Shown: piece after piece, positions 1 through 64,000 of the stretch | Position numbering within the stretch: the first letter of the stretch is position 1 | Layout of the letters: each line of letters starts with the position of its first letter | From: Dietzia lutea | GTDB lineage: Bacteria > Actinomycetota > Actinomycetes > Mycobacteriales > Mycobacteriaceae | Direction of reading: 5' to 3' | DNA length: 64,000 bases | Assembly: GCF_003096075.1 (NCBI RefSeq) | Contig: NZ_CP015449.1 | Location: 1,054,001 to 1,118,000, forward strand | Program-made: the position numbers and the translations under genes | The notes under the pieces: model-generated | Databases searched by the model: none | Told to the model about the DNA's origin: nothing | The model's input: the letters and a program-made list of their open reading frames with translations, nothing else

Positions 1-467
1 ACGACTTCGACATCGACCTCGTCGTGGGAGTCGCGAACATCAAGTCGTACGATGCGGACCATCTGCGATCGGTGTGCATGACCGCCTTCGACCCCGGTTT
101 CGTCGACCGCGTGCGGCCGGGCGACATCATCGTGGGAGGTCGCAACTTCGGCTACGGCCACCCGCACTACCCGCCGATGGTCGCGCTGCGTAACGCGGGC
201 ATCGCGGCGATCGTGGCCGAGTCGTTCTCGCCGGGCTTCTGGCGCGGTGAGACGTTCAACGGGATGCCGCTCATCACGATCGAGGGCGTCTCCGAGGCCG
301 TCGCCCTCCACGACGAGATCACTCTCGACTGGCGCACCGCCACGCTGGACACCGCCGACGGGGCCCGGATCGTCGGGACCCCGCCGAATCCGCGGACCGT
401 CGCGATCATCGAGGCCGGCGGCTCGTACCAGTTGCTCCTGGCCGAGCACGCCCCGGCCTCACAGTGA
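1..467 (+). CDS. LeuD/aconitase-type hydro-lyase small subunit (5' end outside window)
   Basis: This is the C-terminal part (about 155 residues) of a swivel-domain protein of the 3-isopropylmalate dehydratase small-subunit family; the reading frame is open at the left edge. The visible core is GGRNFGYGHPHYPP, then ALRNAGIAAIVAESF and FNGMPLI, which matches the LeuD layout of turn, helix and strand. The usual GCGSSRE turn of LeuD is here GYGHPHY, so the substrate is probably not isopropylmalate. Such a protein works with a separate Fe-S large subunit, expected upstream outside the window. A transporter and a D-2-hydroxyacid dehydrogenase follow on the same strand, which suggests a small hydroxy-acid pathway. 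The family is fairly sure; the reaction is unknown. Confidence 0.75.
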   Translation, partial: DFDIDLVVGVANIKSYDADHLRSVCMTAFDPGFVDRVRPGDIIVGGRNFGYGHPHYPPMVALRNAGIAAIVAESFSPGFWRGETFNGMPLITIEGVSEAVALHDEITLDWRTATLDTADGARIVGTPPNPRTVAIIEAGGSYQLLLAEHAPASQ

Positions 468-520
468 CCGACTCACGCTGACCACCCCCTTTTCCCTCCT
501 CCCAGTAAGGACCCCCGCCC

Positions 521-1867
521 GTGACCGACGTGCAGCAGACGTCCCCAGCGTCCACGGTCCCCCCGGCGTCGCCGGAGTCGACCACGCCCACCCCCAACCC
601 GCGACTGGCGCGACGCGCGGCACTGGCCGGGGGCGTGGGCACCCTCATCGAGTACTACGACTTCGGCGTCTATGGATTCCTCGCGGTGTTCATCGCGCCG
701 CTGTTCTTCCCGTCCGCGAGCCCGGCCGCGTCGATCCTGTCGACGCTGGCGGTGTTCGGCGTCGCCTACGTCGCCCGGCCGATCGGCGGGATCTTCTTCG
801 GTCGACTCGGTGACCGGGTCGGACGACGGACCGCCCTCATCGCGAGCGTCGTGGCGATGGGCGTGGCCAGCACCATCCTCGGCCTGCTCCCCACGCACGC
901 GGCGATCGGCGTCTTCGCCCCGATCCTGCTCGTGCTGGTCCGTCTCACCCAGGGCTTCTCCGCCGGCGGTGAAATCGGCGGCGCGGCGACGTACATCGCC
1001 GAGACCGTTCCCGCGCACAAACGCGGACTGTTCGGCTCGTTCACCCCCATCGGCTCGACCCTGGGCTTCGCCGTGGCGGCGGCCGTGGTCGGCGCGGTCA
1101 CCCTCGGGGTGGGCCAGGAGAACATGGCCGAGTGGGGCTGGCGCATCCCCTTCCTGATCGCGCTGCCACTCGCCGTGGTGTGCCTGGTGATCCGCATGAA
1201 GCTCGAGGACACCCCGGAATTCGAGGCGATGGCGGAGAAGGGCGAGCTCGCCAAGAGCCCGCTGCTCGACGTGGTCCGCAACAACCCGTGGTCGGTCGCC
1301 AAGGTCGTCGGGGTGGCCATCGCGATGAACGGCTCGGGATACATCGCCCTGACCTACTTCAGCGTCTACCTGACCAACGATCTGGGCTTCGACCGGAATG
1401 CGGTGTCCTGGACCTCAGCGATCGCCATCGCGCTCGCGTGCCTGACGTTCCCCATCAGCGGCGCGCTCACCGACCGATTCGGGCGCAAGCCGGTGCTGAT
1501 CGCCGGCTACCTCTCGTACATCATCCTCGCCGTTCCCGCCTTCATGGTCCTCGGAGCGACGGGCAGCATCGTCGTGGTGGGTCTGGTGTACTTCGTCTAC
1601 ATGGTGCTCAACGGCGTGGTCCAGGTCCCGGCGTTCCCGTTGTTCACCGAGCTGTTCGGCCGCCGGGTCCGCTACACGGGCGTGGCGCTCGGCTTCAACA
1701 TCGGCACCATCATCGCCGGTGGTACCGCGCCGTACTTCGCCGCCCAGCTGGTCGCCTGGACCGGCAGTGGCATGGCGCCGGCCTACTGGGTGATCGGCGT
1801 GTGCCTCATCGGACTAGTCACAGTGTCGACCATCCGGGAGACCGGAAAGAGGGCGCTGCCGGCCTGA
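521..1867 (+). CDS. MFS transporter, metabolite:H+ symporter (MHS) type
   Basis: A 448-residue membrane protein with about 12 hydrophobic segments. The major-facilitator loop motif is visible as GRLGDRVGRRTAL, with RPIGG just before it and GGEIGGAATYIAE after it. The second half repeats the loop as GALTDRFGRKPVL. The GGEIGGA stretch and the LEDTPEF sequence in the central loop are typical of the ProP/KgtP/shikimate branch, which imports organic acids or zwitterions with protons. The start is GTG at 521, with TAAGGA ahead of it. It lies 53 bp after a LeuD-like gene and 51 bp before a hydroxyacid dehydrogenase, so it may import the substrate of that set. The substrate cannot be read from sequence. 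Confidence 0.88.
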   Translation: MTDVQQTSPASTVPPASPESTTPTPNPRLARRAALAGGVGTLIEYYDFGVYGFLAVFIAPLFFPSASPAASILSTLAVFGVAYVARPIGGIFFGRLGDRVGRRTALIASVVAMGVASTILGLLPTHAAIGVFAPILLVLVRLTQGFSAGGEIGGAATYIAETVPAHKRGLFGSFTPIGSTLGFAVAAAVVGAVTLGVGQENMAEWGWRIPFLIALPLAVVCLVIRMKLEDTPEFEAMAEKGELAKSPLLDVVRNNPWSVAKVVGVAIAMNGSGYIALTYFSVYLTNDLGFDRNAVSWTSAIAIALACLTFPISGALTDRFGRKPVLIAGYLSYIILAVPAFMVLGATGSIVVVGLVYFVYMVLNGVVQVPAFPLFTELFGRRVRYTGVALGFNIGTIIAGGTAPYFAAQLVAWTGSGMAPAYWVIGVCLIGLVTVSTIRETGKRALPA

Positions 1868-1914
1868 TCGACTCCCCCCGTCGACCTCACTGGCATCAGC
1901 GCGAGAGAGGATGA

Positions 1915-3936
<2,022 letters not shown>

Positions 3937-4010
3937 CCCGGGCATCGGCGCGGCTGCCGACCATACAACACCCGTAGCGCGGTCGAAACGCCGACGTCAC
4001 ACTACGTCCC

Positions 4011-4016
4011 TAGAGT
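4011..4016 (+). promoter_or_regulatory. Possible -10 box for the 22-codon gene
   Basis: TAGAGT fits the actinobacterial TANNNT -10 consensus. It would start transcription near 4023, about 65 nt before the small gene at 4089. No convincing -35 box is visible at 16-18 nt. Confidence 0.4.
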
Positions 4017-4027
4017 CGGCTCCAGCT

Positions 4028-4050
4028 CGTCAGGGATGAGATACCTGACG
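4028..4050 (+). promoter_or_regulatory. Perfect 7-bp inverted repeat in the leader of the 22-codon gene
   Basis: CGTCAGG and CCTGACG flank a 9-nt spacer. The dyad begins at or just after the predicted transcription start, so it could be an operator or a 5' hairpin of the transcript. Confidence 0.45.
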
Positions 4051-4088
4051 GGTCGGTTCGAGAACACCACCTGAGAAGGAGTCACATC

Positions 4089-4157
4089 ATGGGTCTAGTT
4101 TCCGGTCTCATCGGAATCGTCGGCGATCTCCTCCATCTGCTTCTGGGTGGCCTCTGA
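4089..4157 (+). CDS. Small hydrophobic peptide gene, 22 codons
   Basis: A complete ATG-to-TGA frame encodes a 22-residue peptide that begins [15 protein letters not shown] and ends LGGL. AAGGAG lies 7 nt before the ATG (4076-4081), an ideal ribosome binding site. A TANNNT box and an inverted repeat lie upstream, and a perfect 13-bp hairpin follows 23 nt after the stop, so the unit looks like a free-standing gene. The peptide is rich in Leu, Ile, Val and Gly, with one Asp, one His and one Ser and no positive side chain, and it could form a membrane-active helix. As I remember it, Corynebacterium PorA contains SGLIGYVFDFL, similar to [11 protein letters not shown] here, but eleven residues prove little. 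The function is unknown. Confidence 0.6.
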
Positions 4158-4180
4158 CCACCGCACGACCGTCTCGCGAC

Positions 4181-4212
4181 GGCGCCCCTCACCGGACGCG
4201 GTGAGGGGCGCC
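4181..4212. terminator. Perfect 13-bp hairpin, probably a two-way terminator
   Basis: The arms 4181-4193 (GGCGCCCCTCACC) and 4200-4212 pair fully around a 6-nt loop. It lies after the 22-codon gene on the plus strand and 28 bp after the RNase HI gene on the minus strand, so it can serve both. No U-tract follows, as is usual in actinobacteria. Confidence 0.8.
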
Positions 4213-4239
4213 CTCCTGCGTACGGGGTCAACCCGGCGA

Positions 4240-5247
4240 TCAGGCCTCGCGGGTGGCCTGCCTGTAGACCTGCTTCCAGTCGTCGCCGAACCGCTGCCAG
4301 AGCGAGCTGCCCAGCGAGATTTCGCCGCCGGCGGCGGTCGCGCGCCACAGCACCAGGACCACGTCGTCGCCGAGCCGTCGGGTCTCGACCACCTCGAGAT
4401 CGACGTCCTCGACGGACTCGTCCGCGTCGCCGAGCTCGCGCCGCGTCCGCGTGCGGCCCGCAGCGTCCACCTGCCGCCACCGCACGTCGAGCAGCCGCGT
4501 GAGGGTCCGGCGGTTCCGGCGGACGGCGTCGGTCAGGAGGGAGCGTTCGAGGTCGACGACGAGGTCCTCGATCGCGGGGCCGGCGGAGGAGGAACTCCCT
4601 TCCTCGCCCGCGGGACCGGCCGAGGTGTTCGCGTCCAGGGAGAACAGGTCGGGCTCGGACTCGGCCGCGGACCTCGTCGTCGTCGCCCCGCTCGTCCCCG
4701 ACGCTCCCGCGGACGGCGACCGCCGGGCGGCACCACCCGCGGCGGGGGGAACTGCCGGGTCCTCGCCCGCGCCGACGTCCTGCGCACCCGGGAAGCCCGG
4801 TCCTGGCTCGGGCTCCTTGCGCGTCGAGTGCGCCTTGGCGGCGCCGTTGGCAAGCGCGTCGGCCTTCTCGTTGAGCTCGTGGCCGGCGTGGCCCTTGACC
4901 CACTCGAACGTCACCTCGCGGCCCTGCATGGCCTCGTCGAGGGCCTTCATCACCTCGACGTTGAGCACGGGCTTGCCGTCGGCCTTCTTCCAGCCCTTGC
5001 GCTTCCAGCCCTTCATCCACTTGGTGACCGAATTGATGACGTATTGGGAGTCGCAGAGGATGTGCAGCGGCTCGTCCGAGTGGGCGGTCTGACGCAGCAG
5101 GTCCAGGACGGCGGTGAGTTCGCCCTGGTTGTTGGTGCCGCGCTTCCAGCCGCCGCAGCGCCAGGTCGAGTCGTCGATGTACCAGGCCCAGCCGGCGGGG
5201 CCGGGGTTCCCGAGAGCGGAGCCGTCCGCGGCGGCGATGATCGTCAC
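4240..5247 (-). CDS. Ribonuclease HI with a DUF4440-like C-terminal domain
   Basis: Residues 1-140 form a complete RNase HI, which cuts the RNA strand of RNA-DNA hybrids. The four acidic catalytic residues are Asp8 (in [10 protein letters not shown]), Glu43 (NNQGELTA), Asp66 (LCDSQYVI) and Asp130 (NEKADALAN), and the handle and KGHAGH loops are intact. A low-complexity linker (about 145-215) leads to a C-terminal domain of about 110 residues that looks like the SnoaL/DUF4440 fold, with [21 protein letters not shown] and [12 protein letters not shown]. At 335 residues it is twice the usual RNase HI length. The start is GTG at 5247. AGGAT upstream could be a ribosome binding site or part of a leaderless -10 box. 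The fusion may tether the enzyme or sense a ligand; this is inference. Confidence 0.88.
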
Positions 5248-5255
5248 GACATGCG

Positions 5256-5261
5256 ATCCTG
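5256..5261 (-). promoter_or_regulatory. Possible -10 box of a leaderless RNase HI transcript
   Basis: On the minus strand CAGGAT lies 8 nt before the GTG at 5247. It also contains AGGAT, so a weak ribosome binding site is the alternative reading. Confidence 0.3.
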
Positions 5262-5265
5262 CCAC

Positions 5266-5345
5266 CGTGGTCGGCGCCACTGCGCACCGGCCACTGCGCA
5301 CGGCTCGAGCGCCGCGGGGCGATTGCGCAAGCGCCGCGGGGCGAC
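5266..5345. repeat. Short tandem duplications upstream of the RNase HI gene
   Basis: The stretch contains two copies of CCACTGCGCAC close together, then two copies of GCGCCGCGGGGCGA about 20 bp apart. No reading frame of note covers it. It fills part of the gap of about 320 bp between the RNase HI gene and the next gene. Slippage or a decayed hairpin element are possible origins. Confidence 0.5.
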
Positions 5346-5399
5346 CGGCAGGCCGCCGGAGTGGGGCCAGGCGTCGCTGATGGGTCTCCGCCCAAGGTT

Positions 5400-5458
5400 C
5401 ACCTATCAGATCGCGCGCCACCTACGGATCCCATAGGTGGCGCGCGATCTGATAGGTG
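5400..5458. terminator. Perfect 25-bp hairpin between two minus-strand genes
   Basis: The arm 5400-5424 is the exact reverse complement of 5434-5458, with a 9-nt loop at 5425-5433. It lies about 110 bp after the 87-residue gene and 150 bp before the RNase HI start, so it probably ends the transcript of the upstream minus-strand gene. The stem is longer than a terminator needs. Confidence 0.65.
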
Positions 5459-5569
5459 GCGTTCTTCCGCGTGGGTGTCGTCGGGCGGCCGAGGGTCGGC
5501 TGATGAGGCGACCGAGAAGCAGACCGAGAAGGCGGCTGAGAAACGGCCGATGAGGCGGCCGGTCGCCGG

Positions 5570-5833
5570 TCAGCCCTGCAGGTCGTCGTCTTCGGTCCGG
5601 GCGTCGATGCCGTCCCGATCGGTCCGCGGGTCGTCGGCGGTTCGCTGCCGCTCCTCACGGCGGGAGATGCGGGCCGCCTCGCGCATCTCGATGCCCTCGG
5701 TGACGAAGTCGCCGATCTCCTTGGCGATCGACCCGACCGCGTCGGTGATGATGACGGCGATCCGACCCACCAGCGACGCCCCGGCCTGGACACCCGCCTG
5801 GACTTGGTCCTTGTTGCGTTCGAAGTCGCTCAC
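5570..5833 (-). CDS. Unknown 87-residue protein with an amphipathic N-terminal half
   Basis: I do not recognise this protein. The first 50 residues (MSDFERNKDQVQAG, then SLVGRIAVIITDAVGSIAKE) form a likely amphipathic or membrane-associated helix. The second half is charged, with many Arg, Glu and Asp residues, and ends TEDDDLQG. The start is GTG at 5833, with AAGGGAG about 8 nt upstream, a clear ribosome binding site. It lies 44 bp after the desaturase gene on the same strand, so it could be the third gene of the reductase-desaturase operon, with the 25-bp hairpin at 5400-5458 as its terminator. A role near the membrane desaturase is only suggested by position. Confidence 0.7.
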   Translation of the reverse strand: MSDFERNKDQVQAGVQAGASLVGRIAVIITDAVGSIAKEIGDFVTEGIEMREAARISRREERQRTADDPRTDRDGIDARTEDDDLQG

Positions 5834-5877
5834 GGACCACTCCCTTCGACGATGGTGCCCACGACGGTACCCGCGGC

Positions 5878-7152
5878 TCAGGCCGCGGCGGGAGCCTTCC
5901 TGCGCTCGATGATCACCGCGGGCGCGTCCTCCGCCTTCGGCGGCAGCGGCAGGGCGAGGCGGAACATCTTCCCCCAGACCGAGGCGACCTGCTTCCACAG
6001 CGGCCCGGTCGTGTACGGCAGGCCGTGCTCGGTGCAGATGCGGCGCACCTCGTCCGCGATCTCCGGGTAGCGGTGCGCGGGCAGGTCGGGGAACAGGTGG
6101 TGCTCGATCTGGTGCGACAGGTTTCCGGTCGCCAGGTGCATGAAGGGGCTGCCGGAGATGTTGGCCGAGCCCAGCATCTGGCGGACGTACCACTCGCCGC
6201 GGGTCTCCTCGGCCGTCTCCTCCTGCGTGAAGACCTGCGCGCCGGAGGGGAAGTGGCCGCAGAAGATCACCGAGAACGCCCACACGTTACGCACGAGGTT
6301 GGCGGTGAGGTTGCCGGCGAACGTCAGCGGGAACAGGGGACCGGTCAGCGCCGGGTGGGCGAGGTAGTCCTTGGCGACCTGGCCGCGCACCTTGCGCCAC
6401 CAGCCGGCGACGAGCCCCTTGACGTCGGACCACTTGCGCTTGCCCTTGAGCACGTTGTCGTACTCCAGGTCGTGGAGCATCACGCCCCACTCGAAGAGCA
6501 TCATCAGCGCGAACGCGTACAGCGGGTTGCCCAGGCGCAGCGGGGTCCACTTCTGCTCGTACTCCATCCGCAGGATGCCGTAACCGATGTCGCGGTCCAG
6601 GTCGAGGATGTTGGTGTACGTGTGGTGCATGTAGTTGTGCGAGTGGCGCCACTGGTCGGAGGGGCACACGTTGTCCCACTCGAAGCTGGCCGAGTGGAGC
6701 ATGTCGTCGCGCATCCAGTCGTACTGGCCGTGCATGACGTTGTGGCCGATCTCCATGTTGTCGAGGATCTTGGACGCGCTCAGCGCCGCGACCCCGGCCA
6801 GCCACGCGGGCGGCAGGAAGCCGAGGAACATCAGGCCGCGGCCGGCGAGTTCGAGGCGGCGCTGGGTGCGGACCACACGCAGGATGTAGTCGCGGTCGGC
6901 GGTGCCGAGGTCGGCGACGATCCGGTCGCGGATCGCGTCGAGCTCGCGGCCGATGACCTCGACCGACTCGGCGGACAGGACGATCGGCTCGGGTGTGGAC
7001 GCGGCCTTCTTCGCGGCCTTACTGGCGTTGTTGTCGGCGGTCGTGGTGCCGGCCTTGTTCCCGGCCTTGTCAGTGGCCTTCTTCGGGCTCGCGGACTTCC
7101 TGGGCGCCGCGGGCTTCTTGGGGCGCAGGGTGGGGAGTTGCAGGAGAGCCAT
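5878..7152 (-). CDS. Membrane acyl-CoA/fatty acid desaturase (DesA3-like)
   Basis: A 424-residue di-iron membrane desaturase that introduces a double bond into acyl chains, probably acyl-CoA. The three histidine boxes are visible: HNVMH (137-141), HSHNYMHH (170-177) and HQIEHHLFPDLP near residue 345. Hydrophobic segments lie at about 106-130 and in the middle of the protein. Before the enzyme core, residues 12-55 are rich in Lys, Ala and Pro (PKKPAAPRKSASPKK), like a histone tail. The ATG at 7152 follows AAAGGA. The gene lies just after its likely electron donor, as in the M. tuberculosis Rv3230c-desA3 pair, though that pair sits elsewhere relative to trpS there. Stearoyl-CoA delta-9 activity is the likeliest guess. 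Confidence 0.92.
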   Translation of the reverse strand: MALLQLPTLRPKKPAAPRKSASPKKATDKAGNKAGTTTADNNASKAAKKAASTPEPIVLSAESVEVIGRELDAIRDRIVADLGTADRDYILRVVRTQRRLELAGRGLMFLGFLPPAWLAGVAALSASKILDNMEIGHNVMHGQYDWMRDDMLHSASFEWDNVCPSDQWRHSHNYMHHTYTNILDLDRDIGYGILRMEYEQKWTPLRLGNPLYAFALMMLFEWGVMLHDLEYDNVLKGKRKWSDVKGLVAGWWRKVRGQVAKDYLAHPALTGPLFPLTFAGNLTANLVRNVWAFSVIFCGHFPSGAQVFTQEETAEETRGEWYVRQMLGSANISGSPFMHLATGNLSHQIEHHLFPDLPAHRYPEIADEVRRICTEHGLPYTTGPLWKQVASVWGKMFRLALPLPPKAEDAPAVIIERRKAPAAA

Positions 7153-7192
7153 GATGCGGTTCCTTTCCGGGTTGGAGTCCGGGTGGTGGTGT

Positions 7193-8329
7193 CTACAGTT
7201 CGATCTCGACGTCGCCGACGGGCGCGTTGACGCAGATCTGGACGTGGCAGTCGGGCGTGGCGTCGACCTCGCCGGTGCGCAGGTCGCGGGTGGTGCCGGA
7301 GCGCCGCACGGCCGTGCAGGTGTGACAGATGCCCATACGGCACCCGTGCTGCGGGCTCAACCCCGCGGCCTCGGCGCCCTCGAGGAGAGTGGTGCCCTTG
7401 TTGCGGGCGGTGACGCCGCTGCGAAGGTGGGTCACCGTGCCGCCGTCGCCGTCGGGGACCGGCCCGGTCGAGGCGGTGAAGCGTTCGCGGAGGACGCCGG
7501 AGAAGCGTTCCGCGCCGAGCGTCTCCTCGAGCCCGCCGGCCAGGGGCTCGGGGCCGCAGAGGAACACGGTCGCGTCACGGTGCCACGGGGCGATCGCCTC
7601 GAGGTGCTCGGCGCTGAGGTGACCGGCCAGGCCGTCGGGCGTCGACCCTTCGGCGGTGGGCACCACGCGGACGTCGATGCCCGCGCGCGACAGCTCGCGG
7701 AGCTGGTCGCGGAAGGGCACGTCCTGCACGCGGCGGGCGTAGTGCAACCACGCCACGCGGCCGGGTCCGTCACTCGCGCCGCGCTCGCGGACCGCGCCGG
7801 GCTCCCCGCCCGCGCAGTGCCGCTCCGCGGCGAGGGTGGAGGCGATCGCCAGCATCGGCGTGATGCCGCTGCCGCCGCTGACCAGGAGCACGTCGGCCGG
7901 GCGGGCCTCGGGGAGGGCCATCTCCCCGGCCGGGTTACCGAGCAGCAGCCGCATCCCGGCCGCCGCGTCGGCCCACAGGTACTCGGAGACCGCGCCGCCG
8001 GGGTGGCGGCGGACGGCGATGGTCGCGAGCCCGTCGGCGCGGGACGCCGGGTCGACAGGGGAGTAGTGGCGGCGGTGGACGACGCCGTCGATCACCACAC
8101 CGATCTCGAGCGCGCCGCCGGGGGCGGGCCTCGGGACGCCGGCGGGGAGCCGCAGGGTGAGGACGGTGACGTCGGCAACGGGCCGGTCGACGGCCACGAC
8201 CGTCGCGCCTGTGGGGTCGTCCGACCAGGCCACGCCCAGCGAGCGGACGTAGTGCTCGACCGGATGCGGCGTCAGCAGGGTGCGGGTGATGCGGCGGGAG
8301 AAGAGTCGGCGGATGGGTGGGGCGGTCAT
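7193..8329 (-). CDS. Ferredoxin reductase-type electron donor for the desaturase
   Basis: A 378-residue fusion of an FAD/NAD(P)H reductase and a C-terminal plant-type 2Fe-2S domain, the layout of Rv3230c and DesC. The flavin-binding part carries RHYSPVDP and the nucleotide-binding part LLVSGGSGITPMLAI. The iron-sulfur ligands are in GCRMGICHTC (Cys-x4-Cys-x2-Cys), with the fourth Cys in PDCHVQICVNAP. It passes electrons from NADPH to the membrane desaturase encoded 40 bp downstream. The ATG at 8329 follows CGGAGG. It is divergent from a TetR gene, with a 259-bp gap that holds a candidate promoter and operator. Confidence 0.92.
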   Translation of the reverse strand: MTAPPIRRLFSRRITRTLLTPHPVEHYVRSLGVAWSDDPTGATVVAVDRPVADVTVLTLRLPAGVPRPAPGGALEIGVVIDGVVHRRHYSPVDPASRADGLATIAVRRHPGGAVSEYLWADAAAGMRLLLGNPAGEMALPEARPADVLLVSGGSGITPMLAIASTLAAERHCAGGEPGAVRERGASDGPGRVAWLHYARRVQDVPFRDQLRELSRAGIDVRVVPTAEGSTPDGLAGHLSAEHLEAIAPWHRDATVFLCGPEPLAGGLEETLGAERFSGVLRERFTASTGPVPDGDGGTVTHLRSGVTARNKGTTLLEGAEAAGLSPQHGCRMGICHTCTAVRRSGTTRDLRTGEVDATPDCHVQICVNAPVGDVEIEL

Positions 8330-8475
8330 GGGGACCTCCGTGAAAAGTGTGGGTCGGTGTGGTCGTGCACCGTCAGGCGCGCCCGCCCCTGTGCGGTTCT
8401 CGCGCCTCACGCCTTCGTGGGGCGTGGTCGCGTCCAGGGGGCGCGTCCGCCCGGTTCGACCACCGGACAGATTTG

Positions 8476-8503
8476 AGTGTACAGACGTTCTCTGAAATGA
8501 AAA
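8476..8503 (-). promoter_or_regulatory. Candidate promoter of the reductase-desaturase operon
   Basis: Read on the minus strand, TTTTCA and TACACT are 16 bp apart. The AT-rich core also holds GAG-N12-CTC, a weak dyad that could bind the divergent TetR regulator. About 140 nt of leader would follow; no riboswitch fold is obvious there. Confidence 0.45.
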
Positions 8504-8575
8504 GACCCCCGCGACTGTGGCCTGCGCCACGGGCTGCCGACGTGGCCGGGCTGCACGGTCACAGCAGTTAGCCGA

Positions 8576-8581
8576 TAGAAT
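8576..8581 (+). promoter_or_regulatory. -10 box of a leaderless TetR-gene transcript
   Basis: TAGAAT lies exactly 7 nt before the GTG at 8589, and no Shine-Dalgarno sequence is present. Confidence 0.6.
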
Positions 8582-8588
8582 CGGGCCC

Positions 8589-9185
8589 GTGGCGACCCCC
8601 AGGACACGAGCGGAGCAGAAGCGGCACACCCGTGCACTCATCGTCGGGGCGGGCCGGCACGCGGTGGCGACCCGCGGGTTCACCGGCCTCGTCGTCCGCG
8701 AGCTCGCCCGCGAGGCGGGCATCGTGCCCACCGCGTTCTACCGGCACTTCGAGTCCGTCGACGACCTGGCCTCCGAGCTCGCGGCCGGCGCAGCGGAGGT
8801 GCTCGGCGCGTTCATCGACGAGCTGGTCGCCACCCCGACCGACGACCCGGCGACCGACTGGCCGGGCCGCGCCGCCGACGCCGCGACCCGGGATCCGCAG
8901 ACCTGGGCGATGTTCGCCCGCGGACTGGCCGACACCGCACACCCCGATCACCGCGTCCTCACGGCGGCCGTCGATTCCGCCCGCCGTCGGCTGGGGATCA
9001 CCCTCGGCCGGCTCGAGACGCTCTCCGGAGCGGACGGCACCGCCGTGGACATCGCCGCCGACCTCGTCGTCGTCGTCCTCCTCCGACTCCTCGTGGAGGT
9101 CTCCGTCGGCTACGCGGCGCGGACGGCGCGCGATGAGTGCGCGGCGCGGTTGCGGCTCATTCTCGCCGGCGCCGCCGTCTCCTGA
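8589..9185 (+). CDS. TetR-family regulator, likely of the desaturase operon
   Basis: A 198-residue repressor with an N-terminal helix-turn-helix (about residues 10-55: TRAEQKRHTRALI, then LVVRELAREAGIVPTAFYRHF) and a variable ligand-binding C-terminal part. The recognition helix PTAFYRHF resembles that of DesT/FabR-type fatty acid regulators. It is divergent from the reductase-desaturase pair, the same layout as Pseudomonas desT with desCB, where the regulator senses acyl-CoA saturation. The start at GTG 8589 is favoured by a -10 hexamer 7 nt upstream. The regulatory target is inferred from position. Confidence 0.88.
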   Translation: MATPRTRAEQKRHTRALIVGAGRHAVATRGFTGLVVRELAREAGIVPTAFYRHFESVDDLASELAAGAAEVLGAFIDELVATPTDDPATDWPGRAADAATRDPQTWAMFARGLADTAHPDHRVLTAAVDSARRRLGITLGRLETLSGADGTAVDIAADLVVVVLLRLLVEVSVGYAARTARDECAARLRLILAGAAVS

Positions 9186-9231
9186 CCACGGCCGGCGTCA
9201 CCCGGCAGGCGCCCCGGCCCGCGCCACGCGA

Positions 9232-10635
9232 TCAGCGTCGCGAGCGGAGCGCCAACACCGCGCCGGCCAGCACCACGAGCCCGGCCGCACCGAGCGCCAG
9301 CCACGGCCCATAGCGCCCGAGCACCGAGCCGCCGACGTCCGCCGTGTCCGCCGCGCCCGGGCGCCCCGCCGTGCCGAGCGGCCCGGAGGCGAGATGGGCG
9401 GTCGCGTCGTCGGTCGGGTCCTGCTCACCGGTGCCGAGCGACCCCACCGAGCCGTCGGTGGCGAACGCGGCGTCGAGCAGGGCCGCCGCCTGCTGCCACG
9501 GGGCCGCGGGCACGCGGGTGCCGTCGAGGAGCACCACCGCCAGCCGTCGCCCGTCGCGTTCGGCCGCGCCGATGTACGTGTGGCGGGCGTCGTCCGTGAA
9601 GCCGGTCTTGCCGCCGATCGCGCCCGGGTAGTTGTAGAGCAGCTGGTTGTCGTTGCCCATGACGAAACCGGGGTTGACGGTGACGCCGTCCGGGCGGAGG
9701 GTCGGCCCGGTGTTCGGCGGCGCGTCGGCGGGGTTGGGCGGGCCCGCGCCCTCGCCGGCGGGATACCCGGGGAAGCCGGTGGACTGCGTGGCGACGATCT
9801 CCGCGAACGCCGGCCGGGTCATCGCGTCGCGGAAGATCAGCGACATGTCGTAGGCGCTGGACATCATGCCGGGGCCGTCGAGCCCGTTGACCGTGGCCGC
9901 GTTCGTACTGCGCGCCCCGATCGCGGCGGCGTGGGTGTTCATCGCCTCGAGGGTCTGCTCGATCCCGCCCATCTGGTGGGCCAGCACCACGGCCGCGTCG
10001 TTGCCCGACGACATGAGCAGCCCGCTGAGCAACCGCTTGACGGAGTACGCGCCGCCCGGGCCGACGCCGACGAGGCTGCCCTCGGCGCCCTCGAGATCCG
10101 CGTCGATGACGTGGACGATCCGCGCCGGGTCGAGCGTGTCCAGGACCACCGTGGCGAGCAGCGTCTTGATGAGACTGGCGGGACGGTAGCGACCGTGCGG
10201 ATCGCGGGCGGCCACGATCTCGCCGGTGTCGAGGTCGGAGATCATCCACGCGCTCGCCGTGACGTCGCGGGGCGTCTCGAAACCGTCAGGGGCCACGACG
10301 TCGCAGCCGACCAGCGCGTCACCCCCCGGCGGGATCTCGGGGACCGGGGGAGGGGCGGGCACGGTCTGCCCGGGCAGAGGGACCTCGGACTCGTCGACCG
10401 GTGCGGGCGGGGTCGTGCGGTGGGGACAACCGGTGATGTCGCGTGGGGTGTCGAAGTACGACGACGAGGTGGTCGACGGCAACACGGCCGCCGGCGGCGC
10501 CTCCGTGAGCGGGAGATCCGGCGCGGGCTCGACGGCCGTAGCGGGGCCCGCGGCAGCGAGGGGCGTCAGCGCGACGAGGGCTGCGATCGCGAGGCCGGCG
10601 GCGCGGTGTGCGGGCCGTCGTCGGTTGCTGGTCAC
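9232..10635 (-). CDS. dacB1: D-alanyl-D-alanine carboxypeptidase (DacB1-like)
   Basis: A 467-residue exported penicillin-binding protein that trims the terminal D-Ala from peptidoglycan pentapeptides. It has an N-terminal signal sequence (RAAGLAIAALVALTPLAAAG) and a C-terminal membrane anchor (WLALGAAGLVVLAGAVLAL) followed by Arg residues. The three active-site motifs are SLIK (in PASLIKTLLA), SGN (MSSGNDAAV) and KTG (GGKTGFTDD). Before the catalytic domain is a Pro-rich region of about 90 residues where the phrase F(D/E)TPRD(I/V)T occurs twice, each near a Cys (GCPHR, VGCDV). The start is GTG at 10635. It corresponds to Rv3330, which also lies near the sdh genes. Confidence 0.93.
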   Translation of the reverse strand: MTSNRRRPAHRAAGLAIAALVALTPLAAAGPATAVEPAPDLPLTEAPPAAVLPSTTSSSYFDTPRDITGCPHRTTPPAPVDESEVPLPGQTVPAPPPVPEIPPGGDALVGCDVVAPDGFETPRDVTASAWMISDLDTGEIVAARDPHGRYRPASLIKTLLATVVLDTLDPARIVHVIDADLEGAEGSLVGVGPGGAYSVKRLLSGLLMSSGNDAAVVLAHQMGGIEQTLEAMNTHAAAIGARSTNAATVNGLDGPGMMSSAYDMSLIFRDAMTRPAFAEIVATQSTGFPGYPAGEGAGPPNPADAPPNTGPTLRPDGVTVNPGFVMGNDNQLLYNYPGAIGGKTGFTDDARHTYIGAAERDGRRLAVVLLDGTRVPAAPWQQAAALLDAAFATDGSVGSLGTGEQDPTDDATAHLASGPLGTAGRPGAADTADVGGSVLGRYGPWLALGAAGLVVLAGAVLALRSRR

Positions 10636-10639
10636 GGGT

Positions 10640-11034
10640 CCAGATTCTATGACCGGCCGGGGCGTTCGCGGGCCGGACCCGCCGTGGGACGCGCCCGCTG
10701 TGGGTCGGGCTCGCCGCGGGTCACGCCGGCGAGGCCCCGCGTGACGCACGCACGTCCCCGCAGCCGCCCCTTGCGATGGCGTCTCGCTCCCCGGCCCGCC
10801 CGCAGCCGCTCCCGGGGATGGCGTCTCGCTCGCGACCGTTCGACAGCCGCCTGCGGGCATGTCGTCTCGCGCGCGCATCGGTACGCGCCAGACGCCATGG
10901 CGAGAGGCGGCTGTGGGAGGGGTGGGCAGGTGCGCAGCGACGCGGACAGTGAGCAGGTCGCGGGCGGGCCGCATTCGCGGGCGGGGCGGGCAGGTGCGCG
11001 TGCGCAGCGATGCGGGCGGGCCGGAAATGCGGGC
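10640..11034. repeat. Gene-free stretch with degenerate GC-rich repeats
   Basis: This stretch of about 400 bp has no supported gene. It holds two copies of ATGGCGTCTCGCTC (near 10776 and 10818), a nearby partly inverted relative (GACGCCATGGCGAGAG), and three variants of GCGCAGCGA followed by GCGGGCGGGCCGG or similar. Open frames across it are compositional shadows. Confidence 0.55.
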
Positions 11035-11070
11035 GGGGCCGCACCCTCCGTCAGTGGAGGATGCGGCCCC
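11035..11070. terminator. Hairpin after sdhB
   Basis: GGGGCCGCA (11035-11043) pairs with TGCGGCCCC (11062-11070), and an inner CCTCC/GGAGG adds five more pairs. It lies 40 bp after the sdhB stop on the minus strand and probably ends the sdhCDAB transcript. Confidence 0.75.
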
Positions 11071-11109
11071 GGCACGCGGCGGCGTCTGGGACGCCCCGTG
11101 CGGAGACGA

Positions 11110-11901
11110 TCAGCGGGCGAACAGCAGCGCGCGCTTGACCTCCTGGATCGCCTGCGTGACCTGGATGCCACGGGGGCACGCGTCGGTGCAGTTGAAGGTG
11201 GTGCGGCAGCGCCACACGCCCTCGGCGTCGTTGAGGATCTCGAGACGCTCGGCGGCGCCCTCGTCACGGGAGTCGAAGATGAACCGGTGCGCGTTGACGA
11301 TCGCCGCCGGCCCGAAGTACGACCCGTCGGCCCAGAACACCGGGCAGGAGCTCGTGCAGCAGGCGCAGAGGATGCACTTGGTGGTGTCGTCGAAGCGGGC
11401 GCGGTCGGTCTGCGACTGGATGCGCTCGGCGGTCGGCTGGTTGCCGGACGTGATGAGGTACGGCATGACGTCGCGGTACGACTTGAAGAACGGCTCCATG
11501 TCGACGTACAGGTCCTTCTCCACCGGCAGCCCGCGCAGCGGGGCCACCGTGATGGTGATGGACTTGCCGTCCTTGGGGAGCATGTCCTTCATGAGGACCT
11601 TGCACGCCAGGCGGTTCACGCCGTTGATGAGCATGGCGTCCGAACCACAGATGCCGTGTGCACACGAGCGGCGGAACGCGAGCGACCCGTCGATGTAGTT
11701 CTTGACGTACATCAGCAGGTTGAGCAGACGGTCCGACGGCAGGGCCGGGACCTCGTACTCCTTCCAGCCCGCCGAATCAGGATCCTCCGGGTTGAACCGG
11801 GCGATCTTCAGCGTGACCATGGTCGAGCCGGGCGGGACCGGGCGGTTGGAGTTCGGGTCCCTGCCGTCGGTGGCCTTGGTGGTGTCGACTGCGGTGGTCA
11901 T
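11110..11901 (-). CDS. sdhB: Succinate dehydrogenase iron-sulfur subunit
   Basis: A 263-residue subunit that carries the 2Fe-2S, 4Fe-4S and 3Fe-4S centres passing electrons from the SdhA flavin to menaquinone in the membrane. The 2Fe-2S ligands lie in CAHGICGSDAM, and the other clusters in CILCACCTSSCPVFW and CTDACPRGI. The ATG at 11901 overlaps the sdhA stop (TGATG), so translation is coupled. The N-terminal 28 residues before MVTLKIARFNPE are an extra tail. Last gene of the sdhCDAB operon, followed by a hairpin. Confidence 0.97.
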   Translation of the reverse strand: MTTAVDTTKATDGRDPNSNRPVPPGSTMVTLKIARFNPEDPDSAGWKEYEVPALPSDRLLNLLMYVKNYIDGSLAFRRSCAHGICGSDAMLINGVNRLACKVLMKDMLPKDGKSITITVAPLRGLPVEKDLYVDMEPFFKSYRDVMPYLITSGNQPTAERIQSQTDRARFDDTTKCILCACCTSSCPVFWADGSYFGPAAIVNAHRFIFDSRDEGAAERLEILNDAEGVWRCRTTFNCTDACPRGIQVTQAIQEVKRALLFAR

Positions 11902-13670
11902 CAGTACTTACGCTCCATCGGCTCGTAGCGGGTCTGCACAACCGGCTTCCAGTCCAACCGGATGTCGGAGAGCAGGTCGAGGCCGTTCTCCTTGAACGCC
12001 ATCGTGTGCTTCATGTACTCGTCGTCGTTGCGGTCCGGGAAGTCCTCGCGGGAGTGACCGCCACGCGACTCCTTACGGTTGAGGGCACCCACGACGGTGA
12101 CCTCCGCCAGCTCCAGGAGGAAGCCCAGCTCGACGGCCTCCAGGAGCTCGGTGTTGAACCGCCGGCCCTTGTCGCTGACCGTGACGTGCTCGTAGCGCTC
12201 CTTGAGCGCGCGGAGCTCTTCGCGGGCCTCGGTGAGCGACTGCTCGGTGCGGAACACCGACGCCTTGTCGTCCATCATGGCCTGCATCTCGCTGCGGATG
12301 TCGGCCGCGCTCTCGTTGCCGCGGTCGGACAGCATCCGCTCCATCCACTCGCGCACCATCTGCTCCGGCTCCTCGGGGAGCTCGACGAACTCGTGGTTCG
12401 CAGCGTACTCCGCCGCGGCGATGCCGGCACGGCGGCCGAAGACGTTGATGTCCAGCAGCGAGTTGGTGCCCAGGCGGTTGGAGCCGTGGACCGACACGCA
12501 GGCGCACTCACCGGCGGCGTACAGGCCGGGGACGACGTCGTCGTTGTTGCGCAGCACCTCGCCCTGGATGTTGGTCGGGATGCCGCCCATGACGTAGTGG
12601 CAGGTCGGGAACACCGGCACCAGCTCGGTCACCGGGTCCACACCGAGGTAGGTTCGGGAGAACTCGGTGATGTCGGGGAGCTTCTCCTCGAGCACGTCGG
12701 CGCCGAGGTGGGTCACGTCGATGTAGACGTAGTCCTTCTCGGGTCCGGCGCCGCGGCCCTCGCGCACCTCGAGGACCATCGAGCGGGCGACGATGTCACG
12801 CGGCGCGAGGTCCTTGATGGTGGGGGCGTAGCGCTCCATGAAACGCTCGCCGTCGGCGTTGCGCAGGATGCCGCCCTCGCCGCGGACGGCCTCGGAGATG
12901 AGGATGCCCAGGCCGGCGAGGCCGGTCGGGTGGAACTGGTGGAACTCCATGTCCTCCAGCGGCAGGCCCTTGCGGAAGACCACGGCCATGCCGTCACCGG
13001 TGAGGGTGTGGGCGTTGGAGGTGGTCTTGTACATCCGGCCCGAGCCGCCGGTCGCGAAGACGGTGGCCTTGGAGTGGAAGACGTGAAGATCGCCGGAGGC
13101 GAGCTCGTAGGCGACGCAGCCGGTGGCGACGGGGCCCTCCGGGGTTTCCGTGAGGCACAGGTCCAGGACGTAGAACTCGTTGAAGAACTCGACCTTGTGC
13201 TTGACGCAGTTCTGGTAGAGGGTCTGCAGGATCATGTGACCCGTGCGGTCGGCCGCGTAGCAGGCCCGGCGGACGGGCGCCTTGCCGTGGTCACGGGTGT
13301 GGCCACCGAAGCGACGCTGGTCGATCTTGCCCTCGGGCGTGCGGTTGAACGGCAGGCCCATGTTCTCCAGGTCGATGACCGCGGTGATGGCCTCCTTGGC
13401 CATGATCTCCGCGGCGTCCTGGTCGACGAGGTAGTCGCCGCCCTTAACCGTGTCGAACGTGTGCCACTCCCAGTTGTCCTCCTCGACGTTGGCGAGGGCC
13501 GCGCACATGCCGCCCTGGGCGGCGCCGGTGTGGGAGCGGGTGGGGTAGAGCTTGGTGAGGACCGCGGTACGGGTACGCGGGCCCGCCTCGATGGCCGCGC
13601 GCATGCCTGCGCCGCCCGCGCCGACGATCACTACGTCGTACTGGTGCTGGTGGACCTGACGATCGGTCAT
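11901..13670 (-). CDS. sdhA: Succinate dehydrogenase flavoprotein subunit
   Basis: A 589-residue catalytic subunit that oxidises succinate to fumarate. The FAD-binding motif is VIVGAGGAGMRAAIEAG at the N-terminus. The histidine that covalently binds FAD is in RSHTGAAQGG. The substrate loop includes HQFHPTGL and the active-site Arg lies in the middle domain. The normal length and the ATG start at 13670 are clear. It is followed by sdhB with overlapping stop and start codons and preceded by the membrane anchors sdhC and sdhD, the same order as M. tuberculosis Rv3316-Rv3319. Confidence 0.97.
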   Translation of the reverse strand: MTDRQVHQHQYDVVIVGAGGAGMRAAIEAGPRTRTAVLTKLYPTRSHTGAAQGGMCAALANVEEDNWEWHTFDTVKGGDYLVDQDAAEIMAKEAITAVIDLENMGLPFNRTPEGKIDQRRFGGHTRDHGKAPVRRACYAADRTGHMILQTLYQNCVKHKVEFFNEFYVLDLCLTETPEGPVATGCVAYELASGDLHVFHSKATVFATGGSGRMYKTTSNAHTLTGDGMAVVFRKGLPLEDMEFHQFHPTGLAGLGILISEAVRGEGGILRNADGERFMERYAPTIKDLAPRDIVARSMVLEVREGRGAGPEKDYVYIDVTHLGADVLEEKLPDITEFSRTYLGVDPVTELVPVFPTCHYVMGGIPTNIQGEVLRNNDDVVPGLYAAGECACVSVHGSNRLGTNSLLDINVFGRRAGIAAAEYAANHEFVELPEEPEQMVREWMERMLSDRGNESAADIRSEMQAMMDDKASVFRTEQSLTEAREELRALKERYEHVTVSDKGRRFNTELLEAVELGFLLELAEVTVVGALNRKESRGGHSREDFPDRNDDEYMKHTMAFKENGLDLLSDIRLDWKPVVQTRYEPMERKY

Positions 13671-13729
13671 GGGTTTCTCAGTGCTCGCTTTCGGAAAGGT
13701 GAAGTCCGCCGGACGGATTCAGCCGTCGA

Positions 13730-14161
13730 TCAGAGGTCGTAGGCGAGGCCGAAGATGGCGTACGTGCCCAGGGCCAGGGTCAGGACGGTGGCGGCGAGGA
13801 GGATCGAGTTGAGCCAGAACCGGGTCGAGTCCTTGCGCGAGTAGTCGGCGATGATGGTGCGGACGCCGTTGGCGCCGTGGAGCATCGCCAGCCAGAGCAT
13901 GAGGATGTCCCACGTGGCCCAGAAGGGGCTCTGCCAGCGATCGGCGACGTAGGCCCAGTCGATGCGGTGGACACCCTCATCGATCATCAGGCCCACGGTG
14001 AGGTGGCCGAGCGTGAGGATGACGAGCGCGACGCCGGAGTAGCGCATGAAGACCCATGCGGTCCGCTCGAAGTTGAATCCCGAGCGTATGCGCGGCGAGC
14101 GGGGCTGCGCGAGCGAGGCGGGGCGGTCGTAGGACGTCTGGAGAACAGGTGCGTCTGCCAT
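13730..14161 (-). CDS. sdhD: Succinate dehydrogenase membrane anchor subunit D
   Basis: A 143-residue integral membrane protein with three hydrophobic helices (VALVILTLGHLTVGLM; FWATWDILMLWLAMLHGAN; LLAATVLTLALGTYAIFGL). Histidines in LGHLT and MLHGANG are candidate heme and quinone-site ligands, as in other SdhD proteins. About 35 N-terminal residues are hydrophilic. The ATG at 14161 lies 14 bp after the sdhC stop and follows AAGGAGAA, a good ribosome binding site. Confidence 0.93.
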   Translation of the reverse strand: MADAPVLQTSYDRPASLAQPRSPRIRSGFNFERTAWVFMRYSGVALVILTLGHLTVGLMIDEGVHRIDWAYVADRWQSPFWATWDILMLWLAMLHGANGVRTIIADYSRKDSTRFWLNSILLAATVLTLALGTYAIFGLAYDL

Positions 14162-14175
14162 GGTGATCGTTCTCC

Positions 14176-14583
14176 TTAGAGGTGCTCGAAGAGGAGGAAG
14201 AGGAGGCGGGCGGTCGCGGCGGCGAACACCACGACCCAGATCGCCAGGACTGCCCACAGCATCTGGCGCTGGTACCTCGCGCCCTTGGACCAGAAGTCCA
14301 CCAGGACGATGCGCAGGCCGTTGAGGGCGTGGAAGAGCACCAGGGCGACCAGGCCGATCTCCATCAGCCCGACGATCGGCGTCTTGTACGTGTCGATGAC
14401 CGCGTTGTAGCTCTCCGGGCTGACCGTGACGAGCGCGGTGTCGAGGACGTGCACGAAGAGGAAGAAGAAGATCGCGACGCCGGAGATCCGGTGGGCGACC
14501 CACGACCACATCCCCGGGTCACCCTTGTAGATATTGAGCTTTTTTCTGGGGGCCGGACGCGCCGGCGCCTGCGCAGTACTCAT
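14176..14583 (-). CDS. sdhC: Succinate dehydrogenase cytochrome b556 subunit
   Basis: A 135-residue membrane anchor that, with SdhD, binds heme b and quinone. The family signature is visible as WVAHRISGVAIFFFLFVHVLD (SxxHRxSG type). His in FVHVLD and FHALNGLR are likely heme ligands. Three hydrophobic helices span the protein. It is the first gene of the sdhCDAB operon; the ATG at 14583 is divergent from cdd across 190 bp that hold promoters for both sides. Confidence 0.95.
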   Translation of the reverse strand: MSTAQAPARPAPRKKLNIYKGDPGMWSWVAHRISGVAIFFFLFVHVLDTALVTVSPESYNAVIDTYKTPIVGLMEIGLVALVLFHALNGLRIVLVDFWSKGARYQRQMLWAVLAIWVVVFAAATARLLFLLFEHL

Positions 14584-14666
14584 GGGCTTGTCGTGCCTCC
14601 GAATCGTCTGGGCCTGATGCCATCGGCGCGCGTTCCGGCCCGAGAGCACAGCGGGCGCCTACTAGG

Positions 14667-14695
14667 ACTTTAGACCTGAGATCTGCCTGACGAAA
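14667..14695 (-). promoter_or_regulatory. Candidate sdhC promoter
   Basis: On the minus strand TTTCGT and TAAAGT are 17 bp apart. Transcription would begin near 14660 with a leader of about 75 nt. Confidence 0.45.
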
Positions 14696-14733
14696 ACCAG
14701 GGTGGGTACCGTGGTCCGGGCGGGTTATGCCTG

Positions 14734-14747
14734 TTAGGCGACCCTAA
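14734..14747. promoter_or_regulatory. TTAGG-N4-CCTAA dyad before cdd
   Basis: A perfect 5-bp inverted repeat with a 4-nt spacer lies 27 bp before the cdd start, in the sdhC-cdd gap. It is a candidate operator of unknown owner. It is too short for a standard DtxR/IdeR box. Confidence 0.35.
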
Positions 14748-14773
14748 ATGAAGTTACCGAAGGGTAGGTCGCC

Positions 14774-15256
14774 GTGACGCATGACGAAACCGCAGCACAA
14801 CGAAGCGCCATTGTCGACACTCTGAGAGAGGCGGCACTGGCGGCCGCGCGGAACGCGTACCGTCCCTACTCCGGACTGGGGGTCGGTGCCGCCGCGCTGA
14901 CCGGGCCCCCGGTCGGCCGGGTCGCCGCGGGAGGGGAACCGGTGGTCACGCCGCCCGCCGGCCGTGGAGACGGGCGGGGCCGGGTCGTCGTCGGGTGCAA
15001 CGTGGAGAACGCCTCCTACGGGCTGACACTGTGCGCCGAGTGCTCGCTCGTGTCGGACCTCCACCGCACCGGCGGCGGGAGGCTGCTCGAGCTTGTCGTC
15101 GTCACCCACACCGGCGAGCCGCTCTCGCCGTGCGGGCGCTGCCGACAGCTCCTCCACGAGCACGGCGGCCCCGACCTGGTCGTCCACACGGCGCGCGGCG
15201 CGGTGCGCCTCGGCGAGCTCCTCCCGGACGCGTTCGGGCCGGGGGACCTGGCGTGA
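14774..15256 (+). CDS. cdd: Cytidine deaminase
   Basis: Deaminates cytidine and deoxycytidine to uridine for pyrimidine salvage. The zinc site is complete: the catalytic Cys-Ala-Glu in TLCAECSL and the Cys pair in SPCGRCRQLL. At 160 residues it is longer than the usual ~130 because about 20 Gly/Pro-rich residues (from PPVGRVAAGG to RGDGRGR) are inserted before VVVGCNVENASYG. The GTG at 14774 follows AGGGTAGG. Its stop overlaps the deoA start (GTGA), so the two salvage enzymes are made together, as in Rv3315c-Rv3314c. Confidence 0.95.
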   Translation: MTHDETAAQRSAIVDTLREAALAAARNAYRPYSGLGVGAAALTGPPVGRVAAGGEPVVTPPAGRGDGRGRVVVGCNVENASYGLTLCAECSLVSDLHRTGGGRLLELVVVTHTGEPLSPCGRCRQLLHEHGGPDLVVHTARGAVRLGELLPDAFGPGDLA

Positions 15257-16569
15257 GTGCGCGGGTCGGCCCGGCGCGGCGCCACGACGCCGTGCGGATC
15301 ATCGAGGCGAAGAGGGACGGGCGGGAACTCGACGACGACGAGGTCGACTGGATCGTCGACGGGTTCACCCGCGGGGTCGTCGCGCCGGAACAGATGTCGG
15401 CGTTGGCGATGGCGATCTACTTCCGCGGCATGACCGACCGCGAGATCGCCCGCTGGACCTCCGCGATGGTCCGCTCGGGGACCCGACTGGACCTGTCCAC
15501 CGTGACCCGCGGCGACGCCCTGGTCCCGACCGTCGACAAGCACTCCACCGGCGGGGTGGGCGACGCGATCACGCTCGTGCTCACGCCGCTGCTCGCGACC
15601 TGGGACGTCGCCGTGCCCCAGCTGTCCGGCCGCGGACTCGGCCACACCGGCGGCACCCTCGACAAGCTCGAGTCGATCCCCGGGTGGCGGGCCGGCCTCG
15701 ACGCCGCCGCGATGCGGGAGGTCCTGGGTCGAACCGGGGCGGTGATCTGCGCTGCCGGGTCCGACCTCGCGCCCGCCGACCGCGCCCTCTACGCCCTGCG
15801 CGATGTCACCGGGACCGTGCCGTCGATCCCCATGCTCGCGGCGTCGATCATGAGCAAGAAGATCGCCGAGGGCACCGGCACGCTGGTGCTCGACGTCAAA
15901 TACGGCTCGGGCGCGTTCCGGCCGGATCCCGCCGACGCCCGCGAGCTGGCCCGCGTGATGGTGGCGATCGGCACCGCCGCCGGCGTCCGGACCAGCGCCC
16001 TCGTCACCGCCAACCACACCCCGCTCGGCCGCGCCGTGGGCAACTCCCTCGAGGTGGCGGAGTGTCTCGAGATCCTCGGTGGCGGTGGACCCGAGGACAT
16101 GATCGACCTCACCTGCGAGCTGGCCCGGGAGGCGTTGGCCGCGGTGGGGATCGACGACGCCGACCCGCGGGCGCGGCTGGGCGACGGGCGGGCGATGGAC
16201 TCCTACCGCGCGATGATCACCGCCCAGGGCGGCGACCCGGACGCTCCGCTGCCGCGGGCCGCGCACGTCGAACAGGTGCGGGCGTCGGCGGCGGGCCGGG
16301 TCCGGTGGGACGCTCTCGGCGTCGGCCGCGCGTCGTGGCTGTCCGGGGCGGGACGCTCCCGTCCGGGCGAGGCGGTCGACCACGCCGCCGGCGTCCTGCT
16401 GCACCGCGTCGAGGGCGAGGCGGTCAGGGCCGGCGACGTGGTGGCCACCGTCCACGCGGGTGATGAGCGACGCCTGCCCGCCGCCGTCGACGAGCTCCGG
16501 GCCGCCCTGGGGACGGGCCCCGGGCGCGGTCCTGCGGGGGAGGTCGCCGACCGCCTGCGCGGGTGGTGA
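15253..16569 (+). CDS. deoA: Thymidine phosphorylase
   Basis: Splits thymidine or deoxyuridine into base and deoxyribose-1-phosphate (438 residues, normal length). The family signature is visible as SGRGLGHTGGTLDKLESIPG, and the phosphate-binding stretch as KHSTGGVGDAITL. The GTG at 15253 overlaps the end of cdd. An adenosine deaminase gene follows in M. tuberculosis; here there is none, and a converging gene on the other strand begins only 4 bp after the stop. Confidence 0.96.
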   Translation: MSARVGPARRHDAVRIIEAKRDGRELDDDEVDWIVDGFTRGVVAPEQMSALAMAIYFRGMTDREIARWTSAMVRSGTRLDLSTVTRGDALVPTVDKHSTGGVGDAITLVLTPLLATWDVAVPQLSGRGLGHTGGTLDKLESIPGWRAGLDAAAMREVLGRTGAVICAAGSDLAPADRALYALRDVTGTVPSIPMLAASIMSKKIAEGTGTLVLDVKYGSGAFRPDPADARELARVMVAIGTAAGVRTSALVTANHTPLGRAVGNSLEVAECLEILGGGGPEDMIDLTCELAREALAAVGIDDADPRARLGDGRAMDSYRAMITAQGGDPDAPLPRAAHVEQVRASAAGRVRWDALGVGRASWLSGAGRSRPGEAVDHAAGVLLHRVEGEAVRAGDVVATVHAGDERRLPAAVDELRAALGTGPGRGPAGEVADRLRGW

Positions 16570-16573
16570 CCTG

Positions 16574-17794
16574 TCAGGCGATGTCGGGCGTGGTGACGAG
16601 CTTCTCGACGTCGTCGACGAGGTCGCGCCACTCGGTGGCCTCGTCGTCGAACGGAGCGGTCGGCTCGAGCAGCTTGGCGTCGTCGGGGTTGAGCACGTAG
16701 TGCAGGAACCGGCGCAGCGACGAGCCGCGGCCGGTGACCGCCGCCTCGAGGTCGGCGTCGCCGACGTAGTTGGCGAGGTCGGTGACGAGTTCCACGGCCA
16801 GACCGAGCTGATCGGGGTCGACCATGTCGGGGCCGACCTCGATGTCGCGGTCGATCCCCGCCAGGACGTAGGCGTTGTCGTCGGTGACGTGGACGTCGAG
16901 GCTGCCGTCGACCGCGGCGAGCTTGACGCGCTCGTAGGTGGCCACCCGGGTGAGTGTCGCGTCGTCGTTGTCCGCCAGGAAGCGAGCCAGGCCGCGGGGG
17001 CTGGTGAAGACGTAGGCCTGGTCGCCGTCGCCGAGGAACACCGGGCGGTCCCCGAGGTAGCAGCGCAGGCTGAGGTACTCCTGGTCGGAGAACACGATCT
17101 TGATGGGGTCGATCCCGACGCTCTCCCACAGGGAGCCCTCGGGGTAGCCGGTGGCTGCGGGCTCGGACTCGGGCTCCGGCTCGGGGAGTGCCGCCTCGGC
17201 GGTCTCGAGGTCGTGGCGGGCCCGCTCGACCTCGGCGCGGTCGAGTTCGGGGGTGGTCATGACGTCCTGGATGGCGTCGAGGACGTCGTCCCAGCCCTTG
17301 GCGACGGTCTTGCGGATGGACTTCCAGAGCTTGAGCCCGTCGCGGCCGTAGAACTCGTCCATGCCGTGCGTGACGGACGCCAGGACGGGATTGCCGTTGA
17401 AGAACTTGGTCACGGTGTCGAGTTCGCACACCTCGCCGATCGAGCGGGCGATCGCGAAGGACTGGTCGATCTCGTCGACCGATGACTCGGTGGGGTTCTC
17501 ACCGAGCAGCTCGAGGACGCCGACCAGGTCGTAGCAGTTCTCGTCGGCGGCGCGGAAGTCGAGGACGTCGGACTGTGCGAACTGCTCCCACGAGGGGTGG
17601 TCCTGCAGGTCGTGCTCGGCGCCGCTGCGCACCAGGGCCAGGAGTTCGGCTGTCGAGTCGAACGCGTAGAGGTCGTCGCCGAGGCCGAGGAACGCCTCCC
17701 AGTCGTCGTTGTCCTCGCGCCAGCTGGGTGCCCAGAGGGTCGTGACGTCTCCCTCCGGGAGACCGAGCTCGATCGGGACGATGTCCTTGGCCAT
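16574..17794 (-). CDS. Conserved acidic protein, Rv3311-like, function unknown
   Basis: A 406-residue, strongly acidic, soluble protein with no signal peptide or membrane segment. It starts MAKDIVPIELGLPEGDVTTL. A repeated theme is visible: WEAFLGLGDDLYAFDSTAELLALV near the N-terminus and LGDGDQAYVFTSPRGLARFL near the middle, each a strand pair followed by a helix, so the protein may be an internal duplication joined by a Glu/Pro-rich linker (PEPEPESEP). From memory of M. tuberculosis gene order and this N-terminus I match it to Rv3311, which has no known function. The start at 17794 is supported by TATGCT 7 nt upstream; ATG 17806 and GTG 17812 are alternatives. Confidence 0.75.
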   Translation of the reverse strand: MAKDIVPIELGLPEGDVTTLWAPSWREDNDDWEAFLGLGDDLYAFDSTAELLALVRSGAEHDLQDHPSWEQFAQSDVLDFRAADENCYDLVGVLELLGENPTESSVDEIDQSFAIARSIGEVCELDTVTKFFNGNPVLASVTHGMDEFYGRDGLKLWKSIRKTVAKGWDDVLDAIQDVMTTPELDRAEVERARHDLETAEAALPEPEPESEPAATGYPEGSLWESVGIDPIKIVFSDQEYLSLRCYLGDRPVFLGDGDQAYVFTSPRGLARFLADNDDATLTRVATYERVKLAAVDGSLDVHVTDDNAYVLAGIDRDIEVGPDMVDPDQLGLAVELVTDLANYVGDADLEAAVTGRGSSLRRFLHYVLNPDDAKLLEPTAPFDDEATEWRDLVDDVEKLVTTPDIA

Positions 17795-17801
17795 GCTGGC
17801 C

Positions 17802-17807
17802 AGCATA
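17802..17807 (-). promoter_or_regulatory. -10 box of a leaderless transcript of the Rv3311-like gene
   Basis: TATGCT on the minus strand lies 7 nt before the ATG at 17794, with no ribosome binding site in between. Confidence 0.55.
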
Positions 17808-17818
17808 TCCACGCCCGG

Positions 17819-18199
17819 TCAGCCGGTGCCACGGCCCGCCCGGGTAGCGTCCAGGTACCGGCGGGCGGCGTCCTGGACGGCGCGTCCGCGGCCGACCACC
17901 GCCAGCGCCACCGAGCCCGACACCAGCTCGGCGCGACGCGCGTTGGCCCGTTCGACGGCGTCCGCGGTGGCCTCGAGGATCGACGCGGCGACCGTCTTTG
18001 AACCGTGGCGGCGCAGGCCGGGCGCCAGGACGAGGTCCACCACGGCACCGCCGGAGTCCGCGGTGGCGGTGGCGAGCTGGTCGCGGCTGCTGGACACGAC
18101 GCGCAGCGTCTCCAGCTGATCGTGAGCGGACTCCCACTCGGCCGCGATCCCGCGCAGACGGTCGAGGAAGGCCTCCACGTCCAGTCCGCCGCCGCTCAC
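17819..18199 (-). CDS. YbaB/EbfC-like small protein of the NlpC/P60 module
   Basis: A 126-residue protein (LDVEAFLDRLRGIAAEWESA at the N-terminus, then a strand-rich middle with GGAVVDLVLAPGLRRHG, then a long helix) that fits the YbaB/EbfC fold: helix, three strands, helix. In mycobacterial ESX loci the YbaB-like protein EspL stabilises secreted partners, so a chaperone-like role is plausible. The start is GTG at 18199, overlapping the stop of the preceding gene by 4 bp (GTGA). It is the last gene of a four-gene coupled set. The fold assignment is by eye. Confidence 0.65.
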   Translation of the reverse strand: MSGGGLDVEAFLDRLRGIAAEWESAHDQLETLRVVSSSRDQLATATADSGGAVVDLVLAPGLRRHGSKTVAASILEATADAVERANARRAELVSGSVALAVVGRGRAVQDAARRYLDATRAGRGTG

Positions 18200-18465
18200 G
18201 GAACGGTCTCCCGCACCTCGTCGTCGTCCCATTCCCGCTGGTCACGGCCGTGTCCGTCATCGTCCTCGGCGGCGAGACGCTCGAGAAGCTCGCGGGCGTC
18301 GCCCGCCGCGGCGGTGAGCGTGCGCAGGACCGCCCGCGCCACCTCGGTGGACGGGCGGTCGAGCAGGTCGGCCGGCAGGGCCAGGCCCACCGGTACGCCG
18401 TCGGTGCCGACCTCGGCGACCACTCCGGTCATGGGGTCGGTGTGACGGCACGTGTCGCGGGTCAT
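18196..18465 (-). CDS. Unknown 89-residue acidic protein of the NlpC/P60 module
   Basis: I do not recognise this protein. It begins MTRDTCRHTDPMTGVVAEVG, has a central helix (STEVARAVLRTLTAAAGDARE) and a very acidic C-terminus (AAEDDDGHGRDQ to DDDEVRETVP). It has no signal peptide or membrane segment. It overlaps both neighbours by 4 bp (ATGA with the NlpC/P60 gene, GTGA with the YbaB-like gene), so the proteins are made in step. Small acidic proteins in this position often bind and hold a partner. A chaperone or an immunity protein for the hydrolase are both possible; neither is shown. Confidence 0.65.
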   Translation of the reverse strand: MTRDTCRHTDPMTGVVAEVGTDGVPVGLALPADLLDRPSTEVARAVLRTLTAAAGDARELLERLAAEDDDGHGRDQREWDDDEVRETVP

Positions 18466-19709
18466 CCGCCTGTCGGGCGGTAGAAACCGTAGAAGGACAT
18501 GCCCATATTGTCGGTGCGCAGGCCGGATACCGCTACAGGGTCCCCGGCTTCCACGATCTGCCCGTTGCCGATGTACATGGCGACGTGACCGTCCCACACC
18601 AGCAGGTCACCCGGCATGAGGTCCTGCGCCGACACCTGGACGCCGACGCCCTGTTCCTGGGCCAGCCGAGGGATCTCGACCCCGGCGTCCCGGTACGCCC
18701 ACTGCGTGAGCCCGCTACAGTCCAGCCCCTGGCCCGGGGTCGTCCCGCCCCACACGTAGGGCACGCCCTGCTGGCTGAGCGCGTTGCGCACCGCCCCGGC
18801 GGCCTGTTCGTTGGGGGCGGTGACGACCGAGCCGTCGGGCAGCGCGACCTCGGTACCGCCGCCGATCAGGCCCGAGCCCGCGTCCCCGAAACCCACCGAA
18901 CCGGGCCCCGCGGACGCCGCCCACTCGGATGATCCCGCGTACCCGGCCATCGTCGCCGTCGCGCCCGAGGTGCCCGACGCGGCTCCGCCGGTTGCGTAGC
19001 CCCCGCCGCCGCCACCACCGGCGGCGAGCGCAGCACCGCCACCAGCGGTATAGGCGCCACCTCCGCCGCCGTACGTCCCGCCCGCCGCGCCGTCGGCGGT
19101 GATCGCGCCCGGTCCCGACCCCGAGTAGGCGACCGTCGTGGCGTTGATCGCGCCGCCGGTGCTGCTGTCCGCGGCGAGCGCGCCCGGCATGCGAGGCGCC
19201 GGCGGTATGCCCGCGGCGATCGCCCGCATCTCCGCGGTGGGGATCCGGAGCTCGTTCTGCACGCGCTCGGCCACCTGTATCCCACGCGCGAGATGCTCGG
19301 CGGCCAGCCCGAGCAGCGCCCCCTGTCCGGCCGGGGTCACGAGCGCCGGCCCTAGGGCGGCGGCGCGGGCGAGGAACTGCTGGACGATGCCGATCACCTC
19401 GACGGTGCCGCGGACCACGATCTCCGCCGCGACCGCCGTGACGCGCGCGATCTCCGCCGCGGACTCGCCGAGCGCGCCCATGGTCCGTCCGACCTCGGCG
19501 ATCGAGTGGGCCGCGCCGAGGGAGGCGAGGGAGTTCCACGACTCGGACAGCAGCCGCTCGAGGGACGGCCCCATCTGCTGGGCCACCTCCAGGCCCTCGC
19601 TGACCGGCCGCATGATGTCGCGGGCCTCGTCGGGCACGAACTCCTCTGCGGACAGCAGGTCGAGGATCTGCCTGATGGGGCCCGCGTAGGCCAACGCGTC
19701 GGCGATCAC
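18462..19709 (-). CDS. NlpC/P60 cysteine peptidase with a helical N-terminal domain, likely type VII substrate
   Basis: A 415-residue protein. The last 110 residues form an NlpC/P60 domain that cuts peptidoglycan stem peptides, with GVPYVWGGTTPGQGLDCSGL holding catalytic Cys331, His374 in WDGHVAMYIG, and a third polar residue nearby. Residues 1-190 are almost all helix and include SESWNSLASLGA, resembling the WXG-type hairpins of type VII substrates. A Gly/Ala-rich linker (about 200-290) joins them. No Sec signal peptide is present, although the enzyme must act outside the cell. The GTG at 19709 lies 4 bp after the stop of an EspC-like gene. It could be a cell-wall remodelling enzyme or an antibacterial toxin. 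Confidence 0.8.
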   Translation of the reverse strand: MIADALAYAGPIRQILDLLSAEEFVPDEARDIMRPVSEGLEVAQQMGPSLERLLSESWNSLASLGAAHSIAEVGRTMGALGESAAEIARVTAVAAEIVVRGTVEVIGIVQQFLARAAALGPALVTPAGQGALLGLAAEHLARGIQVAERVQNELRIPTAEMRAIAAGIPPAPRMPGALAADSSTGGAINATTVAYSGSGPGAITADGAAGGTYGGGGGAYTAGGGAALAAGGGGGGGYATGGAASGTSGATATMAGYAGSSEWAASAGPGSVGFGDAGSGLIGGGTEVALPDGSVVTAPNEQAAGAVRNALSQQGVPYVWGGTTPGQGLDCSGLTQWAYRDAGVEIPRLAQEQGVGVQVSAQDLMPGDLLVWDGHVAMYIGNGQIVEAGDPVAVSGLRTDNMGMSFYGFYRPTGG

Positions 19710-19713
19710 CGGA

Positions 19714-20067
19714 TCACACCCACCTCTCGGTCATGTCGGGCCCCGCCGAGCCCGCACCCGCCGCGCCGATCGCGGCCGCGCCGGCGGCGTCCGACTCCTC
19801 GAACAGGCGGCCGATCTGCAGCACCAGGTCGCCCGCGGCGTCCGTAACGCGTGCGAGGCCGGCCAGCACCTCGCGGTGCCGTGCGGTGGCGGCCAGCAAG
19901 GCGGACATGAAGTCGGCCCCGACCGGCCCGACGACCGGTGCGACCGCGTCGATCGGCACCGCGTCGACCGCCTCGAGAGCGCTCCCCAGCGTGTCGGCCA
20001 GCGTGGTCAGTCCTGTGCCCAGTTCCCGTAAACCGTCGACATCGACGTCGATCGCCCCGTCCGTCAT
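19714..20067 (-). CDS. EspC-like (ESX secretion-associated) helical protein
   Basis: A 117-residue helical protein that begins IDVDVDGLRELGTGL after MTDGA and has the layout of the ESX-associated EspC/DUF2580 family: helix, a turn containing VVGPVGADFMSALL, helix, then an Ala/Gly tail. The type VII export signal YxxxD/E appears in the aromatic-substituted form Phe89-x3-Asp93 in GRLFEESDAAG. It is the first gene of a four-gene coupled set with an NlpC/P60 protein, so it may be its secretion partner. The ATG at 20067 is the clear start. No ESX machinery genes lie in the window. Confidence 0.7.
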   Translation of the reverse strand: MTDGAIDVDVDGLRELGTGLTTLADTLGSALEAVDAVPIDAVAPVVGPVGADFMSALLAATARHREVLAGLARVTDAAGDLVLQIGRLFEESDAAGAAAIGAAGAGSAGPDMTERWV

Positions 20068-20166
20068 GACCTCGTCCCCCCAACGCCGTCTTTTCGTCCC
20101 GTCACAGGGTTCGACGCGCAGGGGAGGCGATCCGGTTCCACCCGATCCACGATTTGTCCGGTGTGG

Positions 20167-20172
20167 AATCCT
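20167..20172 (+). promoter_or_regulatory. Possible -10 box of a leaderless upp transcript
   Basis: AATCCT lies 7 nt before the upp ATG. It keeps the conserved A and T of TANNNT but not the first T, so support is weak. Confidence 0.3.
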
Positions 20173-20179
20173 GACGGGC

Positions 20180-20803
20180 ATGGACATCATCGTCGTGGAC
20201 CACCCGCTGGTCGGGGACCGGCTCCGTACCCTGCGCGATTCCGCCACCGACACCGCCGGGTTCCGGGCCGCGATGGACGCGCTCGGGACCATGCTCTGTT
20301 ACGAGGCGTTCCGCTCGATCCCGACGAAGCGGGTCCCGGTGACCACCCCCATCGTCGAGACGACGGGGGTGGCCGTGGACGGCGTACCGCTGGTCGTCCC
20401 GGTCCTGCGCGCGGGCCTAGGCCTGCTCGACCCGGCCACCCGGTTGCTGCCCGGGGCGCAGGTCGGGTTCATCGGCCTTGCCCGCGACGAGGAGAGCCAC
20501 GAGCCGGTGTCGTATCTGTGCTCGCTGCCCGAGGACCTCACCGGACGCCACGTGGTGGTGCTCGACCCGATGCTCGCGACCGGCGGCTCGCTGGTGACGA
20601 CGTTGGAGACGCTCGCGGCGCGGGGCGCGACCGGCCTGACGGTGGTGTGCGTACTGTGCGCGCCGGAGGGGATCGAGGCCGTGCGCGAGTCGGGACTGGC
20701 GGCGACCCTGGTCACCGCGACGATCGACGAGCGCCTCGACGAGAACGCCTTCATCGTCCCCGGCCTGGGCGATGCGGGCGACCGCCTCTTCGGGCCCCGC
20801 TGA
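20180..20803 (+). CDS. upp: Uracil phosphoribosyltransferase
   Basis: Converts uracil and PRPP to UMP (207 residues, normal). The PRPP-binding loop is DPMLATGGSLVTTL, and the uracil-binding C-terminus reads IVPGLGDAGDRLFG. The ATG at 20180 starts MDIIVVDHPL. It completes the local pyrimidine salvage set with cdd and deoA and converges on pmmB 57 bp downstream. Equivalent to Rv3309c. Confidence 0.97.
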   Translation: MDIIVVDHPLVGDRLRTLRDSATDTAGFRAAMDALGTMLCYEAFRSIPTKRVPVTTPIVETTGVAVDGVPLVVPVLRAGLGLLDPATRLLPGAQVGFIGLARDEESHEPVSYLCSLPEDLTGRHVVVLDPMLATGGSLVTTLETLAARGATGLTVVCVLCAPEGIEAVRESGLAATLVTATIDERLDENAFIVPGLGDAGDRLFGPR

Positions 20804-20860
20804 CGCCGACCGACGCGGCTCGCGCCGAGGTCTGACGCTGCCCCGTCTGACGCCCGCCGG

Positions 20861-22414
20861 TCAGTCCACGTCGCGGCGGGCCACGGCCTCGGCGACGGCG
20901 TCGGCCACCGCCTCGCCCAGCATCGCCAGCCGCCGCTCGGCATCGTCCCGGTCCGCCGGCGACGGCGCGGGCGGGCTCCACGCCTCCACGTATGTCTTGA
21001 GCAGCGGCTCCGTGCCGGAGGGGCGCACCACCGCGCGCGCACCGTCGACGTCCACGCGTAGGCCCGCCGTGCCGTCGAGCGCGCGCACCGTGCCGACGGT
21101 GGCGAGCAGCGCGCCCAGCCGGTCCAGCACGGCCCCCGGGTCCGTCCCTGCGGCCAGCGGCAGCGGGACGTTGCGCCGCACGTGCGCCCCGAACTCCCCG
21201 GAGAGTGCATCGAGCCGCGCGGCGACCGACGGGCCACCGGAGCCGGCCATCGCGCACCACGCCGCGGCCGCCGCGATGCCGTCCTTGTCGATCACGACGT
21301 CCGGCAGCACGCAGTGCCCGATGGCCTCCTCGTAGGCGTAGCGGAGCGGCTCGCCGGCGCGCACGAGCCACTTGAACCCGGTCAGCGTCTCCACGTGCCG
21401 CCCGCCGCGCGCCGGGACCAGCAGGGACGGCAGCCGCGAGGACACGATCGTCGACGCCACGACCGGCACCCTCTCATCGGCATCCGCGTGCGCCCCCGGG
21501 CCGCCGCCCGCGCCGGGGAGCGGCTCGCGCAGCAGATGATCGGCCAGTACCGCACCGGTCTCGTCGCCGTCGAGCATCCGCCACCGCCCGTCCGGGCCGG
21601 CCAGGCCGACGGCGCAGCGATCGGCGTCGGGGTCGAGCGCGATCGCCACGTCGGCGTCGATCCGCGCCGCGAGCTCCAGCAGCCGCGCCGTCGTGTCGGG
21701 CCTCTCGGGGTTCGGCGAGGCGACGGTGGGGAAGTCCGGGTCCGGCTCGGCCTGCTCGCGCACCATCGTCACATCGTCCACGCCGATGCCGGCCAGGACG
21801 CGGACGCAGAGATCGCCGCCGACCCCGTGGACGGGGGTCAGGGCCACGCGGGGCGGCCGGCCCGGCCGGGGCAGGGCCGCGACGACGGAGTCCACGTAGT
21901 CGTCGACCAGCGTGGGGTCCACCCGCACCGATCCGGGCGTGGGGTCGGTCCGCACCGGTCCGGGCGAGGCCGTGGGGACCGTGACCCCCTCGCGCGCCGC
22001 GGCGCGCAGGTGCCGCTCGATGCGGGCGTCGGTGGGCGGGACGATCTGCGCGCCCCCACGCCCGTAGACCTTGACGCCGTTGTCGCCGGCCGGGTTGTGC
22101 GACGCGGTCACCATGAGCCCGGCGACGGCGCCGCGCGCGCGGACCGCCGCGGAGACCACCGGGGTGGCCACGGGGGATCCGGGGACGACGACGACGAGGT
22201 CGTGCGCCGCCAACACCGCAGCCGCGACGTCGACGAATCGGGCAGACCCGTGCCGGGCGTCTCCGCCCACGATGACCGTCGAGCCGGAGGGTTCATGTTC
22301 GCGCAGGTGCCGGGCGACGGCTGTGGCGACCAGGGCGACGGTCCGGTCGTTCATCTCGTCCGGCCCGGGCCCGAGGGCAGCGCGGACGCCGGCGGTGCCG
22401 AAGGTCAGGGTCAC
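20861..22414 (-). CDS. pmmB: Phosphomannomutase/phosphoglucomutase-family enzyme
   Basis: A 517-residue alpha-D-phosphohexomutase that moves phosphate between C1 and C6 of a hexose. The phosphoserine loop is TASHNPAGDNGVKVYG, the metal-binding loop is DPDADRC and the sugar-binding loop contains YEEAIG. The C-terminal phosphate-binding motif is RPSGTEPLLK. The GTG at 22414 follows GGAGCAGC. It corresponds to Rv3308. A second, different mutase (manB) is present at 48749, so this one may act on glucose or deoxyribose phosphates, in keeping with its purine phosphorylase neighbour. Confidence 0.92.
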   Translation of the reverse strand: MTLTFGTAGVRAALGPGPDEMNDRTVALVATAVARHLREHEPSGSTVIVGGDARHGSARFVDVAAAVLAAHDLVVVVPGSPVATPVVSAAVRARGAVAGLMVTASHNPAGDNGVKVYGRGGAQIVPPTDARIERHLRAAAREGVTVPTASPGPVRTDPTPGSVRVDPTLVDDYVDSVVAALPRPGRPPRVALTPVHGVGGDLCVRVLAGIGVDDVTMVREQAEPDPDFPTVASPNPERPDTTARLLELAARIDADVAIALDPDADRCAVGLAGPDGRWRMLDGDETGAVLADHLLREPLPGAGGGPGAHADADERVPVVASTIVSSRLPSLLVPARGGRHVETLTGFKWLVRAGEPLRYAYEEAIGHCVLPDVVIDKDGIAAAAAWCAMAGSGGPSVAARLDALSGEFGAHVRRNVPLPLAAGTDPGAVLDRLGALLATVGTVRALDGTAGLRVDVDGARAVVRPSGTEPLLKTYVEAWSPPAPSPADRDDAERRLAMLGEAVADAVAEAVARRDVD

Positions 22415-22453
22415 GTGCTGCTCCGTCGGTTCCTCGCGGTGGGCGTGCGGCGG

Positions 22454-23335
22454 TCAGGCCCGGGCGACGACCGGGACGAGCGCCCGCAGTGCCCCGGTGA
22501 GGCGGGCGGATCCGGCGGCGCCGGCGGCCAGGACCTCCGCGTGGTCGAGGGGCTGGCCGGTGACGCCGGCGGCGAAATTGGTCACCAGCGACACGGCGAC
22601 CACGTCCAGCCCCAGCGCGCGGGCGGTGATGGTCTCGGGCACGGTCGACATGCCCACGAGGTCCGCGCCGAGGGTCCGCAGCATCGAGATCTCGGCCGGG
22701 GTCTCGTATTGCGGACCGGGCATGGCGGCGTAGACGCCCTCGGCGGGACGGACGTCCACGTGGGCGGGGCGGGCCCCCGGATCGGCGCCGGCGACCTCCC
22801 GCACCCCGGCGGCCGCGATGGCGTCGGTGGCCGCGGCGCGCAGACGCGGGGAGTAGGCGTCCACCATGTCGACGAACAGTGGCCCGGTCAGCGGCGAGCG
22901 CCCGGTGAGGTTGAGGTGGTCGCGGATGAGCACGAGGTCTCCGACGGCCATGTCGTCGCGCAGGCCACCGGCGGCGTTGGTGAGCACCAGCGTGCGGGCG
23001 CCGACGGCGGCCGCGACGTGCGCGGGGTGGACGACGGGCCCGGTGCCCGCGCCCTCGTAGAGGTGGGTGCGGCCGGCCACCGACAGCAGCGGCACGCCGT
23101 CGAGGAGGCAACTGGTCACGGTGCCGCGGTGACCGGCGGCCATGGGGGTGACGAACCCGGGCAGGTCGGCGGCCGCGACGGTCACGGCCGTGCCCGGGTC
23201 GGCGAGCCCGGTGACGACCTCGGACCATCCCGAGCCCAGCACGAGCGCGATGTCGTGGCGGTCGCGGCCGCTCAGCCGCGCGAGCTGTGCGGCGGCGTCG
23301 CGGGCGTCGTCGGTGGGGGAGAGCAGGGGCGCCAT
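22454..23335 (-). CDS. punA: Purine nucleoside phosphorylase
   Basis: A 293-residue trimeric-type phosphorylase that splits inosine and guanosine to base and ribose-1-phosphate. Visible motifs: LGSGWSEV (phosphate loop), [21 protein letters not shown] and [13 protein letters not shown], with VGMSTVPE in the base site and NFAAGVTG near the end. The ATG at 23335 lies 7 bp after the preceding gene, so the two are probably co-transcribed. Corresponds to Rv3307 (deoD). Confidence 0.95.
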
Positions 23336-23342
23336 CGGCTGC

Positions 23343-23876
23343 TCAGGCGCCCGGGCCGACGTTGCGCGATTCCCGCGTGCGCAGCTCGTGCACGTACTGG
23401 TCGGGGGCACCCGCGCACTCGGCGGCGTCGGCGAGCAGACCGAGGTACCTCGCCGACGGCAGTCCGCCCTCGAAGGCGTCCATGACGTACAGCCACGCCA
23501 GCACGGTGTCGTCGGCGCCGCTGGGGGTGGTGTCCACGGCGAACTCGGATTCCTGCGCGTCGACCGGGGGGCCGTCGGGGACCGTGGGTCGTCGGGTGAC
23601 GCGGACCCGGATCTTGCGCGCGGGCATCTCGTCGGTGCCCTCCCAGCGGTCGAGGGCCCGGACGTCCTCCTCGGGGACGTCGTAGAGCACCACGAAGACC
23701 CTCGACCCCTGGTCCGGCACGACCGTGGCGACGGCGCCCTCCCAGGTGGGATCGTCCCCGGCGAAGGTGAGGCGCCAGCCGTCCACCCACCCGGTCCCGG
23801 CGAAGGGGGAGTGCGGCGCGCGGGTGTTCATCTGATCGGGATGCATGTTCGTCCCGTACGCGGCGTAGAGAGGCAC
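23343..23876 (-). CDS. Gamma-glutamylcyclotransferase-like (AIG2-fold) protein
   Basis: A protein of about 177 residues with the family start: [15 protein letters not shown] matches the YGSN-type loop that holds the glutamyl group, followed by [18 protein letters not shown] and an acidic strand. Members act on gamma-glutamyl amino acids or trim peptides; the substrate is not known here. The start is GTG 23876 or GTG 23882; a TAGGGT box 7 nt before 23876 favours the shorter form. It lies just before punA and is divergent from lpdA. M. tuberculosis Rv3304 holds the same position. Confidence 0.75.
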
Positions 23877-23883
23877 GGTCACA

Positions 23884-23889
23884 ACCCTA
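23884..23889 (-). promoter_or_regulatory. -10 box of a leaderless transcript for the cyclotransferase-like gene
   Basis: TAGGGT on the minus strand ends 7 nt before the GTG at 23876, and overlaps the region just before the alternative GTG at 23882. Confidence 0.5.
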
Positions 23890-24026
23890 GCCCCTGGGGG
23901 CGGCACCGGGCCCGACGTCCTCGGCCCCGATCGGGTCGTTCGACTACCGTGTACGGCGGACGTGACGCGGTCCGCCACAGCGGGCCGCGGCGCTCGGCCC
24001 TTACCCCTGTGAGCCGTGGAGGACAT

Positions 24027-25433
24027 GTGACGCAACGCATCATCATCATCGGCGGCGGACCCGCCGGCTACGAAGCGGCGCTGGTCGCCGCCCAGTACGG
24101 TGCGGACGTCACGGTCGTCGACTCGGACGGCATCGGCGGCAACTGTGTGCTCAGCGATTGCGTGCCGTCCAAGACGTTCATCGCCACCACGGGCGTGCGG
24201 ACGGATATGCGCCGCGCCGAGGAGATGGGCGTCCAGGCGCACTTCGACCCCACCGCCTACAAGCTGGGGCAGGTCAACGGGCGGGTCAAGTCCCTCGCCC
24301 GGGCGCAGTCGGCGGACATCCGCGCGCAGCTGCAGCGGGAGGGTGTGCGGCTGCTGTCCGGCCGGGCACGTCTGCACGACTCGCAGCCGGGCATGGCCTC
24401 GCACCGGGTGGCCGTGACCTTCGACAGCGGGCAGGAGAAGATCCTCGACGCCGACGTGGTCCTCATGGCCACCGGTTCCAGCCCGCGTGTGCTGCGGGGG
24501 GCCGAGCCCGACGGTGAGCGGATCCTCAACTGGCGTCAGCTCTACGACCTCACGGAGCTGCCCACCCACCTGGTCGTCATCGGCTCGGGCGTCACCGGCG
24601 CCGAGTTCGTCTCGGCGTTCACCGAGATGGGCGTCAAGGTCACCATGGTCTCCAGCCGCGACCGGGTGCTGCCGCACGAGGACGCCGACGCCGCCCTGGT
24701 GCTGGAGGAGGCGCTGAGCGAGCGTGGCGTGTCGCTGGTCAAGCACGCGCGCGCCGACGCGGTCGAGCACTTCGAGGACGGCATCATCGTCCGACTCGGC
24801 GACGGGCGCACGGTCAAGGGCTCGCACGCCCTCATCTGCGTCGGTTCGGTGCCCAACACGCAGGGCCTCGGGCTGGAGAACGCGGGCGTCGAGCTGCAGC
24901 CCAGCGGCCACATCAAGGTCGACCGCGTCTCCCGTACCACCGCCCCGGGCATCTACGCCGGTGGTGACTGCACGGACCTGTTCCCGCTGGCCTCGGTGGC
25001 CGCCATGCAGGGCCGCATCGCGATGTACCACGCGCTCGGTGAGGGTGTGAACCCCATCAAGCTGCGGACCGTCGCCTCCGCGGTGTTCACACGGCCCGAG
25101 ATCGCCACGGTCGGCATCTCGCACGCGCAGATCGAGAGCGGCGAGGTCCCCGCCCGCGTCGAGGTCATGCCGCTGGCCGGTAACCCGCGGGCCAAGATGC
25201 GCAGCCTGCGCCGCGGCTTCGTCAAGCTCTTCTGCCGCCCGGCCTCCGGCGTGGTGATCGGCGGCGTCGTGGTGGCCCCCACGGCGTCCGAGCTGATCCT
25301 GCCGATCTCGGTGGCAGTGCGGAACCAGCTCACGGTGGGGGACCTCGCGGGGTCGTTCTCGGTCTACCCGTCCATGACGGGCACGATCACCGAGTCGGCC
25401 CGCCAGCTCATGCGTCACGACGACCTGGACTGA
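24027..25433 (+). CDS. lpdA: LpdA-type NAD(P)H:quinone reductase (flavoprotein disulfide reductase family)
   Basis: A 468-residue FAD protein. The FAD motif is IIIGGGPAGYEAAL, the redox cysteine pair is CVLSDC in GGNCVLSDCVPSKTF, the NAD motif is VIGSGVTGAEFVSAF and the second FAD motif is GIYAGGDCTDLFPLASVAAMQ. The C-terminal His-x4-Glu pair of true lipoamide dehydrogenases is missing: the region reads SVYPSMTGTITE. That is the pattern of M. tuberculosis LpdA (Rv3303c), which reduces quinones rather than lipoamide. The GTG at 24027 follows GTGGAGG. Confidence 0.9.
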   Translation: MTQRIIIIGGGPAGYEAALVAAQYGADVTVVDSDGIGGNCVLSDCVPSKTFIATTGVRTDMRRAEEMGVQAHFDPTAYKLGQVNGRVKSLARAQSADIRAQLQREGVRLLSGRARLHDSQPGMASHRVAVTFDSGQEKILDADVVLMATGSSPRVLRGAEPDGERILNWRQLYDLTELPTHLVVIGSGVTGAEFVSAFTEMGVKVTMVSSRDRVLPHEDADAALVLEEALSERGVSLVKHARADAVEHFEDGIIVRLGDGRTVKGSHALICVGSVPNTQGLGLENAGVELQPSGHIKVDRVSRTTAPGIYAGGDCTDLFPLASVAAMQGRIAMYHALGEGVNPIKLRTVASAVFTRPEIATVGISHAQIESGEVPARVEVMPLAGNPRAKMRSLRRGFVKLFCRPASGVVIGGVVVAPTASELILPISVAVRNQLTVGDLAGSFSVYPSMTGTITESARQLMRHDDLD

Positions 25434-25524
25434 GCGGCGCCCGCGGGGCCCGTCGAACCGGCGGCGCCCGCGGAACCCGCGGCACCGCGGACGCCCCGCC
25501 GCCATCGCGGCCCGGTCGAACAGA

Positions 25525-25573
25525 GAGCCAGCGTGAGTCCCCCGACTTGCGCTGGCTCCCCGGCTCACGCTGG
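25525..25573. repeat. Overlapping inverted repeats between lpdA and glpK
   Basis: GAGCCAGCG (25525-25533) pairs with CGCTGGCTC (25550-25558), while the overlapping CCAGCGTGAG (25528-25537) pairs with CTCACGCTGG (25564-25573). The two hairpins exclude each other. They lie between converging genes. The rest of the gap (25434-25765) is GC-rich sequence with no gene; CGCTGCCGGAATG at about 25599 also occurs near 47271. Confidence 0.55.
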
Positions 25574-25765
25574 GAGAATGCACGGTTTCGGCGGGCCTGC
25601 GCTGCCGGAATGGACCGGGGAGGCAGCGGAAGTCGGAGCGGCAGCGTGTGTCGGGCGGGTTGCGATGGCTCTTCGTCCGCTGCCCGCCGCCCGGCGCCCC
25701 CGCCTGCCGCTCGGAGCCCGCAGCGCCCGCGGCACCGGCGGCGCACATCGGTGTCCGACCGGGCT

Positions 25766-27325
25766 TCAGCCCTCGGCGTCCGCCCAGTCCAGCGTCCGCT
25801 CGACCGCGTCGTTCCACCGCGCAAGCAGTCGCTCCCGCTCTTGCTCCGGCATCTGCGGGGACCAGCGGCAGTCCTCCCGCCACAACTCGCGTAGCCGGTC
25901 GGGGGAGTCCCACTGACCCACCGCCAATCCGGCGGCGAACGCGGCCCCCAGCGCGGTGGTCTCGGTGACCTCGGGTCGGATCACGTCCACACCGAGGATG
26001 TCGGCCTGGAACTGCATGAGGTAGTCGTTGACCACCATCCCGCCGTCGACGCGCAGCGAGTCCGCGGACTCACCGGCGTCGGCGACCATCGCGTCGGTCA
26101 TCTCGCGGGTCTGGAACGCGGTCGCCTCCAGTGCCGCGCGGGCCAGGTGTGCGCGGGTGTGGAAGCGCGTCAGCCCGACCATCGCGCCGCGGGCGTCCGG
26201 CCGCCAGCGCGGGGCCAGCAGCCCCGAGAACGCGGGCACCAGATAGCAGTCCCCGTTGTCCTCGAGCGACTTGGCCAGCCCCTCCGTCTCGTCCGCGGTG
26301 GAGATGATCCCGAGGTTGTCGCGCAGCCACTGCACCAACGACCCGGCCACCGCCACCGACCCCTCCAGCGCGTAGACCGGGTCGTCGTCCCCGAGCCGGT
26401 AGGCGACGGTGGTGAGCAGACCGTTCTCGCTGAACTGCGGAGTCGTGCCCGTGTTGAGCAGGAGGAACGCGCCCGTGCCGTAGGTGTTCTTGGCCTCGCC
26501 CGGGTCGAAGCAGGTCTGGCCGAACATCGCGGCCTGCTGATCCCCGAGGATCCCCGCGATGGGCGTACCGCCGAACATCCTCCGTTCGGTCACGTGGCCC
26601 AGCACCCCGGAGGAGGGGACGATCTCCGGGAGCATCGCCCGGGGGACGCCGATCTCGCGACAGAGGTCCTCACTCCACTCCAGCGTCCGCAGGTCCATCA
26701 GCAGGGTGCGCGACGCGTTGGTGACATCCGTGACGTGGAGGGCCTCCTCGCCGTCGTCACCCCCACGGCTCCCACCCGTGAGGTTCCACACCAGCCACGA
26801 GTCGATGGTCCCCGCCAGCAGTTCCCCGGCCTCCGCGCGCTCGGTGCCGCGCTCGCCGCGCGAGTCGAGGTGATCGAGGATCCACCGGATCTTGGGCCCG
26901 GCGAAGTAGGTCGACAGGGGCAGGCCCGTGACGTCGCGGAACCGGTCGTCGCCGTCGGGGTGCCCCTCGGCCAGGCGCGCGCAGATCCCCGACGTGCGGG
27001 TGTCCTGCCACACGATCGCGTTGTGGACGGGTTCGCCGGTCGCCCGGTCCCACACGACGGTGGTCTCGCGCTGGTTGGTGATGCCGATCGCGGTGACCGC
27101 CGCAGGCTCGAGGTCCGCCCGGCCCGCCACCTGACCCATCGCGGTGCGCACATTCGCCCAGATCTCCTCCGGGTCGTGCTCCACCCATCCGGCCCGCGGC
27201 AGGATCTGCCGGTGCTCCACCTGGACCGTGGCCGCGGGGACCGGCATGCCCAGGTTGTCGAAGAGGATTGCCCGCGTCGACGTGGTGCCCTGGTCGATCG
27301 CCAGAATGTAGGTGCTGCGAGTCAC
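25766..27325 (-). CDS. glpK: Glycerol kinase
   Basis: Phosphorylates glycerol to glycerol-3-phosphate with ATP (519 residues). The FGGY-family features are plain: [15 protein letters not shown] at the N-terminus, [37 protein letters not shown] and [20 protein letters not shown] near the C-terminus. An acidic insertion ([12 protein letters not shown]) makes it slightly longer than usual. The GTG at 27325 has no ribosome binding site, but TAGTCT lies 7 nt upstream. It is divergent from glpD, giving a complete glycerol-to-dihydroxyacetone-phosphate route. In M. tuberculosis glpK lies elsewhere, so the pairing differs here. Confidence 0.96.
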
Positions 27326-27332
27326 ATGCCCA

Positions 27333-27338
27333 AGACTA
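27333..27338 (-). promoter_or_regulatory. -10 box of a leaderless glpK transcript
   Basis: TAGTCT on the minus strand, 7 nt before the GTG at 27325. Confidence 0.55.
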
Positions 27339-27352
27339 CGTCCGCCCGCGCG

Positions 27353-27358
27353 TAGAGT
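27353..27358 (+). promoter_or_regulatory. Possible -10 box for glpD
   Basis: TAGAGT on the plus strand would start transcription about 40 nt before the glpD ATG, which has its own ribosome binding site. It lies only 14 bp from the divergent glpK -10 box. Confidence 0.45.
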
Positions 27359-27406
27359 CGGGGCCGACCGGCCGGAACCCCACGCCCGGCCGCGGAGGGA
27401 GCGTCC

Positions 27407-29191
27407 ATGCCCACGACCAGGTCCCGATCCGTCCTCGGGCCCGACCGCCGCGCGGAGGCGTGGCGCAGGCTGGAGGAGGACACCTTCGACATCGTGGTCG
27501 TCGGCGGGGGCGTTGTCGGCACGGGCAGTGCGCTGGACGCCGCCACCCGCGGGCTGAACGTGGCGCTCGTGGAGGCCCGCGACTTCGCGGCGGGCACCTC
27601 CTCCCGCAGCTCCAAGATGTTCCACGGCGGGCTGCGCTACCTCGAGCAACTCGACTTCGGCCTGGTGGCCGAGGCGCTGCACGAGCGGGAGCTCAGCATG
27701 ACCCGCCTGGCGCCGCACCTCGTCACCCCGCTGAAGTTCCTCTTCCCCCTGACCCGCCGCTTCTGGGAGCGCCCGTACATGGCCGCCGGGTTCGTGCTCT
27801 ACGACGTGATGGGCGGAGCGAAGAGCGTCCCGCCGCAGAAGCACTACAGCCGGGCCGGCGCCCGCCGCGTGGCCCCCGGACTGCGCGAGGACGCCGTGGT
27901 CGGCGGGATCCGGTACTGGGACACCCTCGTCGACGACGCGCGACACACCCTCACCCTGGCCCGCACCGCCGCCCGCCACGGGGCGGTCGTGGCCAACTCG
28001 ACACAGGTGATCGGGTACGTCCGCGACGGCGAGCGGGTCACCGGCGTGCGCGTCCGTGACGCCGAGACCGGGCGCGAGACCGACGTGCGCGCCGGGGTCG
28101 TGCTCAACGCGGCCGGCGTGTGGACCGATCAGCTGCAGCGGATGCTCGGGGAGGAGGGCGGCTTCACCGTCCGGGCCTCCAAGGGCGTCCACATCGTCGT
28201 GGACCGCGACAGGGTCGACTCGGAGGCGGCGCTGATCCTGCGCACCGAGAAGTCCGTGCTGTTCGTCATCCCGTGGGGCGAGTACTGGATCATCGGCACC
28301 ACCGACACCGACTGGCAGCTCGACCTGGCGCACCCGGCGGCCACCGGCGCGGACATCGAGTACATCCTCGGCCACGTCAACTCCGTGCTCACCACGCCCA
28401 TCCGCCGCGAGCACGTGCGCGGCGTGTACGCGGGGCTGCGCCCGCTGCTGTCGGGCGGCGCGGACTCCACCGCCAAGCTCTCGCGCGAGCACGCGGTGAT
28501 GACCGTGGCGCCCGGGGCCGTGGTCGTGGCGGGCGGCAAGTACACGACCTACCGCGTGATGGCCGCTGACGCGGTCGACGCGGCGGTGGCCGAGCTGGGG
28601 GAGCGGGCCGCGTCGGTGCCGCCGTCGACCACCGAGCGGATCCCGCTCCTGGGCGCCGACGGGTATCCGGCGATGGTCAACCGCGCCGACCGGATCGCCG
28701 ACCATTACGAGATCCGCGAGGCGCAGCTGCAGCACCTCCTCGGCCGGTACGGCACCCTGGCCGAGGACGTCCTCGACCTGGCGGCGGACCGACCCGACCT
28801 GCTCGATCCCGTCGGCGGAGCCGAGCGCTACCTGCGCGTGGAGATCGTGCACGCCGCTCAGGCGGAGGCGGCCCTGCACCTCGAGGACGTCCTGGTCCGC
28901 CGCACGCGGATCTCGATGGAGTACCAGCACGGTGGCGTCGACTGCGCGCGTGAGGTCGCCGACCTCATGGCCGGGGTGCTCGGATGGGACTCCGACCGCG
29001 TCGCGCGCGAGGTGGAACTCTTCGAGCGGCGGGTCGTCGCCGAGCAGGCGAGCCAGGTGGTGGAGTCCGACGACGAGGCGGACGAATTCCTCAGGGGCGT
29101 GCCCGAGGTCCGCGAGTTCCTGGCGGACGCGGCGTTCGATCCCGCCAGCGCGGAGCCCGTGGTCGAGCACTCGGCCGGCCCGGGGTCCTGA
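27407..29191 (+). CDS. glpD: Glycerol-3-phosphate dehydrogenase (FAD, respiratory)
   Basis: A 594-residue flavoprotein at the membrane surface that oxidises glycerol-3-phosphate to dihydroxyacetone phosphate and feeds electrons to quinone. The FAD motif is [20 protein letters not shown]. The family signatures [18 protein letters not shown] and [16 protein letters not shown] are intact. The C-terminal ~130 residues are the helical GlpD cap domain. The ATG at 27407 follows GGAGGGAG. Corresponds to Rv3302c (glpD2). It ends at a strong two-way hairpin. Confidence 0.96.
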
Positions 29192-29217
29192 GACCCGCGG
29201 CAGCGCCGACGCGACAC

Positions 29218-29259
29218 CGACGAGGCCCCGGCGACCATGTGGTCGCCGGGGCCTCGTCG
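29218..29259. terminator. Perfect 19-bp hairpin between glpD and accA3
   Basis: The arm 29218-29236 pairs fully with 29241-29259 around ATGT. It lies between converging genes, 26 bp after glpD and 19 bp after accA3, and serves both. Confidence 0.85.
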
Positions 29260-29278
29260 TTACCGGTTCAGGAGCGGA

Positions 29279-31066
29279 TCACTTGATCTCGCAGAGCACC
29301 GTGCCCTGGGTGACGGCTGCGCCGGCGTCCACGGACAGGTCGGTGATGACGCCGTCCTTGTGGGCGGTGACGGGGTTCTCCATCTTCATGGCCTCGAGCA
29401 CGGCCACGAGCTCGCCGGCCTTGACCTCCTGGCCCTCGGAGACGGCGACCTTGACGACGGTGCCCTGCATGGGCGCCGACACGGCGTCACCGGACGCCGC
29501 CGCACCGGCGGCGCCGCCGCGGGTGCGGGACTTGGCCTTGCGGCGGACGGTGCCGCCGGCGTGGGAGCCACCGAACGCGAGGTCGCCGGGCAGCGAGACC
29601 TCGACGCGACGGCCGTCCACCTCGACGACGACCTTCTTGCGCTCGACGGGCTCGTCATCGTCGGCCGGGGTACCGGTGGGCGTCCACGGCTCGATCGGGT
29701 TGTCCCACTCCTCCTCGATCCACTTGGTGTAGACGTCGAAGCTGTCGCCGTCGCCGACGAACGCGGGGTGGGTGACGATGTGCTGGTGGAACGGCAGGAC
29801 GGTGGCCATGCCCTCGACCTTGTACTCGGCCAGGGCGCGGGCCGAGCGGGCGAGCGCCTGGTCGCGGTCCGCGCCCCAGACGATCAGCTTGGCGAGCATC
29901 GAGTCGAACTGGCCGCCGATGGTGTCTCCCTGCTCGACGCCGGAGTCCATGCGCACGCCCGGGCCGGTGGGCTCGTGGTAGCCGGTGATGGTGCCGGGGG
30001 CGGGCAGGAAGTTGCGGCCGGCGTCCTCACCGTTGATGCGGAACTCGAACGCGTGGCCCCGAGGGGTCGGGTCCTCGGTGAACTCGAGCACCTCGCCCTC
30101 GGCGATCTTGAACTGCTGCAGGACCAGGTCGATGTTCGCGGTCTCCTCGGTGACCGGGTGCTCGACCTGCAGGCGGGTGTTGACCTCGAGGAACGAGATC
30201 GTGTCGCCCTGGACCATGTACTCGACGGTGCCGGCACCGTAGTAGCCGGCCTCCTTGCAGATGGCCTTGGCGGAGTCGTGGATGCGCTTGCGCTGCTCGT
30301 CCGTGAGGAACGGCGCGGGGGCCTCCTCGACGAGCTTCTGGAAGCGACGCTGCAGGGTGCAGTCGCGGGTACCGGCGACGATGACGTTGCCGTGCTGGTC
30401 GGCGATGACCTGCGCCTCTACGTGGCGGGCCTTGTCGAGGTACTGCTCGACGAAGCACTCGCCGCGGCCGAAGGCGGCGGTGGCCTCACGGGTGGCCGAC
30501 TCGAAGAGCTCGGCGACCTCCTCCATCTTGTGGGCGACCTTCATGCCGCGCCCGCCGCCACCGAAGGCGGCCTTGATGGCGATGGGCAGGCCGTACTGCT
30601 CGGCGAACTTGACGACCTCGTCGGCGTCGGCGACCGGGTCCTTGGTGCCGGCGGCCATGGGGGCGTTGGCCCGCTCGGCGATATGGCGGGCGGTGACCTT
30701 GTCGCCCAGGTCGCGGATGGCCTGCGGCGGGGGCCCGATCCAGATGAGGCCGGCGTCGATGACCGCCTGGGCGAAGTCGGCGTTCTCGGACAGGAAGCCG
30801 TAGCCGGGGTGGATCGCGTCGGCGCCGGACTTGGCGGCGGCGTCGAGGATCTTGTCGAAGACCAGGTAGGACTCCGCGGAGGTGGTGCCACCCAGGGCGA
30901 AGGCCTCGTCGGCCAGCTTGACGAACAGTGCGTCGGCGTCGGGCTCGGCGTACACGGCCACGCTGGCCAGGCCGGCGTCCTTCGCCGCGCGGATCACACG
31001 GACGGCGATCTCGCCGCGGTTGGCGACGAGGACCTTGGTGATGTGAGAGCTGGCATGACTGGGCAC
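29279..31066 (-). CDS. accA3: Acyl-CoA carboxylase alpha subunit (biotin carboxylase plus biotin carrier)
   Basis: A 595-residue protein with three parts: a biotin carboxylase N-domain ([17 protein letters not shown]), an ATP-grasp domain ([41 protein letters not shown]) and a C-terminal biotin carrier with the biotinylated Lys in [10 protein letters not shown]. It is the shared alpha subunit that carboxylates biotin for acetyl-, propionyl- and long acyl-CoA carboxylases, which supply malonyl and mycolate precursors. The start is GTG at 31066, with AGGAGG 8 nt upstream. The partner subunits accD5 and accE and the ligase birA are encoded within 5 kb. Corresponds to Rv3285. Confidence 0.97.
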
Positions 31067-31251
31067 TCAGGGCCTCCTGGTGATGGACGTCTTTACTGGC
31101 GGTCGGCCGGGAGGCCCACCGAGTTCTTCCGCAGTCTAATGAGAGGCCCCCCTCATGTGTGGTGTTGGGGTCGGCGGGTCCATCGCCGGGGGCGGCGCCG
31201 GCGGACCCGGGGGACGGGTGACCTGCGGTTTCTGGGCCGACGCCCGCGCGC

Positions 31252-31932
31252 TCAGCCGCGGAGTTCGGGACGCCAGACGCTATGCGCGTGGATCCCGGCG
31301 CCATGCAGAAGGCGACGCAGGAGCGGCAGGCTGAGCCCGATCACGCTCGACGGGTCGCCGTCGATCCGGTCGATGAACCAGCCGCCGAGCGACTCGATGG
31401 TGAACGCGCCCGCGCACTCCAGCGGCTCGCCGGTGCGCAGGTACACGTCGAGGTCGGCGTCGGACGGAGCGCCGAAGTGGACCGTGGTGTCGGAGGTGTC
31501 GGTGTCGGAGAAGGTGACGGTGTAGGGGTCCTCGCCGGTGAGGTCGGCGACGATCAGCGAGTGGCCGGTGAGCAGGACCCCGTGCCGGCCGCGCATCCGG
31601 CGCCACCGCTCCATCGCGCGCTCGTACGTGTGCGGCTTCCCCTCGAGGTGCCCGTCGACCAGCAGCATGGAGTCGCATCCCACCACGATCAGGGTGTCCG
31701 CCCCCGCCGCACGCGCCTCCTCCGCGAGCTCCGCGCCCTCGCGGTGGAGGACGTCCTCCGCCTTGGCGCGGGCGAGCTCCTCGACGACCCGCACGTGCGG
31801 CGTCCCCTCCGGCAGAGCGGCCTGGAGGGCCTCCTCGTCGACCTGCGGGTGGCGGATGAGCGGGTCGACCCCGGCCTGCTCGAGGATGCGGAGACGGGAC
31901 GGGGAGGCGGAGGCGAGGACGAACGCGATCAT
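31252..31932 (-). CDS. maf: Maf-like nucleotide pyrophosphatase
   Basis: A 226-residue house-cleaning enzyme that hydrolyses non-canonical nucleoside triphosphates to monophosphates. The family start is ASASPSRLRILEQAG, followed by DTLIVVGCDSML (catalytic Asp region) and RHGVLLTGHSL. The ATG at 31932 lies 7 nt after TACGCT and has no ribosome binding site, so a leaderless start is likely. M. tuberculosis Rv3282 sits in the same place beside accD5 genes. Confidence 0.93.
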   Translation of the reverse strand: MIAFVLASASPSRLRILEQAGVDPLIRHPQVDEEALQAALPEGTPHVRVVEELARAKAEDVLHREGAELAEEARAAGADTLIVVGCDSMLLVDGHLEGKPHTYERAMERWRRMRGRHGVLLTGHSLIVADLTGEDPYTVTFSDTDTSDTTVHFGAPSDADLDVYLRTGEPLECAGAFTIESLGGWFIDRIDGDPSSVIGLSLPLLRRLLHGAGIHAHSVWRPELRG

Positions 31933-31939
31933 GGGCTAG

Positions 31940-31945
31940 AGCGTA
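31940..31945 (-). promoter_or_regulatory. -10 box of a leaderless maf transcript
   Basis: TACGCT on the minus strand, 7 nt before the ATG at 31932. Confidence 0.6.
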
Positions 31946-31983
31946 GCCACGTGCTCACGAGCGCGGCAGCAGCATGGTGGCGG

Positions 31984-32319
31984 TCAACGTGGTGGGTCGA
32001 GAGCCCGCACCCGGTGCCGGAGCTTGGCGGTGAGGTGCACGATCTCGCCGGTGTGCAGGTCAAGGGTGCGGTCCGGCAGCCCGAACTCGACGCGTCCGCG
32101 CAGGAGCTGCACGAGGATCGGGTGGAAGGCGGCGTGATCGGCAAGTTTCTGGCCCTCGTCGAACTCGAACGCGACGACCTTCGTCGTCTCATCCTGGTGG
32201 ATGACGTTGGTGCCGGGACGGTCCGCGGACGGTTCGGCGCGCCCGATGATCCCCGTGTGATGGGTGGCGGTGCCCTCGTCGGTGCCCGCGCGCCTGCCGT
32301 GCTCGCGGTCCTCGGACAT
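31984..32319 (-). CDS. Small cupin-domain protein
   Basis: A 111-residue protein; residues 40-111 form a single cupin barrel (KVVAFEFDEGQKLADHAAF, then LVQLLRGRVEFGL, then LHTGEIVHLTAKLRHRVRAL). The metal-binding pattern is partial: His residues in DHAAFH and LRHRV are present, but the usual Glu is not obvious. Such proteins bind small ligands or act as simple sensors. The ATG at 32319 follows a perfect AGGAGG. It sits between accE and maf, where M. tuberculosis has no such gene that I recall. Substrate unknown. Confidence 0.8.
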   Translation of the reverse strand: MSEDREHGRRAGTDEGTATHHTGIIGRAEPSADRPGTNVIHQDETTKVVAFEFDEGQKLADHAAFHPILVQLLRGRVEFGLPDRTLDLHTGEIVHLTAKLRHRVRALDPPR

Positions 32320-32408
32320 GCGGCCTCCTCGCGGACCGGCGCGCCGACCGGCCGGGCGGCGCCTCTCCAGCCTACCGGCGGGGTCGCCGACGACGGCCGC
32401 CCCCGCCG

Positions 32409-32448
32409 CTGCACTCTCGCGCGCCCATCGGTGCGGGCGGGAGTGCAG
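32409..32448. terminator. Hairpin after accE
   Basis: CTGCACTC (32409-32416) pairs with GAGTGCAG (32441-32448). The GC-rich interior can add pairs. It lies just after the accE stop on the minus strand and before the cupin gene. Confidence 0.5.
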
Positions 32449-32484
32449 GAGCAGGGGCGGCGGTGCGCGTCGCGTGCGGGCCGG

Positions 32485-32730
32485 TCAGTACTGGCGGCGG
32501 TTGAGGAACGAGTTGGGGCTGTAGCCGAACGGCGGCCGGAGCCGGTCCTCGAAGGCACCCCAGTCGTTCTTGATCCCGGTGTCGTGCCCGCCGTGGGCGG
32601 CGTTGCCCTGGGCGGTCGCGAAGACCGCGGCCAGGATTCCCACCTCGGTGGCCGACGGGTTGCCCCCGACGACCTCGAAGAACGGCTTCTCGGCCTCGGC
32701 GGCCCGGTCCTGCTGCTGTTCGCCGGTCAC
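32485..32730 (-). CDS. accE: Acyl-CoA carboxylase epsilon subunit
   Basis: An 81-residue protein that holds the alpha and beta carboxylase subunits together in actinobacteria. The family core is [25 protein letters not shown], and the C-terminus ([13 protein letters not shown]) resembles the conserved tail of AccE5 (Rv3281). The GTG at 32730 overlaps the accD5 stop by 4 bp (GTGA), so the two are translated together. Confidence 0.9.
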
Positions 32731-34376
32731 AGCGGGATGTTCCCGTGCTTCTTGGCCGGCACCTCGACGACCTTGCGGTCGAGCAGGCGCAGCGCCTGGG
32801 AGACCTGCAGGCGAGTGTGCGACGGCGGGATCACCGCGTCGACGTACCCGCGCTCGGCGGCGACGTACGGGTTGACGAGGGTGTCCTCGTACTCCGCCTG
32901 CAGCTTCAGGCGCAGGGCGTCGACGTCCTCGCCGTTGGCCGCGGCCTGCTTGAGCTCGTTGCGGTAGACGAACCCGACCGCGCCCGAGGCGCCCATGACG
33001 GCGATCTCGGCGGTCGGCCACGCAAGGTTGATGTCCGCGCCCATGTGCTTGGACCCCATGACGTCGTACGCGCCGCCGTAGGCCTTGCGGGTGATGACGG
33101 TGACCTTGCCGACGGTGGCCTCACCGTAGGCGTAGAGGAGCTTGGCCCCGCGGCGGATGATGCCGTCGAACTCCTGGCCGGTGCCGGGCAGGAAGCCCGG
33201 GACGTCGACCAGGGTGAGGATCGGGATGTTGAACGCGTCGCAGGTGCGGACGAAGCGCGCGGCCTTCTCGGAGGCCTTGATGTCCAGGCAGCCGGCGAAC
33301 TGGGTCGGCTGGTTGGCCACCACGCCGACGCTGCGGCCCTCGATGCGGCCGTAGCCGATGACGATGTTCATCGCGTACTGGGCCTGGATCTCCAGGAACT
33401 CGCCGTCGTCGACGATGTGCGAGATGACCTCGTGCATGTCGTACGGGCTGTTCGAGGAGTCGGGGATGATCGTGTCGAGCTCGTGGTCCTCGAGGGTGAG
33501 GTTGTCCTCGATCGCGCCTTCGGCCACGGGGTAGGGGAACCGCGGGGCCTCGGCCCGGTTGTTGCTCGGCAGATAGGACAGCAGGTCCTTGACGAAGTCG
33601 AGGGCGTCCTGCTCGTCGCTGGCCGTGTAGTGGGAGACGCCGGACTTGGTCATGTGAGTGGTGGCGCCGCCGAGCTCTTCCTGCGACACCTCCTCGCCGG
33701 TGACGGTCTTGATGACGTCGGGGCCGGTGACGAACATCTGCGAGGTCTTGTCGACCATCACGGTGAAGTCGGTCAGGGCGGGGGAGTACACGTGGCCGCC
33801 GGCGGACGGCCCCATGACGAGGGACACCTGCGGGATGACGCCGGAGGACAGGACGTTGCGGTGGAAGATCTCGCCGTACAGGCCGAGCGAGACGACGCCC
33901 TCCTGGATACGGGCACCGGCACCGTGGTTGATGCCGATCATCGGGCGGCCGGTCTTCAGGGCCAGGTCCATGACCTTGACGATCTTCTCGCCGTAGACCT
34001 CACCGAGCGACCCGCCGAAGACGGTGGCGTCCTGGGAGAACACGCAGACGCTGCGGCCGTCGATCGTGCCGTAGCCCGTGATGACACCGTCACCCAGCGG
34101 GCGACGCTCCGCGAGGCCGAAGGTGGTGGCGCGGTGGCGGGCCAGGGCGTCGATCTCCACGAACGAGCCCGGATCGAGGAGGTTCTCGATCCGCTCGCGG
34201 GCCGTCATCAGGCCCTTCTCGTGGGTCTTGTCCACCGCGGCCTGCCCCATGGGGGCCCGGGCCTCGTCGAGGCGCCGACGCAGCTCGGACAGCTTCCCGG
34301 CGGTGGTGTGGATGTCGGGGGTCGCAGCGTCCGTCTGGACGTCGGCGCTCACGTCCGGTTCTGAGGCAGTCGTCAT
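32727..34376 (-). CDS. accD5: Propionyl/acyl-CoA carboxylase beta subunit
   Basis: A 549-residue carboxyltransferase that moves CO2 from carboxybiotin on AccA3 to propionyl-CoA or longer acyl-CoA, making methylmalonyl-CoA and related extender units for envelope lipids. Visible stretches: [30 protein letters not shown] and [16 protein letters not shown] in the N-terminal half, and [27 protein letters not shown] and [15 protein letters not shown] in the C-terminal half. Both crotonase-fold halves are complete. The ATG at 34376 is 8 nt after TAGAGT. Divergent from birA, which activates its alpha partner. Corresponds to Rv3280. Confidence 0.96.
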
Positions 34377-34384
34377 GTTGCAAG

Positions 34385-34390
34385 ACTCTA
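34385..34390 (-). promoter_or_regulatory. -10 box of a leaderless accD5 transcript
   Basis: TAGAGT on the minus strand, 8 nt before the ATG at 34376. Confidence 0.5.
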
Positions 34391-34471
34391 ACTAGTCACC
34401 GCGCTCCGTGGCGACGTGACCCGGCCAACGGCGCCCGGAGACGGCCCGCGCCCCCTGTCGGAGCGGGCACA

Positions 34472-34477
34472 TACCCT
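34472..34477 (+). promoter_or_regulatory. -10 box of a leaderless birA transcript
   Basis: TACCCT lies 7 nt before the GTG at 34485. It decides between this start and an in-frame GTG at 34416. Confidence 0.55.
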
Positions 34478-34484
34478 GGGTGTC

Positions 34485-35363
34485 GTGCACGCAGACACCG
34501 GTACCGAGACCCCGCCCGCGCTGGACGCCGACGCGCTCCGTCGCCTGCTGGTGGAGGGACCGGACGCCCCCTACTCCTCGCTCGAGGTGGTCGAGGACAT
34601 CGGGTCTACCAACGCCGAGCTCCTCGCCCGCGCGGCCGCGGGCGCGCCGGACCGCAGCGTCCTGCTCGCCGAGCACCAGGCGTCGGGGCGTGGCCGGCTC
34701 GGTCGCGTGTGGACCGCCCCGCCCCGCACCCAGGTCGCCGTCAGCGTCCTGCTGCGTCCCGGTGCGGTCTCGCCGACGCTCTTCGGGTGGCTGCCCCTGG
34801 TCACCGGCCTGGCGATCCGCGACGGGCTCCGCGAGGCCGGCGGTGTGGACGCCACCCTGAAGTGGCCCAACGACGTCCTGGTCGACGGCCGGAAGATCGC
34901 CGGGATCCTCGCCGAGATGACCACGGTCCCCGCCGGGGGTGACTACGCGGTGCGCCTGCCCGCCATCGTGGTGGGCGTCGGGATCAACGTGTCCCTGACC
35001 CAGGCGCAGCTGCCCGTACCGCACGCCACCTCGCTCGCGCTGGCCGGAGGATCGGTCGACCGGGACCGCCTCGCGAGAGCCGTGCTGGAGGCGCTCGCCC
35101 TGCGCCACGGACAGTGGCGCGAGTGTGAACGCGGGAGCGGATCGACCATCTCGGACCTGCTCATGACGACCTACTCCGAGGCCTGCTCCACCATCGGCGC
35201 CGACGTGAGGGTCGAGCTGCCCGGGGACGTCGTGCGGACCGGGCGAGCCGACCGGGTGGACCGCGACGGCCGCCTCGTCGTCGTCGACACCGACGGCGAG
35301 TTCCCCGTGGCCGCGGGCGACGTCACCCACGTCCGCGGCGTCGGCGGTCGGTGGGGCGGCTGA
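34485..35363 (+). CDS. birA: Biotin--[acetyl-CoA-carboxylase] ligase
   Basis: Attaches biotin to the carrier domain of AccA3. The 292-residue protein has the ligase motif GRGRLGRVW, the catalytic Lys in LKWPNDVLVDGRKIAGIL and a C-terminal SH3-like domain (VELPGDVVRTGRADRVDRDGR). There is no N-terminal helix-turn-helix, so it does not act as a repressor. A longer form from GTG 34416 is possible, but the -10 hexamer 7 nt before 34485 favours the shorter. It is divergent from accD5 and followed 3 bp later by a membrane protein gene. Corresponds to Rv3279c. Confidence 0.95.
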   Translation: MHADTGTETPPALDADALRRLLVEGPDAPYSSLEVVEDIGSTNAELLARAAAGAPDRSVLLAEHQASGRGRLGRVWTAPPRTQVAVSVLLRPGAVSPTLFGWLPLVTGLAIRDGLREAGGVDATLKWPNDVLVDGRKIAGILAEMTTVPAGGDYAVRLPAIVVGVGINVSLTQAQLPVPHATSLALAGGSVDRDRLARAVLEALALRHGQWRECERGSGSTISDLLMTTYSEACSTIGADVRVELPGDVVRTGRADRVDRDGRLVVVDTDGEFPVAAGDVTHVRGVGGRWGG

Positions 35364-35366
35364 GCC

Positions 35367-35930
35367 GTGGGTTTCGTCCGATCGGTCCTCGCGCCGGGGG
35401 AGACGCTCATCGTCCACACCCACCCGCACTGGCGCGCGCTCGTCAGGCCCGCGCTCGTCACGCTCGTCGGCGCCGGACTCGCCGGCATCGCCGGCGGCTT
35501 CATCGAGGTCCAGGTCGTCCACGCCGGGGACCGGACCGCCACCTGGGCCATGGTCGCGGTGCTGTTCTCCCTCGTCGTCCTCCGGTTCGCCCTCTGGCCG
35601 CTGATCCGCTGGGCGCGCACGGACCTCGTCGTCACCGACGAGCGAGTGCTCTATCGCCCGGCCGGCTCCAACCGGCGGTGCGTGGACGTGCCGCTGCGAC
35701 GCATCAGCGCCGTCCGTTTCCGGCACACCCTCGCCGACCGCGCGCTCGGCACGGGCTGCCTCATCCTCGAGCTGGGGCACCTCCCGCCCATCGAGATCGA
35801 CCACGTCCCCGAGGTGGCCCGCGTCCACGCCGCCGTCTACGACGAGCTCCTCCGGCTGCCCCCGCCACCGCCGCCCGCCCCGCTGCCCGCGGCGCCGCGC
35901 TCCCGCTGGGGCCTGCCGGGGCGACGCTGA
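35367..35930 (+). CDS. Membrane protein with a bacterial PH-like domain
   Basis: A 187-residue protein with two membrane segments near residues 28-50 and 58-80 (LVRPALVTLVGAGLAGIAGG; AMVAVLFSLVVLRFALWPL), followed by a PH-like domain (DLVVTDERVLYRPAG, then VDVPLRRISAVRF) and a Pro-rich tail. This is the Rv3278c type. Its function is not known; PH-like domains in bacteria usually bind lipids or proteins at the membrane. It starts 3 bp after birA and is probably co-transcribed. Confidence 0.85.
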   Translation: MGFVRSVLAPGETLIVHTHPHWRALVRPALVTLVGAGLAGIAGGFIEVQVVHAGDRTATWAMVAVLFSLVVLRFALWPLIRWARTDLVVTDERVLYRPAGSNRRCVDVPLRRISAVRFRHTLADRALGTGCLILELGHLPPIEIDHVPEVARVHAAVYDELLRLPPPPPPAPLPAAPRSRWGLPGRR

Positions 35931-35946
35931 CACCCGGGCGACGTGA

Positions 35947-35952
35947 GACGAT
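35947..35952 (+). promoter_or_regulatory. Possible -10 box of a leaderless purK transcript
   Basis: GACGAT lies 7 nt before the GTG at 35960. It overlaps the alternative ATG at 35951. Confidence 0.35.
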
Positions 35953-35959
35953 GGGCGGC

Positions 35960-37237
35960 GTGAACGACGACTCGCGCATCCGCCGCAATCCACTCGCAGC
36001 GCCCGTCGTGGCGATGATCGGCGGCGGGCAGCTCGCCCGCATGACCCACCAGTCCGCCGTCGCCCTGGGCCAGACCCTCCGGGTCCTCGCCGCCGACCCG
36101 CTCGACCCCGCGGCCCAGGTCACCCCCGACGTCGTGATCGGCGCACACGACGACCCCGACGCCGTCCGCGCCGCCGCCGAGGGCGCCGACGTGATGACCT
36201 TCGACCACGAGCACGTGCCCCCGCAGATCCTGCTCGACCTCGAGGCCTCGGGCGTCGCCGTTCGCCCGCGTGCCTCCGCGCTCATTCACGCCCAGGACAA
36301 GCTCGTCATGCGGCGCGCCCTCGCCGAGATCGGCGCGCCGATCCCGCCGTTCGCCGGGGTGGACTCCGTCGAGGACGTCCGGCGCTTCCACGACGAGCAG
36401 GACGGGCGGATCGTCCTCAAGTCCGCCCGCGGCGGCTACGACGGGCGCGGCGTCTGGATGCCGGACTCGCTCGAGGAGGCCGAGCGGATCGCCTCCGAGC
36501 AGCTCGCCGCCGGCGTGCCCATGATGGCCGAGGCCCGGGTACCGTGGACCCGGGAGCTGTCCGCCATGGTCGCGCGGTCCCCGTTCGGTCAGGGCGCCGT
36601 GTGGCCGGTCGTCGAGACCGTGCAGCGCGACGGGATCTGCGCCGTGGCGATCGCTCCCGCCCCCGGGCTGCCCGACGACCTGCGCTCCGCCGTCCAGGCG
36701 ACCGCCCTGCGGCTCGCCGAGCACCTGGATGTCACCGGCGTCATGGCCGTCGAGCTGTTCGAGGTCGTCGGCTCGGACGGTCGCCCCGGCGTGCTGGTCA
36801 ACGAGCTGGCGATGCGGCCCCACAACTCCGGGCACTGGACCATGGACGGGGCCACCACCAGCCAGTTCGAGCAGCATCTGCGCGCCGTGCTCGACTACCC
36901 GCTCGGCTCGACCGTGCCCACCGCCCCGCTCACCGTGATGGCCAACGTTCTCGGCGCGCCCGAGACCCCCGAGATGAGCATGGACGAGCGCGTCCACCAC
37001 CTCGCGGCGCGCTTCCCGCACGCCAAGGTGCACCTCTACGGCAAGTCCGAGCGACGCGGCCGCAAGATCGGGCATGTCAACGTGCTCGCCGACCCGGGCC
37101 TGGACCCGAACGACGCGGACCAGGTGGCCGCCGTGCGCGCGGTGGCAGAGTTGGCCGCCCACTGGCTGTCCCACGCGCAGTGGGCCGATGGCTGGGACCC
37201 CCACACGGGCGCGCCCGTCGGCGACTTCGAACGCTGA
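35960..37237 (+). CDS. purK: N5-carboxyaminoimidazole ribonucleotide synthase
   Basis: ATP-grasp enzyme of purine synthesis that carboxylates AIR to N5-CAIR. Visible motifs: VAMIGGGQLARMTHQSAVAL at the N-terminus, TFDHEHVP, IVLKSARGGYDGRGVW (ATP grasp) and VNELAMRPHNSGHWTMDG in the active site. About 425 residues, slightly longer than the E. coli enzyme. The start is GTG 35960 (leaderless reading) or ATG 35951, three codons earlier. PurE, the next enzyme, is 100 bp downstream. Corresponds to Rv3276c. Confidence 0.95.
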   Translation: MNDDSRIRRNPLAAPVVAMIGGGQLARMTHQSAVALGQTLRVLAADPLDPAAQVTPDVVIGAHDDPDAVRAAAEGADVMTFDHEHVPPQILLDLEASGVAVRPRASALIHAQDKLVMRRALAEIGAPIPPFAGVDSVEDVRRFHDEQDGRIVLKSARGGYDGRGVWMPDSLEEAERIASEQLAAGVPMMAEARVPWTRELSAMVARSPFGQGAVWPVVETVQRDGICAVAIAPAPGLPDDLRSAVQATALRLAEHLDVTGVMAVELFEVVGSDGRPGVLVNELAMRPHNSGHWTMDGATTSQFEQHLRAVLDYPLGSTVPTAPLTVMANVLGAPETPEMSMDERVHHLAARFPHAKVHLYGKSERRGRKIGHVNVLADPGLDPNDADQVAAVRAVAELAAHWLSHAQWADGWDPHTGAPVGDFER

Positions 37238-37336
37238 GCTCCCGCCCCGTCCGGACGCCCCACTCACCGGACGATCCCCCGGGCGGCCGGCGCCCCGGCC
37301 GCCCATCGCTGACACACCTCCACGAAAGGCGACCAG

Positions 37337-37849
37337 ATGACCGCGCGACAGGACGGGCCGCAGGTCGGCCTCATCATGGGCAGTGACTCCGACTGGCCCA
37401 CCATGGAGGCGGCGGCCGAGGCGCTCGCCGAGTTCGGGATCCCGTTCGAGGTGGGCGTCGTCTCCGCGCACCGCACCCCGCAGAAGATGCTCGACTACGC
37501 CCGCTCGGCCGCCGGTCGCGGCATCCGCGTGGTGATCGCCGGCGCGGGCGGTGCCGCGCACCTGCCGGGCATGGTCGCGTCCGCCACCGCGCTGCCGGTG
37601 ATCGGCGTGCCCGTGCCGCTGGCGCACCTCGACGGCATGGACTCGCTGCTGTCGATCGTGCAGATGCCCGCGGGGGTCCCGGTGGCGACCGTCTCGATCG
37701 GGGGAGCTCGCAACGCCGGGTTGCTGGCGGTCCGGATCCTCGCCGCCTCCGATCCCGCCGTGCGCGAACGGATGGAGGGCTTCCAGGCGGAACTCGAGGT
37801 GATGGTCGAGCGCAAGGACGACGCGCTCCGGCAGCGTCTGCTCGGCTGA
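37337..37849 (+). CDS. purE: N5-carboxyaminoimidazole ribonucleotide mutase
   Basis: Moves the carboxyl group of N5-CAIR to give CAIR (170 residues, class I PurE). The signature [17 protein letters not shown] binds the phosphate, and [13 protein letters not shown] holds the catalytic His. [14 protein letters not shown] and GVPVP complete the site. The ATG at 37337 follows GAAAGGCG. It follows purK, and the pair is separately spaced from fadE25. Confidence 0.97.
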
Positions 37850-37931
37850 CGGGCGGGAGGCACCCGGCACGCGCGTTCCGCGATGCGGAAAGCGGGGTCG
37901 CCGACGGGGGAGGAATCCAGTTAGCCGCTGG

Positions 37932-37937
37932 TAACCT
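37932..37937 (+). promoter_or_regulatory. Possible -10 box for fadE25
   Basis: TAACCT lies 130 bp before the fadE25 ATG in a gap of 217 bp. No clear -35 box is present. Confidence 0.35.
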
Positions 37938-38066
37938 GAGTGGCCGGGTGCACCCCGGATCCACTCGCGAGCCGACGCCGTCGCGCGACCGGCCCACACC
38001 GATGTCCGGACACCGGCGCCCGCCGCGTGACCAGCACTGACGATTCCCCCTTTTGGAGGCCCGCAC

Positions 38067-39236
38067 ATGTCCGGTAACCCCGACTTCGATCTGTACCGTC
38101 CGGCGGAGGAGCACGAGGAGCTCCGCGCCGCGATCCGCGCGCTGTCGGAGAAGGAGATCGCCCCCCACGCCGCGGACGTCGACGAGAACGAGAGGTTCCC
38201 GCAGGAGGCCCTCGATGCGCTCAACGCCTCGGGCTTCAACGCCGTGCACGTGCCCGAGGAGTACGAGGGCCAGGGCGCGGATTCGGTCGCGGCGTGCATC
38301 GTGATCGAGGAGGTCGCCCGGGTCGACGCCTCGTCCTCGCTGATCCCGGCGGTGAACAAGCTCGGCACGATGGGCCTGATCCTGGCCGGCGGCGAGGAGC
38401 TCAAACAGAAGGTCCTGCCCGAGATCGCCGCGGGCAAGATGGCCTCCTACGCGCTGTCCGAGCGTGAGGCCGGCTCGGACGCCGGGTCGATGCGCACCCG
38501 CGCGAAGGCCGACGGCGATGACTGGATCCTCAACGGCTCCAAGGCGTGGATCACCAACGGCGGCAAGTCCACCTGGTACACCGTCATGGCCGTGACCGAC
38601 CCCGAGAAGGGCGCCGGCGGGATCTCGGCGTTCATGGTCCACGCCGATGACGAGGGCTTCGGGGTGTCCAAGACCGAGAAGAAGCTCGGCATCAAGGGCT
38701 CGCCCACCGCTGAGCTGTACTTCGAGAACGTCCGGATCCCGGGTGACCGGATCATCGGCGAGCCGGGAACCGGGTTCAAGACCGCGCTGCAGACGCTGGA
38801 CCACACCCGGCCGACGATCGGAGCGCAGGCGGTGGGTATCGCTCAGGGTGCGCTGGACGCGGCGATCGCCTACACCAAGGAGCGTCGCCAGTTCGGTCGC
38901 GCGATCTCGGATTTCCAGAACACCCAGTTCATGCTGGCCGAGATGGCCATGAAGGTGCAGGCCGCACGTCTGATGGTCTACACCGCCGCCGCCAACGCCG
39001 AGCGCGGCAGCGCGCCCGGTGGTGAGAAGCTGGGCTTCATGGCCGCCGCGTCCAAGACTTTCGCCTCGGACGTGGCGATGGAGGTCACCACCAACGCGGT
39101 GCAGCTGTTCGGCGGTGCCGGCTACACGCGTGACTTCCCGGTCGAGCGCATGATGCGCGACGCCAAGATCACCCAGATCTACGAGGGCACCAACCAGATC
39201 AACCGCATGGTCATGGCGCGCCAGCTCCTGGCCTGA
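38067..39236 (+). CDS. fadE25: Acyl-CoA dehydrogenase (FadE25-like)
   Basis: A 389-residue FAD enzyme that introduces a trans double bond at C2-C3 of acyl-CoA. The signature YALSEREAGSDAGSM binds FAD. QLFGGAGYTRDFPVERMMRDAKI and the catalytic Glu in YEGTNQINRMVMAR place it in the short-/branched-chain group. The ATG at 38067 follows TTGGAGG. Rv3274c lies at the same place after purE, and was linked to branched or beta-oxidation substrates; the exact one is not known here. Confidence 0.94.
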   Translation: MSGNPDFDLYRPAEEHEELRAAIRALSEKEIAPHAADVDENERFPQEALDALNASGFNAVHVPEEYEGQGADSVAACIVIEEVARVDASSSLIPAVNKLGTMGLILAGGEELKQKVLPEIAAGKMASYALSEREAGSDAGSMRTRAKADGDDWILNGSKAWITNGGKSTWYTVMAVTDPEKGAGGISAFMVHADDEGFGVSKTEKKLGIKGSPTAELYFENVRIPGDRIIGEPGTGFKTALQTLDHTRPTIGAQAVGIAQGALDAAIAYTKERRQFGRAISDFQNTQFMLAEMAMKVQAARLMVYTAAANAERGSAPGGEKLGFMAAASKTFASDVAMEVTTNAVQLFGGAGYTRDFPVERMMRDAKITQIYEGTNQINRMVMARQLLA

Positions 39237-39277
39237 ATCGACCGGCGCGCGGGCTCCGGCCCGCGTGCCCGGCCCGG

Positions 39278-39349
39278 AAATCCGCTACCCCGCGTACGGA
39301 TCCGCCACCCCTACAAAGGGCGCGGATCCGGTACCGGGGTAGCGGATTT
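39278..39349. terminator. Long two-part hairpin between converging genes
   Basis: An outer stem of 15 bp (39278-39292 with 39335-39349) is followed by an inner stem of about 12 bp with one bulged base (GTACGGATCCGC against GCGGATCCGGTAC). A TTTT run begins inside the right arm. It lies between fadE25 and a minus-strand gene and probably ends both transcripts. Confidence 0.75.
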
Positions 39350-39409
39350 TCTCGTCTCGGGCGGGGGAGCCGGGGCGGGAAGAGAACGCCCGCCCGGCGC
39401 TGGACCCCC

Positions 39410-40096
39410 TTAGGCGGTGAGCGTGGTGCGCTCGGTGTCCGCGATCCCCGCCACGGCGGGGTCGTCGGCGTCGGCGCCCGTGACCAGCACGGCCGTCCCG
39501 CCGGAGGCGAACACCCGCGCCAGGGTGGCCACCACGTCGTCGCGCTCTCGGCCCGCGACCAGCGCACGACCGGCGAGGGCGGGTTCGGCCAGCTGGTCGA
39601 GCGGCAGGCCGTCGAGGGCGCGGTCACCGCCGCCGGAGGGTGCGAACGCGTCGGGGTGGATGCGGCACGCCTCGGCGAGATCGGTGACGCCCGGCGGCAC
39701 CTCGACGCCCGCGGCGGCCAGGGGGCGGCCCATCGGGTCGGTGGTCATGAGGAGGGTCTCGACGTCGGTGGGGTGGCGGTCGAGGCGGTCGGGGACGGTG
39801 ACGACGACGACGACGTCGTCCGCGGACCCTGTGCGAACCTCGGCGCCCGCCCACCAGGCGCCCAGCAGGACACCGGCGGTGAGCCAGTGGGCGGGCAGGT
39901 CGCACACGATCACGTCACCGGGCGTCACGCCGAGTTCGTCGCGGAGCAGTCCCGCGATCTTCGCCGCCCAGTTGGCGGTCGAGGTGACCGACAACTCGAC
40001 GCGGGACGGGACGGCCTGGTCGTAGTGGGTGACCATCGGCGCCCCGGGGTCGAGCGCGAGCAGCGGTTGGAGGACGGTGTCTGCGGCGGTGTTCAC
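39410..40096 (-). CDS. TIGR03089-type protein (Rv3268-like), function unknown
   Basis: A 228-residue protein resembling the N-terminal part of AMP-forming acyl-CoA synthetases without the catalytic core: VELSVTSTANWAAKIAGLL, GVTPGDVIVCDLPAHWLTAGVLLGAWWAGAEV (split here by type) and a C-terminal piece reading ASGGTAVLVTGAD. The length and the position beside the LCP gene match Rv3268. It may bind a nucleotide or acyl group without activating it. The GTG at 40096 follows GGAGG. No function should be assumed. Confidence 0.75.
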   Translation of the reverse strand: MNTAADTVLQPLLALDPGAPMVTHYDQAVPSRVELSVTSTANWAAKIAGLLRDELGVTPGDVIVCDLPAHWLTAGVLLGAWWAGAEVRTGSADDVVVVVTVPDRLDRHPTDVETLLMTTDPMGRPLAAAGVEVPPGVTDLAEACRIHPDAFAPSGGGDRALDGLPLDQLAEPALAGRALVAGRERDDVVATLARVFASGGTAVLVTGADADDPAVAGIADTERTTLTA

Positions 40097-40164
40097 TCGG
40101 GTGGCCTCCTGGCGTCGTGGGGTGGTTCCCCCGCTGCGGCGGGCGGTGCGTCCGCCTCCGGGGG

Positions 40165-41736
40165 TCAGTTCACGCAGGGTACGTCGGGCCCGCCGGCGTC
40201 GAAGGTCGGACGCTGCGCGATCGACGGCGGGAGCGGCGCGTACGTGGTGGTGGCGGGGGAGTAGGACTCGGTCGTGGCGGCCTCACCGGTGGGGCCGCTG
40301 TAGTCGTCCGCGAGGACCACGCGGACGGTGCCGGGCGGGACCGCGGGGTCGACCTGGACCGGCAGGCCACCGAGCGCGTCGGAGACGGCGAACGCGGCGG
40401 CGTCGTCGCCGGAGCCCGCCGCCACGTGCGAGGTGTAGGCGGCGGCGGGGTCGGTGAGCAGGTCGCCGGTGGTGTAGCCCAGTTCGGTGAGCGCACCGGA
40501 GACCCGGGCGGCCAGCCCGTCGATCGCGGTGGTGTTGACCACCGACACGGCGATCGTCGCGGGGTTGACGCCGGGCTCACCGGGGGCGGGCTCGCCCTCC
40601 CCGCCCTCGGCGACGTCGTTGTCTTCTCCGGTGCTGGCGAAGCCCGCGACGAACTCCGACACCTGGACGGGGTCGGCGGTGACGATGGACTCGCCCCACT
40701 CGGTGTACGAGTCGATGCTGGTGACCGGGATGGTCTCGAAACGGACGCTGCCGCCGCTGATGTCCTTGAGCTTCATGGCGAAGTCCACGAAGTCCCAGTT
40801 CTCGTCGATCACGAACGAGCGCTTGGCGGCGTTGACCAGCGCACCGAGCTTGGTGGGATCGGTGAGGGTGCCGGCCGAGAGGGTCTTCTTGACCAGCTGC
40901 GACATGAACACCTGCTGGCGGACGATGCGGTCGAGATCGCCGGCGGGCAGGTGGTGGCGCTGGCGGACGAAGCTCAGGGCGTCCGAGCCGGAGACCGTCT
41001 GGACACCCGCGTCGAAGTTCGCGCCCGACAGCGGCTCGTCGACGGGCTCGTTGAGGCAGACGGGGACACCGCCGACCGCGTCGGTGAGCAGTACGAAGCC
41101 CAGCAGCCCGATCTCCGCGTAGTGGTCGGCCTGGACGCCGGTGAGGTCCGCGACGGCGCCGATGAGCCCGTTCCGGCCCGCGTTGACGGCCGCGCGCTGA
41201 TCCTCCTCGGTGATGACGCCCTCGGGGTCCGAGGCCACGACCCGCTCGAGGTGGGCCTCCTTGTTAGCCGCGTACACACCGTTGATCTTGCTGCCGCCGA
41301 CGGTGTTGGTCTCCACGTACACGTCACGCGGGATGGAGATCGCGGTGGCGGAGCTGCCGTCCTCCGGGATGCGGATGAGCAGGATCGTGTCGGTGTTCTC
41401 GCCGTCCTCCTCACCGGTGCGGATGGTGGCGAGCTCCTCCTGGCTGAGGGGATTGCCCTGGGCGTCGGTCCGGTTGTCGGTGCCGACCAGAAGGATGTCC
41501 ACCGCGCCGTCGAGGCCGCCGTCGCCCACGTCCAGGCCGCCGGCGGAGGACAGGTCCGAGCTGAGTCCGCTGACGAGCGTCCAGCCGACGCCGGTGACCA
41601 GGAGGCAGACCGCGGAGACGAGGGCGGCGAGCACGCGGCCGATGCGTGAGGCCATCGGGCGGGCCGGGGTGGCGTGGCGCCTGCCCCGCGCCCGGCTGTG
41701 GGCCCGACGGGGAGTCACTGGCAGCTCGGCGCTCAT
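40165..41736 (-). CDS. LytR-CpsA-Psr family phosphotransferase (CpsA/Rv3267-like)
   Basis: A 523-residue enzyme that joins arabinogalactan to peptidoglycan on the outer face of the membrane. An Arg-rich cytoplasmic start precedes one membrane helix (VLAALVSAVCLLVTGVGWTL). The LCP domain follows, with DILLVGTDNR, the acidic motif NTDTILLIRIP, the Arg pair in ISIPRDVYVE, and FVRQRHHLPAGDLDRI. A LytR_C domain (IAVSVVNTTAIDGLAARVSGAL) ends the protein. The ATG at 41736 follows AGGACGG. It is divergent from wbbL, which makes the rhamnosyl linker of the same polymer. Confidence 0.93.
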   Translation of the reverse strand: MSAELPVTPRRAHSRARGRRHATPARPMASRIGRVLAALVSAVCLLVTGVGWTLVSGLSSDLSSAGGLDVGDGGLDGAVDILLVGTDNRTDAQGNPLSQEELATIRTGEEDGENTDTILLIRIPEDGSSATAISIPRDVYVETNTVGGSKINGVYAANKEAHLERVVASDPEGVITEEDQRAAVNAGRNGLIGAVADLTGVQADHYAEIGLLGFVLLTDAVGGVPVCLNEPVDEPLSGANFDAGVQTVSGSDALSFVRQRHHLPAGDLDRIVRQQVFMSQLVKKTLSAGTLTDPTKLGALVNAAKRSFVIDENWDFVDFAMKLKDISGGSVRFETIPVTSIDSYTEWGESIVTADPVQVSEFVAGFASTGEDNDVAEGGEGEPAPGEPGVNPATIAVSVVNTTAIDGLAARVSGALTELGYTTGDLLTDPAAAYTSHVAAGSGDDAAAFAVSDALGGLPVQVDPAVPPGTVRVVLADDYSGPTGEAATTESYSPATTTYAPLPPSIAQRPTFDAGGPDVPCVN

Positions 41737-41836
41737 CCACCGTCCTTGTCCTCGATTAGGGGCCGCTCGAGGCCGCCGACGATCATCCCACGGTACCGCG
41801 CCGCGCGCCGGGCGTCGGAATCGACGGGCCGCGTCG

Positions 41837-41842
41837 TAGGGT
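41837..41842 (+). promoter_or_regulatory. -10 box of a leaderless wbbL transcript
   Basis: TAGGGT lies exactly 7 nt before the GTG at 41850 and overlaps the alternative in-frame GTG at 41841. Confidence 0.6.
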
Positions 41843-41849
41843 GTTGCGC

Positions 41850-42749
41850 GTGACGACCCGACTACCCGTCGTGACGGTGACGTATTCGCCGGGCGACCAC
41901 CTCCGCAGTTTCGTCGAGACCCTCCCGGCGGCCACGTCCCGGCCGGTGGCGCTGGTAATGGCGGACAACGGGTCGATCGACGGGGCGCCCGAGGCCGTCG
42001 CCGCCGAGTACGACTTCGCCGAGTTCTTCCCGACCGGCGGCAACCTCGGGTACGGCACCGCGATCAACCGGGCCGTGACCGAGATCGCCGCGCGTCCGGA
42101 CGAGTTCGACCAGGAGTTCGTCCTGGTGGTCAACCCGGACGTGACGTTCGAACCGGGTTCGGTCGACGCCCTTCTCGCGGCGTCGCGGCGGTGGCCGCGC
42201 GCGGCCGCGTTCGGCCCGCGGATCTCCGAGACGGACGGGTCGGTGTACCCGTCGGCGCGCTCGGTGCCGCGGCTCGGGGCCGGGATTGGTCACGCCCTGC
42301 TCGGGCAGGTGTGGCGGGGAAACCCGTGGACCGCCCGCTACCTCGACGGCGCGGACATGGAGACCGAGCGGACCGCGGGCTGGCTGTCCGGCTCGTGCCT
42401 GCTGCTGCGCCGCGAGGCCTTCGACGCGCTCGGCGGGTTCGACGAGCGCTACTTCATGTACCTGGAGGACGTGGACCTGGGCGACCGGCTCGGGCGCGCC
42501 GGGTGGCAGAACGTCTACGTCCCGGACGCCGTCATCCGCCACGACCAGGGCCACGCGGCGAAAGCGGTGCCCGAATTCACTCTCCGGGCCCACCACCGCA
42601 GCGCGTATCTGTTCCAGGCGGACAGGCACCCACGGAGGTGGCAGGCCCCGATACGCTGGGCGCTCAGAGCGGGACTGGAACTGCGGTGCCGCCTTGCGAT
42701 CCGGTCCGCGCGGCGCGCCGCGCGCTCGTCCCGCAGCCGCCACGGCTGA
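41850..42749 (+). CDS. wbbL: Rhamnosyltransferase of the arabinogalactan linker (WbbL-like)
   Basis: A 299-residue GT2-type glycosyltransferase that adds rhamnose to decaprenyl-PP-GlcNAc, the linker between peptidoglycan and arabinogalactan. Visible: VVTVTYSPGDHL and MADNGSIDGAPEAV in the nucleotide-sugar part, FVLVVNPDVTFEPGS as the acidic metal site and GGFDERYFMYLEDVDLGDRL in the acceptor part. The Arg-rich C-terminus (RSARRAARSSRSR) suits membrane binding. The start at GTG 41850 is set by the -10 hexamer 7 nt upstream. The next gene makes GDP-mannose, as in Rv3265c-Rv3264c. Confidence 0.9.
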   Translation: MTTRLPVVTVTYSPGDHLRSFVETLPAATSRPVALVMADNGSIDGAPEAVAAEYDFAEFFPTGGNLGYGTAINRAVTEIAARPDEFDQEFVLVVNPDVTFEPGSVDALLAASRRWPRAAAFGPRISETDGSVYPSARSVPRLGAGIGHALLGQVWRGNPWTARYLDGADMETERTAGWLSGSCLLLRREAFDALGGFDERYFMYLEDVDLGDRLGRAGWQNVYVPDAVIRHDQGHAAKAVPEFTLRAHHRSAYLFQADRHPRRWQAPIRWALRAGLELRCRLAIRSARRAARSSRSRHG

Positions 42750-42848
42750 GCCCGCGCCGGCCGGGTCCGCCCCCAGACCGACATCCACCCACTGCCCCGG
42801 CGGGCGCGAGCGCGACCGCGGGGCCCGACGACCCCCAGGAGCTTCATC

Positions 42849-43964
42849 GTGACCTCGACGACCACCGGGAGCGCCGCGACCGGCGACGACCTGATCGCCG
42901 ACACCGAGGCGGTGGTGCTGGTCGGCGGTAAGGGGACGCGGCTGAGGCCCTTGACGATCTCCGCGCCCAAGCCCATGCTGCCGACCGCTGGCCTGCCGTT
43001 CCTCACCCATCTGCTGTCGCGCATCCGCGCGGCGGGGATCCGGCGGGTCGTGCTGGGCACGTCGTTCAAGGCCGAGGTGTTCGAGGAGCACTTCGGCGAC
43101 GGTTCGGACCTGGACCTCGACATCTCGTACGTGGTGGAGACCGAGCCGCTGGGCACGGGTGGCGGCATCCGCAACGTGTTGCCCGAGCTCACCGCGTCGA
43201 CCGTCATGGTATTCAACGGCGACGTGCTCGGCGGGACGGACCTGCGGGAGATCCTGGCCCTGCACCGGGCGAAGCACGCCGACCTGACCATGCACCTGGT
43301 GCGTGTGTCCGACCCGCGCGCGTTCGGGTGCGTCACCACCGACGACGACGGCCGCGTGCAGGAGTTCCTGGAGAAGACGCAGGATCCGCCGACCGACCAG
43401 ATCAACGCGGGCTGCTACGTCTTCCGTCGCGAGCTCATCGAGCAGATCCCGGAAGGACAGCCCGTCTCGGTCGAGCGGGAGACCTTCCCGCAGCTGCTCG
43501 GTGAGGGCAGGCGGGTCTACGGATTCGTCGACTCGGCCTACTGGCGCGACATGGGCACCCCGGAGGATTTCGTGCGCGGCTCCTCGGACCTCGTCCGCGG
43601 TATCGCCCCCTCGCCGGCGCTCGACGGCCTCGCGGGGGAGGCCCTCGTGCACGAGGGTGCCGGGGTCGGCGCGGGCGCCGTGCTCGTCGGCGGCACGGTC
43701 GTGGGCCGGGGTGCGGAGATCGGCGCGGGCGCCAGGCTGGACGGTGCCGTCGTCTTCGACGGCGCCCGGATCGAGGCGGGCGCGGCGGTCGAGCGGTCGA
43801 TCGTCGGTTTCGGCGCGAGGATCGGCCATCGGGCGCTCGTCCGTGACGGCGTGATCGGTGACGGCGCCGTGATCGGCGCCCGCTGCGAGCTCCTGCGCGG
43901 CGCCCGCGTGTGGCCGGGCGTCGAGATCCCCGACGGCGGGATCCGCTACTCCACGGACATGTAG
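42849..43964 (+). CDS. manC: Mannose-1-phosphate guanylyltransferase
   Basis: Makes GDP-mannose for lipoglycans and glycolipids. The 371-residue protein has the nucleotidyltransferase signature [37 protein letters not shown] at the metal site and a C-terminal left-handed beta-helix of hexapeptide repeats ([20 protein letters not shown]). The GTG at 42849 follows CAGGAG. Its last 19 bp overlap the 3' end of fbiB on the other strand. Corresponds to Rv3264c; manA and manB are encoded 5-8 kb away. Confidence 0.92.
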
Positions 43965-45370
43965 GCCTCCCCGGCCGGGCGCGGCTCCCGCGGCGGGACC
44001 GGCTCGGCCGGGTAGCCCACCGCCACCGCGCCCAGCGGCCGCCACGTGGACGGCAGGCCCAGCTCGCGGCGTGTGGTCTCGGCGGCGAAGATCGTCGAGC
44101 CCACCCAGCAGGAGCCGAGACCGCGCGCGGCCAGCGCCACGAGCAGCGACTGCACGGCCGCGCCGCCGGCGACGGTGAACATGGTCTCCTCGCAGTCCGC
44201 GCGCCGGGCGTCCGGGTAGTCGTGGGCGCCGGCGGCGTCGTCGACGAACGGCAGGATCAGTTCCGGGGACGTGCGCAGCAGGTCGCCACGAGCGAGGCGC
44301 CGGGCCAGGACATCGCCGGTGTGTCCGTCGCCGCGCAGGTCGCGCTCCCAGTCCGCGCGCAGGGCGTCGAGCAGCCGCGTCCGCGCGTCGCCGGTGACGC
44401 GCACGAACCGGATCGGCGTGCTGTGGTGCGGCGCGGGCGCGGTGAGGGCGTCGGTGACGGCGTCGGCCAGGTCATCGGCGGGGACCGGGTCGTCCGAGAA
44501 CCTGCGCACCGAGCGGCGGGTCGGGACGGCCTCACGCCGCCCCTGAGCCAGCGCCTCGGCGGTGCCCAGGCGGAAGAGATCGAACTCCCCGCCGCGGACC
44601 AGGTCACGGGCCCGGCGGGGGACGTCCACCTCGTCGTCGTCCCCCTCGTCGTCCACCAGGAGGTGGCGCACCCCGCGCACCACGGCGACGGGCCGGGCCC
44701 CGAGCTTGCCCTTGACCAGGTCGGCGGCGGAGGCGATCTCGTCGGCCACCGCGACGTCGGTGACGAGCAGTTCGTTGCCCTGGCGGTCGACCGCGCCGTC
44801 GTAGCCCACCGACACACGCAGGCCGGCGGCGCCGATGGCCATGTCGATCTGCCCGGTCCGCCAGGCGCGGCCCATCGTGTCGGTGACGACCACGGCCACG
44901 CGCGCGCCGGTCCGCTCGCGCAGTTCGCGGGCGAGGGCGGCCGCGGAGGCGTCGGGGTCCTCGGGCAGCAGCGCGAGCTCGCGGGCGTCGACGTTGGAGC
45001 CGTCGACGCCCGCGGCGGCCTGCACGATCCCCAGCCGGTTCTCGGTGATGAGCGTGCGGTTGACCCGCGCCACGACGCGCACGGACTCGGCGTCGACGAG
45101 CCGCCGCCGCAGGGCGTCGCGCTCCTCGGGGTCGGTGGGCGCGGGCACGATCCGGCCCTCGGTCTTGGACAGGACCTTGGAGGTGAGGACCACGATGTCG
45201 CCGTCAGCCAGGCCGTGCGGGTCGGCGGTGAGCGCGTCGGCGAGGACACCGGCGAGGTCGTCGCCGGGGCGGAACTCGGGCAGGCCGTCGGGCGCCCACA
45301 TCGTCACGTCGGAGGGCGCGGCGTGTTCGACGCTCCAGCGGCGGATCTCGGGGACGGCGCCGTCGGTCAT
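43946..45370 (-). CDS. fbiB: Bifunctional F420 ligase / dehydro-F420 reductase
   Basis: A 474-residue two-domain protein. The N-terminal half (about 1-245) is the F420:gamma-glutamyl ligase, with [16 protein letters not shown] and [19 protein letters not shown]. The C-terminal half is a nitroreductase-like FMN domain ([26 protein letters not shown]) that reduces the dehydro-F420 precursor in mycobacteria. Having both halves is the actinobacterial form. The ATG at 45370 overlaps the fbiA stop (ATGA). Corresponds to Rv3262. Confidence 0.95.
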
Positions 45371-46428
45371 CGGTCGCCCCGCGCGGGGACGTCGAGCCCG
45401 GCCAGCTCGATCGCGGCGACGAGCATGTCCGCCGTGGCGTCGGGGTCGGTCATGAGCAGGGGCGCCTCGCGCACGGCGACGCCGTCGACCGTGCCGGAGC
45501 CGTCAGTGGGGCCGTCGCCGGGGGCGACGAGCCAGCCGTCGATGAGGCCCGTGCCCGAGCGGGCGCCGTAGTGGCGCGCCACCGCGGTGGCCGAGGTCTC
45601 GACGCCGATCGCGGTGAGGCACGCGTCGGCCATGCCGCGCAGCACCGAGCCGCCGATCACCGGGCTGACGCCCACCACGGGGGCGGGGGTGGAGCGCAGC
45701 GCGGCGCGCATCCCGGGGACCGCGAGGATCGCGCCGACGGAGACCACGGGGTTGGAGGGGGCGACGACGACGAGGTCGGCCGTCTCGATGGCCTCCAGTG
45801 CCTCGGGTGTCGGGGAGGCGGACTCCGCGCCGATCTGGACGAAGCCGGAGGCGGGCAGCTGCGCCCTGTGCCGGACCCACCACTCCTGGAAATGGATCGC
45901 CCGCGAGCCGGTGGCGGACCCGCCCGCCTCGCCCGCCCCGACCCCGCCGTCCGCGGCCGGCGGGTCGGTCACCACGACGTGCGTCTCGCAGCGGTCGTCG
46001 GTGACGGGCAGCAGGCGCACGCCGGGGGACCAGCGGGTGCAGAGCGCCTCGGTGACGTCGGTGAGGCGGTAGCCGGCGTTGAGCATCTGGGTACGCACGA
46101 GATGGGTGGCGAGGTCCTTGTCGCCGAGGCCGAACCAGTCGGGCTGGACGCCGTACGAGGCGAGTTCGTCGCGGCAGTTCCAGGTCTCTCCGGCGTGACC
46201 CCAGCCGCGCTCGGGGTCGATGCCCCCGCCGAGGGTGTACATGCACGTGTCGAGGTCGGGGCAGATACGGACGCCGTGCATCCAGGCGTCGTCGCCGACG
46301 TTGACCACCGCGTCGATGCGGTGGGGGGAGGAGGCGCGGGCGGACTCTGAGTCCAGCCCGAGCAGTCGGCGGGCGCCGAGGAGGAAACGGGCGCCACCGA
46401 CGCCTCCGGCCAGAACACAGATCTTCAC
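45367..46428 (-). CDS. fbiA: F420 phospholactate/PEP transferase (FbiA)
   Basis: Transfers a phosphoenolpyruvate- or lactate-derived group to the deazaflavin Fo to make (dehydro)-F420-0. The 353-residue protein begins with the family signature [17 protein letters not shown] and has [21 protein letters not shown] and [16 protein letters not shown]. An Ala/Gly-rich insertion sits at [18 protein letters not shown]. The GTG at 46428 is preceded by TACTCT at 7 nt and no ribosome binding site. First gene of the fbiAB pair. Confidence 0.95.
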
Positions 46429-46435
46429 GGGGACG

Positions 46436-46441
46436 AGAGTA
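46436..46441 (-). promoter_or_regulatory. -10 box of a leaderless fbiA transcript
   Basis: TACTCT on the minus strand, 7 nt before the GTG at 46428. Confidence 0.6.
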
Positions 46442-46469
46442 GTGACGGGCCCGGGGGGCGGGGGCGCGA

Positions 46470-46560
46470 CCCCGATGGGCTGCGGAGACCGGCGCGCCGA
46501 CGGGCTGCGGGGGCGGCGCGCCGACGTGTTCCACGCCACAACCGGGGCGGCGTGTCACCG
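46470..46560. repeat. Direct repeat in the fbiA-whiB2 gap
   Basis: GGGCTGCGG followed by CGGCGCGCCGACG occurs twice in tandem with small differences. The rest of the 370-bp gap holds divergent promoters and the whiB2 leader; no gene is seen. Confidence 0.45.
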
Positions 46561-46602
46561 GTCATAGCCGGAGAGGAAAATGGTAGGTCGCGTGGATTTC
46601 GC

Positions 46603-46631
46603 TTGACCTGCGCGGCTTGCATGTGTGTAAT
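46603..46631 (+). promoter_or_regulatory. whiB2 promoter
   Basis: TTGACC and TGTAAT are separated by exactly 17 bp, the best sigma-70-like match in the window. Transcription would start near 46638, giving a leader of about 160 nt before whiB2. Confidence 0.6.
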
Positions 46632-46798
46632 CACAGGTGTGTCATTCCCTGGTGGGTGACGGTAAACCTCATTACGGACACCGGACGGGTGCCGGGCCGA
46701 CGGTGTCCTCACGATCGAGGCCTCTCGCGGTCGCGCCGGTGCCGGGCACTCCATCGCGGATCTTTCGCAGACGAACAACGCAACACGAAGGGATGACC

Positions 46799-47104
46799 GT
46801 GGATCGACAGTCACGCACCGTCGCGGGACCCGAGCTGGCCCTGGTCGACCTCGGTGTCCCCGGCCTGTTCGACGAGGACGAGCAGGAGAGCTGGCAGGAC
46901 CGGGCTCTGTGCGCGCAGACCGATCCCGAGGCGTTCTTCCCCGAGAAGGGCGGCTCGACCCGCGAGGCCAAGAAGATCTGCACCGGGTGCGAGGTCAAGG
47001 CGGAGTGCCTCGAGTACGCGCTGGCCAACGACGAGCGGTTCGGCATCTGGGGCGGGCTGTCCGAGCGCGAGCGGCGACGCATCAAGCGCGACGCCGTCAT
47101 CTGA
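46799..47104 (+). CDS. whiB2: WhiB2-type iron-sulfur regulator
   Basis: A 101-residue Wbl protein that binds a 4Fe-4S cluster and, with a sigma factor, controls division genes; WhmD/WhiB2 is needed for septation in mycobacteria. The four cysteines are in ALCAQTDPEAFFPEKGGS, KICTGC and AECLEYAL, followed by the turn FGIWGGLSERERRR. The GAAGGG ribosome binding site is only just before the ATG at 46793 but 6 nt before the in-frame GTG at 46799, so the GTG is the better start. It lies between fbiA and the Rv3259-like gene, as in M. tuberculosis. Confidence 0.93.
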   Translation: MDRQSRTVAGPELALVDLGVPGLFDEDEQESWQDRALCAQTDPEAFFPEKGGSTREAKKICTGCEVKAECLEYALANDERFGIWGGLSERERRRIKRDAVI

Positions 47105-47398
47105 TCCGCGGGCTCCGGCTCACTTCTCCCCGCCCACCGACCACGCCCGGCCCCTGACTCGGGTCCTGTCGCACACTGACCGCCCCGCGCCGTCTTCCGC
47201 AGCCGCCGGCGCGCGGGGTTGTGCGAACACGCAGCGCGAGTGCCCGCACGTGCGCTGCCCCTTCGTCCCGCGCTGCCGGAATGCGCGCTCAAGGCAGAGT
47301 TGTGCTGGCGAAGTGGTCCATACCGGGCGCGTAGGCCGGAGAGGCAGCGCATCCGGACGGCGGTGCGCTGGGGGATTGCATACCGGGGGCCACTCAAC

Positions 47399-47470
47399 CC
47401 TCATCCGGGCTCGACTCAGTCCTCATCCGGGTCCGACTCAGTCCTCACCCGGGCCGGAGTCAGTCCTCGT
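47399..47470. repeat. 22-bp tandem repeats at the 3' end of the metallopeptidase-family gene
   Basis: Three units of 22 bp (47400-47421, 47422-47443, 47444-47465), each close to CTCATCCGGG then CCGACTCAGTC, run into a fourth diverged copy that is the end of the coding region. On the minus strand each unit repeats the gene's last codons and stop (GAGGACTGA). The rest of the gap from 47105 holds no gene; it contains two copies of CATACCGGG and a small hairpin near 47232. Confidence 0.7.
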
Positions 47471-48053
47471 CAGGGCCCGCCTCGACCTCGTCGGGTGAGA
47501 TCTCCAGGTGCTGCGACACCAGCTCCACGAGCACGGAGTAGATGAGATCCCGCAGGTCGTCGCCCTCCGGCGCACGCCGGGTGAGCGGCTTCCGGAACAG
47601 CACCAGCCGCGCGCGGGTCGGCTGCCCCGACCGGTCCACGCCCGCGGGCACGAGCCGGGCGAGCGGGACGTCGCCGTCGGCCACGACCTCCTCGGGCCAC
47701 GTCTCCCCGGGTCGCAGGCGCATACGCGGCACCATGTCCACGGCGAGGTCCAGGTGCTCGAGGCGCGCGTGCCAGTGCTGGTCGATCTCGGCGAACGCCT
47801 CGAGGGCGGCGGCGTCGAACTCCGCCGACCGGCTGCGCCAGCGGGGCACCTCGGGCGGCAGGATCGGCCCGCGGGGCCCGTGACCGCGGCGGTCCGCGCG
47901 GCGGGACGTCACCACGCGCGGTCCGCGGCGCCCGGGGTCGCCGGGGAAATCGCGGACGGAGATACGGCTGCCCGCGGCGACGTCGGACTGGCCGGCGCCC
48001 GGGATCGCGGTCCCTGTGGGCGGCCGTCCGGGAACCGGGGCGGTCGGGGTCAT
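47460..48053 (-). CDS. Metallopeptidase-family protein with a lost zinc motif (Rv3259-like)
   Basis: A 197-residue protein. The C-terminal 100 residues resemble the small zincin family of actinobacteria (FAEIDQHWHARLEHLDLAVD, then PTRARLVLFRKPLTRRAP, then a helix). Where the family has the zinc-binding HExxH helix, this protein reads LVELVSQHLEI, so only one His remains and hydrolysis is unlikely. The N-terminal 85 residues are Arg/Pro/Gly-rich and probably disordered. The start at ATG 48053 is supported by TATCCT 6 nt upstream. It is divergent from a DUF3499 gene, as Rv3259 is from Rv3258c. Confidence 0.78.
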   Translation of the reverse strand: MTPTAPVPGRPPTGTAIPGAGQSDVAAGSRISVRDFPGDPGRRGPRVVTSRRADRRGHGPRGPILPPEVPRWRSRSAEFDAAALEAFAEIDQHWHARLEHLDLAVDMVPRMRLRPGETWPEEVVADGDVPLARLVPAGVDRSGQPTRARLVLFRKPLTRRAPEGDDLRDLIYSVLVELVSQHLEISPDEVEAGPDED

Positions 48054-48059
48054 GGCGCG

Positions 48060-48065
48060 AGGATA
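48060..48065 (-). promoter_or_regulatory. -10 box of a leaderless transcript for the Rv3259-like gene
   Basis: TATCCT on the minus strand, 6 nt before the ATG at 48053. Confidence 0.45.
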
Positions 48066-48134
48066 ACCCCGTCGGTGGCGGCCGGGTCGCACCGGTGTGG
48101 GCGGGTCGCGGCCCACCCGGACAGTGCGCGGGGC

Positions 48135-48140
48135 TACGCT
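48135..48140 (+). promoter_or_regulatory. -10 box of a leaderless transcript for the DUF3499 gene
   Basis: TACGCT, 8 nt before the GTG at 48149. Confidence 0.5.
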
Positions 48141-48148
48141 GGGGCCTC

Positions 48149-48655
48149 GTGAGTGAGAACCGTCGTTGCTGCCGCCCGGGATGTCCCAACCGTGCGGTCG
48201 CCACGCTCACCTACGTGTACGCGGACTCCACGGCAGTCATCGGGCCGCTGCCCGCGGTCCAGGAGCCGCACGCCTGGGACCTCTGCGCCGTGCACGCGCT
48301 GCGCATCACCGCCCCCCGCGGCTGGGACCTCGTCCGTCATCCGGACCTCGACACCTCGGCCGAGGACTCCGATCTCACCGCCCTCCTGGACGCCGTCACC
48401 GGCGGCCCCGTCGGCGGGCGGCGGGCCGGAGCGGCACTGGTCGACGCCGATCGCCTGCGCCGACTCGGGGTCTCCGATCCCGAGCCCGCGCTGGACCGCG
48501 CGCTTGCCGGCAGCGACCCGCTCCCGGCCCCCGGGCCGCCGACTGGCTCAGGGCGCCCCCGCCTGCGGGTGGTCCCCGACATGTCCGCTGCCCGGGAGGA
48601 CGAGGCCGACCGGCACGCCGGCGGCGCGGGCGGGTCCGGCCCCACCGCCCGCTGA
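48149..48655 (+). CDS. DUF3499-family protein (Rv3258c-like)
   Basis: A 168-residue protein of unknown function found across mycolic-acid bacteria. The N-terminal 75 residues look like a small zinc-binding domain: CCRPGCPNRAVATLTYVYAD carries one Cys group and WDLCAVHALRIT carries a Cys and a His. The rest is variable and rich in Ala, Gly and Pro. It precedes the GDP-mannose genes in a conserved order, but no link to mannose metabolism has been shown that I know of. Confidence 0.85.
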   Translation: MSENRRCCRPGCPNRAVATLTYVYADSTAVIGPLPAVQEPHAWDLCAVHALRITAPRGWDLVRHPDLDTSAEDSDLTALLDAVTGGPVGGRRAGAALVDADRLRRLGVSDPEPALDRALAGSDPLPAPGPPTGSGRPRLRVVPDMSAAREDEADRHAGGAGGSGPTAR

Positions 48656-48696
48656 CCCGCCGCCCGCAGGGTGGTCCGCCGCGTGATCGGCGCGGG

Positions 48697-48702
48697 TAGT
48701 GT
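48697..48702 (+). promoter_or_regulatory. Possible -10 box for manB
   Basis: TAGTGT would start transcription about 40 nt before the manB GTG at 48749. Confidence 0.45.
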
Positions 48703-48748
48703 CTCGGAAGACATCGACCGACCCCGTCTCACACCCCTGGAGCAGCAC

Positions 48749-50125
48749 GTGGCACGCAGCGCCGAGTCCGTCCGAGCAGTCATCAAGGCCTACGACGTCC
48801 GTGGCGTCGTCGGGGAGCAGATCGACGCGGACTTCGTCCGGGAGGTCGGAGCGTCCTTCGCCCGGCTCATGCGCTCCGAGGGCGCGGGCACCGTGGTGAT
48901 CGGGCACGACATGCGCGACTCGTCCCCGGGACTGTCGGCGGCGTTCGCCGACGGGGTGACCGCGCAGGGTCTCGACGTGGTGATGATCGGCCTGGCCTCC
49001 ACCGACCAGCTCTACTTCGCCTCCGGCCTGCTGGAGTGCCCCGGCGCCATGTTCACCGCCAGCCACAACCCGGCGAAGTACAACGGCATCAAGCTGTGCC
49101 GGGCGGGCGCCAAGCCGGTGGGTCAGGAATCCGGGCTCCGGACGATCGCCGACGAGGTCATCGAGGGGGTCCCCGCGTACGACGGGGAGGCCGGCACCGT
49201 CTCCGAGCGCGACGTGCTCGAGGGCTACGGCGAGTACCTGCGAGGGCTGGTCGACCTCTCGGGGATCCGCCGCCTCAAGGTCGCGGTGGACGCGGGCAAC
49301 GGCATGGGTGGCCACACCGTGCCCGCCGTCCTGGGCGGACTGCCGCTCGAGATCGTGCCCCTGTACTTCGAACTCGACGGGAACTTCCCCAACCACGAGG
49401 CCAACCCGCTCGAGCCCGCCAACCTCGTCGACCTGCAGGCCCTGGTCCGGGAGAGCGGAGCCGACATCGGCCTGGCCTTCGACGGCGACGCGGACCGCTG
49501 CTTCGTGGTCGACGAGCGCGGCGAGCCGGTGGCCCCGTCGGCCATCACCGCCCTCGTCGCCGAGCGGGAGCTCGCGAAGGAGCCCGGCGCGTCGATCATC
49601 TACAACCTCATCACCTCCAGGGCCGTCCCCGAGCTCGTCGAGGAGAAGGGCGGCGTCGCCGTCCGCACGCGGGTGGGCCACAGCTTCATCAAGGCGCAGA
49701 TGGCCGACACGGGTGCCGTCTTCGGCGGCGAGCACTCCGCGCACTACTACTTCCGCGACTTCTGGGGTGCCGACTCGGGCATGCTGGCCGCCATGCACGT
49801 GTTGGCCGCGCTCGGCGCTCAGGACGGCACGCTGTCCGAGCTCATGGGTGAGTACACCCGCTACGCCGCCTCCGGGGAGATCAACTCCACGCTCGACTCG
49901 GCGGAGGCGCAGACCGAGCGCATGGAGGCCGTCGTCACCGCGTTCTCCGACCGTGCGGTGTCGGTCGACCGCCTGGACGGCGTCACGGTCGACCTCGGCG
50001 ACGGCGCGTGGTTCAACCTGCGCGCCTCCAACACCGAGCCGTTGCTGCGCCTCAACGCGGAGGCGCCGACCAGGGGGGACGTCGACGCGGTGGTCGACGA
50101 GGTCCTCGCGATCGTCCGTGCCTGA
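48749..50125 (+). CDS. manB: Phosphomannomutase
   Basis: Interconverts mannose-6-phosphate and mannose-1-phosphate on the way to GDP-mannose. The 458-residue protein has the phosphoserine loop FTASHNPAKYNGIKL, the magnesium loop FDGDADRCF, the sugar loop GGEHSAHYYF and the phosphate-binding RASNTEPLLRL. The GTG at 48749 follows GGAG; an upstream in-frame extension is not conserved in character. The next gene overlaps it by 8 bp, then comes manA, so the enzymes of one pathway are produced together. Corresponds to Rv3257c. Confidence 0.94.
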   Translation: MARSAESVRAVIKAYDVRGVVGEQIDADFVREVGASFARLMRSEGAGTVVIGHDMRDSSPGLSAAFADGVTAQGLDVVMIGLASTDQLYFASGLLECPGAMFTASHNPAKYNGIKLCRAGAKPVGQESGLRTIADEVIEGVPAYDGEAGTVSERDVLEGYGEYLRGLVDLSGIRRLKVAVDAGNGMGGHTVPAVLGGLPLEIVPLYFELDGNFPNHEANPLEPANLVDLQALVRESGADIGLAFDGDADRCFVVDERGEPVAPSAITALVAERELAKEPGASIIYNLITSRAVPELVEEKGGVAVRTRVGHSFIKAQMADTGAVFGGEHSAHYYFRDFWGADSGMLAAMHVLAALGAQDGTLSELMGEYTRYAASGEINSTLDSAEAQTERMEAVVTAFSDRAVSVDRLDGVTVDLGDGAWFNLRASNTEPLLRLNAEAPTRGDVDAVVDEVLAIVRA

Positions 50126-51212
50126 CCTGTCGAGCGACACCGGGGCCGGGCGGGTCGACCTCGACGACCCCGACGCGCTGCGCGCCGCCGACGCGACGGG
50201 GGCCCTGCTGCACGCGTCGATGGCCGGCGCGCAGCTCCGCGCCGTGGCCACCGCCGTCGACGGCGGGGCGCTCGACGGTCTCGCCGGTTTCCGTCCCCGT
50301 GCCGTGGTGTGGGTGTCCGGCCGGTCGGACCGCGCGCGACAGGCGGCCGGCGTCGTGGCCGCCCTCGCCGATGCGGCCGGCGGGCCCGCGGTCCCGCCGC
50401 TGGTGCTCGCCCGCGCCCTGCCCGCCTGGGTGGGTGCCCTCGACGTCGTCCTGGTCTCCGGAGACGACGCCGGCGATCCCGACCTGGCCGCGGCGATCGA
50501 CGCCGCCGCCGGCCGCGGAGCCGCCGTGATCGTGGACGTACCCCGCGAGGGGCCGGTCTCCGAGGCGGGCCGGGGGCGCGCCGCCTGGATCGAGCCGCTG
50601 CCGTACCTGCCCCCGCACCGCGGCGTGCTGAGGCACCTCGCGGCCGGGATGGCGGTCCTCACGGTCCTCGGGGCGCGGGGACTGGACGTGGGCGCCGCCG
50701 CCGACGCGGTCGACGTCGAACTCGAGGGGATAGGGCCCGAACTGGCGACCCCGGTCAATCCCGCCAAGCTGCTCGCGACCTCGGTCGCCGGCCGCGACCC
50801 GCTCGTGTGGATCCACGCGGACGCGGTCTCCGCGGCCTGCTGCGATCGCGCGGTCGCGGCGTTCTGCGACGCGGGGCGGATCACCGCGGCCTCGTCGGTC
50901 GGGGACGCCGTGCGTGCCGGCGCGGAACGCGCGCAGGGGCGCCCGCCGGTGGATCCGCTGGCGGACCTGTTCCACGATGAGGAACTCGACGGGCCGCGTG
51001 AGGACGTGCGCGTCCGATACCTCGGTATGGTGTTGGACGCGGACGAGGACATCGTCCGGCTGGCCGCGGGCCCGCTAGCGGACGTCGAGTGGGTCACCGA
51101 CCGCGGTCGGGACACGGTCGGCGACGCCCCGGCCCCGTTGAGCGGAAAGGTGGCCGCGCACATGGCACGCACGGAGCTGTCCGCCGCCTACCTCCTCGTC
51201 GGAGGTCTGTAG
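50118..51212 (+). CDS. SIS-like protein between manB and manA (Rv3256c/TobH-like)
   Basis: A 364-residue protein with alternating strands and helices and sugar-isomerase (SIS) character: VVWVSGRSDRARQAAGVVAAL, VVLVSGDDAGDPDLAAAID, GAAVIVDVPREGP and a C-terminal half with LPPHRGVLRHLAAGMAVLTVLG. It resembles the C-terminal part of bifunctional phosphoglucose/phosphomannose isomerases. It overlaps manB by 8 bp and ends 4 bp before manA, so a role in mannose phosphate metabolism, perhaps as an inactive or regulatory partner, is plausible but unproven. The start is GTG at 50118. Confidence 0.78.
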   Translation: MPDLSSDTGAGRVDLDDPDALRAADATGALLHASMAGAQLRAVATAVDGGALDGLAGFRPRAVVWVSGRSDRARQAAGVVAALADAAGGPAVPPLVLARALPAWVGALDVVLVSGDDAGDPDLAAAIDAAAGRGAAVIVDVPREGPVSEAGRGRAAWIEPLPYLPPHRGVLRHLAAGMAVLTVLGARGLDVGAAADAVDVELEGIGPELATPVNPAKLLATSVAGRDPLVWIHADAVSAACCDRAVAAFCDAGRITAASSVGDAVRAGAERAQGRPPVDPLADLFHDEELDGPREDVRVRYLGMVLDADEDIVRLAAGPLADVEWVTDRGRDTVGDAPAPLSGKVAAHMARTELSAAYLLVGGL

Positions 51213-51216
51213 GTCC

Positions 51217-52434
51217 GTGGTCGCACTAGAACCGGTGGTCCAGGCCTACGCCTGGGGCTCCCGGACCGCCCTCCCCGAGCTGTGCGGGACGACCTCGCCG
51301 TCACCCCACCCCGTGGCCGAGCACTGGTTCGGTGCCCACGACTCGGGTTCCTCCCTGTGCGCTGACGGGCGGGCGCTCGACGCACGCATCGCCGACGACC
51401 CCGAGAGGGAACTGGGCGCCCGCGTCCTGGCCGAGCACGGCGGGGGGCTGCCGTTCCTCGTGAAGCTGCTCTCGGCCGAGCAGGCGCTGTCCCTGCAGGC
51501 GCACCCGTCGCCGGAGAAGGCGCGCGAGGGCTACGCCGCGGAGGACGCCCGGGGGATCGCCGTCGACGCGGCCGACCGGAACTATCGCGACGCCAACCAC
51601 AAACCCGAGATCCTTGTCGCCCTGACCGAGTTCCACGCGCTGGTGGGATTCCGCCCTGTCGAGCGCACGATCGCCCTGCTCGACGCGTTCGACGTGGACT
51701 CGCTGCGGCCCTATCGGGACATGCTCGCCGGGCAGCCCGACGCCGAGGGCCTGCGTGCGGTGTTCACCACGTTCGTCACGCTGCCTCACATCGTGCTCGC
51801 CGACGTCGTGTCCGACCTCGTGACCCGGGCCGTGTCCTACCTGACCGTCAACGGGGTCGACGGGCCGTGGTCCGCGGTCGCCACCACGGTCGCGGAGCTC
51901 GCCGAACGCTATCCGACGGACCCCGGCGTCCTGGGCGTCCTGCTGCTCAACCGGGTGATCCTCCAGCCGGGCCAGGCCGTGTACCTGGGACCCGGGCAGC
52001 TGCACGCCTATCTGCGCGGTGTCGGGGTGGAGGTCATGGCCAACTCCGACAACGTACTGCGAGGCGGACTGACCCCCAAGCACGTCGACGTGCCCGAGCT
52101 GATGCGGGTGCTGGAGTTCGGCCCGCTCGCCGACCCCACCGTCGACGCGGTCCCCGCCGACCGCGGCATCCCCGGCGAGCTCGACTACCCCACGCCCGAA
52201 CCGGACTTCGCGCTGTCGCGCATCGACCTGCCCGCCGACCGGCCCGTGACCTGGCGACCCGACGGGCCGGAGGTCCTGCTGTGCACCTCTGGTGAGGCGC
52301 GGGTCGACGAGGACGGCGCGGGGGAGGTGCTCCGGCCGGGGCGCGCGGTGTGGGTGCCGGCCTCGGCGCCGCGGGTGTGCCTGCACAGTCTCGACGGGGC
52401 GACCGTGTTCCGCACCCGCGTCGGCGACCGGTGA
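51217..52434 (+). CDS. manA: Mannose-6-phosphate isomerase
   Basis: Zinc enzyme that converts fructose-6-phosphate to mannose-6-phosphate (405 residues). The start LEPVVQAYAWGSRTALPEL, the zinc ligands in LSLQAHPSPEKAREGY and NHKPEILVAL, and the late YLGPGQLHAYLRGVGVEVMANSDN are typical of type I. The GTG at 51217 lies 10 nt after GGAGGT. With manB and manC it gives the full route to GDP-mannose within the window. Corresponds to Rv3255c. Confidence 0.95.
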   Translation: MVALEPVVQAYAWGSRTALPELCGTTSPSPHPVAEHWFGAHDSGSSLCADGRALDARIADDPERELGARVLAEHGGGLPFLVKLLSAEQALSLQAHPSPEKAREGYAAEDARGIAVDAADRNYRDANHKPEILVALTEFHALVGFRPVERTIALLDAFDVDSLRPYRDMLAGQPDAEGLRAVFTTFVTLPHIVLADVVSDLVTRAVSYLTVNGVDGPWSAVATTVAELAERYPTDPGVLGVLLLNRVILQPGQAVYLGPGQLHAYLRGVGVEVMANSDNVLRGGLTPKHVDVPELMRVLEFGPLADPTVDAVPADRGIPGELDYPTPEPDFALSRIDLPADRPVTWRPDGPEVLLCTSGEARVDEDGAGEVLRPGRAVWVPASAPRVCLHSLDGATVFRTRVGDR

Positions 52435-52464
52435 CGGGACCGACGCGCACAGAGGCCCTGCCGC

Positions 52465-52470
52465 TAGTGT
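52465..52470 (+). promoter_or_regulatory. -10 box for sahH
   Basis: TAGTGT would start transcription near 52477 with a leader of about 40 nt, too short for an SAH riboswitch. Confidence 0.5.
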
Positions 52471-52515
52471 GGGGCGGAGATCTTTCGAGAGTCAACGAGG
52501 AGCTGGTCGAAGAAC

Positions 52516-53982
<1,467 letters not shown>

Positions 53983-53993
53983 GCGCACAGCCG

Positions 53994-54692
53994 ATGAGTG
54001 CGGGGCCGACGGGTGCACGGCTGGTGGTCGTCGAGGGACTCGACGGCGCGGGGAAGAACACCCTGACGACCCGCCTCGTCGCCGAGCTCGACGCCCGGGG
54101 ACTCTCGGTCGGCCGGCTGGCCTTTCCGCGCTACGGCACCCTGCACGCCGACCTGGCCGCCGACGCCCTGCACGGCGGCCAGGCCGGGGCGGCGGACTCA
54201 CCCCACGCAATGGCGTTGCTGTTCGCGCTGGACCGACACGCCGCGCTCGACGCCCTCACCGGTCTCGCCGCCGCCCACGACGTCGTGCTACTCGACCGGT
54301 ACGTGGCCTCCAACGCCGCGTACACCGCCGCCCGGCTCGGGCCGGACCGGGAGGCCGAGGTCATCGAGTGGATCGGCGCGCTCGAGTTCGACCGGCTCGG
54401 GCTGCCGGTCCCGCATCTGCAGCTGCTGCTCGACACCCCCGTCGAGGTGGCCGCCGAGCGGGCCGGCTTCCGCGAGGCCGCCGACCCGGGCCGCGCCCGG
54501 GACCGCTACGAACGCGACGCGGACCTCCAGGCGGCGACCGGTGAGGTCTACCGCCGACTCGCCGCGGCCGCGTGGCGGTCGCCCTGGCGCGTCCTCGGGA
54601 CGGACCCCGCGGTCCCGGAGCTGGCCGACCTCGTCGTCGACCCCACCCCGGACCCCGCGCCGCACCCGCGGTCGCGCGGGGTGGCCGGGTAA
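53994..54692 (+). CDS. tmk: Thymidylate kinase
   Basis: Phosphorylates dTMP to dTDP (232 residues). The P-loop is GLDGAGKNTLTTRL, the DRY-type catalytic stretch is LLDRYVASNAAYTAARL, and the lid region carries ADPGRARDRYERDADL. The ATG at 53994 lies 12 bp after sahH, so it is probably co-transcribed. Its stop codon overlaps the likely -10 box of mtrA. Corresponds to Rv3247c. Confidence 0.95.
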   Translation: MSAGPTGARLVVVEGLDGAGKNTLTTRLVAELDARGLSVGRLAFPRYGTLHADLAADALHGGQAGAADSPHAMALLFALDRHAALDALTGLAAAHDVVLLDRYVASNAAYTAARLGPDREAEVIEWIGALEFDRLGLPVPHLQLLLDTPVEVAAERAGFREAADPGRARDRYERDADLQAATGEVYRRLAAAAWRSPWRVLGTDPAVPELADLVVDPTPDPAPHPRSRGVAG

Positions 54693-54695
54693 TGT
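54690..54695 (+). promoter_or_regulatory. -10 box for mtrA
   Basis: TAATGT begins at the tmk stop codon and would give a leader of about 80 nt before mtrA. Confidence 0.5.
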
Positions 54696-54783
54696 CTGAA
54701 GCGGCAGGAACACGACCCGCGGTGCGTGCCGACGGTCGTGCGACTGACGATGCCGACCCGACACGCCGACACAAGTGGTGACC

Positions 54784-55464
54784 ATGACCCCCAAGATCCT
54801 CGTCGTCGACGACGACGCCGCGCTGGCAGAGATGCTCACCATCGTCCTGCGGGGCGAGGGGTTCGAGACCGAGATCGTCGGCGACGGTGTACAGGCCATC
54901 GAGACCTTCCGGGCCGTCCAGCCCGACCTGGTCCTGCTGGATCTCATGCTGCCCGGCAAGAGCGGGATCGACGTCTGCCGGGAGATCCGCGCCGAGTCGC
55001 GGGTGCCGATCGTCATGCTCACCGCCAAGACCGACACCGTCGACGTGGTCCTGGGTCTGGAGTCCGGTGCGGACGACTACATCATGAAGCCGTTCAAGCC
55101 CAAGGAGCTCGTCGCCCGCATCCGCGCCCGCCTGCGCCGGGGCGAGGACGAGCCGAGCGAGGTCCTGCACATCGGGGACGTCACCATCGACGTGCCCGCG
55201 CACACGGTCACCCGCGACGGCACGCCGATCCCCCTGACCCCGCTCGAGTTCGACCTCCTCGTGGAACTGGCCCGCAAGCCCCGTCAGGTGTTCACCCGTG
55301 AGGTCCTGCTCGAGCACGTGTGGGGCTACCGCCACTCGGCCGACACCCGGCTGGTCAACGTCCATGTCCAGCGCCTGCGCGCGAAGATCGAGAAGGACCC
55401 GGAGAACCCCGAGGTCGTCCTCACCGTCCGTGGCGTCGGCTACAAGGCGGGCCCGGTCTCGTGA
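54784..55464 (+). CDS. mtrA: Response regulator MtrA
   Basis: OmpR-type regulator of cell-wall and division genes, essential in M. tuberculosis. Residues 1-125 are the receiver domain: ILVVDDDAALAEML, the phosphorylated Asp in LVLLDLMLPGKSG, and MLTAKTD and MKPFKPKEL. Residues 130-226 are a winged-helix DNA-binding domain (LTPLEFDLLVELARKPRQVF, then VNVHVQRLRAKIEKDPENP). It is nearly the same as the mycobacterial protein by eye. The start is ATG 54784; GTG 54775 and 54778 are in-frame options. The stop overlaps mtrB. Confidence 0.97.
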   Translation: MTPKILVVDDDAALAEMLTIVLRGEGFETEIVGDGVQAIETFRAVQPDLVLLDLMLPGKSGIDVCREIRAESRVPIVMLTAKTDTVDVVLGLESGADDYIMKPFKPKELVARIRARLRRGEDEPSEVLHIGDVTIDVPAHTVTRDGTPIPLTPLEFDLLVELARKPRQVFTREVLLEHVWGYRHSADTRLVNVHVQRLRAKIEKDPENPEVVLTVRGVGYKAGPVS

Positions 55465-57188
55465 CGACCGCTCGTCCCGACGACGCGGCGGCGTCCACCG
55501 GGGACGAGCGCGACACCCGGGACGCCGGCGACGCGCACCCGAGCCTGCGCGAACGACTGTCCTCCCTGGACCCCGCCGCGCTGGGCATGCGGATCGCGCG
55601 CATGTGGCGGCGCTCCCTGCAGCTGCGGGTCGTCACCTCGACCCTCGCGCTGTCGATGGGCGTGATCCTCACGATCGCGTTCATGCTGCAGAGCCAGATG
55701 GCCGCCCAGCTGCTGTCGACCAAACTCGACGCGGCCATGGAGCAGGCCGGCCGACTCCGCCTCACGGTCGAGGCGCAGATCGCCGCGACCGACGAGGGCA
55801 CTAGCGAACAGTCGCGGCTCGACCAGGCGCGCAGCGCCATCAGCGACCGCGGCGTCGCCTCCGGCGGCGACTCCGTCCACGCCGGCACGTTCGACCCCAT
55901 CCTCGTCGTCCCCGACCAAACCGGCCGCGGCCAGGTGGTCAGTCCCGCCGAGGCGGAGGTACCGCCCGAACTGCAGTCCCTCGTCCAACGGGGACGCATC
56001 GCCTACCAGTACGTCACCGTCGACTTCCGCGGCGAGCAGGCCAAGGCGCTCATGCTGGGCACGCCGACCGACTCGTCCATCCCCGGGCTCGAGCTCTACC
56101 TCGTGTACCCGCTCATCGCCGAGGAACAGACTCTCGGCATCATGCGGGGGATCGTCGCCACCGCCGGCCTGGCGATCATCGTGCTGTCCGCGGCGATCGC
56201 GTGGATCGTCGCCCGGCAGGTGGTGCTGCCCGTCCGGCAGGCGGCCTCGATCGCCCAGCGCTTCGCCAACGGCCACCTCAAGGAGCGGATGGTCATCCGC
56301 GGCGAGGACGACGTCGCGCGCCTGGCCATGGCGTTCAACGACATGGCCCAGAGCCTGTCCGACCAGATCACCCAGCTCGAGGAGTTCGGCGACCTGCAGA
56401 AGCGGTTCACCTCCGACGTCTCCCACGAGCTGCGCACGCCCCTGACCACCGTGCGGATGGCCGCCGACATCATCTCGGACTCGGCCGAGGACCTGGACGC
56501 CCCCACCAAGCGCGCCGTGGAGCTGCTCGAGTCCGAACTCGACCGCTTCGAGAGCCTGCTCACCGACCTGCTCGAGGTCTCGCGCCACGACGCCGGTATG
56601 GCCGAGCTGTCGACGGCCGAGCTGGACGTGCGCAACGCCGTCCGGGACGCGGTCGGCACCGTCGCCCACATCGCCGAGGCCGCCGGCGTCGAGGTCGAGG
56701 TCGACATGCCCGACGAACCGGTCATGGCCGAGGTCGACTCCAGGCGCGTCGAGCGGATTCTCCGCAACCTGGTGGCCAACGCGCTGGACCACTGCGAGTC
56801 CAAGCCCGTGCGCGTCACCCTCCGCGGCTCCGACGCCGCCCTCGCCGTCTCCGTCCGCGACTACGGCGTCGGGCTCAAACCCGGCGAGGAGACACGCGTG
56901 TTCAACCGGTTCTGGCGCGCCGACCCCTCCCGGGTACGCCGCTCCGGCGGCACCGGCCTCGGGCTGGCGATCGCCCTCGAGGACGCCAAACTGCACGGCG
57001 GCCGCCTGGACTGCTGGGGCAGCCCCGGCGAGGGATCGTGCTTCCGGCTCACCATCCCACGCCGCCGCGGCGGCACGCTCACCTCGAGCCCGCTGCCCCT
57101 GACGCCCGAGGACGAGGCGCGCCTCGTGACCACCGGCTCGCCGACACCGCTCGAGCGGGTCCCCGGAACCGGGGAGGACACACCATGA
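55461..57188 (+). CDS. mtrB: Sensor histidine kinase MtrB
   Basis: Membrane kinase that phosphorylates MtrA. The 575-residue protein has two membrane helices (TSTLALSMGVILTIAFMLQ and GIVATAGLAIIVLSAAIAWIV) around an extracytoplasmic domain of about 150 residues. A HAMP linker follows, then the phosphorylated His in SDVSHELRTPLTTVRM and the ATP-binding motifs NLVANALDH, DYGVGLKPGE and GGTGLGLAIA. The GTG at 55461 overlaps the mtrA stop and the end overlaps lpqB (ATGA). Confidence 0.97.
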   Translation: MTTARPDDAAASTGDERDTRDAGDAHPSLRERLSSLDPAALGMRIARMWRRSLQLRVVTSTLALSMGVILTIAFMLQSQMAAQLLSTKLDAAMEQAGRLRLTVEAQIAATDEGTSEQSRLDQARSAISDRGVASGGDSVHAGTFDPILVVPDQTGRGQVVSPAEAEVPPELQSLVQRGRIAYQYVTVDFRGEQAKALMLGTPTDSSIPGLELYLVYPLIAEEQTLGIMRGIVATAGLAIIVLSAAIAWIVARQVVLPVRQAASIAQRFANGHLKERMVIRGEDDVARLAMAFNDMAQSLSDQITQLEEFGDLQKRFTSDVSHELRTPLTTVRMAADIISDSAEDLDAPTKRAVELLESELDRFESLLTDLLEVSRHDAGMAELSTAELDVRNAVRDAVGTVAHIAEAAGVEVEVDMPDEPVMAEVDSRRVERILRNLVANALDHCESKPVRVTLRGSDAALAVSVRDYGVGLKPGEETRVFNRFWRADPSRVRRSGGTGLGLAIALEDAKLHGGRLDCWGSPGEGSCFRLTIPRRRGGTLTSSPLPLTPEDEARLVTTGSPTPLERVPGTGEDTP

Positions 57189-58921
57189 CCCGGCCCCGGC
57201 TCCTGACGGTCGCCGTGACACTGGCCTGCGCCACCGGGCTGACCACCACCGGCTGCGCCACGCTGCCCTCGTCGTCGTCGCCCCAGGTCATCGACACGTT
57301 CGCGCCGGAGGGCAACGACCTGGCGGTCCCCACCCCCGTGCCCGACCAGGAACCGGACCTCCTGGTCCGGGACTTCCTCAAGGCGGCGGCCATCGCCGAC
57401 CAGCGGCACGCCGCCGCGCGCCAGTTCCTCACCCACGAGGCCGCGGAGACCTGGGACGACCTGGCCGAGACCATCATCGTCCTGCGCGCCGACCTCAGCG
57501 CCGAGGGCGGCCGCTCGGCCGACCGAGCCGAGTACACGCTGCGCGCGGAGAAGGTCGGCACCCTGGACCCCGGCGGCATCTTCCGCGAGGACGTCGGCCA
57601 GCTCGAGGTCACCATCGGGCTCACCCGCACCGACGGACAGTGGCGGATCGACGAACTGCCCCCGGGTGTGGTGATCGAGAAGGCCGAGTTCTTCTCCACC
57701 TACGCCCAGCGCGACCTGTTCTTCCTCTCCGGCTCCGGCGACACCCTCGTCCCGGACCCCCGGTGGACGGCCGCCGATCGCACCGACCTCGAGTACTCCC
57801 TCGTCAATCTCCTCGCCACCGGCCCGCGCCCCGGCCTCACCGACTCCGTCCTGTCCCGGGTCCCCGCCTCCGTCTCCGTCCGCCCCGGCGAGGACGACGG
57901 AGCCGACGTCCCCGGCACCACCATCGACTTCGCGGGGCTGCCGGTGCTGAGCAGCCAGGCCACCACCCAGTTCGCCGCGCAGGTCGTGTGGACCCTCGCG
58001 CGCGCCGACGTCCCCGGGCCCTACCGCCTCGAACGCGACGGCGCGCCCCTCGACGAGCGGTACGCGAACGGCTGGACCACCGAGGACGTCCGCGACTTCG
58101 ACCCCTACCCGCCCGCCGAGCCCATGCGCTACGCCCTCACCGCGGCGGACGGGCTCGTCCGACTCGAACCGGGCGGCGCCCGCCCGGCCGGCGGGCCGTG
58201 GTCCGAGGTGCGCGGGGGCAGCAGCGCCTCCGTCTCCTACGACGGACGCGTCCTCGCGATGGTCGTCGGCGACGAGGACGCGGGGACCAACCGACTCCTC
58301 GTGGGCGCGATCGACGGCGAGCCCACCGAGATCCTCACCGCGCGGAGCGTCGCCGGCCCCACGTTCAACCCGGTCGACGGCCGGGCGTGGGTGATGGTCG
58401 ACGACACGCGCCTCGTCCGCATCGGGATGGGGCGCGGCGGCCCCGACGTCCAGGAGATGGAGGCCGGCCCCATCCGGTCCCTCGGCGGCGAGGTCACCGC
58501 CCTGCGCATCGACCAGTCCGGTGCCCAGATGGCCGTGGTCGCCGACGGCAAGGTGTTCATCGGCGCGCTGTCCGCCGAGACCGGGCAGCCGCTCGCCGGC
58601 ACGTTCCGGCAGGTCGGGCGCGCACTCGGGGAGACCGCCACGGCCGTGGCGTGGCGGGACCGCTCGACGATCGTCGTGGGTCGCGACACCACCGAGGCGC
58701 CCGTCGCGACCGTCTCCGTCGACGGGGCCATCGCGGAGCCGCTGTCCCAGCGCAACATCTCCGGGCCGGTGACCGCCGTCGCGGCGGCCGGACGCGACAT
58801 CTACGTGGTGGACCGGCGCTCCCTGCTGCGCCTCGACACCGGCGCCCAGACCGGCGACCGGTACTGGCGCGAGATCCCCGGACTGGCCGCGATCCGCGCC
58901 GACCCGGTGGTCGCGGGCTGA
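57185..58921 (+). CDS. lpqB: Lipoprotein LpqB, partner of MtrB
   Basis: A 578-residue exported lipoprotein that binds the MtrB sensor domain and tunes the MtrAB system. The signal peptide ends in the lipobox TTTGC, so Cys at about residue 23 is lipidated. A GerMN-like domain lies at about 190-300 (LEYSLVNLLATGPRPGLTDS), and the C-terminal half looks like a beta-propeller, with repeats such as GRAWVMVDDTRLVRIG and MAVVADGKVFIGALS. The ATG at 57185 overlaps the mtrB stop. Corresponds to Rv3244c. Confidence 0.95.
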   Translation: MTRPRLLTVAVTLACATGLTTTGCATLPSSSSPQVIDTFAPEGNDLAVPTPVPDQEPDLLVRDFLKAAAIADQRHAAARQFLTHEAAETWDDLAETIIVLRADLSAEGGRSADRAEYTLRAEKVGTLDPGGIFREDVGQLEVTIGLTRTDGQWRIDELPPGVVIEKAEFFSTYAQRDLFFLSGSGDTLVPDPRWTAADRTDLEYSLVNLLATGPRPGLTDSVLSRVPASVSVRPGEDDGADVPGTTIDFAGLPVLSSQATTQFAAQVVWTLARADVPGPYRLERDGAPLDERYANGWTTEDVRDFDPYPPAEPMRYALTAADGLVRLEPGGARPAGGPWSEVRGGSSASVSYDGRVLAMVVGDEDAGTNRLLVGAIDGEPTEILTARSVAGPTFNPVDGRAWVMVDDTRLVRIGMGRGGPDVQEMEAGPIRSLGGEVTALRIDQSGAQMAVVADGKVFIGALSAETGQPLAGTFRQVGRALGETATAVAWRDRSTIVVGRDTTEAPVATVSVDGAIAEPLSQRNISGPVTAVAAAGRDIYVVDRRSLLRLDTGAQTGDRYWREIPGLAAIRADPVVAG

Positions 58922-58925
58922 CCCG

Positions 58926-59714
58926 GTGACCGCCGGGGACGAGGGCGCGTCGCCCCCCGGACGCGTCGCGCGTCGGCGGCGCGGCTCCGACACCTGGGCC
59001 GCCGCCCTCGCCGACCTCGTCGTGCCGCTCGAGTGCGCCGGCTGCGGACTGGCCCGCCACCGGTGGTGCCCGGCGTGCGCCGCGACCCTGGCCGGCCCGC
59101 CGCTCGTCGTGCGGACCCGCGCCGACCTCCGCGTCCCCGCCTGGGCGGTGGCCCGGCACACCGGCCCGCCCGCCCGCGCCGTGTCCGCCTACAAGGACCG
59201 TGGCAGATCCGACCTCGCCCGCCCGTTCGGCACCGCCCTCGCCGCGGCGGTCGACCGCCTGCGCGCGGAGGGGGAGATCGCCGAGGCGGGGGAGCGGCCC
59301 ACGGTTCTCGTGCCGGCCCCGGCGTCGGCGCGGGCCCGCCGCCGGCGCGGGTTCGACCACGTCCGCGACATCGTGGACGTCCTGGCCGCCGACCTCGCCG
59401 GATCGGTGCCGACCGGCCCGGTGGTCGTGGCGCCGCTGCTCGAGGTCCGCGGGCGGGTCCGTGACGCCTCCGGCCTCGGTGCGCGGGCCCGCGCCGACAA
59501 CCTCTCCGGGCGCATCCGCCGGCGCCCCGCCGGGACGGTGCTGCGCGCCTCCCCCGGGGCGCCGGACACGGTGGCCGCACTGCTGGCGACCCCCGCCACG
59601 GTCCTGCTCGTCGACGACGTGGTGACCACCGGAGCCACGGCCGCCGAGTGCGCGGCGGTCCTCGTGGCGGGAGGCCTGCCGGTGACCGGTGTTCTGGCCG
59701 TCACCGCCGCCTGA
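58926..59714 (+). CDS. ComF-like phosphoribosyltransferase-fold protein
   Basis: A 262-residue protein with an N-terminal zinc-finger-like part (LECAGCGLARHRWCPACAATL, four cysteines) and a PRT-fold C-terminal part ending in VLLVDDVVTTGATAAECAAVL, the PRPP-binding loop. ComF proteins act in DNA uptake in competent bacteria, but in actinobacteria the role is not known. The GTG at 58926 lies 4 bp after lpqB, so it is the last gene of the mtrAB-lpqB operon. Corresponds to Rv3242c. Confidence 0.9.
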   Translation: MTAGDEGASPPGRVARRRRGSDTWAAALADLVVPLECAGCGLARHRWCPACAATLAGPPLVVRTRADLRVPAWAVARHTGPPARAVSAYKDRGRSDLARPFGTALAAAVDRLRAEGEIAEAGERPTVLVPAPASARARRRRGFDHVRDIVDVLAADLAGSVPTGPVVVAPLLEVRGRVRDASGLGARARADNLSGRIRRRPAGTVLRASPGAPDTVAALLATPATVLLVDDVVTTGATAAECAAVLVAGGLPVTGVLAVTAA

Positions 59715-59782
59715 ACGGGACCCGACGCGGGCCGGGCCGGGGTGGGGTTCGCGGTCTCGGGTGCGGCGTCAGCGGGAGCGGG

Positions 59783-59788
59783 TAGGGT
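59783..59788 (+). promoter_or_regulatory. Possible -10 box for hpf
   Basis: TAGGGT lies in the 239-bp gap and would give a leader of about 160 nt. Nothing else of note is seen in the gap. Confidence 0.4.
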
Positions 59789-59953
59789 GGGCCTTGGACG
59801 GGTTCACCAGCACGTTCGCCGCCTGTCGGCTCCGGTGGGCCGTGTCCGCAGAGTGTCCACTCAGCCATGTGGGTGGGCCCTTCGGCCGGGATTCCGGGCG
59901 GTTACCGGGTCGGTCGCAGCGGTCCGCCGCAGGCCCGATGAGGAGGAGCTTCG

Positions 59954-60655
59954 ATGGCGAAGACCCCCGCAGTCCTGCTCGACCCCGCCACCTTCGACGG
60001 TCCCGATACCGACGATCCCGGCACTCCCGAGGCCCAGGTCACCATCCGCGGCCGGAACGTCGAGGTCCCCGACCACTTCGCGAGCCGCATCAACACCAAG
60101 CTCGCGAAGGTCGAGAAGATGGCGCCGTTGATCCAGCGGTTCGACGTGATCCTGCTGCACGAGAACAACCCGAGGCTGGCCAAGGTGAGCCAGCGCGTGG
60201 AGATCACGGTCAAGGGCAAGCCGGGAGTGGCCCGGGCCGAGGCGGCCGACGACACCTTCTACGCGGCCCTCGAGTCGGCCGTGGCCAAGCTCGAGCGGCA
60301 GATGCGCAAGGCCCGCACCCGTCGCAAGATCAGCCACTCGGGGCACCGCCGCCCGCAGTCGGTCGCCGAGGCGACGGCCGAGCTGGCCGCCGACGCCGCC
60401 CCGGTCGACGCGCTCGACCAGCAGCTCGACGGCGCGGAGTACGACGACGGGCTCGACGCCTCGATGCCCGGGCAGATCGTGCGGCGCAAGGAGCACGACG
60501 GCACCCCGATGTCGGTCGACGAGGCGCTCGAGAAGATGGAACTCGTGGGTCACGACTTCTATCTCTTCCGCGACGCGGAGACCGGACGCGCCACCGTCGT
60601 CTACCGCCGGCACGCGTACGACTACGGGCTCATCACCCTGAGCGACGAGGGCTGA
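59954..60655 (+). CDS. hpf: Long-form ribosome hibernation promoting factor
   Basis: Binds the 30S decoding centre and pairs ribosomes into inactive 100S dimers in stationary phase or stress. The 233-residue protein has the N-terminal HPF/YfiA domain (VTIRGRNVEVPDHFASRINTKL, then AADDTFYAALESAVAKLERQM) and the C-terminal dimerisation domain (VRRKEHDGTPMSVDEALEKM to FYLFRDAETGRATVVYRRH). A linker of about 50 residues joins them. The ATG at 59954 follows GAGGAGGAG. It precedes secA1, as Rv3241c does, and ends at a strong hairpin. Confidence 0.96.
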   Translation: MAKTPAVLLDPATFDGPDTDDPGTPEAQVTIRGRNVEVPDHFASRINTKLAKVEKMAPLIQRFDVILLHENNPRLAKVSQRVEITVKGKPGVARAEAADDTFYAALESAVAKLERQMRKARTRRKISHSGHRRPQSVAEATAELAADAAPVDALDQQLDGAEYDDGLDASMPGQIVRRKEHDGTPMSVDEALEKMELVGHDFYLFRDAETGRATVVYRRHAYDYGLITLSDEG

Positions 60656-60674
60656 CGGCCTCCTCCCGCACCCG

Positions 60675-60714
60675 CCGAGGGCGGTCCGGTCCCACTCGAC
60701 CGGACCGCCCTCGG
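60675..60714 (+). terminator. Perfect 17-bp hairpin after hpf
   Basis: The arm 60675-60691 pairs fully with 60698-60714 around a 6-nt loop, 20 bp after the hpf stop. It separates hpf from secA1. Confidence 0.85.
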
Positions 60715-60738
60715 CGTGTCAGGACGGCCCGCAGCACC

Positions 60739-60744
60739 TAGGAT
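60739..60744 (+). promoter_or_regulatory. -10 box for secA1
   Basis: TAGGAT just after the hpf terminator; the transcript would start near 60751, about 70 nt before the secA1 GTG. Confidence 0.5.
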
Positions 60745-60820
60745 GAACCCGGGCCCGCGTGCCACCACGCAGGTCGCAGATACCACGACCACTTCCCCGA
60801 CCACGAGGACGTTCGAGACT

Positions 60821-63598
<2,778 letters not shown>

Positions 63599-63629
63599 TC
63601 GGTCCCACCCGGCCACCGCGCCGGGGCGC

Positions 63630-64000
63630 TCACACCAACCGCAGGGCCGTACAGCCGGCCCCCGTGGAGGTCACCCGGATGCGGGCCGCGACGGCGAACA
63701 GTCGCGGCCCGCGCGCGTATGTGGCGCAGACCTCGTAGTCCCGCGGCCCGGAGTCCTCGTCCGGCCCCGCGTCCGTGGCCACCGCGCCGGCGGCATGGAT
63801 GTGGAGGCGGTGGAGTCTCGCCGGACCCAGGTGCTGCCCGGGCACGCCGACGCGCGCGAGTGAGCGCAGCATCTCCATGAGGTGCGGTGGGAACGCCCCG
63901 CGGGTGTTCTGCGGCGCGCGCCGGCGATCCACGACCTCCAGCGCCATGACGATGAGCGCGTGGGCGGCCCGGCGTGCCGGCACGGGTACCTCGTCGTCCG
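63630..64000 (-). CDS. Rv3235-family protein (5' end outside window)
   Basis: A small protein of unknown function whose frame is still open at the right edge; about 123 residues are visible, with a GTG at 63983 that is probably internal. The features RRAAHALIVMALEVVDRRRAPQ, LRSLARVGVPG and the end TSTGAGCTALRLV match the Rv3235 family found near secA in many actinobacteria: a helix, a spacer, then four strands ending in a conserved Cys-Thr-Ala. It converges on secA1 with a gap of 31 bp. The assignment is from memory of the family pattern. Confidence 0.65.
   Translation of the reverse strand, partial: DDEVPVPARRAAHALIVMALEVVDRRRAPQNTRGAFPPHLMEMLRSLARVGVPGQHLGPARLHRLHIHAAGAVATDAGPDEDSGPRDYEVCATYARGPRLFAVAARIRVTSTGAGCTALRLV

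Follow-up and report, generated by a model that had tools for sequence, protein, structure and literature searches.

A conserved 22-codon gene for a hydrophobic peptide in Dietzia lutea and related mycolic-acid bacteria, preceded by a candidate response-regulator array

The window, a stretch of 64,000 nucleotides (G000:C1:1054001-1118000) of the 3.9-Mb Dietzia lutea genome, contains a 22-codon frame on the forward strand between trpS and a convergent RNase HI gene. With its stop the gene occupies 4089..4157, from an ATG at 4089 to a TGA at 4155-4157, and encodes the peptide [22 protein letters not shown]. The Shine-Dalgarno sequence AAGGAG (4076..4081, forward strand) lies 7 nt before the ATG, and purine-rich stretches precede most of the starts listed. 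Further upstream is a TANNNT -10 box, TAGAGT (4011..4016, forward strand), supported by a motif search of upstream regions and without a -35 hexamer. A hairpin with 7-bp arms (CGTCAGG 4028-4034 and CCTGACG 4044-4050) and a 9-nt loop spans 4028..4050 of the 5' UTR, and a GC-rich, perfect 13-bp hairpin without a T run follows the stop at 4181..4212 (arms 4181-4193 and 4200-4212), both on the forward strand. All the elements listed in the original prediction, namely the TANNNT box, the dyad, AAGGAG, the ATG, the 22 codons, the TGA and the hairpin, are present at these positions.

Across eight Dietzia sequences the 5' hairpin carries double changes at 3 of its 13 predicted pairs, but in several copies, some of them from Dietzia, single-sequence folds of a fixed 48-nt stretch do not exceed shuffles in strength. 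Of 45 copies, 37 have a stem of at least 9 bp 3' of the stop, compared with 127 of 900 shuffles. The hairpin at 4181..4212 is likely a terminator lacking a T run and may act for the convergent RNase HI gene as well. A consensus scan of 3930-4300 returned no T-tailed terminator and, on either strand, no sigma-70 promoter, the gene's own TANNNT promoter being missed as well.

A DNA search of the congeners gave matches in 12 of 23 Dietzia genomes. In eight of these 12 the unit lies downstream of trpS and encodes MGLV[SA][17 protein letters not shown]. The eight orthologues have 3, 0 and 12 variable sites at codon positions 1, 2 and 3, and pairwise dN ranges from 0 to 0.045 against a dS of 0 to 0.96. 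A wider set of 45 copies, chosen by the pattern MGLV[AS]GL...GGL, which fixes the length and both ends, comprises 39 distinct DNA sequences with 14, 5 and 21 variable sites at the three codon positions. Two copies failed the pattern and were left out: one (G698) is without a start codon and the other (G796) is a 33-residue form. When the length was not fixed, all 40 listed rows, in which one species occurs twice, stop after residue 22. An alignment of the 17 distinct peptides (A3) has 13 invariant positions of 22. As substitution is mostly synonymous, selection acts on the peptide. The original prediction was to be given up if relatives did not keep the frame, its ribosome-binding site or substitutions that respect codon positions; all of these are conserved, and the free-standing peptide gene it proposed is real. 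The 22-codon micro-gene is highly conserved, belongs to no curated family and is small enough that annotation programs pass over it.

Several copies depart from the common form. Within the 45, the G402 copy (L115, near 4001-4075) has lost the stop to a sense codon, which would extend its peptide at the C-terminus. The 33-residue form of G796, from the genus Corynebacterium (L146, match near 1501), has an internal insertion. Ca. Corynebacterium avicola (L081, 3837-4066; L137) has two tandem gene copies; 164 bp separate their starts, and both have a ribosome-binding site of their own.

Matches of 29 bits or more were taken as strong. They occur in 9 of 23 Dietzia genomes and, with profile A2, in 37 of 401 family genomes from ten genera, the nine Dietzia included; the other 28 carriers belong to genera g3, g4, g7, g8, g9, g85, g96, g97 and g98. 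Within the genus Corynebacterium (g7) 10 of 181 genomes have a strong match, one of them already among the 37, and in g9 the count is 9 of 18, all among the 37. Carriers include Corynebacterium variabile, Dietzia maris, D. natronolimnaea, Dietzia sp. E1, Dietzia sp. SLG310A2-38A2, Rhodococcus rhodnii and Ca. Corynebacterium avicola. Genus g7 is identified as Corynebacterium by its genomes G806 and G712, whose sequences are identical to the C. variabile and Ca. C. avicola loci. Strong matches span 20 to 22 positions, the rest being fragments or weak matches inside long frames. Weak matches in long frames (190-1097 aa) were discarded as chance in 8 of the 45 matching family genomes and in 4 of the 14 matching Corynebacterium genomes. 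The family search and the Corynebacterium search taken together give a single strong copy in 45 of 46 carrier genomes.

The wider family surfaced only when profile A2 was run over family genomes. In the class sample of 394 genomes the sole strong match is the Dietzia lutea genome itself, with none in the 393 others. A search with the single peptide over 298 genomes of the order, which is insensitive, gave its only strong match in the same genome, and its 17 other matches lie inside frames of 161-1662 aa; a three-row profile over 348 order genomes again had a strong match in the own genome only. Searches of phages, plasmids and viral contigs gave no match, where the BLAST low-complexity filter may mask a Leu-rich peptide.

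Comparison of 24 loci indicated that the neighbours of the peptide gene, named by sequence recognition and not by a family scan, differ between most genera. The gene is therefore an independent cistron. It lies between trpS and the RNase HI gene in Dietzia, and between GlgE and alpha-glucan phosphorylase genes in both g9 and g85. In g96 and g98 genes for a response regulator and a lipoprotein-like product are close by, and three g97 genomes have the peptide gene at three different locations.

These data bear on the suggestion that the locus is a regulatory leader, or a small RNA with an incidental frame. A short transcript with two hairpins would fit such a leader, as would g9, in which a same-direction gene begins about 190-240 nt after the peptide start. 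Against it, the next gene in the window is convergent, the hairpin lies 3' of the stop in most copies and the neighbours change, and the mostly synonymous change speaks against an incidental frame. The leader reading is disfavoured, and we regard it as very improbable.

Presence of the gene is patchy even among close relatives. The end of trpS is readable in 20 of 21 loci, where the peptide is present in 8 and absent in 12; the ninth Dietzia carrier (G022) has the gene elsewhere than at trpS. In G004 and G009, whose trpS is 97-98% identical to that of the window, the whole unit is missing from promoter to terminator, and the stop-to-stop distance is 65 bp compared with 303-304 bp where the unit is present. 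Mapped onto a trpS tree, presence requires five changes, and well-supported branches force three or more of these; since 65 of 500 shuffled labels score as low, presence is hardly clustered. The tree does not separate gains from losses; we infer that the absences are losses. In g9 the peptide is absent from 9 of 18 genomes. One g9 genome (G435) keeps a terminator-like remnant, as read by eye. Two others (G445 and G406; L178 and L179), also read by eye, keep a promoter-like array, a ribosome-binding site and the start region before the GlgP gene and have no peptide; the transcript in these genomes may be persisting or decaying. As 364 of the 401 family genomes have no strong match, the role of the peptide is dispensable, however well its sequence is kept in the carriers.

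The patchy presence, the small size and hydrophobicity, and the tandem copies in one genome would all suit a type I toxin whose antitoxin is an antisense RNA. The single strong copy in nearly all carriers argues against such a system, as does Rfam, where searches up to E 1 returned only a microRNA (E 0.44) below its cut-off. Weaker evidence is the consensus scan of 3930-4300, which found no antisense promoter and also misses the gene's own. We consider the toxin reading, raised in the original prediction, improbable.

The mean hydropathy of 19 peptides is 1.65-2.14, and the hydrophobic moment is above that of shuffles in all 19, the fraction of shuffles as high being 0-0.009. Judged from its sequence, the peptide would form an amphipathic, very hydrophobic helix. 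In helical projection G2, A/S5, G6, G9, G12, D13, H16 and G20 fall on one arc of about 120 degrees, and the residues outside it are aliphatic except M1 and G21. Position 9, on that arc, is the most variable (G in 23 of 45 copies); positions 8 and 10 swap aliphatic residues, once Phe, and positions 13, 5 and 16 deviate in 7, 4 and 3 of the 45. In Pfam all 17 distinct peptides stayed below the curated cut-offs. NCBIfam gave secE for one of the 17 at E 0.27, PDB a single match (E 3.7) inside an aminotransferase, and PHROGs no match for two peptides. Among shuffled controls, one of ten matched Pfam CbtB at E 0.36. The peptide strings did not occur in the literature searched, where no description of such a membrane-active peptide was found for the order.

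One family came closer. Pfam PSMalpha (PF17063, profile length 21) matched 7 of the 17 peptides at E up to 10, the best at 15.9 bits and E 0.013 with residues 1-15 on profile positions 1-15; NCBIfam PSM_alpha_Shaem matched one of 17 (E 0.077), and none of ten composition-matched shuffles matched PSMalpha. A secreted peptide resembling phenol-soluble modulins (PSMs) would be exported without a leader and act outside the cell as a surfactant, a spreading factor or a weapon against competitors. Like PSM alpha, the peptide is of similar length (22 residues) and has no leader, and if helical its moment exceeds that of shuffles; this amphipathic layout fits, and an extracellular role would explain the patchy presence. 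PSM alpha is a lysine-rich, cationic helix that comes from a peptide operon and is exported by a dedicated ABC transporter, whereas the Dietzia peptide is the product of a single gene, comes from actinobacteria and is without basic residues: none of the 19 peptides has Lys or Arg. Moreover, the best score lies below the curated Pfam cut-off of 23 bits, the window's own peptide has no PSMalpha match, and because the family consists of near-copies, the seven matches do not count as independent. Near-invariance across genera would also be unusual for a weapon. We regard the secreted peptide as rather unlikely, though the strongest of the alternatives.

The original prediction had likened part of the peptide to PorA. 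As a PorA-type channel peptide, it would sit in the mycolate outer membrane and oligomerize with itself or with other subunits. PorA and PorH are described as small, without a signal sequence and thought to be helical (passages of PMC11927696 and PMC12632848). The present peptide is likewise small, without a signal sequence and from mycolate bacteria, its strong matches in the genomes searched are confined to the mycolate family, and 8 of 11 residues, compared by eye, equal the PorA stretch as written in the original prediction. PorA, however, is a 45-residue protein with a mycoloyl group on Ser15 (passages of PMC11927696), and it is encoded together with PorH (passages of PMC12632848). The peptide is half as long, and its gene stands alone in the window as a single cistron, without a two-gene operon of 57 + 45 residues at the locus. 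Residue 5 is Ser in 4 of 45 copies, that of the window included, and Ala in 41; by these counts there is no conserved O-mycoloylated serine, and mycoloylation is not a family trait. Membership of the porins, for which neither a curated Pfam cut-off nor an NCBIfam porin family spoke in any of the 17 peptides, was not borne out, and a PorA-type channel appears unlikely. The more general proposal of a (myco)membrane peptide may still hold, the peptide being hydrophobic and amphipathic and all its strong matches falling within the mycolate family.

Upstream of the TANNNT box we found a feature new to this analysis: three direct-repeat units 11 bp apart at 3974..4000 of the forward strand (GTAGC 3974-3978, GAAAC 3985-3989 and GTCAC 3996-4000), which end 10 nt before the box. 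The first unit is imperfect, and the place of a fourth, 3963-3967, does not match. Besides the sequence itself, phasing across loci and likeness to the MtrA consensus mark the array. In a motif search of 29 upstream regions the TA box was aligned in 27, with a log-likelihood of 331 compared with 223-232 for three shuffles. With anchors set by hand, units like G-T/A-N-A-C recur in 27 sequences at -48, -37, -26 and -15; the repeats had first been spotted by eye, and the tests were run on those same sequences. A weight matrix built from the middle unit only, columns -27 to -21, gave -16 (z 4.8) and -38 (z 3.4) as the best separate other offsets, followed by -48/-49 (z 2.6 at -49). The pattern [GT]NNA[CT] fits 16, 10, 17 and 19 of the 27 at the four places, the background rate being 140 of 2457. 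In 17 sequences, which are chosen representatives and in part share a neighbourhood, 18 pairs of units have the 11-bp spacing; the shuffled mean is 2.5 and the maximum in 2000 is 9.

In C. glutamicum, MtrA binds (A/G)TAACAATttn(A/G)TAACAAT, with sites near the -10 that repress and sites upstream of the -35 that activate (passages of PMC3353115), and nlpC and rpf2 are named as its targets. The M. tuberculosis protein recognizes a degenerate repeat, c-G-T/A-n-A-C/T-c, with four bases between (passages of PMC6265350). Like MtrA-regulated genes of both species, the locus has direct repeats close to its promoter that recur every 11 bp; it differs in having up to four phased units that end 10 nt before the -10 box. 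Such an array also precedes an NlpC/P60 gene of the Dietzia lutea genome. A strict three-unit pattern has two hits in this genome (L190 and L191) and none in a backward control; the window's array is not among them because its first unit is imperfect. At L190 (1501-2339) 32 nt separate the strict array, 1501-1527, from a downstream c-di-AMP riboswitch (81.8 bits), which is followed by the NLPC_P60 gene (5.8e-26), and this suggests joint control of that gene by an MtrA-type regulator and c-di-AMP. At L191 the array precedes a frame without an assigned identity. Such a peptide is not described in the MtrA-regulon passages; the literature drawn on besides, again in passages, was PMC11066868, PMC5650626 and PMC3219685.

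As read from the sequence, the repeats are a candidate array of binding sites for a response regulator of the OmpR type, probably MtrA. Against MtrA itself, other OmpR-type regulators use similar repeats, and the unit pattern fits just 10 to 19 of 27 sequences per place.

We would read the locus as an independent micro-cistron. Its TANNNT promoter, without a -35 hexamer, would be switched on or off by a response regulator of the OmpR type, MtrA being the likeliest, that binds the direct repeats spaced one helical turn; an array 10 nt before such a -10 box recalls PhoB-type activation. The short mRNA would yield a leaderless 22-residue peptide that starts with (formyl-)Met and carries no signal peptide. 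In the membrane the peptide would fold as a helix with a narrow face of Gly, Ala/Ser, Asp and His, the rest being mostly aliphatic, and it would probably self-associate in the cytoplasmic membrane or the mycomembrane. It would probably adjust envelope permeability or stress tolerance when the envelope/osmotic regulator fires. The data establish the gene structure, the coding conservation, the phased repeats and a patchy presence with absence in close relatives; MtrA as the regulator, membrane insertion, self-association and the envelope role are what we infer. The reading in which an MtrA-type regulator controls a leaderless envelope peptide that acts on the membrane is, in our view, evenly poised between right and wrong, and we judge it likelier than the secreted modulin-like peptide, which in turn is likelier than the PorA-like channel. 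More tentatively, the peptides may constitute an uncharged-to-acidic, leaderless PSM-like family native to mycolic-acid bacteria, in which promoter, peptide gene and terminator make up one self-contained cassette controlled by an MtrA-type envelope regulator.

With a 22-codon gene nearly unchanged over ten genera, and 17 distinct peptides that reach no curated Pfam cut-off, the order of Corynebacterium and Rhodococcus is seen to have conserved peptides too small to be annotated. Since the unit is present in some close relatives and absent from others, they provide natural strain pairs for comparing envelope phenotypes. The link to an MtrA-type site, if true, would add a new kind of target for this poorly understood envelope regulator.
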